DNA of 36,296 nucleotides from Candidatus Hydrogenedentota bacterium (GTDB lineage: Bacteria > Hydrogenedentota > Hydrogenedentia > Hydrogenedentales > CAITNO01). The position numbers and the translations under genes are program-made. The notes under the pieces are model-generated. The model was not told where the DNA came from. It saw only the letters and a list, made by a program, of their open reading frames with translations, and did not search any database. Shown piece by piece: positions 1-36,296 of this stretch (the first letter of the stretch is position 1; every line of letters starts with the position of its first letter). The DNA lies in contig JAAYJI010000297.1 in assembly GCA_012523015.1 (NCBI GenBank), positions 1 through 36,296 on the forward strand. Direction: 5' to 3'.

Positions 1-848
1 ACGAAGAGCAGTTTCAGGTAGAGTCCTAAGGATTGAAAAGCTTCGAAGAGACGCTGTGTAAGGCTTGAGGCATGGGTGCCTGTGGATTCAACAAAGCGGA
101 GTACCGTGGAACGCAAGATGAGATAGACGACTAAGATGGCGCCGGCCGCCGCCATGGGAGCCGTTATCTTCGACCAAGGCGTTTTTTCGCTTTGTCGGTT
201 GGTACACAAGAAAAGGAGCAGCATCACCAGCAAAAAAGGATAAATGAGTGAGGATTCTTTGCTGAGCAATCCGAAGACAAAGCATGCTGCACCGGCAATG
301 ATGGAGAGCAGGGGGGAAGAGGACTGGGTAGCGCGCACGGAGAAATAAAGTGCTGCGAGGATACCAATTCCGGACATCATGTCCGCGCGGCCGCTAATAT
401 ACGCCACCGCTTCCGTGTGCAGGGGATGAACCACAAAGATGAGGGGCGCTGCGAAGCATACAAAGGCAGGGACGGAAAGTCTATAGAGAAGCAATGCGAA
501 CAACAGGGCAGCCGCCAAATGGAGCAATAGGTTGGTCAAATGGAAGATAGTCGTAGACACTTCCGGTCCCTTGAGTGTTTCCACTTCCTCAAGGGATGGT
601 CCGCTGCTGAGCCAATAATCGATCATGAAAGAAGCAGAGACTAAGGGCCGGTAGAAGTTGCCTTCACCCCGTCCAAAAGCATGTTGATCTTCACGGAACA
701 ATTGGAACAGCTTGCTTGTGTCACGTACGTGCTGATGCAAGAGAACGGAGGACACATCGTCCCATACCCATTCACCGGGAAAGGTGTTGTAATAGGTTGC
801 AACACATGCCAATGAAATGAGCAGCATCAATAGGACTGCAGATTTCAC
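1..848 (-). CDS. TMTC-like membrane O-glycosyltransferase (GT-C fold), N-terminal part, runs off the left edge
   Basis: An open frame of 282 codons reads leftward out of the window, so the C-terminus is not seen. The start is probably a GTG at 846-848; no in-frame ATG lies between it and an upstream TAG, and no strong ribosome site is visible. The N-terminus is a hydrophobic helix, followed by a luminal-type WDD motif (residues 29-31), which is typical of GT-C glycosyltransferases using lipid-phosphate sugars. Family signatures follow: NFYRPL (64-69), HPLHTEAVAYISGRAD (141-156) and LLSKES (194-199), with hydrophobic segments between them. This combination is characteristic of TMTC/DUF1736-type proteins, which usually carry TPR repeats after the membrane part. 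The enzyme would act in the inner membrane, transferring a sugar from a polyprenyl-phosphate donor to an exported acceptor. The family call is firm; the donor and acceptor are unknown. Confidence 0.82.
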   Translation of the reverse strand, partial: MKSAVLLMLLISLACVATYYNTFPGEWVWDDVSSVLLHQHVRDTSKLFQLFREDQHAFGRGEGNFYRPLVSASFMIDYWLSSGPSLEEVETLKGPEVSTTIFHLTNLLLHLAAALLFALLLYRLSVPAFVCFAAPLIFVVHPLHTEAVAYISGRADMMSGIGILAALYFSVRATQSSSPLLSIIAGAACFVFGLLSKESSLIYPFLLVMLLLFLCTNRQSEKTPWSKITAPMAAAGAILVVYLILRSTVLRFVESTGTHASSLTQRLFEAFQSLGLYLKLLF

Positions 849-1013
849 GGTAATGGGTTTATCCGTGCCTTGTGGATATATACCGACTTTTTTCAGTGAT
901 ACACCCTATCCGAGTTTGCGCAGGATAAGCGCTGCTTTTATGGATACAACCGCCCCGCATGGGTTGACATTTCCATGGAGGGCGGCATGATTTCTATTTT
1001 ATAGGTATTGAAC

Positions 1014-1706
1014 TTATCGTTCTACTTTGCGATCCGGACCTACTTTATCGCGCAGTTTGGGGCCAACACATTCCCATGTATAGTGCAGCGGCAGATATTC
1101 CACTTCAATGGCTTGTTGATTGCCTATAATCTTAACAATGCGCATTACATTAAGGAATTCTTCTCCTTCACGCACGCGATAGGCAGTTACTTCACCGTCA
1201 TTGGGATCAAAGAGATCAATAAATACATATAAATCATTATCGAGTTCGATAAAGCCGGTAACCGTCAAGATTGGCCGCTTAAGCATCAATTCTGCATATT
1301 CTCGGGTCTTCTCATAGCGGTTATTATCAGGTTGGAATACCATATAGATCCGGCAGAGGATGGCAATTTTACGCCACCGTTCTTCGTCACGAGAAACCTT
1401 CAATGCAGCGTCAACGTCACGGGTGATCATATTCAGCGCTTCCCGTCCGTTGTCGGTGGTGAGCAACTGGGTGCGTCGTCCCTGTAATTGGGTGATCATG
1501 TCGGGTATGAGGGAATCATGGGGCGCCGCTATTCCGGACATAAGCAGATCGCCCATAACGCTGCGCAGCTGTTGGTGATATTCTGCGGGCGTAGGCTCCG
1601 GCGGAATCTCCGGTTCGGGTGGCGGCGGCGGCGGTTCCGGCTGGCAAGCCGCCACAAGGATCATGGCAAAACAGAGCATTAGGGTCAGTAGTATTTTTTT
1701 TGACAT
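1014..1706 (-). CDS. proline-rich lipoprotein of unknown function
   Basis: This encodes a 230-residue lipoprotein. The start is taken as the ATG at 1704-1706 because a GAAGGG ribosome site lies just upstream; an in-frame GTG five codons earlier (1719-1721) would put that site inside the gene. A lysine-containing n-region and hydrophobic core end in a clear lipobox LVAAC, with the modified cysteine at residue 21. A short linker rich in Pro and Glu (about residues 22-38) would hold the globular part away from the membrane. The rest is charged, with no motif I recognise. The residue after the cysteine is Gln rather than Asp, which favours outer-membrane sorting by the general Lol rule. It lies between greA and the TMTC-like gene on the same strand. 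Function is not known. Confidence 0.8.
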   Translation of the reverse strand: MSKKILLTLMLCFAMILVAACQPEPPPPPPEPEIPPEPTPAEYHQQLRSVMGDLLMSGIAAPHDSLIPDMITQLQGRRTQLLTTDNGREALNMITRDVDAALKVSRDEERWRKIAILCRIYMVFQPDNNRYEKTREYAELMLKRPILTVTGFIELDNDLYVFIDLFDPNDGEVTAYRVREGEEFLNVMRIVKIIGNQQAIEVEYLPLHYTWECVGPKLRDKVGPDRKVER

Positions 1707-1963
1707 AATGTTTCCCTTCACAACACGTTGCTGTAGTTTATCATATTGTGCTGAGCGCGCAAAAAATCTTTAGTCTTCCATAGTTTATAACAAGGTCTTA
1801 TTATTGTCCTATAAAGGCAGGGCAAGATAAAACAAATAGACCTTTACAGGATAGATTAATGTTGAGCGGAGCCGTGGTCGTTTAAGCCCCGGAGAACTGC
1901 GGTCAATTTCTTTACGCAGATCTTTAACGCTTCCACCGAGCCGCTTATTTTTAATGCTGTCAA

Positions 1964-2440
1964 TCAGTCATAGCTGATGGCGACTAGTTTCATTATCATC
2001 TGTCCCGCAGGTACCTGGATGACAACCTCATCGCCCACCGATTTACCTAATAACGCCTTGCCCACGGGAGATTGGACAGACATTTTCCCTTGTAAAATAT
2101 CGGCTTCTGCAGAGTCGACCAAGTGCAAGGTGCTTTCGCTTTGGGTAGTCATATTAAAAATTTGCACGGTAGCGCCTAAAAAGGCTTTACTCGTGTCACG
2201 CTCCAAAGAATCCATAATGGCGGCACGTGATATTTTGGATTCAAGGTCATTGATTTTCGCATGTACCAGCGCTTGTTCTTCTTTAGCTGCGTGATACTCG
2301 GCATTCTCTTTTAAATCGCCCAATCCGCGGGCGTATTCAATTGTCTGAACTACAGCCTTGCGGCGTACATATAAGGCTTCCAGTTCAGCCTTCATTTTTT
2401 CAAGCCCGTCAGGGGTCATGTAGAGTGTATCGTTAGCCAT
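1964..2440 (-). CDS. greA: transcript cleavage/elongation factor GreA
   Basis: GreA rescues backtracked RNA polymerase by stimulating cleavage of the nascent RNA 3' end. The 158-residue product has the family's usual length and two-domain layout. An N-terminal antiparallel coiled coil (about residues 10-75) carries the GDLKENAEYH tip (41-50), whose acidic residues D42 and E45 correspond to those that position the catalytic metal. The C-terminal FKBP-like domain contains the SPVGKALLGKSVGDEV segment. The start ATG at 2438-2440 gives the normal family N-terminus, although the ribosome site (AAGAAAAG) is weak. It stands 139 nt downstream of lpxB on the same strand and probably has its own promoter. 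The assignment is secure. Confidence 0.96.
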   Translation of the reverse strand: MANDTLYMTPDGLEKMKAELEALYVRRKAVVQTIEYARGLGDLKENAEYHAAKEEQALVHAKINDLESKISRAAIMDSLERDTSKAFLGATVQIFNMTTQSESTLHLVDSAEADILQGKMSVQSPVGKALLGKSVGDEVVIQVPAGQMIMKLVAISYD

Positions 2441-2579
2441 AATCTTTTCTTGCTATTTGGGGAGGTTAATGGGTTCGCAGTTTATTTTATACGTTTCTGG
2501 CGCGACCAACAAGGATGTGCTTTTTATAAGGGGAAAGTATATCAAAAGTCTTGGATACAGTGAAACCGAGCGGGTGGTG

Positions 2580-3692
2580 TCAGTTCCGATTGATCAAGGC
2601 AAGGATTTCAGCCGCTGCCCGCGTAGATGCTCCCGGCGGCTGCAAACGTCGTTTTACTTCTTCCAAATCTTCTTCCATTCTGCGGCGTTTTTCACTGTCT
2701 TCCACCAAATCTTCCATGATCGGAAGAATCTTTTCCGGCACCGCCTCATGTTGAATCAGTTCCGGTACTGCTTCCCGTTCCAGTACGATATTGACAAGTC
2801 CAATAAAAGGAACCCGTACAAAGAGACGTGCAAGCCAGTAGCTCAGGGGATTGACTTTATAGACGATGCACATGGGTACGCCAAAAAGGGCGGTTTCCAG
2901 TGTGGCTGTGCCGGAGGCGACCAAGCAGCACCGGGATTGTGCGAGTACTTGGTGCATGCCCTTGATCACGATTTCGACGGGCAGCCCGGCCATAAGCAGC
3001 CGAAGTTCTGCCGCCCGTGCTTCATCAAGACAGGGGGTAACAAATTGCAGCTCGGGATATTTTTTGAGTAATGAAATGCCTGTTTGCGCCATGACCGGAG
3101 CAATGCGCCGGATTTCTTGGGCGCGGCTTCCCGGCAACAACCCAATTATAGGCGCTCCATTATTTTTTGTGTCGGAATGGACGGTTCGCGCTATTTCATC
3201 CAAAAGGGGATGCCCAACATACACACAATCCACGCCCTTATTGCGGTAAAGGTCTTCTTCAAAAGGGCAAATGACAAGCATACTGCTGTCAACACGTGCG
3301 AGGGTATCCAAACGTTTACGTTTCCATGCCCACACTTGCGGCCCTATATAGTAAATAACGGGGATGCCCAGGGCATGGACTGCTTTGGCAAAGCGCAAAT
3401 TAAAGCCGGGATAATCTATAAGCACAATACACCGGGGCCGTTCACGACGTACCCTTTCCAGCGTGTCGAGGAAAAGGCGGCGCAGAGGCAATGCCTTGCG
3501 TAATACCTCCACAAAGCCCATAACAGGATCTGCTGCAAGGTCATAATGCAGTTCCATGCCAGCCTGTTGCATTTGGACGCCGCCCAGGCCTGAGCAACGC
3601 AGTTCGGGATCGGCAGCGCGGAGTGCCCGTATCAGATGGGCTCCGTGCATATCACCGGAGGGTTCGCCCGCTATCAGAAAGATGTGTTTCAT
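2580..3692 (-). CDS. lpxB: lipid-A-disaccharide synthase LpxB
   Basis: LpxB condenses UDP-2,3-diacylglucosamine with lipid X to make the lipid A disaccharide at the cytoplasmic face of the inner membrane. The 370-residue product opens with MKHIFLIAGEPSGD, the glycosyltransferase family 19 N-terminus, and later has YYIGPQVWAW and LLPGSRAQEI, both typical LpxB segments around the UDP-sugar site. I place the start at the ATG at 3690-3692 rather than 33 nt upstream. This start forms an ATGA overlap with the stop of the preceding oxidoreductase gene, pointing to translational coupling. The gene shows that the host makes lipid A and so has an outer membrane. Confidence 0.96.
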   Translation of the reverse strand: MKHIFLIAGEPSGDMHGAHLIRALRAADPELRCSGLGGVQMQQAGMELHYDLAADPVMGFVEVLRKALPLRRLFLDTLERVRRERPRCIVLIDYPGFNLRFAKAVHALGIPVIYYIGPQVWAWKRKRLDTLARVDSSMLVICPFEEDLYRNKGVDCVYVGHPLLDEIARTVHSDTKNNGAPIIGLLPGSRAQEIRRIAPVMAQTGISLLKKYPELQFVTPCLDEARAAELRLLMAGLPVEIVIKGMHQVLAQSRCCLVASGTATLETALFGVPMCIVYKVNPLSYWLARLFVRVPFIGLVNIVLEREAVPELIQHEAVPEKILPIMEDLVEDSEKRRRMEEDLEEVKRRLQPPGASTRAAAEILALINRN

Positions 3693-4642
3693 GGACTGTT
3701 TCGGATTGCCTCCAGAATACGCCATGAAAGTTCCAGTGCATGCAATCCGTCGTCACCGGATACGTTTGGCGCGGCGTCGAATCGGACCGCGTCAATAAAG
3801 GCGGTCAACTCTAAGCGTAAAGGCTCTTCCTTGTGGACAGGTATGGGGGTCACGCTGATGTGCTGCATGAAATTGCCTTCTTTGGGCAGAGGCCCGGGTT
3901 TTTTACGGTAGACCAAGACTTGTTGGGCACTGTAATCGGTGGAGATGTACGCGTTGGGATCGAAGATCCTGATCTTGCGCATGGCTTCCATGGATACACG
4001 GCTGCTCGTCAGGTTGGCAACGCAGCCGGATGCAAAACGAAGCCGCGCATTGGCAATATCTTCTTGTTCTGAGAAAATAGGCACGCCTGAGGCATCGACC
4101 TGAACGGGCTCACTTTGAGTCAATTGCAGAATAATATCCAAATCATGGATCATGAGGTCGAGAACGACGCTCACATCGCTGCTGCGCCCTGAAAAGGGGC
4201 TGAGCCGATGACATTCGATAAAACTGGGTTTAATATCCGACTTGAAAAGGGCGAGTACAGCGCCGTTAAAACGCTCGACGTGGCCCACTTGTAGGATTAC
4301 ATGCTTCTCTTTAGCAGCAGTGGTCATGGCGCGTGCCTCGTCGGGCGTGGAGGCAATGGGCTTTTCCACCAATACATGGACGCCCTTAGAAATCGCTGCC
4401 AGAGCGACGTCTTTATGGGTATGGGTGGGGGTTGCCACCGATACGGCGTCCAAGTCTTGGTTCAGCAATTCCTCATAATCGGCATAGGCGGGCACAGCAA
4501 AGTCTTGTGCCACCCGTTGTCGCGCTGCAGCGCCGGTATCAGCAATTCCGACCAGTTCAAGATTGGGGATTGTCTTATACAAACGGGCGTGGTGGTAACC
4601 CAGGTGTCCGGTACCTATTACACCGATACGTAGTCGTTTCAT
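3689..4642 (-). CDS. Gfo/Idh/MocA NAD(P)-dependent oxidoreductase, candidate lipid A UDP-GlcNAc 3-dehydrogenase (GnnA-like)
   Basis: This is a cytoplasmic 317-residue Gfo/Idh/MocA protein without a signal peptide. It has the N-terminal Rossmann motif GVIGTGHLG (residues 7-15) and the family's catalytic-lysine motif EKP (93-95), followed by the alpha/beta substrate domain. It overlaps lpxB by ATGA and shares one promoter with it. In other Gram-negatives a Gfo/Idh gene among the lpx genes encodes GnnA, which oxidises UDP-GlcNAc at C3 so that GnnB can aminate it; lipid A then carries amide-linked acyl chains at that position. Genomic context makes this role likely here, but the partner aminotransferase gnnB is not next to it. 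The family is certain; the GnnA role is inferred. Confidence 0.9.
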   Translation of the reverse strand: MKRLRIGVIGTGHLGYHHARLYKTIPNLELVGIADTGAAARQRVAQDFAVPAYADYEELLNQDLDAVSVATPTHTHKDVALAAISKGVHVLVEKPIASTPDEARAMTTAAKEKHVILQVGHVERFNGAVLALFKSDIKPSFIECHRLSPFSGRSSDVSVVLDLMIHDLDIILQLTQSEPVQVDASGVPIFSEQEDIANARLRFASGCVANLTSSRVSMEAMRKIRIFDPNAYISTDYSAQQVLVYRKKPGPLPKEGNFMQHISVTPIPVHKEEPLRLELTAFIDAVRFDAAPNVSGDDGLHALELSWRILEAIRNSP

Positions 4643-4712
4643 TTGTCACCTGTCATTTTTTGATTGGTATTAGAGGAGACTAGGGGAAGTGCAAAATAGC
4701 TTAACTTGGCAT

Positions 4713-4741
4713 ATTGTACAAAGGACTTCTTTGAGGATCAA
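4713..4741 (-). promoter_or_regulatory. sigma70-type promoter for the oxidoreductase-lpxB operon
   Basis: Read on the minus strand, TTGATC (4741-4736) is followed after exactly 17 nt by TACAAT (4718-4713), a good match to the housekeeping consensus. It lies about 70 nt upstream of the ATG at 4642, pointing towards it. Confidence 0.6.
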
Positions 4742-4780
4742 ATTTTAATAAACCATAAAGAAGCGGGGTTCCGCAGCGTA

Positions 4781-4799
4781 GCATGAAAAGATTTCATGC
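4781..4799. repeat. perfect inverted repeat upstream of the lpxB operon promoter
   Basis: GCATGAAA (4781-4788) and TTTCATGC (4792-4799) are perfect 8-bp arms around AGA. The repeat lies about 40 bp upstream of the -35 box of the minus-strand promoter at 4713-4741, a usual place for an activator site. There is no U-run next to it, so it is not an intrinsic terminator. No regulator can be named. Confidence 0.45.
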
Positions 4800-5135
4800 A
4801 TGAGGCACAATTCTCAACCCTTATTTAGTTTAGTCTATTCTTAATAGGAGATTGATTTTAGATTTTAGTGAAGTTTTAAAAGAATGTATCGATCGCAGTT
4901 GATGATCATTTAATTCGTATTTTTATATACATTATTGTAAAAATTATTTGACCAAATATAGAATAAATTGAATTTGCTGCATGAGATATCGACAGTGTAT
5001 AAAAAGAAAAGTTGAACGAAGTCTCTCGTCTTTTTAACTGAAATACATAGGGGCGCGCCGTTTAAAGGAAGCTAAGGAGCCGTTAAATAAGTCTTGATTT
5101 TTCTCGAATAATTGCTGTAAAAGGGAAATAATATA
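4800..5135. other. AT-rich non-coding spacer
   Basis: No credible gene is present on either strand; stop codons are dense in all frames. A hand count of 4801-5040 gives roughly 27 percent GC, far below the flanking genes. The spacer separates the leftward lpxB operon from the rightward rny transcription unit. I saw no DnaA-box cluster, tandem iterons or tRNA. Curved, protein-binding upstream DNA is possible but not shown. Confidence 0.6.
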
Positions 5136-5165
5136 TTGACATTGTGAGCTTTATTCAGATATACT
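5136..5165 (+). promoter_or_regulatory. sigma70-type promoter upstream of rny
   Basis: A perfect TTGACA (5136-5141) is separated by 18 nt from TATACT (5160-5165). It is the best promoter match I found in the window. Transcription would begin near 5172, leaving a leader of about 250 nt before the rny start codon. Confidence 0.75.
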
Positions 5166-5360
5166 ATAGCCTGCTTGGATAAATATTAGTGTAGTGACGA
5201 CAGGATATATGAATGGCAAAGTCGCTCTTTATCAATAAAATAGAGCCGCCGGATGTCGGCGTTTCCCATATGATAGCCCCACATGTTAAGAATATCACCC
5301 TGACAAGCCTAACTAGGAGAGGTGTGTCAGCGAATCATAGTCTGCTGGGTCTTTTCGCGT

Positions 5361-5418
5361 AGTTCCCTGCCGTCATTTAAGACATTTTTTTTACAATCCC
5401 TTAAATGGGTAGGGAGTT
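5361..5418 (+). promoter_or_regulatory. leader stem that pairs with the rny ribosome binding site
   Basis: Bases 5361-5371 (AGTTCCCTGCC) can pair without a gap with 5408-5418 (GGTAGGGAGTT): 11 pairs, three of them G-U. The right arm contains the GGGAG ribosome site of rny, whose ATG is at 5425. The 36-nt loop contains a run of eight T (5385-5392). Other small hairpins lie upstream in the same leader, at 5247-5261 (CGCCG/CGGCG) and 5300-5330 (CTGACA/TGTCAG). The pairing is read directly from the sequence; a control function is inferred. Confidence 0.45.
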
Positions 5419-5424
5419 CACCAT

Positions 5425-6978
5425 ATGTTTTTTGCAATTGCGGCCGTAGTTGGCCTAGTTTTGGGGTTTTTCTTTTCTTTTGTATTCAATCGAATTCGTG
5501 CCGGGGGCTATCTGAATAGTGCCCGCCGCGAGGCTGCGCAACTCCGTTCGGATGCTGAACGGGACGCCGCCGCTCACGTTAAAGAAGGAAAAACCGCACT
5601 CAAAGAGTTGGAAATCAATCTGCGTGCAAAGCTGGAGGGGGAAGGACGCGAACTGCGCAAAGAAATTGCCAGCATTGAAAAACGGCTTGCATCGAAAGAA
5701 CAAAGTCTGGATTCACGGGCACAAACCCTTGATAAAACGGCTGCGGGTCTGAACACGCAAGAACGGCAATTAGTGGCGCGGGAACAGGAAAATGAAAAAG
5801 AACGTAACCGTTTAAATACGGTAATCCATGATCAAATTGCCAAGCTGGAAGCTATTGGCGGGATGACTGCCGATGCTGCGCGCCGTGAGTTATATGTGCG
5901 CCTCGAGAACGAAGTGAAGCGGGATTGTGCGTTGGAATTGAAGCGTGTTGAAGATGAGCTGCGCGAAAATTCCGAAAAGAAAGCACGCTGGATTATTGGC
6001 GAGGCGTTGCAGCGCTGTGCGGCGGATCATGTGGTTGAAAGTACCGTGTCTGTGGTGCCCTTGCCCAATGACGAAATGAAAGGGCGTATTATCGGGCGTG
6101 AAGGCCGAAATATTCGTGCCTTGGAAAGCGCCACGGGTATTAACGTCATTATCGATGATACGCCGGAAGCGGTGGTATTGTCCGGTTTTGATCCAATCCG
6201 TCGAGAGACAGCCCGTATCACCTTGGAGCGTCTCATCGAAGATGGTCGTATTCATCCGGCGCGCATTGAGGAGATGGTCGAAAAAGTAGGACAGGAAATG
6301 ACCGCTTCTATAAAAGAACGCGGCGAGCAGGCGTGTCTGGAAGCCGACGTTCACGGCCTTCATCCCGAGTTGGTGAAATTACTGGGCCGCTTAAGTTTCC
6401 GTACGTCCTATGGTCAAAATGTGTTGCGCCACTCTCTGGAGGTTTGCCATTTGGCAGGGGTAATGGCTGCGGAACTGGGCGTTAATGTTCAGGAAACGAA
6501 GCGTGCCGGTCTGATCCATGATATTGGAAAAGCCCTCACCCATGAAGTTGAAGGTTCTCACGCCGTATTGGGTCATGACATCAGCCGCCGCTATGGCGAG
6601 AACGAGAATGTCGCCAATGGTATTGGCGCTCATCACGGTGAGATGCCGATGAACAGCATCATCGCCGTATTGGTGCAAGCTGCCGATGCTATGAGCGCTG
6701 CACGGCCGGGCGCCCGCAGTGAGATGCTCCAGAATTACATCAAGCGCTTGGAACAATTGGAAGACTTGGTAAACGGTTTTCCCGGCGTCGAGAAATCCTA
6801 TGCCATTCAAGCGGGCCGTGAAGTACGTGTCGTAGTGCAGCCCGATAAAGTGAATGATGCTGAGGCAGCGCAATTGTCCCGTGATCTTGCGCGCAAAGTA
6901 GAGACTGAAATGACCTATCCCGGTCAGATTCGGGTTACTGTTGTTCGCGAAACCCGCGCCGTTGAAGTAGCCAAATAA
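5425..6978 (+). CDS. rny: ribonuclease Y
   Basis: RNase Y is a membrane-anchored endoribonuclease that starts mRNA decay. The 517-residue product has the full family architecture. An N-terminal membrane helix (residues 1-22) is followed by a long charged coiled coil (about 30-190). A KH RNA-binding domain has the [15 protein letters not shown] core (220-234), and an HD phosphohydrolase domain has H336 and the metal-binding HD pair H365-D366 in LIHDIGK. The ribosome site GGGAG sits 8 nt before the ATG and can be hidden by a leader stem. The gene has its own strong promoter and a terminator directly after it, so it is monocistronic. The assignment is secure. Confidence 0.97.
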
Positions 6979-7016
6979 TCCTTGTCTTTCAGATAATCAC
7001 TAGAGCTTGTTATCAT

Positions 7017-7054
7017 GCAGCCCGGTTCCCTAGGGGACTTGGGCTGCTTTTTTT
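7017..7054 (+). terminator. intrinsic terminator after rny
   Basis: GCAGCCC (7017-7023) pairs perfectly with GGGCTGC (7041-7047), with further inner pairing GTTCCC/GGGGAC, and is followed by seven T (7048-7054). It lies 38 nt after the rny stop codon. Confidence 0.9.
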
Positions 7055-7091
7055 CAGGAAAAGCTTGTATTTCGTTTTGATCTAGGGGCGA

Positions 7092-7105
7092 AAGAAAGCT
7101 TTCTT
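7092..7105. promoter_or_regulatory. 14-bp perfect palindrome upstream of the sulfatase pair, candidate operator
   Basis: AAGAAAGCTTTCTT is a perfect palindrome ending 46 nt before the first sulfatase ATG. It has no spacer and no U-run, so it is a more likely protein-binding site than a terminator. No regulator gene is adjacent, and I did not see a second copy in the window. Confidence 0.35.
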
Positions 7106-7151
7106 GTATTTTTTGGCTCCGTTAAATTAAAATAAATTTAAGGAGTCACTT

Positions 7152-8504
7152 ATGAATACACTAAATCGCAGGAAAGCCTTGCAATATTTGGGAGCGGGAC
7201 TTGTGGGCGCTATGGTGTCGGGCAAGAGCCTAGGGGCGGGCGCAGCGTCGGAACGGCCTCCCAATACTGTGCTTGTTTTTGCCGATGACTTAGGTTATGG
7301 TGATCTGAGCTGTTACGGCGCGCCGCAAATTTCCACGCCCAACCTGGACCGTATGGCGGAAGAAGGGCTGCGCTTCACGGATTTCTATTCTTGTGCATCC
7401 ATTTGTTCGCCGGCCCGGGCGGGATTGCTTACAGGACGTTATCCCATCCGTTTAGGCATCAATCGTGTCTTCTTCCCGCAAAGCGCTGATGGTTTGGATT
7501 CCACGGAAATCACCGTTGCCTCCTTACTTAAAAAGCAAGGCTATGCCACGGCGTGCATCGGGAAATGGCATCTTGGTCATTTACCTCAATACTTGCCGAC
7601 CCGGCACGGCTTTGATTATTATTTCGGATTGCCCTACAGCAATGATATGTCGGTTGAAGAGCGCGGGGATCCGCCGCTGCCCCTTATGCGCAATGAAGAG
7701 ATTGTCGAACAGCCTGCACGACAAGACACCCTAACCCGTCGCTATACGGAAGAAGCGATCCAATTTATCGACCACCATCAGGACGAGCCCTTTTTTGTCT
7801 ATCTTCCCCATTCCATGCCCCACGTGCCGCTCCATAGGTCGGAATCCTTTGTAGGCAAGTCGAAGGGAGGCTTATACGGGGACGTGATTGAAGAACTCGA
7901 TTGGAGCGTAGGCGAAATATTGAAGGCGCTGCAGGATCGAGGCTTGGACGAGAATACATTGGTCATATTTACCAGTGACAACGGCCCGTGGTTGTCGCAA
8001 GAAAGTGCAGGCGGGAGTGCCGCTCCGCTTCGTGAGGGGAAAGGCTCCGCTTTTGAAGGCGGATTTCGTGTCCCTTGTATTATGCGTTGGCGTGGGCACA
8101 TCGAGGCAGGCCGTGTAGAACGGTCTTTTTCCAGTACCCTTGATTTCTTGCCGACTTTTGTCGCGTTGGCTGGGGGGGCCGTACCCGATGACCGGCCCTT
8201 AGATGGTGAGAATATAGGTCCCATCCTTTTGGAAGGAAAAGACCGCGACCAGGAAGAATTCCATTATTTCGTTTTGGAAGAATACCATGCCCTGCGTTTG
8301 GGACAATGGAAATTAAAGCGTCCCTTCAACGGAAAAATCTACGGTAAGCCCGTAGCCCATCCGACCCTGCTCTTTGATCTTAATGCCGATCCTGAAGAGC
8401 AACATAACCTTGCAGGGTCGGAAAAAGAGCGGGTCCGCGCAATGGAAGCGCATATGGATAAATTTTGGGCTTCCTTGCAGCCCTTAGTAAAAGCTAAACG
8501 ATAA
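7152..8504 (+). CDS. exported type I (S1) sulfatase
   Basis: This 450-residue enzyme hydrolyses sulfate esters, most likely on carbohydrates, outside the cytoplasm. The N-terminus NRRKALQYLGAG has the twin arginines (R6, R7) and hydrophobic core of a Tat signal. The mature part opens with the metal-binding pair D45-D46 in FADDLGYGD. The formylglycine motif CSPARAGLLTG has the cysteine to be modified at C85, which would need an anaerobic or aerobic sulfatase-maturing enzyme; none is encoded here. GKWHLGH (K138, H140), H220/H224 and SDNG (D276, N277) complete the usual active site. A good AAGGAG ribosome site precedes the ATG. Only 9 nt separate its stop from the next sulfatase start, so the two are probably one operon. 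The substrate cannot be told from the sequence. Confidence 0.93.
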   Translation: MNTLNRRKALQYLGAGLVGAMVSGKSLGAGAASERPPNTVLVFADDLGYGDLSCYGAPQISTPNLDRMAEEGLRFTDFYSCASICSPARAGLLTGRYPIRLGINRVFFPQSADGLDSTEITVASLLKKQGYATACIGKWHLGHLPQYLPTRHGFDYYFGLPYSNDMSVEERGDPPLPLMRNEEIVEQPARQDTLTRRYTEEAIQFIDHHQDEPFFVYLPHSMPHVPLHRSESFVGKSKGGLYGDVIEELDWSVGEILKALQDRGLDENTLVIFTSDNGPWLSQESAGGSAAPLREGKGSAFEGGFRVPCIMRWRGHIEAGRVERSFSSTLDFLPTFVALAGGAVPDDRPLDGENIGPILLEGKDRDQEEFHYFVLEEYHALRLGQWKLKRPFNGKIYGKPVAHPTLLFDLNADPEEQHNLAGSEKERVRAMEAHMDKFWASLQPLVKAKR

Positions 8505-8513
8505 GGCAGCAAA

Positions 8514-10049
8514 ATGAAAGGCAGAGCTTTTATGAAGAACACGATAACACGGCGTCAATGGCTGGGCGTAACAGGCGGTGCCCTAGCTGCCGCATCCCTC
8601 CAGTTCAATGCAAGAGCAGGGGAGATGAAGCGGCCCAATATCCTGATGATCATGGGCGATCAGCACCGAGGCGATTGTTTGGGCGCTGACGGCAATGATG
8701 CCATCCTTACGCCTAATCTCGACCGTATCGCTCGTGAAGGGGCACGCTTCAAACACGCGTATAGCTGTGTGCCCTCTTGTACGCCTGCCCGAGCCGCCTT
8801 GCTCACAGGCTTGGGCCCGTGGCGCAACGGGATGCTCGGTTTCGGTCGGGTAGCCGAAAAGTACGACAAGGAAAAGCCGCAAATGCTGCGTGACGGCGGC
8901 TATCAAAGCTGTGCGATTGGGAAGTGCCATTTTCATCCGCAGCGCAACGGTCACGGTTACCACCAAATGATCTTGGATGAATCCGGACGGGTTGTTGATC
9001 CTGAGTTTAAAAGTGATTATCGGGCTTGGTTTGAAACTATGGCGCCCAATCTTGATCCAGACGCTACCGGTGTCGGGTGGAATGACTATTGCGGAAAAGC
9101 GTATGTGTTACCGGAAGAATTGCATCCTACCCGCTGGACAGGTGATGTAGCGGTTAATTATCTCAAGGGCTATGATCAGGAGCCGCCTTTTTTTCTGAAA
9201 GTATCTTTTTCCCGGCCTCACAGCCCGTATGACGCGCCGCAGCGTTTCTTTAATTTGTATCAAGACCGCGCCATCCCCGAACGGTTCATTGGAGATTGGT
9301 GTCAAGACTATGAGGAGCGAAACGGTCCGAAAGACAGCATATGGCATGGTGATATGGGCGCTGAAACGACACGCCATTCGCGCTGCGGCTATTACGGCAA
9401 TGTGAGTTTTATTGATGAACAAATTGGGCGTATATTCAATGCCTTGGAAGAGAAAAATATACTGGAAGAAACCTTGATCCTCTATATAGCCGATCACGGC
9501 GACATGCTGGGCGATCATCATCACTGGCGGAAAACCTACGCCTATGAAGGCTCCGCCCGGGTGCCTTTCCTCATGCGCTGGCCGGAAAAGATGATGCAAG
9601 CCCCCCGTGGTCAAGTACGCGACGAGGTGGTTGAACTCCGCGATGTATTGCCCACCTTTTTAGATGCAGCAGGTCTTGGCGGTGCGGAAGACATGGACGG
9701 GAAGAGCGTATTGCCCCTGCTGACAGGCGATTCCGAGGGTTGGCGCGATGCGATCGATCTGGAACATGACCTTTGTTATGACGACAGAAATCATTGGAGC
9801 GGAATGACTGACGGCAAAACCAAGTATATTTTTAACGCCTTTGACGGGTCCGAGATGCTCTTTGATCTAGTTGAGGACCCCGGCGAATGTGTCAATCTCG
9901 CTGTACAAGCACAGCATGCCGCTACCCTTGTGCAGTGGCGCGAAAAGCTGGTAGCCCATCTCAAAGAACGAGGCAGAGCGTGGGTAAAAGAGGGACAGCT
10001 CTGTTTGAGGCGCAAGTCTATCTTGTACTCACCAAACCATCCCGGCTAA
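8514..10049 (+). CDS. exported type I (S1) sulfatase, second of a pair
   Basis: This is a second S1 sulfatase of 511 residues, clearly different in sequence from its neighbour. A Tat-like N-terminus (TRRQWLGVTGGALAAA) precedes the catalytic domain. The metal site begins with GDQHRGD (D49-Q50), the formylglycine motif is CTPARAALLTG (C89), GKCHFHP (K137, H139) follows, and later IADHGDMLGDHHHWRK gives the Asp-His metal ligands. The ADHGDMLGDH form is seen in several alkaline-phosphatase-fold hydrolases acting on sulfate or phosphonate monoesters, so a phosphonate-type substrate cannot be excluded. An alternative ATG at 8532 gives a shorter n-region and has AAAGG upstream; either start is possible. 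It probably shares the transcript of the preceding sulfatase. Confidence 0.92.
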   Translation: MKGRAFMKNTITRRQWLGVTGGALAAASLQFNARAGEMKRPNILMIMGDQHRGDCLGADGNDAILTPNLDRIAREGARFKHAYSCVPSCTPARAALLTGLGPWRNGMLGFGRVAEKYDKEKPQMLRDGGYQSCAIGKCHFHPQRNGHGYHQMILDESGRVVDPEFKSDYRAWFETMAPNLDPDATGVGWNDYCGKAYVLPEELHPTRWTGDVAVNYLKGYDQEPPFFLKVSFSRPHSPYDAPQRFFNLYQDRAIPERFIGDWCQDYEERNGPKDSIWHGDMGAETTRHSRCGYYGNVSFIDEQIGRIFNALEEKNILEETLILYIADHGDMLGDHHHWRKTYAYEGSARVPFLMRWPEKMMQAPRGQVRDEVVELRDVLPTFLDAAGLGGAEDMDGKSVLPLLTGDSEGWRDAIDLEHDLCYDDRNHWSGMTDGKTKYIFNAFDGSEMLFDLVEDPGECVNLAVQAQHAATLVQWREKLVAHLKERGRAWVKEGQLCLRRKSILYSPNHPG

Positions 10050-10074
10050 GGAGCTGCGCTCTTTGCGTAGCTCC
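10050..10074 (+). terminator. stem-loop directly after the second sulfatase
   Basis: GGAGCTGCGC (10050-10059) pairs with GCGTAGCTCC (10065-10074) with one G-U pair and a TCTTT loop, starting one base after the stop codon. The following CTTATGTTGG is only weakly T-rich, so it may act as an inefficient terminator or as an mRNA 3'-end stabiliser. Confidence 0.5.
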
Positions 10075-10126
10075 CTTATGTTGGTGCTTTGCTGAGCCTT
10101 GTTTCAAGCGAGGGGAGGGACTTGGC

Positions 10127-10954
10127 TCAGGGGAAAAGATAGTCGATCAGGGCGATGGCTTCGCCAAAGTCGGAAACGAGTATATCCGCGCCGGCGCGCA
10201 GCAAACGGGGACGTTTAGACTCGTCCCATCCGCGTCCGCTTTTCTCATCGGAGCAAATGCCCAGGGCAATACCGCCTGCATCTTTGACATTGCGCAATTC
10301 GACAGGTCCGTCGCCGATAGCCAGCACTTCCGGGCCGCGCAAATCATGTTCTGCGATGATCTCTTTAATGATCTTTTCTTTGGAGTATTCCTCAACGCTC
10401 GGCAGCGCGCCCCAAATCTCTTCGAAATAGTGATCAACGCCAAGGCATTTGGCTTCATTGCGCACATCGTCGCGATCCGTGCCGCTGAATACGTACATGG
10501 TAACCCCTTTGGCGGCAATGAGATCCAGAAATTCTTTGGCGCCATAGATCAAAAAGTCTTCCACGTTTTTTTCTTGACTTTCAAGCTGGGCGATGCGGGC
10601 GCGAACCGGTTCCATGAGCCGATCGTTGTACACTTTTTTGTACTCGACGGGCGTGCGGACCTCCGTCTCAGGTACGAGCCCATGGGCACGCACCATTTCT
10701 TCGAGGCGCTGCATCTGAAAAATAGTTTGGATGCCCGTTGTTTCGTCGATCATTTCATCCACTTCCCGGATGATCGCTTCAGTGGGCGTTGTATTACCGC
10801 AGATCATTTCCACGCAGACCGGCGCCATAATTTCCTGCCAGCCTTCGCGCAGGCGGCTGATGGTACCGTCAAAGTCAAAGAGCACATGTTTGATGTGTCC
10901 CCGTTCAATGGCTTGGATGATTTCAATGTCTGTGTTCGGAAGTCTATTGGTCAT
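10127..10954 (-). CDS. HAD-superfamily phosphatase, substrate unknown
   Basis: This is a cytoplasmic HAD hydrolase of about 275 residues. Motif I is LFDFDGTIS, with nucleophile D27 and acid/base D29 (numbered from the start chosen here). Motif II is in VFSGTDRDD, a conserved lysine lies in the SKEKII region, and motif IV is AIGDGPVE. A helical cap domain sits between motifs I and II, as in phosphoglycolate-phosphatase-like enzymes. The ATG at 10952-10954 is chosen because AGGAAAGGA lies about 14 nt upstream; a frame extending to 11074 has no ribosome site. Motif IV reads GDGP rather than the usual GDSxxD, which may affect metal binding. It converges with the sulfatase operon. The natural substrate cannot be inferred. 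Confidence 0.85.
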   Translation of the reverse strand: MTNRLPNTDIEIIQAIERGHIKHVLFDFDGTISRLREGWQEIMAPVCVEMICGNTTPTEAIIREVDEMIDETTGIQTIFQMQRLEEMVRAHGLVPETEVRTPVEYKKVYNDRLMEPVRARIAQLESQEKNVEDFLIYGAKEFLDLIAAKGVTMYVFSGTDRDDVRNEAKCLGVDHYFEEIWGALPSVEEYSKEKIIKEIIAEHDLRGPEVLAIGDGPVELRNVKDAGGIALGICSDEKSGRGWDESKRPRLLRAGADILVSDFGEAIALIDYLFP

Positions 10955-11143
10955 GGATACAGTAATGTCCTTTCCTGTGGAATGTTTCAACGGTTTAGTG
11001 TTAATAAAAGCACGTGCCCCCGGCGGTTTCAAACAAAGGATATGCGGGTATATCTTTTGTTTTACGTTCCCCAAACGCCCATATCATAAGAAGAGTGTTG
11101 GACTAAAGTCAAACTTCACAACCTTTGTTGCCGGCGCTGTCTT

Positions 11144-11911
11144 TTAGCCCAGCGGTCCAATAAGCGTTTCCACTTGTTTAAAGGATTCGATGACGGCGGG
11201 GTCTTTGCTTTTTAAAGCGACAAAATCGATACGTGTTGTCCTGTGTCCCGGTTTTTCCCAATTGTACGCATCTTTGACGAAGAGCGGGGTAAGGCCCGAT
11301 TGCTCGATCGCATCAACAAGGAAATCAACACTGTAAATTCTTTCCTTGGTCGTGGAGACAGCTCCTGAATTGATACGCACTTGGGTCTCACATAGTTTTT
11401 TGTTCCGCTTATATGTGCTGCGCCAAAAGGAGCGGAAAGAGGCGTGTTCTTTTTCCCACGTTTCATTGTTGAAATGGTTTACAATCATGCGTTGTGTCAC
11501 GATGTCGAAGTAGAGCATTCCGTTCGGCTGCAAGGCATGATAAAAAGAGGTCATGGCTTGTACAACTTGTTCTTTTTCCAACAAAAAATTAAGGGAATCG
11601 AAAAGGCAGGTGATCAGGTGAAATTGGTTGCTGAAGGGGAGTGCGCAAAAGTCGGCAACAGCCAGAGCTTTAAGCTTGCGTTGTTGGGCGACAGCAAGCA
11701 TAGAGGGGGACAGGTCGATCCCTACTGCCTGCCAGTTTGGATTCATCAGTTGTTCCATCAGTGTTCCCGTGCCGCATCCTGCATCCAAATGACGCAGCGG
11801 TTGGGGATACATACGGCCCAATTTTTCGGTAATCATGCCCCATCTGGCATAGTTTACATGACTCATAATCGAATCATAATAGGCGGCTATAGGCTGAAAA
11901 TCATCGTTCAT
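11144..11911 (-). CDS. SAM-dependent class I methyltransferase
   Basis: This 255-residue protein has a Rossmann-fold methyltransferase core. The SAM-binding motif I is HLDAGCGTGTL (D43 to G49 region), motif II is VGIDLSPSML, and an LITCLFDSLNFL segment corresponds to the post-motif strand. This arrangement fits the Methyltransf_25/11 group of small-molecule methyltransferases. The ATG at 11909-11911 overlaps the yqeK stop as ATGA, which decides the start and implies coupled translation with yqeK. In many bacteria rsfS follows yqeK; here a methyltransferase takes that place. The substrate is unknown. Confidence 0.87.
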   Translation of the reverse strand: MNDDFQPIAAYYDSIMSHVNYARWGMITEKLGRMYPQPLRHLDAGCGTGTLMEQLMNPNWQAVGIDLSPSMLAVAQQRKLKALAVADFCALPFSNQFHLITCLFDSLNFLLEKEQVVQAMTSFYHALQPNGMLYFDIVTQRMIVNHFNNETWEKEHASFRSFWRSTYKRNKKLCETQVRINSGAVSTTKERIYSVDFLVDAIEQSGLTPLFVKDAYNWEKPGHRTTRIDFVALKSKDPAVIESFKQVETLIGPLG

Positions 11912-12498
11912 TCTTGCGCGTTCTTTGTTTTTTGAAGCCACATGAAAAAAGCTTGCGTGTTGGGGTCAACCACGGCTTTCGTTTCAGTAAAACGCAGCGT
12001 TGCTTCCGTCACATACAATAGTGCGCTGTCGAAGCCTTCTTTTCTGAGCTTAGTACGTGCTTCCTCTGCTTCGGGAAAACGGCGCGATGGTTCTGCGAAA
12101 TCCGCCACATACAGGGCTTGTCCGAGCAGCCCCCAGCCGGGCTTGCCTGTGGTATGCCAATAGATAGCGTCGTAGACCGTTTCGGATATATCGAACTCTT
12201 CACGACATCGTGACGCCGCGAGAGGACCGTGTAAGAGGACAGGCTCTTGGAGATGGATATCGCTTAAGGGCAGGCGCCGCTGCCGTGCTTCTTCCAAGAA
12301 GGACGCGGGCTCCAAGTCTCGGCAATAATCATGGAGCAGTCCCGCCGTGACCGCTTCATCATGGTCCAAACCGAGGGCAGGCGCAAAGGAAGAAAGGTAT
12401 TCTGCTGTGAACACGCTATGACTGACTCGTGTTTCGGGAAGGCGGTTGCGCAACGCTTGAAGATACTGTTTTGATTCTACACATTTCACTACGGGCAT
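11908..12498 (-). CDS. yqeK: YqeK-type HD-domain hydrolase (symmetrical Ap4A hydrolase family)
   Basis: This is a 196-residue HD-domain protein. The metal-binding residues are H27 in RVSHSVF, the HD pair H56-D57 in GLLHDYCRDL, a later His in LLHGPLAA, and the Asp of VADFAEPSR. The HDYCRD and ADFAEPSR forms are typical of YqeK proteins, which in Firmicutes split diadenosine tetraphosphate into two ADP. It lies directly after nadD with a 10-nt overlap, the classic nadD-yqeK arrangement, and is itself coupled to the methyltransferase gene. The family call is secure; Ap4A activity is inherited from the family. Confidence 0.93.
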   Translation of the reverse strand: MPVVKCVESKQYLQALRNRLPETRVSHSVFTAEYLSSFAPALGLDHDEAVTAGLLHDYCRDLEPASFLEEARQRRLPLSDIHLQEPVLLHGPLAASRCREEFDISETVYDAIYWHTTGKPGWGLLGQALYVADFAEPSRRFPEAEEARTKLRKEGFDSALLYVTEATLRFTETKAVVDPNTQAFFMWLQKTKNAQE

Positions 12499-13085
12499 GA
12501 CGAATACAACCCTTCTTTGCGGATAATGGTTATCACCGAATCGGGCAGCGTGTCCACAGGCATGCTGCCTGCCCTAATGGTATCACGGATATGGGAAGAG
12601 GATAAGGACCACTCTTTCATATCCAGTAATTGGTGATGATCATCCAACAGAGCGGGCAGGGGCTCTTTGTTTTCCGGGCGCGGCGCAATCAACAAATCTG
12701 CGTGTTGGAGGATTTCGTCAGGTCGATACCATTTAGGGAAATCCAGCGCAGAATCATAGCCGATTATAAAAAAGAGCTGCGCCGTGGGCAGGGTTTGTTG
12801 AATGTGGGCAAGGGTAACAGCTGTATAGGAGGGGCCCGGCCGCTCCAGTTCAATCTCACTGAGTTCGAAGGCGGCTTCCCCTTGAAGGGCGGCTTTCACC
12901 ATGGCAACACGGAGATGAACAGGTGTGATGGTCTGACCCGGCTTGTGCGGCGGGTCAGCGGCGATCACAAAGAGTACTTTCGACAAGTGTGCCTGCTTCA
13001 AAGCAGCGCGGGCAATTGCGAGATGTCCGAGGTGAATGGGATCAAAGGTGCCGCCAAAGATGCCGATACGCAGGGCGCTATTCAC
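12489..13085 (-). CDS. nadD: nicotinate-nucleotide adenylyltransferase NadD
   Basis: NadD adenylates nicotinate mononucleotide in NAD synthesis. The product starts MNSALRIGIFGGTFDP when read from a GTG at 13083-13085, giving about 198 residues. It contains the nucleotidyltransferase motifs GGTFDP (11-16) and HLGH (18-21), plus a late SSSHIR segment corresponding to the ISSTxIR motif. The GTG lies inside the final codons of proA (GTGAATAG overlap), which fits translational coupling and the usual N-terminal length. An in-frame ATG at 13112 would add nine residues and deepen the overlap with proA. The assignment is secure; the exact start is less so. Confidence 0.94.
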   Translation of the reverse strand: MNSALRIGIFGGTFDPIHLGHLAIARAALKQAHLSKVLFVIAADPPHKPGQTITPVHLRVAMVKAALQGEAAFELSEIELERPGPSYTAVTLAHIQQTLPTAQLFFIIGYDSALDFPKWYRPDEILQHADLLIAPRPENKEPLPALLDDHHQLLDMKEWSLSSSHIRDTIRAGSMPVDTLPDSVITIIRKEGLYSSCP

Positions 13086-14331
13086 GAATCTGTCCCGTAC
13101 CGCGAATAACATATTTCAGCGAGGTGAGTCCTTCCAAGGCCATGGGACCACGGCAATGGAGTTTGCTTGTACTAATACCAATTTCTGCGCCCAATCCGAA
13201 TTCAAATCCGTCGGTGAAGCGGGTAGAGGCATTCACATAAACGGTGGCACTGTCCACTTCTTCCAAAAAGCGTTCTGCCAAAGCATAACTTTCCGTTACG
13301 ATGGCATCTGAATGATGGCTGCCATATTCATTAATATGTTCGACAGCCTCTTCAAAGCTGCCAACGATTTTGATGGAAAGAATTTTGTCGAGGTATTCCG
13401 TGTGCCAGTCTTCTTCAGTAGCCGCTGCACAGGAGATCAGTTGTTGGGTACGGGGACAGCCGCGCAGTTCGCAGCCGCCCGCCTCGAGGCTTTTCGCTAT
13501 GCCCGGCAGGAGCAGGGGAGCGGCAGCTTCATGAAAAAGGAGGGTCTCCATAGCGTTGCACACACCGGCGCGCTGAAGCTTTGCATTGAGCACAATGGAT
13601 TTTGCCATGTCGGGGTTGGCATCCTCATGGATGTAGGTATGGCAGATCCCGTCAAGATGCGCCACCACAGGAATGCGTGATTCGTCGTAGATGCGTGCAA
13701 TCAAGTTTTTACCGCCACGGGGCACGATAACATCAATGTATTGATCGAGTTTCAACATTTCACCCACCGCGGCGCGGTCGGTGGTCGTCAATATCTGTAC
13801 GGCATGTTCGGGGATTCCCGCGGCCACAGCGCCTTCTCGGAAATAGTTTGCAATGGCGACGTTGGAATGAATGGATTCTGAACCACCGCGCAGGATGGTG
13901 GCATTGCCTGATTTTAGACAGAGCGCTGCCGCCTCAGCCGTAACATTGGGACGGCTTTCATAGATGATACCGACCACGCCCAAGGGTTGCCGTATCCGTG
14001 CGATTCTCAGCCCTTTCGGATGCACATATTGGTTGACAATATCACCGACGGGGTCAGACAGCGCTGCAACGGCTTCCAATCCTTCCGCCATGGCATCAAT
14101 ACGTTCATCGTTAAGTTCTAAGCGGTCCAGCATGGCGTTGGACAGCCCCTTTTCTTTGCCTGCAGCGAGATCCAAGGCGTTTTTCTCTTTGAGGGGTTTC
14201 TTCGATGCACGCAGCATTTCCGCTACGGTGCACAGTGCCGCATCTTTAACGGAGCGGGGCATGGAGCGCAAGATATCGGATGCTCTTCGCGCCTGTTTGC
14301 CTATTTGTTCCAATTCATGTTGTAAACTCAT
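13078..14331 (-). CDS. proA: gamma-glutamyl phosphate reductase ProA
   Basis: ProA reduces gamma-glutamyl phosphate to glutamate semialdehyde in proline synthesis. The 417-residue length is standard. Diagnostic segments are PLGVVGIIYESRPNVTAEAA (about 116-135), LRGGSES (147-153), VPRGGKNLI (203-211) and QRAGVCNAMETLL with catalytic C258. A strong GAGGAG ribosome site precedes the ATG. The gene heads the coupled set proA-nadD-yqeK-methyltransferase. In many genomes proB precedes proA; no proB lies within this window, so the glutamate kinase must be elsewhere. Confidence 0.97.
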   Translation of the reverse strand: MSLQHELEQIGKQARRASDILRSMPRSVKDAALCTVAEMLRASKKPLKEKNALDLAAGKEKGLSNAMLDRLELNDERIDAMAEGLEAVAALSDPVGDIVNQYVHPKGLRIARIRQPLGVVGIIYESRPNVTAEAAALCLKSGNATILRGGSESIHSNVAIANYFREGAVAAGIPEHAVQILTTTDRAAVGEMLKLDQYIDVIVPRGGKNLIARIYDESRIPVVAHLDGICHTYIHEDANPDMAKSIVLNAKLQRAGVCNAMETLLFHEAAAPLLLPGIAKSLEAGGCELRGCPRTQQLISCAAATEEDWHTEYLDKILSIKIVGSFEEAVEHINEYGSHHSDAIVTESYALAERFLEEVDSATVYVNASTRFTDGFEFGLGAEIGISTSKLHCRGPMALEGLTSLKYVIRGTGQIRE

Positions 14332-14518
14332 GGTTATATCTCCTCATGACCCAAAGCGATCATAGGCGGTGATGGGTTTGAAAGAACCTGTCACCTAATT
14401 TTTTTTATACAACCCGGTCTGACCTGCTCCCGGCGCCATAGTCTTGAGCCCGGTCAAGAAACAGAGGGGTAATTTATCGCAGCCCGGGTAGTTGCCGAGT
14501 ATTCGCCATATAAGGGAT

Positions 14519-14548
14519 ACTCTAAAACACAGGCTTAGCAGATGTCAA
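14519..14548 (-). promoter_or_regulatory. candidate promoter for the proA operon
   Basis: On the minus strand a perfect TTGACA (14548-14543) is followed after 18 nt by TAGAGT (14524-14519), a weaker -10. It would give a leader of about 180 nt before the proA ATG. That leader contains a perfect TCTTGA/TCAAGA hairpin near 14450-14467. Nothing else is recognisable in the spacer between 14332 and 14601. Confidence 0.45.
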
Positions 14549-14601
14549 TTGAATGGTGTAAATCGCCCTCAGTTTGATTCTGCTTTCTTAGGGGATTCGG
14601 A

Positions 14602-15648
14602 TCAAAGTTCAATCACGTCCAATCCGGGGATACTCGAATCGAGGGGCACTGTTTCAATATGGGTGGCGCCGAGGCAGGCAAGGTCATAACGCACTTGTGC
14701 CAGAGGCAAGGTATGCTGTGCTGTACTCATTTGAATACTGAATTCGGTAAAATTTAAACCTTCAGTCATGGTCGGTTCGTCGCCGAACAACAGATTCTTT
14801 TCCAGATAGGAAATGATTGGTTTCACAGCGTCTTTTCTTACATTAAAAAAGATCAGCACCTTGTTTTCCGCAAAGACGGCGCCATACATATTCAGCAGGA
14901 ACATTTTTGCCAGTTCTTTTTTGACCGGGTTATCAGCTAGTTCAGGACTGGTCCAAATACCTGTTTCCGACCGCATGATTTCAGGGCCGATTTCGAGCCC
15001 ATAATTGCGGATAGCGCTTCCCGTCTGTGTAATTTCAAAGCCAAAATCCACGCCGCCGTGGAGTACTTTCGCTTCCGTTTTGCCCCATGATTCATAAACG
15101 ACCAAGCCCTTATCAATTTTAGGCGGTGTGTTATATTTCTGAACAGAGAAGGTATCCCACTGCGATTCATAGCCTGCTGATTGCGCCTTGTTGCGGAACC
15201 AGTCAATTGCCATATAAGGCATTTCAGATACGACCCGTATGATTTTGCGCGTAGATAAAAGCGAGTCCAACCACGCATCAAAGGAGGGGTACCCTTCTAA
15301 AGGTGTTTTCACAATCACGATGCGTATCTTGCCTCGGTTGAGGGACAAGACTTTTTTCAGCGCAATATCCTGTCCATATTCAAAACGGTATTCAAGGACC
15401 CGTTCACGGATCCAGTCGTCGCCGCTTATAGCGACATCCACTTCGTGCAAGGCAAGCTGGGCGCCGAATTCTTGGGGCCGTCCATCCCATCCAAAGAGCA
15501 TGGTGTGCAAGGGGAAGGAGGTGGGGCCGCCTGTTTCATAGCCTTTCGTAGGGAAGCCCGCTGCTTTGAAGAGCGTAATTAAATTGCCGCCTCGTTTAGG
15601 GTCGGCGAGAGAACCGGCAGGCATGCCAATGATCAATTTGTCGTTCAT
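14602..15648 (-). CDS. hisG: ATP phosphoribosyltransferase, divergent long-form HisG
   Basis: HisG joins ATP and PRPP in the first step of histidine synthesis. The 348-residue product shows the periplasmic-binding-protein-like fold of the family: IIGMPAGSLADP at the N-terminus, VDVAISGDDWIRE matching the family's D-x-x-ITG-x-D signature, and DFGFEITQTGSAIRNYGLE matching the PRPP-loop region. The C-terminal 80 residues (ISYLEKN onward, with LGATHIETVPL) match the ACT-like histidine-feedback domain of long-form HisG. The ATG at 15646-15648 is chosen because GAGGAG lies 6 nt upstream; an earlier frame start lacks one. The front part is unusual (LADPKRGGNLITLFKAAGF) and slightly extended. No other his gene is adjacent. 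The family call is good; full catalytic function is assumed. Confidence 0.75.
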   Translation of the reverse strand: MNDKLIIGMPAGSLADPKRGGNLITLFKAAGFPTKGYETGGPTSFPLHTMLFGWDGRPQEFGAQLALHEVDVAISGDDWIRERVLEYRFEYGQDIALKKVLSLNRGKIRIVIVKTPLEGYPSFDAWLDSLLSTRKIIRVVSEMPYMAIDWFRNKAQSAGYESQWDTFSVQKYNTPPKIDKGLVVYESWGKTEAKVLHGGVDFGFEITQTGSAIRNYGLEIGPEIMRSETGIWTSPELADNPVKKELAKMFLLNMYGAVFAENKVLIFFNVRKDAVKPIISYLEKNLLFGDEPTMTEGLNFTEFSIQMSTAQHTLPLAQVRYDLACLGATHIETVPLDSSIPGLDVIEL

Positions 15649-15795
15649 GCTGAACTCCTCTGGTTGTGCTGTGTTGAAAGAAATCTGCATTCGCCGCGAA
15701 CAAGGCTCAAGATGGTGCAGGAAACCAGCACGTTTTTTTCTTGTCCTTTGTTGGGGGCGGCAGGGTTAAGTTAAGGGCTTTGTTGTATCCCGGGT

Positions 15796-16617
15796 TCAGG
15801 CCGTGGGGACAAAACGTTTCATATACGCCAAACTGCGTTGGGCAATGCTTTCCGGTCCCGCTTCAAATCGGAAAACCTCTACCGATACGTAATGGTCATA
15901 ATTGATGGCACGCAGTGCCTCGAAGATGGGCGCAAAGTCTACATCGCCCCAGCCGGGTCCATGGAAATTGGTATCGTTGGCATGGTAATGCCGCAAATAC
16001 TTGCCAAACTTTTTAATGACTGTTGCACGATCGTCTTCGAGGAATGACATTGCCTTTGTGTCCAGCAAGAGCTGGAAATTAGGATGATGAATGGCATCAA
16101 TCAGTTCGACAGTCTGTTCCGGGGTGTAGCAGAAATTCGTTTCCCAGTGGGTGAGCTGTTCCATGCAAATGGTCACGTCATGCTCTTCGCAGCTGGGCAG
16201 TGCCGCTTCAAAGACTTCCCGCGCATAATCCATGGCCTGGTTATAGGTGACATCCCTTCCTACGTTGCGTTGACGGGGCGAGCCGAATATTAACACTTTG
16301 CCGCCTATATCGCCGCAAAAGCGTACCAAGTCAATGAGATAGTCCGTGGTAAATTTTCGGATCTCAGCGTCGGGGTGGGTGAGATGTACGCCCTCGGGTC
16401 CCACAAAGACCCAGTGAATCCCTAAGATATCGAGATCAGCCTGTTGAGCATGGCGAACAATAGCAGATCGCGTAGATGCGGGAATGTCGTAGACATATTG
16501 CGCCAAGGTAAAGGGAGCGATCTCGAGTCCGTCATAGCCCGCTTCTTTAACAAAGTTAATGGTCCGTTCAATGTCGTTCCACTCTTTAAATATTTCATTG
16601 CAAATACCAAATTTCAA
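15796..16617 (-). CDS. cytoplasmic sugar phosphate isomerase/epimerase (xylose-isomerase-like TIM barrel)
   Basis: This 273-residue protein has the AP-endonuclease-2/xylose-isomerase-like TIM-barrel fold and no signal peptide. Barrel strands carry the usual metal and substrate residues: ICMEQLTHWETNF (Glu), QLLLDTKAMS (Asp), RHYHANDTN (His and Asp) and YVSVEVFRFE (Glu). This Glu-Asp-His-Glu pattern resembles D-tagatose/D-psicose 3-epimerases and inosose-type enzymes. It reads in the same direction as the HisG gene, about 150 nt upstream of it. Unlike three other TIM-barrel genes in the window, it stays in the cytoplasm, so it may act after sugar uptake. The specific substrate is unknown. Confidence 0.87.
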   Translation of the reverse strand: MKFGICNEIFKEWNDIERTINFVKEAGYDGLEIAPFTLAQYVYDIPASTRSAIVRHAQQADLDILGIHWVFVGPEGVHLTHPDAEIRKFTTDYLIDLVRFCGDIGGKVLIFGSPRQRNVGRDVTYNQAMDYAREVFEAALPSCEEHDVTICMEQLTHWETNFCYTPEQTVELIDAIHHPNFQLLLDTKAMSFLEDDRATVIKKFGKYLRHYHANDTNFHGPGWGDVDFAPIFEALRAINYDHYVSVEVFRFEAGPESIAQRSLAYMKRFVPTA

Positions 16618-16669
16618 CCGTTGTCCTCCTCATATGAAGTTAGTTTCGGTTCCAGATTTGTTTGTAAAC

Positions 16670-18007
16670 TCAGCCTTCCTGCTGTTCTGCTTTACGTTCT
16701 TCTGTGAACGCGCAGATTTGGTTGCCGCCGGAACGTTTCGCCAAATACATCATTTCATCGGCATAACGTATGAAGGTCTCCGCGGTGAAGTCCGAATCAT
16801 AGGTAATTAATCCGATGCTCAAGGTGCAATGGTCGAATTTTCGTGTTGCGAAGGAGTTGCGCAAACGTTCCGCAATATTGAAGGCATGGTGCATGCCCGT
16901 TTCAGGAAGAATAATGGTGAACTCATCGCCGCCGTATCGACAGCCAATGTCCACATAACTACGGGTGGACTCGCGTACCATATCCCCAATAGATTTTAAG
17001 ACGGCATTGCCTTCAAGATGACCATAGGTGTCATTATATTGTTTAAAATGGTCTACATCAAATAATAGGAGTGACAGCGGATGGTTTTGACGTTTAGACC
17101 GTTCCATTTCCGATAAGAGCTGTTCGTAAAAATAACGCTGATTGAATAAGCCCGTCAAATCATCGGTAATGCTTTTTTCTTTGAGGGCATTCTCCAATTC
17201 TTTTTGCTCAGTAATATCTTTGATAATGGCGAGTATGGACACGACCTCGCCCGAAGGTTTGCATACCCGGGACAGAGAAATGATTACCGGAATAAAATGC
17301 CCGTCTTCATGGAGCATTTCCGTGCTATAGTTTTGAATTGGCGCTGTTTCCAATTGCTGACGCAGCTGTTCGGATTCATTTTCGCCGCCCTGCAAAAAGC
17401 TGCCGAAAGGGAGACCCATCAGAACATCGGCGCTATAGCCCATCATGAGACTGGTCCCTTTGTTGGCGTAGGTAATATAAAAATCACGGTTCACCGTTAA
17501 GATGGAGTCCATGGAGCTGTTCAGCAGATTATCTAAATAAGTACGAATTTCGCGCAGATTCTTGTTGGCGCGTTTTAACTCTTCCGAAGTCTTCTGCGCC
17601 TCTTCTTGAAACTTCAAATCATCACGGCGTCCTTTTAGATTGCGGTGATAGGATTCGAAGAGTATTTGAATCATAAATTGGAGCTGATCTTGGGTAAACG
17701 GTTTTACGAGCACGTGGTCGGCACCGTCGCGCACGGCATCCAACACCGTATTTTCTTCTGCCTCCGTATAAAGATACAAGATGCTGCTTTCCGGGCTCGC
17801 TTCGGCTATGCGACGAACGGGTGAGGTCTCACCGTTGCAGGGGATACCGGAGCTGCAAACCACCAAGGGGCAGTCCTGTAAGTAGAGATAGTCGCGGGCG
17901 TCACTAAGGTCGGAGAAAAAGTGAAGGGAATAGCTTGCCTTTAAGTACTTTTCTGCTAATTCTTGTGTAACAGAATCTTCATCCAACCACAATATTCGAT
18001 CTGCCAC
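16670..18007 (-). CDS. diguanylate cyclase with degenerate receiver and PAS domains
   Basis: This 445-residue signalling protein has three parts. Residues 1-115 form a response-regulator receiver: the acidic pair D9-E10 and conserved K102 are present, but the phospho-accepting Asp is replaced by Ser52 (VVCSSGIP). Residues about 155-270 form a PAS domain, with a short coiled coil before it. Residues about 278-440 form a GGDEF domain with an intact GGDEF active site (359-363), so it should make cyclic di-GMP. The product-inhibition I-site is imperfect: SYVD (350-353) stands where RxxD is expected. The start is GTG at 18005-18007, supported by AAGGA upstream. No histidine kinase is adjacent. Confidence 0.93.
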   Translation of the reverse strand: MADRILWLDEDSVTQELAEKYLKASYSLHFFSDLSDARDYLYLQDCPLVVCSSGIPCNGETSPVRRIAEASPESSILYLYTEAEENTVLDAVRDGADHVLVKPFTQDQLQFMIQILFESYHRNLKGRRDDLKFQEEAQKTSEELKRANKNLREIRTYLDNLLNSSMDSILTVNRDFYITYANKGTSLMMGYSADVLMGLPFGSFLQGGENESEQLRQQLETAPIQNYSTEMLHEDGHFIPVIISLSRVCKPSGEVVSILAIIKDITEQKELENALKEKSITDDLTGLFNQRYFYEQLLSEMERSKRQNHPLSLLLFDVDHFKQYNDTYGHLEGNAVLKSIGDMVRESTRSYVDIGCRYGGDEFTIILPETGMHHAFNIAERLRNSFATRKFDHCTLSIGLITYDSDFTAETFIRYADEMMYLAKRSGGNQICAFTEERKAEQQEG

Positions 18008-18118
18008 GACAAGTCCTTATCTTACCCTGTAACGGGGACTAATGCAGTTTTGTTTTTCTCATCTACGATTAACACTACTGCCTTACTGCATGAAAGACAT
18101 TCGAGACTGGAAAAACAA

Positions 18119-18349
18119 TTACACAAACTTGATCACACCTACTGCTGCAATAACGGAACCGATCACAATGGCATATTGCAATTTTCCCGGCAGTTTGCTT
18201 TGGTCGATTTCTTTGTTGCCGAGTCCTTGTTGTTGCGCCAAATCTTTATCCGCCGATAGATCGTCGCCGGCGGCGTGGGCGGTCGTGCTGAAAGAAAGAA
18301 CCCACAAGAGAACGACCACACAAACAAGTAAAAGCTTTGCATATTTCAT
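18119..18349 (-). CDS. small exported membrane protein of unknown function
   Basis: A 76-residue protein begins with a typical Sec signal peptide: Lys near the N-terminus, a Leu/Val-rich core and a likely cut after AHA (residues 24-26). The mature part is short and charged, with many Asp, Lys and Gln residues (about 27-55), then ends in one hydrophobic helix (IVIGSVIAAVGVI, about 61-73) with the C-terminus immediately after. The ATG has AGGAG and GAGAAG upstream. It reads in the same direction as the GGDEF gene and starts about 340 nt upstream of it. I do not recognise the family. A single-span periplasmic protein with a C-terminal anchor is the simplest reading. Confidence 0.65.
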   Translation of the reverse strand: MKYAKLLLVCVVVLLWVLSFSTTAHAAGDDLSADKDLAQQQGLGNKEIDQSKLPGKLQYAIVIGSVIAAVGVIKFV

Positions 18350-18544
18350 GACTTCTCAAGCTCCTATCGAATCAATGAGTCTATATTAACTTTCATATAA
18401 GAATAATACCCTTTTAGAGAGAAGTAGTCAAAAAAATTTTATTATTTGAACCCAAGGGGAAGGTCAGCCGTGCGGTAAGCTAAGACCCTTCTCTGTAAAA
18501 AGACCGGAGGCAGCAATCGGCGCCGCCCGGGTTCCGGCTTTTAT

Positions 18545-18574
18545 TTGGATTTCAAGTGGTCAGTACATTATAAT
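18545..18574 (+). promoter_or_regulatory. promoter of the tRNA-Thr gene
   Basis: A perfect TATAAT (18569-18574) lies 18 nt after TTGGAT (18545-18550). The start site would be near 18581, about 40 nt before the tRNA. The -35 box is weak. Confidence 0.5.
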
Positions 18575-18619
18575 TCTTAAAAATTGCTCGAAGCAGTTTA
18601 AATAGTTGTCTTTTTATGC

Positions 18620-18695
18620 GCCGGTGTAGCTCAGATGGTAGAGCAGCTGACTTGTAATCAGCAGGTCGGGGGTTCGATTCCCTTCGCCGGCTCCA
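18620..18695 (+). tRNA. tRNA-Thr (anticodon TGT)
   Basis: A full cloverleaf can be drawn: acceptor arm GCCGGTG/CGCCGGC, D arm GCTC/GAGC, anticodon arm GCTGA/TCAGC with loop CTTGTAA giving anticodon TGT (reads ACA), and T arm GGGGG/CCCTT with loop TTCGATT. The discriminator is T and the 3' CCA is encoded (18693-18695). Length is 76 nt. Confidence 0.97.
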
Positions 18696-18710
18696 TTTTT
18701 TTTCATCGGA

Positions 18711-18734
18711 AAGCCCCTGTTTACAGGGGTTTTT
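18711..18734 (+). terminator. intrinsic terminator after tRNA-Thr
   Basis: CCCCTG (18714-18719) and CAGGGG (18724-18729) form a perfect stem with a TTTA loop, followed by five T (18730-18734). It sits 18 nt after the tRNA. Confidence 0.88.
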
Positions 18735-19050
18735 CTGTATATCGCCCCCCGCATGCGCATCCGCATCCAAACTGCTTATAGTGCCAATATATGACTCAAA
18801 ATGACCCCGAAAGCCGGTAGTTGATGAGCAATCTAATGAGCAGAGATTTGAGCCATTTGATGAGCCATGCTGAAGCCCCCTATCCTCCGGGTCGGATACC
18901 GCTGCTTTCGCATCCGCATCTCTCCATACCGGGGAATCTGCGCGCCCCTGCGTGCCTTTGTATTTAATTATGTTAAGATTTTGGAATGGTCGTTACCGGT
19001 ATTTTGAACACTTCTTAATCTGTGGCTCAATCAAAGGCGAGGATCTTTCT
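18735..19050. other. spacer downstream of tRNA-Thr with short direct repeats
   Basis: No supported gene is present. A 12-mer CGCATCCGCATC occurs twice (18756-18767 and 18909-18920), and a TGATGAGC-like unit occurs three times between them (about 18823-18865). The 3' sequence of the tRNA is not repeated elsewhere in the window, so no attachment-site pair is visible. The last 100 nt lead into the rhamnosidase gene. Confidence 0.5.
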
Positions 19051-22000
19051 ATGAAGCCTGCGTTAGTACAAGGCGCGGCGGCGCTGTTGTTTTTGGTGGC
19101 GGTGATGGGCGGTGGCGTATGTCCTGTGGTCTGGGGTGCGGACGATCTTTTTGATCGTTTTAGTGAAATGTCCAGCGACAGCAGACCTCATACACGATGG
19201 TGGTGGATGGGGAATGCCTTGCGCAAAGAAGATATAAGGTGGCAGTTGGATCAAATGCGTGAACAGGGCATAGGCGGCGTGGAACAAATCACCATGGATC
19301 CTGTGTATACACGGGGAAATCATGCCTATCTGTCGCCGGAATATTTTGAGCTCCTCCGTTTTGCCGTTGCGGAGGCAGCGAAACGGGATCTATCATTTTC
19401 AATCAATTTTGGCGGGCCCGGCTGGATTTGGGGCGGTGATTGGGTTCCGAAAGAAGATCAGAGTCAGGTGATGCTTGCCAGTTTTTTGGATGTGGAAGGG
19501 CCTCACTATGTTGATGAGACTTTGCCCAAAGAAGCTTTTATGAATCCCGCCGACATGGAACGCTCCATGGCCTTTATTGATGATGAAGATCAGTTGTGTG
19601 AGGTTGTGGCTGCCCGCATATCGGAAGGCAAGTTGGCGGCCGACAGCTTGACGCTCTTGTCACCTTTCGTGAAAGAGGGCTTGCTGCAATGGCAGGTGCC
19701 TGAGGGGAAGTGGCGTATTATGGCCTTTTGGCTGAGCCGCCGAGACAACAGCCTGGCGGTGAATCATCTGAACCGGGAAGCGATGGAGCGCTATTGCGAA
19801 AGACTGGGTGCTCAGTACAGTGCCGCTCTCGGCGATTATATGGGTACCACCGTAGAATCCTTTTTCGGTGATAGTTTCGAGGTGCCTATTTACCGCAACG
19901 GTCTGTATTGGAGTGCCGACTTTTTGGATCGTTTCGAAAAAGAAATGGGATATGCACTTACTCTTTGGCTGCCTGCGCTGTGGTGGGAGGTAGATGATTT
20001 ATCCTCCAAAATTCGATACGATGTCAACGCTTTTTTGCACAAACGAGGGTTGGATGCTTTCTTCGGCGTATTTTTGGATTGGTGTTCGCGCCATGGCGTA
20101 GGCGGGCGCATTCAGCCCTATGGCTTTGTCACCGACACGATTGAGGGTGCCGGTAAAGCATATATACCCGAAATGGAAATTACGCCGGGAGAAAAGGACG
20201 CTGTACCTTGGTATGATCCCCGCATCGGTCCTCGTGCCTACGTGACATCGGGGGCGCATCTATATGGTCGAAATATTGTGAGTGCTGAGGCATTTACCTA
20301 TCTGCATTGGCAGCCTTACCGTGCGACTTTGGAAGAACTTAAAATTGCAACGGACGGATTTCTCTGTGCCGGCGCGAACAAGATTTATAACCACGGCTTT
20401 ATTGCATCACCGGAACGCCATATCGTTCCGACACGGGGGTTCTTTTCGGCGATCCGCATCAGCCCCGAAAATATTTGGTGGCGTCATTATCATTACTTGT
20501 CCTCTTACACCGCCCGCTGCTGTGCCGCACTGCGTTATGGTCAGCCTGTCGTGGATATTGCGGTCTATTCACCTTTGGCGAATCAATGGACAAAGAGCGT
20601 GTTAAACGCGCGTAAATGGACCCGTGAATTTGATTTCGGTGAGTTGGGGCATCTGCTCTCTGTTAATGGCTATGCCTTCGATTTGGTCAATGACGAGGTG
20701 TTGCAGCGCGCGGATTTAGATGACGGTAAGCTCCGTTTAGGGGAGATGGAATACGAGTTGTTGATTCTGCCCGCTATTGAATCTCTACCCGTTGAAAGCA
20801 TGCTGCAACTTAAAACCTATATAGTTGGGGGCGGAACGGTTGTCGCACTGGAACGAGTTCCGGAATTCTCTACGGGATTCCACGAATATGCTGCGCGGGA
20901 TGAAGAAGTGCGCCAATTGAGTGCAGAACTCTTCACTATGCCTGCGGGGGCGAAGCAGGCCGGAGAAAAGCACTGCGGCAAAGGCAGAAGTTTTTGTCTC
21001 CGTCAAGTGCTGGATCGACAAGATCCTTTGGATTGGCATTTGGCTCCCTTTGACCCATTTTTGAAGACGTTGCGTGAAATCACCGTACCGGATTTGGAAA
21101 GTGAACGAACTCCAGCCGGTCGGGGAAACAAGGAAGGACTTGCCTTTGTCCATCGTCGTTCTGCGGACAGGGATATTTATTTCGTAACCAATCTGCAATA
21201 TACACCGAGCATTGCACCCTTGGGCTTCCGTCAGGCGCAGGGATGTCCATTTCGGTGGGATCCCCACACAGGAACGGGTCATGCCCTTGCTGCCTATAGG
21301 CGGGAGGGAAGCTATACAGAACTGCCGCTTTCATTAGCGCCTTTCGAGTCCGCTCTGATTGTATTTGAACATTCTAATGATGGCGCTGCGAAAAATCCCC
21401 ATGTGCTAAGGAGCGACTTTGCCGAGATTCTTGATGCCGGTGTGCAAGGCTTCACGGCGCTTGCCGACCATAACGGTATTCATCACTACCACTTTCATGA
21501 TGGCAGCGCCGTCGTTAAGGGTACGTCTCAGGTTGAGGGATTGCCTGCAGACTTCGAGATCAGCGGCACGTGGACCCTTAAGTTTCCGAGCACGGAAACT
21601 TTTCTCACAGAGCGGCACTGGTCGGTGCTGCGGTCTTGGACAAAAGAATCTGACTTACGTCATTTCAGCGGAACGGCACATTATTCTATTAATTTCGAAC
21701 TTCCCGAATGTTACAGCGCGCCTGATATACGGTTAAGGTTGTCTGCGGGCGCGGTGGGGAATATAGCCGTTCTCTCGATGAACGGCCGCCCCGTGGGTGT
21801 GCACTGGATGAATGGACAGGAATTTGAATTGGAGGGAATTATCGGGTCGGGAGAAAACACGCTCCATCTTGAGGTGACCAATACGCTGATCAATCGCGTG
21901 GCGGGAATGGAGACTTTCCCGGATGTGCCCGAAGCCTTGCGCCCGATCTTTGGTGAAACTGCTGTTTCTTCGGAGCACGCCACAGCGGTATTGACCGGAT

Positions 22001-22086
22001 TTGAGCCTTTGCCGCTTTCGGGCTTGTTGGGCCCGGTACGCATTAAAGCCTTGCGCGAAGTGACCGTAGCCCCTGCGAATTTATGA
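19051..22086 (+). CDS. exported GH106-type alpha-L-rhamnosidase-like glycoside hydrolase
   Basis: This large exported protein of 1011 residues starts with a Sec-type signal peptide (MKPALVQGAAALLFLVAVMG, cut near WGA). The mature N-terminus PHTRWWWMGNALRKEDI...QLDQMREQGIGGVE and the segments LSPEYFELLRFAVAEA and NFGGPGWIWGG are characteristic of GH106, whose known members remove alpha-L-rhamnose from plant and algal polysaccharides. The C-terminal quarter contains a beta-sandwich of the kind seen at the end of these proteins (about FSGTAHYSINFELP to SGENTLHLEVTN) and a final SGLLGPVRI motif. The ATG at 19051 is preferred because GAGGA lies just upstream and the signal peptide follows at once; an earlier in-frame start would add 33 residues without a leader character. 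It is the first gene of the plus-strand accessory cluster. Confidence 0.88.
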   Translation: MKPALVQGAAALLFLVAVMGGGVCPVVWGADDLFDRFSEMSSDSRPHTRWWWMGNALRKEDIRWQLDQMREQGIGGVEQITMDPVYTRGNHAYLSPEYFELLRFAVAEAAKRDLSFSINFGGPGWIWGGDWVPKEDQSQVMLASFLDVEGPHYVDETLPKEAFMNPADMERSMAFIDDEDQLCEVVAARISEGKLAADSLTLLSPFVKEGLLQWQVPEGKWRIMAFWLSRRDNSLAVNHLNREAMERYCERLGAQYSAALGDYMGTTVESFFGDSFEVPIYRNGLYWSADFLDRFEKEMGYALTLWLPALWWEVDDLSSKIRYDVNAFLHKRGLDAFFGVFLDWCSRHGVGGRIQPYGFVTDTIEGAGKAYIPEMEITPGEKDAVPWYDPRIGPRAYVTSGAHLYGRNIVSAEAFTYLHWQPYRATLEELKIATDGFLCAGANKIYNHGFIASPERHIVPTRGFFSAIRISPENIWWRHYHYLSSYTARCCAALRYGQPVVDIAVYSPLANQWTKSVLNARKWTREFDFGELGHLLSVNGYAFDLVNDEVLQRADLDDGKLRLGEMEYELLILPAIESLPVESMLQLKTYIVGGGTVVALERVPEFSTGFHEYAARDEEVRQLSAELFTMPAGAKQAGEKHCGKGRSFCLRQVLDRQDPLDWHLAPFDPFLKTLREITVPDLESERTPAGRGNKEGLAFVHRRSADRDIYFVTNLQYTPSIAPLGFRQAQGCPFRWDPHTGTGHALAAYRREGSYTELPLSLAPFESALIVFEHSNDGAAKNPHVLRSDFAEILDAGVQGFTALADHNGIHHYHFHDGSAVVKGTSQVEGLPADFEISGTWTLKFPSTETFLTERHWSVLRSWTKESDLRHFSGTAHYSINFELPECYSAPDIRLRLSAGAVGNIAVLSMNGRPVGVHWMNGQEFELEGIIGSGENTLHLEVTNTLINRVAGMETFPDVPEALRPIFGETAVSSEHATAVLTGFEPLPLSGLLGPVRIKALREVTVAPANL

Positions 22087-22276
22087 GAAAGGGATTGATT
22101 TCAGAGACGGGAGTGTGTTCTACGTCGCCTTGTCCGCCCTATGGCGTTGCATCGCCGCTGACTCATGTTGCATTTAATTTGCATGGATAAAAGGAATTAG
22201 TCTTTAATAGAGTTGTTGTTGGTTGTATGGCTATCGTCCCGCAAGTATGGATCTGTCTCATAAGGAGTATGTTGAA

Positions 22277-23509
22277 ATGGAACAAAATTCTAAGAGTAGC
22301 TGTGAGCGTCGAAGCTTTTTGAAGACGGCGGCATTGACCGCTGCCGGTCTTTCCATATTGCCGTCCCGAGCAGTCTTTGGATTTGATGCCAATAGTAAGA
22401 TTGAATTGGGCATTGTTGGCTGCGGCGGGCGGGGCAATTGGATTGGACGCCTCTTCGAGAAACACGGCAATGCGAAAGTCGTCGCTGTCCATGATTATTT
22501 TAAAGATCGCTGCGATGAGGCACAACAAATCTTTAGTCTTGATGAGGGGCGCTGTCATAGCCAATTAGACGGCTACGAGGCTTTGGTGGCGGGATCGCTG
22601 GATGCCGTGGCCGTGGAAAGTCCGCCCTATTTTCATCCGGACCAATCGGTGGCGGCCTTGGACGCCGGCAAACATTTGTATTTGGCGAAACCCATTGCGG
22701 TCGATGTGCCGGGCTGTCAGGCGATTGTGGATGCGGCACAACGCAACAAGAGTAAACTCTCGGCCTGGGTTGATTTCCAGACCCGTGCAAACGATTCTTT
22801 CATCGGCGCCGCTGAGCGTATCCATGAGGGTTTTATCGGAAAGCCTGTATCCGGTCAATTCTATTATTATTGCGAACGGCTCCACCAGAAAACCCCCGCT
22901 CGCAATGAAACCGCCCGCCTGCGCAACTGGTCTTTCGATATAGCGCTGTCCGGCGATATTATTGTGGAGCAGAATATCCACGTCATAGACGTGGCCAACT
23001 GGTATCTGCAGGGGCATCCGCTGAAGGCACGTGGTGTGGGCGGGCGCAAGGCGCGCATCGATATCGGGGATTGTTGGGATCATTTCATCGTCACCTACAC
23101 CTATGCCGATGAGGTGTTGGTAGACTTTAGTTCGGGACAATTTACCTATGGCTACGGCGATTTATGTATGCGTCTTTACGGCTCGGAAGGTACCGTCGAT
23201 TCTCATTACGGCGGCGATGTCGTTCTGCGCGGCAAAAATAAATCCTGGGAAGGCGAAAAGACCAATACCATTTATGAATCCGGTGCCGTGACGAATATCA
23301 TCAAATTCTGCGACAGTATCCGCAACAGCACGCCCATTGATAATACGGAAGAATCTGCGCACAGCACGATGACCGCCATCCTCGGCCGAATGGCGGCGTA
23401 TACGGGCGAAGAAGTGACGTGGGAGCAGATGGCCGCTTCAACAGAGCAGCTGGATCCGAAGTTGGATCTTCCCGCCGACGGACATTTGGAAGCCCTCGTC
23501 CGCGGCTGA
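22277..23509 (+). CDS. Tat-exported Gfo/Idh/MocA oxidoreductase
   Basis: This 410-residue oxidoreductase has a Tat leader (CERRSFLKTAALTAAG, R11-R12). The NAD(P)-binding motif GIVGCGGRGNW (45-55) and the family motif AKPIAVD (137-143, catalytic-type lysine K138 kept, preceding Glu changed to Ala) follow, with ENIHVIDVANW and similar segments in the substrate domain. Tat export means the cofactor is loaded before crossing the membrane, as shown for glucose-fructose oxidoreductase. The ATG at 22277 is chosen because AAGGAG lies 9 nt upstream. It follows the rhamnosidase and precedes an exported TIM-barrel gene by 90 nt. The likely job is redox chemistry on a sugar or glycoside in the periplasm; the substrate is unknown. 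Confidence 0.92.
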   Translation: MEQNSKSSCERRSFLKTAALTAAGLSILPSRAVFGFDANSKIELGIVGCGGRGNWIGRLFEKHGNAKVVAVHDYFKDRCDEAQQIFSLDEGRCHSQLDGYEALVAGSLDAVAVESPPYFHPDQSVAALDAGKHLYLAKPIAVDVPGCQAIVDAAQRNKSKLSAWVDFQTRANDSFIGAAERIHEGFIGKPVSGQFYYYCERLHQKTPARNETARLRNWSFDIALSGDIIVEQNIHVIDVANWYLQGHPLKARGVGGRKARIDIGDCWDHFIVTYTYADEVLVDFSSGQFTYGYGDLCMRLYGSEGTVDSHYGGDVVLRGKNKSWEGEKTNTIYESGAVTNIIKFCDSIRNSTPIDNTEESAHSTMTAILGRMAAYTGEEVTWEQMAASTEQLDPKLDLPADGHLEALVRG

Positions 23510-23599
23510 TGTCAGGCCCGTGATGGATATGGCAGGCGCACTTGTGTTTAAATCAAAAGTATATAGAAACAATCATCGTTATCAAGGAGGATTCGTTCA

Positions 23600-24493
23600 A
23601 TGACAAGTACACGACGTGAATTTATGAAAGCGGGCGCTTTTGGAGCTGCCGGTCTTTTGTGGGCGTCTCAGCTCCGTGCAGAAGCAGGCTTGGATATTAA
23701 AATCGGCGCTTGCGACTGGTCTTTTCAGGAGACCTGCAAGCCGGAAGGCTTGGCAGTGGCTAAGGCATTGGGTATGGATGGATTGGAAATATCCTCTACC
23801 GACGAGGCGGGGGAAGTGTTGAAGATTGCCGATCCCGCGTTTCAGGCCGCCTATAAAGACGCCATGGCAGAAACAGGGACGACGGTTCCTTCTATTGCAT
23901 TGGGATTAATGAATGAATATCCCTTGGCAAGCGATGAACGGGGGCCTGCATGGCTGGAGCAGACCATTGGCGGGGCTAAAGAGCTGGGCTCAAAAGTCAT
24001 CTTGGTTGCTTTCTTCGGCAAAGGCGATCTGTTGCAGCGCAAAAGCCTCTTAGGCGGCAGCGGTAATCTGAAAGAGGATGAGGTGGAAGTGGTTGTTGAA
24101 CGGTTAAAAGTGGCCGCCAAGTTGGCAGCTGATGCGGGCGTGATTCTCGGATTAGAAAATACCTTGTCGGCGACACAAAACCTGAGCATCCTCGAAAAAG
24201 TACAAAGCGATGCGGTACAGGTCTATTATGATGTGGGCAATTCCACGAGCGGCGGCTATGACATTGCCGAAGAAATACGCAGGCTCGATGAACGTATCTG
24301 TCAGATCCATTTTAAGGATGGCGGCAGTTTCTTGGGAGAAGGCAGGGTCGACATGGACGCTGTTGAAAAGGCGATGAAAGATATCCGATACGAAGGTTGG
24401 GTCGTATTGGAGACGGCTATTCGTCAAAACGACCGCGACGGGAGTTTTCAGAAGAACATCGATTTTGTCAAGAACATGTTTGCGTTAGGATGA
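23600..24493 (+). CDS. Tat-exported AP-endonuclease-2-like TIM-barrel isomerase/lyase
   Basis: This 297-residue protein has a Tat leader (STRREFMKAGAFGAAGLL, R5-R6) and a xylose-isomerase-like TIM barrel. The metal-site residues appear in order: LGLENTLSA (Glu), VYYDVGNSTS (Asp), CQIHFKDGG (His, Asp) and WVVLETA (Glu). A strong AAGGAGG ribosome site precedes the ATG. It follows an exported Gfo/Idh oxidoreductase and is 10 nt from the MerR-type regulator gene, so all three are probably cotranscribed. Related barrels act as isomerases or epimerases, or, when paired with Gfo/Idh enzymes, as lyases of oxidised glycosides. Which chemistry applies here is open. Confidence 0.9.
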   Translation: MTSTRREFMKAGAFGAAGLLWASQLRAEAGLDIKIGACDWSFQETCKPEGLAVAKALGMDGLEISSTDEAGEVLKIADPAFQAAYKDAMAETGTTVPSIALGLMNEYPLASDERGPAWLEQTIGGAKELGSKVILVAFFGKGDLLQRKSLLGGSGNLKEDEVEVVVERLKVAAKLAADAGVILGLENTLSATQNLSILEKVQSDAVQVYYDVGNSTSGGYDIAEEIRRLDERICQIHFKDGGSFLGEGRVDMDAVEKAMKDIRYEGWVVLETAIRQNDRDGSFQKNIDFVKNMFALG

Positions 24494-24503
24494 TCGCAGC
24501 ACT

Positions 24504-24860
24504 ATGGTTGCGGGTGAAAAAACGAACAAACTTCTCTCCATTTCTGAAGTGAGTGAATTGACCCATGTGAAAGTTCACACACTCCGCCAATGGGAAGACC
24601 GCTTTCCGCAGTTGAATCCGAGGCGGCTGCCTTCAGGCAATCGCGCCTATACGGAGCATGACATCAAAATTGTCCGCCGCATCAAAAGCATGTTGCATCA
24701 TGACGGCATGACCACGAAGGGCGCGCGTATCAAGCTCGCCCAGGAGTTGCGGGAAATCAGTAAGCCCAAAGACTTCCATGAAATGCGTAATCTTGCCGAC
24801 CAAATCGCTGAAGAAGCACGGGCCATTCTTGACTTGCTGGATGAGACCGGCATCCCCTAA
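24504..24860 (+). CDS. MerR-family DNA-binding regulator
   Basis: A 118-residue protein with a MerR-type winged helix-turn-helix: LLSISEVSELTHVKVHTLRQWEDRFPQL (residues about 10-37) then a wing with NPRRLPSGNRAYTEHDI and the helix VRRIKSMLHHDGMTTKGARIKL. The closing helix (about 80-115) is short and could form a dimer coil. There are no cysteines for metal sensing and no effector domain. The sequence is close to the small MerR proteins often found beside pheT/ihfA, which makes its place inside a sugar-enzyme cluster unusual. It starts 10 nt after the TIM-barrel gene and is the only local candidate regulator of the 22277-26272 genes. Ligand unknown. Confidence 0.86.
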   Translation: MVAGEKTNKLLSISEVSELTHVKVHTLRQWEDRFPQLNPRRLPSGNRAYTEHDIKIVRRIKSMLHHDGMTTKGARIKLAQELREISKPKDFHEMRNLADQIAEEARAILDLLDETGIP

Positions 24861-25057
24861 GCCTCGTAGTGCGTGGTCCGGGTGCTGTTATATAATGAAG
24901 TCTGAAAAACAGCCTGTTCCCGGCTTCGCGAGGATTGCCTGTGCTTGTCAGAAAGGGGCTGCAATAACGGACTTTCATGGTTGTTGTTCAATCGTGTCGG
25001 AGATATCACGTTGACCGAAATTTATAAATAGAATGGAAACGAGAAAGGACTCTATCA

Positions 25058-26272
25058 ATGACTATTTCGGATAAAGGAAATGGATTTTCTCGGCGCTCTT
25101 TTTTGTGGGCGTCTGTAGCAGCGGCAGGGACTGTAGGGCTCCATGTCAAAGGGCATGGTCAAAATCCTGAGATTTCCGGATTTGAAAAGACGGAAAGTAC
25201 CCTCCAAGAGGGAGCAGTATGGACGCCGAAATCGGATCGTAAAATTCGTATGGGTATTGTCGGCTATGGCGTTTGTCGTTTCGGCGCTGCCTTCTATTTA
25301 CAGGATCATCCCAATGTGGAGATCGTCGCTGTGAGCGATTTGCTGCCCGACCGCTGCGCTGCACTGGCAAAAGCCTGCCGTTGCGAAAAGACCTATCCCT
25401 CTTTGGAAGAAATGTTAAAGGATGACACCATCGAGGCCGTGTTTATTGCCACGGACGCGCCGTCTCATGCGTGGCACTGCATCGACACCCTGCGCCACGG
25501 CAAGCATGTGGCGTGTGCCGTTCCTGCCGTGTTTGGTTCGTTGGAAGAAGCGGATCAGCTTTTGGAAACGGTAAAAGAAACGGGCTTGACCTATATGATG
25601 TTTGAGACCTCCGCCTATCACGACGAAGCCTATGCCATGCGTGAATTGTATAAGGCGGGGAAGTTGGGTCCCATGGTCTATACGGAAGGGGAATATTTCC
25701 ATTATATGGATACGCCCATTGATTCATTCCGCGGCTGGCGCATTGGTCTGCCGCCCCAATGGTATCCCACCCATTCCAATGGCTACTACACGTGCGTGAC
25801 CGGCGGCAGCTTCACCGAAGTTTCGTGTATGGCGTACCCCTCTGAGATGCCTGATTTCCAGCCGAACAATAATCGATACCAAAATCCCTTTTCCACTGAG
25901 ATTGCTTTATTCAGAACGAGCGAAGGCGGGATGGCGCGCATGGCGGTCAGTTGGGAGACGCCGGGATACCAAGGCGAGATGGGACGTGTCCGCGGTACCA
26001 AGGGCAGCGTGACCGGTGTTCAGTATGAGGGAATCGAAGACATTTCCGGTATTGAGTTGAACAAGCCGCCCCTGCCGCCCACGGTCAAAGCGGGGGGTCA
26101 TGGCGGATCTCATGGGTATTTAGGCGATGAATTCGTGAATGCCATACTCGAAGAGCGCTTGCCCCTGGTCGACATCATTACTGCATTAAATACGACCGTA
26201 TCCGGCGTGGTTGCGCATCAAAGCGCGCTCCAGGGCGGTGCCTTGTTAAAGATCCCCCAATATTCGTGGTAA
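25058..26272 (+). CDS. Tat-exported Gfo/Idh/MocA-like protein lacking the EKP lysine
   Basis: This 404-residue protein carries a Tat leader (FSRRSFLWASVAAAG, R12-R13), a long linker, then a Rossmann motif GIVGYGVCRFG (66-76). Where most family members have EKP, it has A154-V155-P156 (VACAVPAVFG), so the lysine that usually helps catalysis is missing while the proline is kept. The substrate domain is intact, ending in a GGHGGSHGYLGDEF segment common in exported members from planctomycete-like bacteria. It may bind a sugar and NAD without normal dehydrogenase activity, or use another residue. GAGAAAGG precedes the ATG. A perfect TATAAT at 24891-24896 lies in the gap upstream but has no clear -35, so it may be cotranscribed with the MerR gene. 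Confidence 0.9.
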   Translation: MTISDKGNGFSRRSFLWASVAAAGTVGLHVKGHGQNPEISGFEKTESTLQEGAVWTPKSDRKIRMGIVGYGVCRFGAAFYLQDHPNVEIVAVSDLLPDRCAALAKACRCEKTYPSLEEMLKDDTIEAVFIATDAPSHAWHCIDTLRHGKHVACAVPAVFGSLEEADQLLETVKETGLTYMMFETSAYHDEAYAMRELYKAGKLGPMVYTEGEYFHYMDTPIDSFRGWRIGLPPQWYPTHSNGYYTCVTGGSFTEVSCMAYPSEMPDFQPNNNRYQNPFSTEIALFRTSEGGMARMAVSWETPGYQGEMGRVRGTKGSVTGVQYEGIEDISGIELNKPPLPPTVKAGGHGGSHGYLGDEFVNAILEERLPLVDIITALNTTVSGVVAHQSALQGGALLKIPQYSW

Positions 26273-26273
26273 T

Positions 26274-26318
26274 AAAAAAGCCGGACTGATCGGTTGTCTA
26301 TCTTGCCGATCAGTCCGG
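26274..26318 (-). terminator. strong terminator between convergent genes
   Basis: CCGGACTGATCGG (26281-26293) and CCGATCAGTCCGG (26306-26318) form a perfect 13-bp stem. On the minus strand it is followed at once by C and six T (26279-26274), making an intrinsic terminator for the broken TIM-barrel gene. The stem directly follows the plus-strand oxidoreductase and may protect or end that transcript too. Confidence 0.85.
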
Positions 26319-26338
26319 AATATGCTGCTCGTTATTGC

Positions 26339-27226
26339 TTATACGGACAGGCTCTTCTTCAAGAAGTCGAGGCTTTCTTGGGCGCACTCAAAAATATCTT
26401 TGGTGGCGTTGTCCTGTTCATAAATATACCATTCGACACCGGCTTCACGCCCCGCCTTAAAGATGGCGTCCCAATCGAGAATGCCTTGACCGAGGGGTAC
26501 GAACTGTACGCGACGGTTCAACAGTCTTTTCCCTTCGACCAAGTCTTTGGCATGGATCATGGGACAGCGGTCTTTGAATTTCAACATGATTTCGGCAGGA
26601 TCGGAGCCGCCTGCTTTGACCCATGCTAAATCGAGTTCCGCACAGAGATTGCCCGGTGTGGTCTCCGCCATGAGTATTTCCAGCTTGGCGCGGTCGTCGC
26701 CTTCGAAGGTCTGAAATTCCCAATCATGGTTATGGTAGGACAGACGCATGCCCACTTCCCGCAATTTTGCGCCTACAGCGTCCAGCCGTGCTGCACCGGT
26801 TTTCCACGCTTCCAAAGTGTCTTTGAAGTCGCCCATCATGCCGCCGGGCGATACAACGGCGTTGCCTACTGTCTACCAGAAGGCTACCTGCTCGTCGAAA
26901 TTCTGTTCAAAACCTTCGATGCCTATATGTGCGGAAACAGCGGTCAGCCCAGCTTCATCCAAGGCATTCCGTATTTCTTGTGCGCTCAAGTCGGGCATGC
27001 CGCTCCACTGAACATATTCCCAGCCCATTTCTTTAACTTTTTTCAAGGTGCCGGCGAGGTCTTTCTTGGCGGGCTCACGCAAGGTGTAGAGCTGGAGGGC
27101 AATGCCTTTGAAGCTGTCTTTGGCCGCCGTATCGGTTGCTCCGGCAAAGGTGGCTGCCAATGCCATGGCGCCCATCGCAGCGAGACTCTCACGACGCGTC
27201 AATTTCGTTTCGAAATATTTTGTCAT
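26339..27226 (-). pseudogene. Tat-exported TIM-barrel sugar isomerase gene interrupted by an in-frame TAG
   Basis: Two open stretches, 26876-27226 and 26339-26872, lie in the same frame and are separated only by TAG at 26873-26875, codon 118 of 295. The first part has a Tat leader (LTRRESLAAMGAMALAATFAGA) and barrel start GIALQLYTLREPAKKDL. After the stop the barrel continues without a gap: TVGNAVVSPGGMMGDF, RLSYHNHDWEF, CAELDLAWVKAGG, PMIHAKDL and WYIYEQD. Together they make one complete AP-endonuclease-2-like protein. The remaining sequence is well preserved, with no other stop or frameshift, so the change is recent, a sequencing error, or read through. TAG is an ordinary stop here (proA and the gene at 33394-34290 end in it). 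A good AAAGGAAC ribosome site precedes the ATG at 27226. Confidence 0.88.
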
Positions 27227-27436
27227 TGTTGGGGTTCCTTTCAGAATGAAACATGTTTTTGAATAAAGTGGTTGCTGTGACAGGCTTCCTGCACACCGAC
27301 CCTCGTTTATACAATACACCATTCACAACAAGAAAAAAAAGTCTTTTCATGGGGCGTCGGTAGAAAAGATTTGTAGCATATAAAAAAACATGGCGCGGCG
27401 CCTCCTTTGTCATTTGGAAAAGCATCGTATATTTTT

Positions 27437-27465
27437 TTATCCGCTTATAGGACCTGGGGTATACT
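27437..27465 (+). promoter_or_regulatory. candidate promoter for hslV
   Basis: TATACT (27460-27465) lies 17 nt after TTATCC (27437-27442), about 53 nt before the hslV ATG. The -10 is good and the -35 poor. Confidence 0.4.
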
Positions 27466-27518
27466 GAGTCTTCAACCATAACAAAGATGCTGCAGCGGAC
27501 TGCAGTGGAGATCTATAG

Positions 27519-28055
27519 ATGAGCGCAAGTTTTCATGCTACAACAGTCTTATGTGTCAGGAAAAACGGTGTCGTTGCCATGGGCGGCGACGGACAAGTGA
27601 CGGTGGGGGATACGGTCATGAAATCCAATGCAGTGAAGGTACGTCGTCTTGCAGATGGCGAGGTTTTGGCGGGATTCGCCGGAGCCGTTGCCGACGCCTT
27701 TACGCTCTTTGAACGCTTCGAAGGGAAACTCAAAGAATTCAATAAGAACCTGCAGCGTTCCGCCGTGGAACTGGGCAAAGAGTGGCGAACCGATAAATAT
27801 CTGCGCCAATTGAATGCCCTCTTGGCGGTGAGTAACCATGAAATGTCCTTGCTCATTTCGGGCAGCGGCGAGATCATCGAGCCCGAGGATGGTATTCTTG
27901 CCATTGGTTCCGGCGGTCCTTATGCCTTGGCATCGGCTCGCGCATTGCTTGCCCATACAGATATGGGCGCTTCCGAAATCGTGGAGGCATCTCTAAAAAT
28001 TACGGCCAATATTTGTATCTATACGAACGACCATATTACTGTCGAGATATTATAA
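27519..28055 (+). CDS. hslV: ATP-dependent protease peptidase subunit HslV (ClpQ)
   Basis: HslV is the proteasome-like peptidase that works with the unfoldase HslU in the cytoplasm. The 178-residue product aligns along its length with the family: [13 protein letters not shown] at the N-terminus, [71 protein letters not shown] and ICIYTND. A short leader (MSASFHA) precedes Thr8-Thr9, as in Bacillus ClpQ-type proteins; Thr8 would become the nucleophile after processing, though N-terminal Ser2, as reported for Bacillus CodW, cannot be excluded. hslU, normally directly downstream, is not in this window: the next gene is thiE on the other strand. Confidence 0.95.
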
Positions 28056-28243
28056 GGATTCAGGCGGCGGGGAGCAGTGGCGGGCTTGTGCCTAACCTGA
28101 AACTCCACCACCATTATGCATTATTAGCCACGATTTCTGTTGGGTATAATTCCCCTTTTATGGCATCTCGTTCTTGATGTAACCGGCTTAATTCACCCCT
28201 CTAGGCGCCCGTTTATCCCACGGAAAACCCTTGGAGCTTGAGA

Positions 28244-28903
28244 CTAAGATAGGCGTCTGTTTTCTTGAATGCGATTACGCAGCGCCGTTGCAGCGCGACC
28301 GATGTTGGGAGCTGCAATAACGGCAGTGACAACTGCCACGATTTGAGCGCCGGCGTCAAGAACCAAGTCCACATTATTCTCTTTGATACCGCCCATGCAG
28401 GTATAGGGGACGTGGAGATGGGGGCGGATATGGGCGATGGCTTCGGGACCAATGGCGCCGGTAGCGACAATTTTGGTTTGGGTAGGGAAGATGGGGCCGA
28501 TGTTGACGTAAGAGGCGCCTTCTTGTTGTGCGCTCAGCGCCTCATCTAAGTTATGGCTGGATGCGCCCAGGATCATGTGTGGAGCGAGTCGGCGCGCTGC
28601 AGTTATGGGCAGGTCGGACAGTCCAAGATGAACGCCGTCGGCGTCAACAGCCAAGGCGATATCCAAGCGATCATCAACGAGGAATAAGGCTCCCGCTTTG
28701 CGGGTGGCTTCACGCCACGCCTTCCCCAAGGCGTATACATCGCGGTCATCCTTATCTTTTTCGCGCAACTGTACCATGCGCACGCCCGCAGCGAGACAGG
28801 CGTCCAAGATTTCGAGGGAAGTGCGCCCTGCGCCGAGAGATTCTGTAATGACCACATATAAATCTACAGTATCGAGCACTGCGATTCGCGATGAAAGATC
28901 CAT
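28244..28903 (-). CDS. thiE: thiamine phosphate synthase ThiE
   Basis: ThiE joins the pyrimidine (HMP-PP) and thiazole phosphate to make thiamine phosphate. The 219-residue TIM-barrel protein shows the family motifs: VRMVQLREKDKDDR, FLVDDRLDIALAVDADGVHLG, ILGASSHNLDEA, YVNIGPIFPTQTK and a late CMGGIKENN phosphate loop. The start lies 3 nt after the thiS stop, so it is the last gene of a dxs-thiS-thiE operon. VDDRLD stands where many homologues have INDRVD, a conservative change. The assignment is firm. Confidence 0.94.
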   Translation of the reverse strand: MDLSSRIAVLDTVDLYVVITESLGAGRTSLEILDACLAAGVRMVQLREKDKDDRDVYALGKAWREATRKAGALFLVDDRLDIALAVDADGVHLGLSDLPITAARRLAPHMILGASSHNLDEALSAQQEGASYVNIGPIFPTQTKIVATGAIGPEAIAHIRPHLHVPYTCMGGIKENNVDLVLDAGAQIVAVVTAVIAAPNIGRAATALRNRIQENRRLS

Positions 28904-28906
28904 GTC

Positions 28907-29122
28907 TCAGCCTCCCCGTACAAAAGCGACCAATTCGAGAGTGTCGCCCTGTTCAAGTTTGGTTTGTGCAAAGGCGGCCCGTTCCACAATCTCCTCATTT
29001 CTGAGAGCGACGGTGGTCTGTTGGTCAATGCCCAAGTCATCCAACAACATGCTCAAAGTTGTTTCCGGCGCGAGAGTCTTGCTCTCGCCATTCACGATAA
29101 TGGTGATTGATTCGGTCATCAT
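28907..29122 (-). CDS. thiS: sulfur carrier protein ThiS
   Basis: ThiS carries the sulfur atom for the thiazole ring of thiamine as a C-terminal thiocarboxylate. The 71-residue protein begins with ITIIVNGESKTL, a typical ThiS first strand, has TTLSMLLDDLGI and VALRNEEIVERA in the ubiquitin-like fold, and ends in the required Gly-Gly (70-71). It lies 6 nt after dxs and 3 nt before thiE on the same strand. The usual partner enzymes ThiF and ThiG are not in this window. Confidence 0.94.
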   Translation of the reverse strand: MMTESITIIVNGESKTLAPETTLSMLLDDLGIDQQTTVALRNEEIVERAAFAQTKLEQGDTLELVAFVRGG

Positions 29123-29128
29123 AAATTC

Positions 29129-31036
29129 TCAGTGTGCAAAAGAAATGGGGGTTTGCCGCTGCAGCGTGCACCGCGCCGTTTCAGCCAATCCTTGCGCATC
29201 CAAGGCGTACATGTTTAATTGTTCGCTGCGCGTGGCCTGTTCGCCGAAGACATCTTTTAAACCGACACGGTGTATTTGAACCTGGTGGAGTTCGCCCCGT
29301 TCTTCGTAATGTTCCAAGACCGCAGCGCCAAAGCCGCCGCAGAGCGTATTTTCTTCAACGGTGATGATGAGCCGATCTTTCAGGCGTTCCAAAAGATCGC
29401 TGTCAAGGGGCTTTATTGAACGTGCATCAATGACGGCGGCTGCGATGCCTTCTGCCTCAAGGATGGTTGCCGCTTCCAGGGCCGCTGCGGCACAGGGGCC
29501 TACGGTCAGGAAACAGAGATCTTCGCCGGGGCGCAGGTGTTCTGCTTTGCGCACGTCACGGCGGTTTGCATCGCCAATGAGGGGCGCACTGCTTCGTGCG
29601 TAGCGTATGGCGACGGGTTCATTCAGGGTTAGCGCCCACGTAAGCATAAGGGTAAGATCTTCAGCGTCCCGCGGCGCGAGTATGCGCAGGTGTGGAACAG
29701 CGCGCAGATAGGACAGGTCAAAGATACCGTTTTGGGTAGGGCTGTCTTCGCCCACCAATCCGGCGCGATCAATAGCAAATACCACAGGCAGCGACTGCAG
29801 ACATACATCATGGATGAGCTGGTCATAGCCTCGCTGTAAAAAGGTAGAGTAGAGGGCGGTGACGGGGCGCATGCCTTCTGCCGCCAAGCCGGCGGCAAAG
29901 GTGACGGCGTGTTGTTCGCAAATGCCTACATCGAAAAAGCGGTCGGGGAAGGCACGTTCAAATTTCGCTAAGCCCGTTCCTGTGGGCATGGCCGCGGTAA
30001 TGCCGACGATACGCTCATCTTTTTCTGCTAGTTCGATCAAGGTTTGGGCGAAGGCGTCGGTAAAGCTTATATCACCGGATTTGTGTTGCTGTGTGGGACA
30101 GCGCGCAGGAATCGCTTCGCCTTCTCCCCTGTCCGTGTTCAGGGTCATGGGGCTGACACCGTGATAACTTTGCGGATCTTCTTCCGCCTCTTTTAAACCT
30201 TTGCCTTTTTCTGTAATACAGTGCAGGAAAATAGGGCCGTCCATCTCTTTGATTTTAGACAAGAGTTCGATGAGCAGCGCGAGATCATGACCGTCTACAG
30301 GCCCAATGTAATTGAAGCCGAACTCTTGGAAGAGACCGCCTTTGCTGATGAAGCCTTTGACGCTTTTTTCAATATCTTGGATGGTTCGCGTCATGCTGTC
30401 GGGGATTAAGGCTTTGACAAAAGAGCCCACATCCTGTTTTACCCGTTTGTAGGGCGTGGTGGTGATGAGGCGATTGAAATAATGGGCGAGGCCGCCCACA
30501 TTGCGGGAGATGGACATTTCGTTGTCGTTGAGGATGACCACCATACGTGCATCCAAATGGCCCGCGTGGTTCATCGCCTCAAATGCCATGCCGCCCGTTA
30601 ACGCGCCGTCGCCTATGACTGCGATGACCTCATGATCCAGTCCTTGCCGGTCCCGTGCCATCGCCATACCCACCGCAGCGGATATAGAGGTGGAGCTGTG
30701 TCCGGTACCGAAGCTGTCATAAGCGCTTTCACTCCGTTTGGGGTAGCCGCTGATCCCGCCGCGTTTGCGGAGGCTATCGAAGGATTGCGCCCGTCCCGTC
30801 AGCAGTTTATGGGCGTAACACTGATGCCCAACATCCCAAATTAATTTGTCGGTGGGGAAATTATATACATAATGAAGTGCAAGGGTCAGTTCGACAACGC
30901 CGAGGGGCGACGATAAGTGGCCGCCGTTGCGGTTTACGGTGGAGATGATCCGGCTGCGCAGTTCTGCCGCCAGGGTCTCCAGTTGCTCCAGAGATAAATC
31001 CTTGACACTTTGGTCTATGGTCAATGAATTCAGCAA
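29129..31036 (-). CDS. dxs: 1-deoxy-D-xylulose-5-phosphate synthase Dxs
   Basis: Dxs condenses pyruvate and glyceraldehyde-3-phosphate to DXP, the entry to the MEP isoprenoid pathway and a precursor of the thiamine thiazole. The 635-residue product has all expected parts: GGHLSSPLGVVELTLALHYV (38-57), DVGHQCYAHKLLTGR (68-82), the thiamine-diphosphate motif GDGALTGG...LNDNEMSIS (142-176) and GICEQHAVTFAAG in the pyrimidine-binding domain. The start is a TTG at 31034-31036; no ATG or GTG is in frame nearby, and the ribosome site is poor, which may keep expression low. A perfect TATAAT lies about 93 nt upstream. It heads a tight operon with thiS and thiE, which share DXP use. Confidence 0.96.
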   Translation of the reverse strand: MLNSLTIDQSVKDLSLEQLETLAAELRSRIISTVNRNGGHLSSPLGVVELTLALHYVYNFPTDKLIWDVGHQCYAHKLLTGRAQSFDSLRKRGGISGYPKRSESAYDSFGTGHSSTSISAAVGMAMARDRQGLDHEVIAVIGDGALTGGMAFEAMNHAGHLDARMVVILNDNEMSISRNVGGLAHYFNRLITTTPYKRVKQDVGSFVKALIPDSMTRTIQDIEKSVKGFISKGGLFQEFGFNYIGPVDGHDLALLIELLSKIKEMDGPIFLHCITEKGKGLKEAEEDPQSYHGVSPMTLNTDRGEGEAIPARCPTQQHKSGDISFTDAFAQTLIELAEKDERIVGITAAMPTGTGLAKFERAFPDRFFDVGICEQHAVTFAAGLAAEGMRPVTALYSTFLQRGYDQLIHDVCLQSLPVVFAIDRAGLVGEDSPTQNGIFDLSYLRAVPHLRILAPRDAEDLTLMLTWALTLNEPVAIRYARSSAPLIGDANRRDVRKAEHLRPGEDLCFLTVGPCAAAALEAATILEAEGIAAAVIDARSIKPLDSDLLERLKDRLIITVEENTLCGGFGAAVLEHYEERGELHQVQIHRVGLKDVFGEQATRSEQLNMYALDAQGLAETARCTLQRQTPISFAH

Positions 31037-31347
31037 ATGTATTCGTATCCTGCCTATTTATTATTTTATTTGATTTGTTTGTGTTTACTCCTTTGAGGGG
31101 AGCAATTGCGGTTTCACATGTACACACCATTATATTTTAACAGATCGTTGGCGGTACAGTACATTCCGCGTTGGGGCGTCTTTTCCCGAACCGGTAATTC
31201 TTTTGTGAAAAAGGAGTTATCACTAACACGATGTCCGTGCCTTTGGTGTAAAATAAAAGCTTATTTGAATTGCGGGCGTTTTTCTTGGAAAGCGCTCGTT
31301 ACAGTACTGCTATCTGTCGCTAGGCGTCCATCAAGAAAGGGATTGTT
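31037..31347. other. intergenic region between divergent dxs and DUF2007 genes
   Basis: No gene is visible. On the minus strand a perfect TATAAT (31134-31129) faces dxs but has no good -35 at 17 nt. On the plus strand TAAAAT at 31250-31255 is the best -10 and is likewise without a clear -35. No hairpin followed by a U-run was found. Confidence 0.5.
31129..31134 (-). promoter_or_regulatory. candidate -10 box for the dxs-thiS-thiE operon
   Basis: TATAAT reads on the minus strand at 31134-31129, about 93 nt from the TTG start of dxs. The -35 region is not recognisable, so an activator or another sigma factor may be involved. Confidence 0.4.
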
Positions 31348-31680
31348 TTGAGTGATTCACCGTATCATTGGGAGACTATCGCCCGCTTTTGGGCGCCCGG
31401 CCCCGCCGTGTTTTTGAAATCCATGTTGGAAGGCTACGGTATCCCCGTTTTTGTGCGCAATGAATATATGGGTGGACTCTTTGCGCGTTTGAGCATTAGC
31501 CAAGCCTTGGGCGGTATAGAATTGCAGGTGCCTTCCGATCGCGTGGAAGAGGCGAAAGCACTATTGGTAAAGTTTGAGGACGGCAACAACGATGTAAAAG
31601 CGGTTGGCGAGGGGGATGACGTGGTGGAGGAGACAGAAGAATACGGCTTGGATGCTAATGATCATGAGGCGTCCTTTTAA
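31348..31680 (+). CDS. DUF2007-domain protein
   Basis: This 110-residue cytoplasmic protein has a DUF2007-like ferredoxin-fold domain in its first 75 residues: ETIARFWAPGPAVFLKSMLEGYGIPVFVRNEYMG and then GIELQVPSDRVEEAKALLVKF. The tail (about 76-110) is highly acidic with many Glu and Asp, and is probably disordered. The start is a TTG at 31348-31350, preceded by AAGAAAGGGA at a good distance. DUF2007 proteins have been called putative signal-transducing proteins, but no activity is established. A promoter lies directly after it, so it is likely transcribed separately from the next gene. Confidence 0.8.
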   Translation: MSDSPYHWETIARFWAPGPAVFLKSMLEGYGIPVFVRNEYMGGLFARLSISQALGGIELQVPSDRVEEAKALLVKFEDGNNDVKAVGEGDDVVEETEEYGLDANDHEASF

Positions 31681-31684
31681 AAAC

Positions 31685-31713
31685 TTGATAATCCTATGAA
31701 AGTGGGTTATGAT
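31685..31713 (+). promoter_or_regulatory. sigma70-type promoter for the DegT-isomerase-symporter genes
   Basis: TTGATA (31685-31690) and TATGAT (31708-31713) are separated by exactly 17 nt, each with one mismatch to consensus. It lies five bases after the DUF2007 stop and about 110 nt before the DegT-family ATG. Confidence 0.65.
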
Positions 31714-31821
31714 AATTCTCGTGTCGCGCTTTTAGGACTGCGCAAGATGACTTATCCATGCGATAGGTTTTGAACTGTTTTGCTTTCAAAAAGCTTAAGA
31801 AAGAATAAGGAGAATAAGACG

Positions 31822-33150
31822 ATGTTTGATCCCATGGATGCCCCATCTGGAAAAGAAACGAACCGTCGCAGTTTTTTAAAAGCGACCACCTTAAGTGCCG
31901 CTGCCGGTATAGGCATGGCACAGGCGAACCGGGCTTTTGCCGATACGGAAAAGCTTGCGATTAACGGCGGCAAAGCTGCCATCCCCAAACCCGACACCGA
32001 CGCGTGGCGCTGGCCCCGCTATACGGAAGCCGACGAAGAGGCGGTGGTGAAAATGCTGCGCGCCCCCGACTACAGCGCTATCCCTGCACTGGAAGCGGAA
32101 TGGTGTGAGCATGTCGGCGTTCCCTATGCGCGGAATTATTGCAATGGCACGAGCGCGCTGCTATCTCTCTTTTTCGCGTTGAATCTGCCGCCGGGCAGCG
32201 AAATCATGGTGCCCAGCTACACGTTCTTCGCGACCATTGTGCCCATGCGCCTCTTTGGTTTGGTTCCTGTCTTTGTGGATATCAATCCGAGAACCTTGAA
32301 CTTCGACTTGGAAGATGCGAAAAAACGGCTGACGCCGAACACGAAAGCGGTGATGCCCGTTCACTGGATCGGTCTGCCTTGCGACATGGACGCAATCAGC
32401 GATTGGGCCCAAGAAAAAGGCTTGATCCTTTTGGAAGATGCGGCTCATGCCCAGTATGCCAAACTGAAAGGTGTGCATGCCGGTGCTTGGGGCGAAATGG
32501 CGATTTTCAGCTACCAGATGAGCAAGCCTTTGCCGGGTATTGAAGGCGGCATGGGCGTCTATAAAACAAAGGAATACCGAGATCGTGCGACCCTTTTGGG
32601 GCATTATGATGCGCCAGGTGTTGATGACGACAGCCCCTACAAACAATATACCGGCACGGGACTGGGCACAAAGACACGCATGCACCCGGTTGCTGCCGAG
32701 CTGATTCGTGTGCAAATGAAAGATTTGAAAGAGCGCACAATCAAGGGAGTGGCTCAAACGCGTAAACTCAATGATGTGTTGTTGCAATTGCCCGGCTTGT
32801 ATGAGCAATCAAGCGGCAGAGATGATGTGCAGCGCTTGTACTATGAGTGGAATATGCTTTTCATTGATGAGCAAGAAGCCGGCGTTTCCCGGGAAAAGGT
32901 TGTTGCTGCGTTACGGGCGGAAGGCGTGCGCGCCGACGCTTTGAGTTATCGTTTGCAGCATCATCAGCCCCTCTATAAACAAGCGGAGTGGTGGCACCAT
33001 CTCCCCGTTATTCCCGATCTGCCCGGCTCTGAACAAGCCAATGCGACCAGCATCGCACTGCCCTACTTCACGAAAGAATGTCCTGAGATGGTGGAGGGCT
33101 ATATTCGCGCTTTTGAAAAAGTTTGGGCCCATCGCGACGAACTCGCCTAA
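31822..33150 (+). CDS. Tat-exported DegT/DnrJ/EryC1/StrS-family PLP enzyme
   Basis: This 442-residue product combines a Tat leader (TNRRSFLKATTLSAAAGIGMA, R15-R16) with a full DegT-family aminotransferase domain. PLP-site residues are present: CNGTSAL (107-113), the Asp of LLEDAAHA (D206) with H209, and FSYQMSKPLPGIEGG with K235 at the Schiff-base position. The family normally works in the cytoplasm on nucleotide-linked keto-sugars, so export is unexpected; Tat would allow PLP to be bound before transport. The ATG at 31822 has AAGGAG nearby, and an earlier in-frame start at 31780 lacks one. A promoter at 31685-31713 serves it. The genes after it encode a TIM-barrel lipoprotein and a symporter. 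An aminated or dehydrated sugar in the periplasm is possible, but no substrate can be named. Confidence 0.9.
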   Translation: MFDPMDAPSGKETNRRSFLKATTLSAAAGIGMAQANRAFADTEKLAINGGKAAIPKPDTDAWRWPRYTEADEEAVVKMLRAPDYSAIPALEAEWCEHVGVPYARNYCNGTSALLSLFFALNLPPGSEIMVPSYTFFATIVPMRLFGLVPVFVDINPRTLNFDLEDAKKRLTPNTKAVMPVHWIGLPCDMDAISDWAQEKGLILLEDAAHAQYAKLKGVHAGAWGEMAIFSYQMSKPLPGIEGGMGVYKTKEYRDRATLLGHYDAPGVDDDSPYKQYTGTGLGTKTRMHPVAAELIRVQMKDLKERTIKGVAQTRKLNDVLLQLPGLYEQSSGRDDVQRLYYEWNMLFIDEQEAGVSREKVVAALRAEGVRADALSYRLQHHQPLYKQAEWWHHLPVIPDLPGSEQANATSIALPYFTKECPEMVEGYIRAFEKVWAHRDELA

Positions 33151-33259
33151 GAAAAAAGGTCTGTTTAGCAGTACTGTGCAAGCCACGTCTTGTTACAAGA
33201 GCCGCTCTTTCCTGTTCCGATGCGTGGTCGCGCACAGTTTGTATGATGTTGCCGCCAAG

Positions 33260-33290
33260 GCAGCGCCGATACCATGCCTGCCGGCGCTGC
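33260..33290. repeat. inverted repeat in the gap after the DegT-family gene
   Basis: GCAGCGCCG (33260-33268) and CGGCGCTGC (33282-33290) are perfect 9-bp arms around a 13-nt loop. No U-run follows on either strand, so it is not a standard intrinsic terminator. It may mark an mRNA processing or stability element between the DegT-family gene and the TIM-barrel lipoprotein gene. Confidence 0.4.
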
Positions 33291-33393
33291 TGCAACGGTA
33301 CGAAATGCTTAACCCTGCGTTAATCACCTAAGGCACCCAGGGTTGAGTCTCTGTTTTCACGTGGGATGAGTCTACGAAAGAAGGAATTAAATC

Positions 33394-34290
33394 ATGGTAG
33401 GTGTGAAGAGTGTTTCTTTGTGTGTGACGGGGTTGGCGTTGGCTGCTCTTATTTTTTGTGGCTGCAGCAGTCCCGTCAATCAAAGCGAGCCTGCAGAAGA
33501 GGCGGCGGCAGCAGCGCCTGCGCCGACACCGTGGCGGCTTGCTTGTCGTGTCGCCAACTATGGTGCTTTTCAAGAGGACGCGTTCAAATACATCCAAGAA
33601 CTGGGACTGCACTATGTCTTTATGAGCATTCCCAAAGCGGAAGAAGTGGAAGCGGTGAAAGAGCAATTGGCTGCCTTCGGGCTGGAGGTGCTCGTGGTTC
33701 GCGGCGATACGAATCTGTCTCAAGAAAGTGCTGTTGCGGAGCTTGGCGCACAGTTCGAGATCTGCAAGCAATTGGGCGTGAAGTACATGTTCCTGTCGCC
33801 GAAACGCCATGATGCGCCTTTTGAAGTGGTCTATGAACGGCTCCGCGAGGCAGGCGATTTGGCCGAGGAAAACGACGTTATTCTCGTGCTGGAAACCCAT
33901 CCCGATTTGGGTACCAACGGCGCTGTCCATGTGGAAACGATGAACGCCATAGACCATTCCCATGTTCGTGTGAATTTTGATACGGGCAACATCAGCTATT
34001 ACAACGAAAATACCGATGCCCCTTCTGAATTGGAAAAATGCGTGGACTATGTAGCGACCTTCGAAGTGAAAGATCATAATGGCGCTTTGGAGACCTGGAA
34101 TTTCCCCGCTCTTGGAGAAGGGATCGTCGATTTCCCCGCCATTTTTAAAATTCTGCGCAGCCATGCCTATACAGGCCCCATCACGATTGAGGTGGAAGGG
34201 GTGGAAGGGGTCGAATGGACTTTGGATGATATCCAAGAGGCATTGAAAAAGTCCGTTGCCTATCTGCGTACTTTGGAGTCCTTTCAGTAG
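33394..34290 (+). CDS. AP-endonuclease-2-like TIM-barrel lipoprotein
   Basis: This 298-residue protein has a hydrophobic leader ending in a lipobox-like FCGC, with C24 the likely lipidated cysteine (Phe at -3 is unusual), then an Ala/Pro/Glu-rich linker (about 25-46). The rest is a xylose-isomerase-like TIM barrel with metal-site segments VLETHPDLGTNG (Glu), VNFDTGNISYYN (Asp), TFEVKDHNG (Asp/His) and ITIEVEG (Glu). A clear AGAAAGGA ribosome site precedes the ATG. It is tethered to a membrane facing the periplasm, 37 nt upstream of the symporter gene, suggesting that it converts a substrate before uptake. A short 9-nt tandem repeat (EGVEGVE, near 34190-34215) lies near the end. Substrate unknown. 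Confidence 0.87.
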   Translation: MVGVKSVSLCVTGLALAALIFCGCSSPVNQSEPAEEAAAAAPAPTPWRLACRVANYGAFQEDAFKYIQELGLHYVFMSIPKAEEVEAVKEQLAAFGLEVLVVRGDTNLSQESAVAELGAQFEICKQLGVKYMFLSPKRHDAPFEVVYERLREAGDLAEENDVILVLETHPDLGTNGAVHVETMNAIDHSHVRVNFDTGNISYYNENTDAPSELEKCVDYVATFEVKDHNGALETWNFPALGEGIVDFPAIFKILRSHAYTGPITIEVEGVEGVEWTLDDIQEALKKSVAYLRTLESFQ

Positions 34291-34327
34291 TCTATTCTTT
34301 CCTATGAGGCGATAATCAGGAGTCTTT

Positions 34328-36148
34328 ATGAATACACAGGTTATGTTGGGAGTACCCGACTATTTTATGATTGTCGGTTATTTCCTGCTCATGTTGGGCA
34401 TTGGTCTTTATTTCTATCGGTCCATGAAGGGGATCAAGGATTATTTCAGCGGCGGCAACAATATCCCGTGGTGGCTGAGCGGCGTCTCTTTCTACATGAG
34501 CAGCTTCAGTGTCATGGCTTTTGTCAGCTATCCCAGCCTGTGTTATCGCTACGGATTCGTAGGCATTACCTTGTTGTGGGTTTCCATTCCTGCCACGCTT
34601 TTCAGCGCGCTCTTCCTCGCCCATAAATGGCGGCGCGCCCGTATCGAAAGCCCCATCGAATATTTGGAAGAACGATACAACCCTGTATTACGGCAATTGT
34701 TTTCGTGGCAGGGTGTGCCGACCAAAATTATCGACGACGGCATCAAGCTTTTTGCCATCGGCATCTTCATTTCCGTGAGTCTCGGTTTCGATATGAAGTG
34801 GAGCATGATCGGCGCCGGCGGCATCATGCTGCTCTATACTTTCATGGGCGGTCTCTGGGCGGTGGCGGTGACCGACTTTATCCAATTCGTCGTGTTGACG
34901 GCAGCGATCATCATCATCTTACCCTTGTCCTTTTATCACGGCGGCGGCGTCACACAAGTGTTTAAGAATCTGCCGGATGGCTTCATGCGCCTAACCTGTC
35001 CCGAATATGGTTGGGGCTATGTGATCTATCTCATCGTGATGTATACCTTGGCGTGGAGCAGCGTCAATTGGTCGCTCATCCAGCGTTATTACTGCGTGCC
35101 CACCGAACGGGATGCTCTCAAGGTGGGTTTGTCCGTAGTGGTTTTGTATATCATCGGACCGCCCTTGATGTTTCTTCCCGCCATTGCCGGGACGCAGCTG
35201 ATCCCCGGACTTGCCGACGCAGGCACCATCTACCCGGAACTGTGCAGGATGCTCTTGCCTGCAGGCATGTTGGGGCTTATGATCTCCGCCATGTTCGCCG
35301 CCACTATGTCCATGCTCAGCAGCGACTATAATGTTTGTGCCAATGTGCTGACCCACGACATTTACCGGCGTCACTTGCGTCCGGACGCCTCGCAGCGCGA
35401 ATTGGTTCTTGTGGGACGGCTGATGACCCTGCTCATTGGCGTGTTAGCAATCGGCGCTGCCTTGTTGATGCTGAGCCTTGCCAAAGCGGAAGACATGTTC
35501 ACCATGATGGTTACGCTCTTTAGTGTGGCTACGGCTCCTGTCGCGGTACCCATGATTTTGGGGCTTCTATCTCGGCGTTTCACGGCACGGAGCGCCCTTT
35601 GGGGCTTCTTGGCAGGTCTCTTCGTGGGCATTGCTCTTTTTGCAGTGTCTCGGACCGGGCGACCGCTGGCGTTTTTCATGATTCAATGGAATCCGGAAAG
35701 CAGCACCCTCAGTCTCTTTAATCGCAGTGCGCCCCTCGAAATGGTTCTCTTTATTGCGACCAGCTTGGTGACCTTCATCATCATGTGCTTGATTACGCTT
35801 TTCTCACCCATGCATGGCGAAGAAGAGAAGCGGGTCAAGGGCTTTTTTACCCGTTTGGAAGAACCCATCGGCAGCCGACCCGAAGAACAAGCCGCAGCAG
35901 CCCAATCCAAAACCATTTCTCCCTTTCAAGTGGTGGGCATATCTTTGATCATTATTGCGTTAATGATGATAGCCGTATTGCCTTGGTCGGACTCGTGGTT
36001 AACAGCTGTGCTTAACGGCAGTATCAGCGCCTTTTTGATCTTGGTCGGCATTGCCATGGTTTGGATGGAACGGAAACGTATGCGCAGGTTCAAACCCGAA
36101 TTGGAACCCCTTCCTGAAAAAAGACTTCGGCAGGAGTTCTATAATTAA
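34328..36148 (+). CDS. sodium:solute symporter (SSS family)
   Basis: This 606-residue inner-membrane transporter has roughly 13-14 hydrophobic helices. The N-terminus (VPDYFMIVGYFLLMLGIGLYFYRSMKG then DYFSGGNNIPWWLSGVSFYMSSFS) is the SSS signature region, and the GGLWAVAVTDFIQFVVL segment matches the conserved helix near the sodium site. Members couple sodium entry to uptake of sugars, sugar acids or similar solutes. A hydrophilic loop (about 500-530) precedes the last two helices. It follows the TIM-barrel lipoprotein by 37 nt and is probably the uptake route for its product. The final codons lie on DNA that reads as IS30 transposase on the other strand, so the C-terminal tail has probably been replaced; all helices precede that point. 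Confidence 0.92.
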   Translation: MNTQVMLGVPDYFMIVGYFLLMLGIGLYFYRSMKGIKDYFSGGNNIPWWLSGVSFYMSSFSVMAFVSYPSLCYRYGFVGITLLWVSIPATLFSALFLAHKWRRARIESPIEYLEERYNPVLRQLFSWQGVPTKIIDDGIKLFAIGIFISVSLGFDMKWSMIGAGGIMLLYTFMGGLWAVAVTDFIQFVVLTAAIIIILPLSFYHGGGVTQVFKNLPDGFMRLTCPEYGWGYVIYLIVMYTLAWSSVNWSLIQRYYCVPTERDALKVGLSVVVLYIIGPPLMFLPAIAGTQLIPGLADAGTIYPELCRMLLPAGMLGLMISAMFAATMSMLSSDYNVCANVLTHDIYRRHLRPDASQRELVLVGRLMTLLIGVLAIGAALLMLSLAKAEDMFTMMVTLFSVATAPVAVPMILGLLSRRFTARSALWGFLAGLFVGIALFAVSRTGRPLAFFMIQWNPESSTLSLFNRSAPLEMVLFIATSLVTFIIMCLITLFSPMHGEEEKRVKGFFTRLEEPIGSRPEEQAAAAQSKTISPFQVVGISLIIIALMMIAVLPWSDSWLTAVLNGSISAFLILVGIAMVWMERKRMRRFKPELEPLPEKRLRQEFYN

Positions 36149-36296
36149 GCGTTTTCCTTGGTCTATTATTTAAATCTTGAACAGCCCTTTTTAACTGCTC
36201 TTCAGAAAATGTATCAAAACGAGTCTTTTTTGGAAAGTATTGTCTTAAAAGCCCATTGGTATTTTCGTTCCTAGCGCGATCGTTTGAGCAGTAGGG
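36118..36296 (-). mobile_element. IS30-family transposase fragment (C-terminal part), runs off the right edge
   Basis: The minus strand from the right edge reads YCSNDRARNENTNGLL, then RQYFPKKTRF, SEEQLKRAVQDLNNRPRKTL and NYRTPAEVF. This is the C-terminal end of an IS30-type DDE transposase; the Glu in NENTNG is the third catalytic residue. Similarity stops near 36118, inside the 3' end of the symporter gene; the frame then stays open to a TGA at 35926-35928 through sequence antisense to the symporter, so the normal IS30 tail and the IS end are missing. The upstream part lies outside the window. It is either a truncated remnant or an assembly junction at an IS copy. Confidence 0.85.

Follow-up and report, generated by a model that had tools for sequence, protein, structure and literature searches.

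The window, as we call the whole 36,296 nt stretch of Candidatus Hydrogenedentota DNA that was analysed, holds an open reading frame, bounded by an ATG and a stop codon, for a DegT/DnrJ/EryC1/StrS protein (DegT-A) with a predicted Tat leader at its N-terminus. The gene is followed, after gaps of 243 and 37 nt, by genes for an exported TIM barrel protein and a sodium:solute symporter (Table 1). DegT-A matches PF01041 (E 4e-65; 220.8 bits against a curated cut-off of 19.8), and no match to PF00266 was found even at an E-value limit of 10. The host genome is 3.70 Mb in size and 95.8% complete. Close relatives of DegT-A or of the TIM barrel were not found in a plasmid collection, and a scan for promoters and terminators gave signals that were not above chance.

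Table 1. Coordinates of the features discussed, in positions of the window.
Feature	Position	Strand	Basis
Shine-Dalgarno-like AAGGAG before the leader ATG	31807..31812	+	Sequence; equivalent site in 27/31 orthologues
DegT-A, DegT/DnrJ/EryC1/StrS PLP enzyme, 442 aa (ATG to end of stop codon)	31822..33150	+	PF01041, AlphaFold2, PDB fold match
Tat leader, residues 1-40, predicted cleavage between AFA and D	31822..31941	+	RRxF invariance; leaderless relatives begin at residues 42-44
Twin-arginine motif N-R-R-S-F-L-K, residues 14-20	31861..31881	+	Sequence, homologue comparison
K235, Schiff-base lysine (SYQMSKPLPGIEGG)	32524..32526	+	phmmer alignment with AHBA synthase lysine (FSFQNGKLMTAGEGG); invariant in 54
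Exported TIM barrel (PF01261, AP_endonuc_2/xylose isomerase-like), lipobox-like signal ...LIFCGC	33394..34290	+	Profile, reading, fold
SSS sodium:solute symporter, 606 aa, SiaT/SGLT-like	34328..36148	+	PF00474; PDB sequence match; conserved neighbour
Tat-leader Gfo/Idh proteins	22277-23509 and 25058-26272		

The leader and the active site of DegT-A

A sequence-only reading of this DNA had described a DegT protein with a Tat leader and a PLP site that includes K235, and this description is confirmed by the PF01041 match and by the invariance of both the RRxF motif and the lysine. The leader (MFDPMDAPSGKETNRRSFLKATTLSAAAGIGMAQANRAFA, followed by DTEKLAINGG) shows, by reading and by script, ETNRRSFLK, with the two arginines at residues 15-16 and the phenylalanine at residue 18, an uncharged and moderately hydrophobic h-region and AFA, after which DTEKLAINGG begins. 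R-R-x-F is kept exactly in all 59 members of orthogroup A and the paralogous groups B and D (58 counted by script and one, L032 with the leader TSRRGFLKTAG..., by reading). Mean pairwise identity among these 59 homologues is 1.00 at R15, R16 and F18, compared with 0.13 over residues 1-13, 0.34 over residues 21-41 and 0.63 over the mature part. The invariance of the motif amid so divergent a leader requires selection on the motif and excludes chance. With the dedicated Tat profiles, DegT-A scores 16.0 bits (E 0.012) for TIGR01409, under the curated cut-off of 16.7, and 17.4 bits for PF10518, under that of 22.7; at a lax E-value limit of 10, matches were found in 39/54 family members for TIGR01409 and in 37/54 for PF10518.

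The sequence-only reading had allowed for a true start after residue 40. This was not borne out, since a Shine-Dalgarno sequence lies upstream of the leader start in 27 of 31 orthologues and upstream of any internal start in only one of the 31, and a mis-called start is ruled out by this placement. In the AlphaFold2 model of DegT-A (pLDDT 92.4) confidence is 41-63 before about residue 41 and above 90 after it. The N-termini of leaderless homologues, both from the phylum and from elsewhere, align with residues 42-44 (MTEKLALLGG, MGEKLAINGG, MSQKLAVDGG), and the nearest leaderless relatives, which belong to other phyla, begin at the mature N-terminus. The host genome has a TatC (G000:C7:2138-2863, E 9e-59) and two TatA-type matches. 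Export of DegT-A by Tat is strongly indicated by these observations.

K235 is invariant in 54 aligned DegT proteins together with E205-D206, S230, G109, H181 and R286, and DegT-A thus has both the Schiff-base lysine and the PLP-binding aspartate of its family. The lysine and the motifs of the PLP site are intact in all members of groups A, B and D, so that no exported group is catalytically broken.

The gene neighbourhood and its distribution

In 25 of the 31 genomes compared, the neighbours of DegT-A include a TIM barrel (PF01261) and an SSS symporter, and this conserved set, found across Hydrogenedentota, is what is new here. The six exceptions are G017, without the TIM barrel, G018, in which the contig ends after the TIM barrel, and G019, G029, G030 and G035, without both partners nearby. 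One or two genes intervene in some genomes and the symporter is convergent in G005, and a single transcript is therefore not claimed for all genomes. Group D DegT genes also lie beside a TIM barrel, in 4/4 cases. At two of the group D loci (L065 and L074) the DegT gene stands between the TIM barrel and a putative beta-propeller protein with weak Kelch_6/DUF6923 matches.

An export signal was recognised by reading on the TIM partner in all intact copies. The signal is lipobox-like in the window and elsewhere Sec-like or of the Tat kind (L065, L073, L074, L125, L140), and hence it is the predicted location of the partner that is conserved and not its export route. Since the signals differ and the destination does not, the partner provides strong and independent evidence for a pathway outside the cytoplasm. 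E167, D196, H228 and E266 of the TIM barrel are invariant and are putative metal ligands, placed as in the superfamily. The structures nearest to the TIM barrel model are UlaE, the 2-hydroxy-3-keto-glucal hydratase AtHYD, D-psicose 3-epimerases and the 3-keto-glucoside 4-epimerase YcjR. The best PDB sequence match of the symporter is 5nv9, the sialic acid symporter SiaT, and the next is SGLT2.

Among 68 Hydrogenedentota genomes orthogroup A was found in 32 (62-82% identity), orthogroup B in 28 (about 50% identity) and group D in four. The three groups form one clade, with support of 97/99 in one tree and 100 in another, and its sisters, which come from other phyla (G122, G094, G297 and G299; support 94), lack a leader. 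The question whether leader-bearing DegT proteins form a single clade, which the earlier reading had posed, can thus be answered positively for A, B and D but not overall: at least two further Tat-leader lineages, the C group and L097, were found, and the C group is also present outside the phylum (G122, G210 and G211, in a sample of only about 225 outside genomes). A single origin of all leader-bearing DegT proteins is ruled out by the trees, which contain at least three separate groups. As the C group and L097 carry Tat leaders independently of A, B and D, export of DegT proteins has arisen no fewer than three times in the genomes sampled. Four changes are required by the tree, one of which is owed to a truncated fragment (L168).

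The C group, which reaches beyond the phylum, is represented by L161-L170 (G003, G009, G046, G047, G058, G063, G122, G210 and G211). In two genomes (L142 and L143) a C-group DegT gene has a Tat-leader Gfo/Idh gene within a few kb. On one contig from outside the phylum (G122:C143; L138, 3361-7641) a leaderless A-type DegT gene adjoins two tandem C-group Tat-leader DegT genes and an Nramp gene.

Proposed function and its alternatives

The reading that we favour, with modest confidence, is that DegT-A is a periplasmic PLP aminotransferase for a free keto/amino sugar or cyclitol that works with the exported TIM barrel and a sodium-driven importer. DegT-A would fold and bind PLP in the cytoplasm and would then, as is strongly indicated, be exported by Tat and lose its leader after AFA. 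Once in the periplasm it would exchange a keto for an amino group, or the reverse, on a sugar or cyclitol that is free and carries no nucleotide; it would do so as a PLP/PMP aminotransferase, whose second substrate is probably a small amino or oxo acid. The exported TIM barrel, to judge from its fold and metal site, may be metal-dependent and isomerise, epimerise or hydrate the keto-sugar partner, and the sodium symporter would import the product. The net direction is more likely to be catabolic scavenging than biosynthesis because it is an importer, and not an exporter, that is conserved.

The expectation that the substrate is not a nucleotide sugar gained support, and a nucleotide sugar must be regarded as unlikely. 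DegT-A falls below every NCBIfam equivalog cut-off and comes near none, including those of the nucleotide-sugar aminotransferases PseC, ArnB, DesI and WecE, with scores of 150 bits against a cut-off of 423.5 (PseC), 144.5 against 631, 137 against 650 and 100 against 435. The best PDB fold match of the AlphaFold2 model is Fic25 (8gyh-8gyj; TM 0.81-0.86), so that the closest match is not a nucleotide-sugar enzyme, although identity to Fic25 and to the second-best match, the Serratia DegT protein 8y96, is too low to fix a substrate (25-28%, TM 0.79-0.86 for the two). TlmJ, ArnB, DesI, AHBA synthase and inosose aminotransferases follow, and at 13-28% identity the fold neighbours in this analysis are too distant for substrate assignment. 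The leaderless sisters, furthermore, adjoin Gfo/Idh and carbohydrate genes and not nucleotide-sugar genes.

The source of a keto-sugar is left unspecified in the favoured reading, which is overlapped by a possible but distinctly less probable alternative in which exported Gfo/Idh enzymes make the keto-sugar and DegT-A aminates it, as a periplasmic analogue of NtdC-NtdA, the resulting amino sugar being either taken up or used at the cell surface. The earlier proposal that Gfo/Idh enzymes of the same region play this part is unsupported by synteny, the conserved partners being the TIM barrel and the symporter directly downstream. The Gfo/Idh genes of the window lie at least 5.5 kb upstream of DegT-A in a separate rhamnosidase locus, and neither they nor the exported TIM barrel at 23600-24493 nor the GH106 rhamnosidase recurs beside DegT-A in the genomes compared; they are ruled out as conserved partners by this comparison. 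In two of the leaderless sisters (G094 and G297), however, 10-20 nt separate the DegT gene from a Gfo/Idh gene upstream, and cupin and UxaC-like genes follow it. The host genome encodes 55 Gfo/Idh domains, with Tat leaders on 10 of the 22 proteins whose N-terminus could be resolved, and the TIM fold resembles YcjR. Given the adjacency in the sisters and the Tat leaders of the Gfo/Idh proteins, an exported Gfo/Idh enzyme could supply a keto-sugar. A more general scheme, in which free sugars are oxidised, transaminated, epimerised and imported by a pathway outside the cytoplasm, is put forward with similar reserve: Tat-exported Gfo/Idh enzymes would make keto-sugars, Tat-exported DegT enzymes with preloaded PLP would exchange keto and amino groups, the exported TIM barrel would rearrange the product and the sodium symporter would import it. 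Such a pathway would amount to an extracytoplasmic sugar metabolism based on aminotransferases, with more than one evolutionary origin.

Several other loci with related genes were observed. The region 18952-26272 of the window contains a GH106 alpha-L-rhamnosidase, a Tat-leader Gfo/Idh protein, a Tat-leader TIM barrel and a second Tat-leader Gfo/Idh protein, and looks like an exported rhamnoside/keto-sugar locus. A leaderless Gfo/Idh gene at 3689-4642 (minus strand) is probably a GnnA-like lipid A gene because it overlaps lpxB (2580-3692, minus strand) and matches UDP-GlcNAc 3-dehydrogenase (243.5 bits against a cut-off of 450); its DegT partner must lie elsewhere in the genome. A pair of neighbouring sulfatases lies at 7152-10049, and a Tat-like leader is present on the second. 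The leaderless DegT genes of one phylum whose genomes are mostly small (L155, L157 and L158) are clustered with genes for apparent ABC sugar transporters, Gfo/Idh proteins, TIM barrels and UroD-like proteins, which suggests that the catabolic role of this DegT branch is wider.

It is unlikely that DegT-A and DegT-B act jointly, whether by forming a hetero-oligomer or by carrying out two transaminations in succession. Both are present in 26 of the 68 genomes, with A only in six, B only in two and neither in 34 (Fisher p 6e-11, uncorrected for kinship), four genomes (G010, G014, G015 and G016) have them in one cluster in the order DegT-A, TIM barrel, symporter, DegT-B, and the 8y96 entry is described as a hetero-oligomeric aminotransferase. 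DegT-B is, however, mostly solitary and unlinked to DegT-A in most genomes, and the presence of all catalytic residues in both means that neither is an obvious inactive subunit.

Somewhat less likely still is an exported PLP enzyme that is not an aminotransferase and that would carry out elimination, dehydration or epimerisation of an aminated or keto sugar or acid, in the manner of PvdN. The lysine and the DegT motifs of DegT-A are of the aminotransferase type, whereas the DegT dehydratases ColD and E1 have histidine in place of the lysine, and it is an H220K mutant entry of E1 that appears among the fold matches. Such chemistry would spare the cell the conversion of PMP back to PLP in the periplasm and would agree with a nearest fold, Fic25, that is no nucleotide-sugar transaminase, and a Tat-exported PLP enzyme with non-transaminase chemistry is known in PvdN (PMC6206403). 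That the leader is vestigial or the start mis-called, leaving an ordinary cytoplasmic DegT enzyme, is highly improbable, for the sub-threshold Tat profile scores of DegT-A itself are opposed by the RRxF invariance in 59 proteins, the Shine-Dalgarno sequence before the leader and the exported partner.

If the favoured reading of a periplasmic aminotransferase is true, PLP-dependent sugar chemistry takes place in the periplasm, where it raises the question of PLP/PMP cycling. The exported DegT branch would also offer a testable function in a phylum with little-studied physiology, and dozens of genes are probably annotated misleadingly when they are called, as is usual, nucleotide-sugar aminotransferases.

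Comparison with known systems

Textbooks place DegT enzymes in the cytoplasm, where they serve amino-sugar biosynthesis, while exported PLP transaminases (PtaA and PvdN, the latter a class V aminotransferase) and exported Gfo/Idh enzymes are already known. A search of open-licence PMC papers found none on an exported DegT protein, on 8gyh/8y96 or on DegT proteins with Tat in Planctomycetes or Hydrogenedentes. The combination of an exported DegT protein, an exported TIM barrel and a sodium importer points to undescribed periplasmic sugar/amine chemistry.

The premise of the sequence-only reading that DegT enzymes act on nucleotide sugars is too narrow, exceptions being NtdA, which acts on 3-oxo-glucose-6-phosphate, a non-nucleotide keto-sugar (PMC6522883), AHBA synthase, inosose aminotransferases and Fic25. 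NtdA resembles DegT-A in its family and in the proposed use of a non-nucleotide keto-sugar, and its Gfo/Idh neighbour NtdC is mirrored in the leaderless sisters of DegT-A. It differs in being cytoplasmic and in having a phosphorylated substrate, and the exported DegT-A members are without Gfo/Idh linkage. Fic25 and 8y96 share the fold, the PLP lysine and the motifs of DegT-A but not its Tat leader or its exported partner. YcjR and AtHYD have the same TIM fold as the partner barrel, at about 18-19% identity; unlike them, the partner barrel carries an export signal and is paired with a DegT protein. The closest parallel for the proposed export of a folded PLP enzyme by Tat is found in PvdN and PtaA of Pseudomonas, which fold and bind PLP in the cytoplasm before leaving by Tat, PtaA being a true periplasmic transaminase that is exported with PLP already bound (PMC6206403). 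The leader of PvdN (DRRTFLKQAGILAAG...LRA; PMC6085387) closely resembles that of DegT-A, although PvdN and PtaA belong to another Pfam family and act on the pyoverdine side chain with no comparable set of sugar genes.
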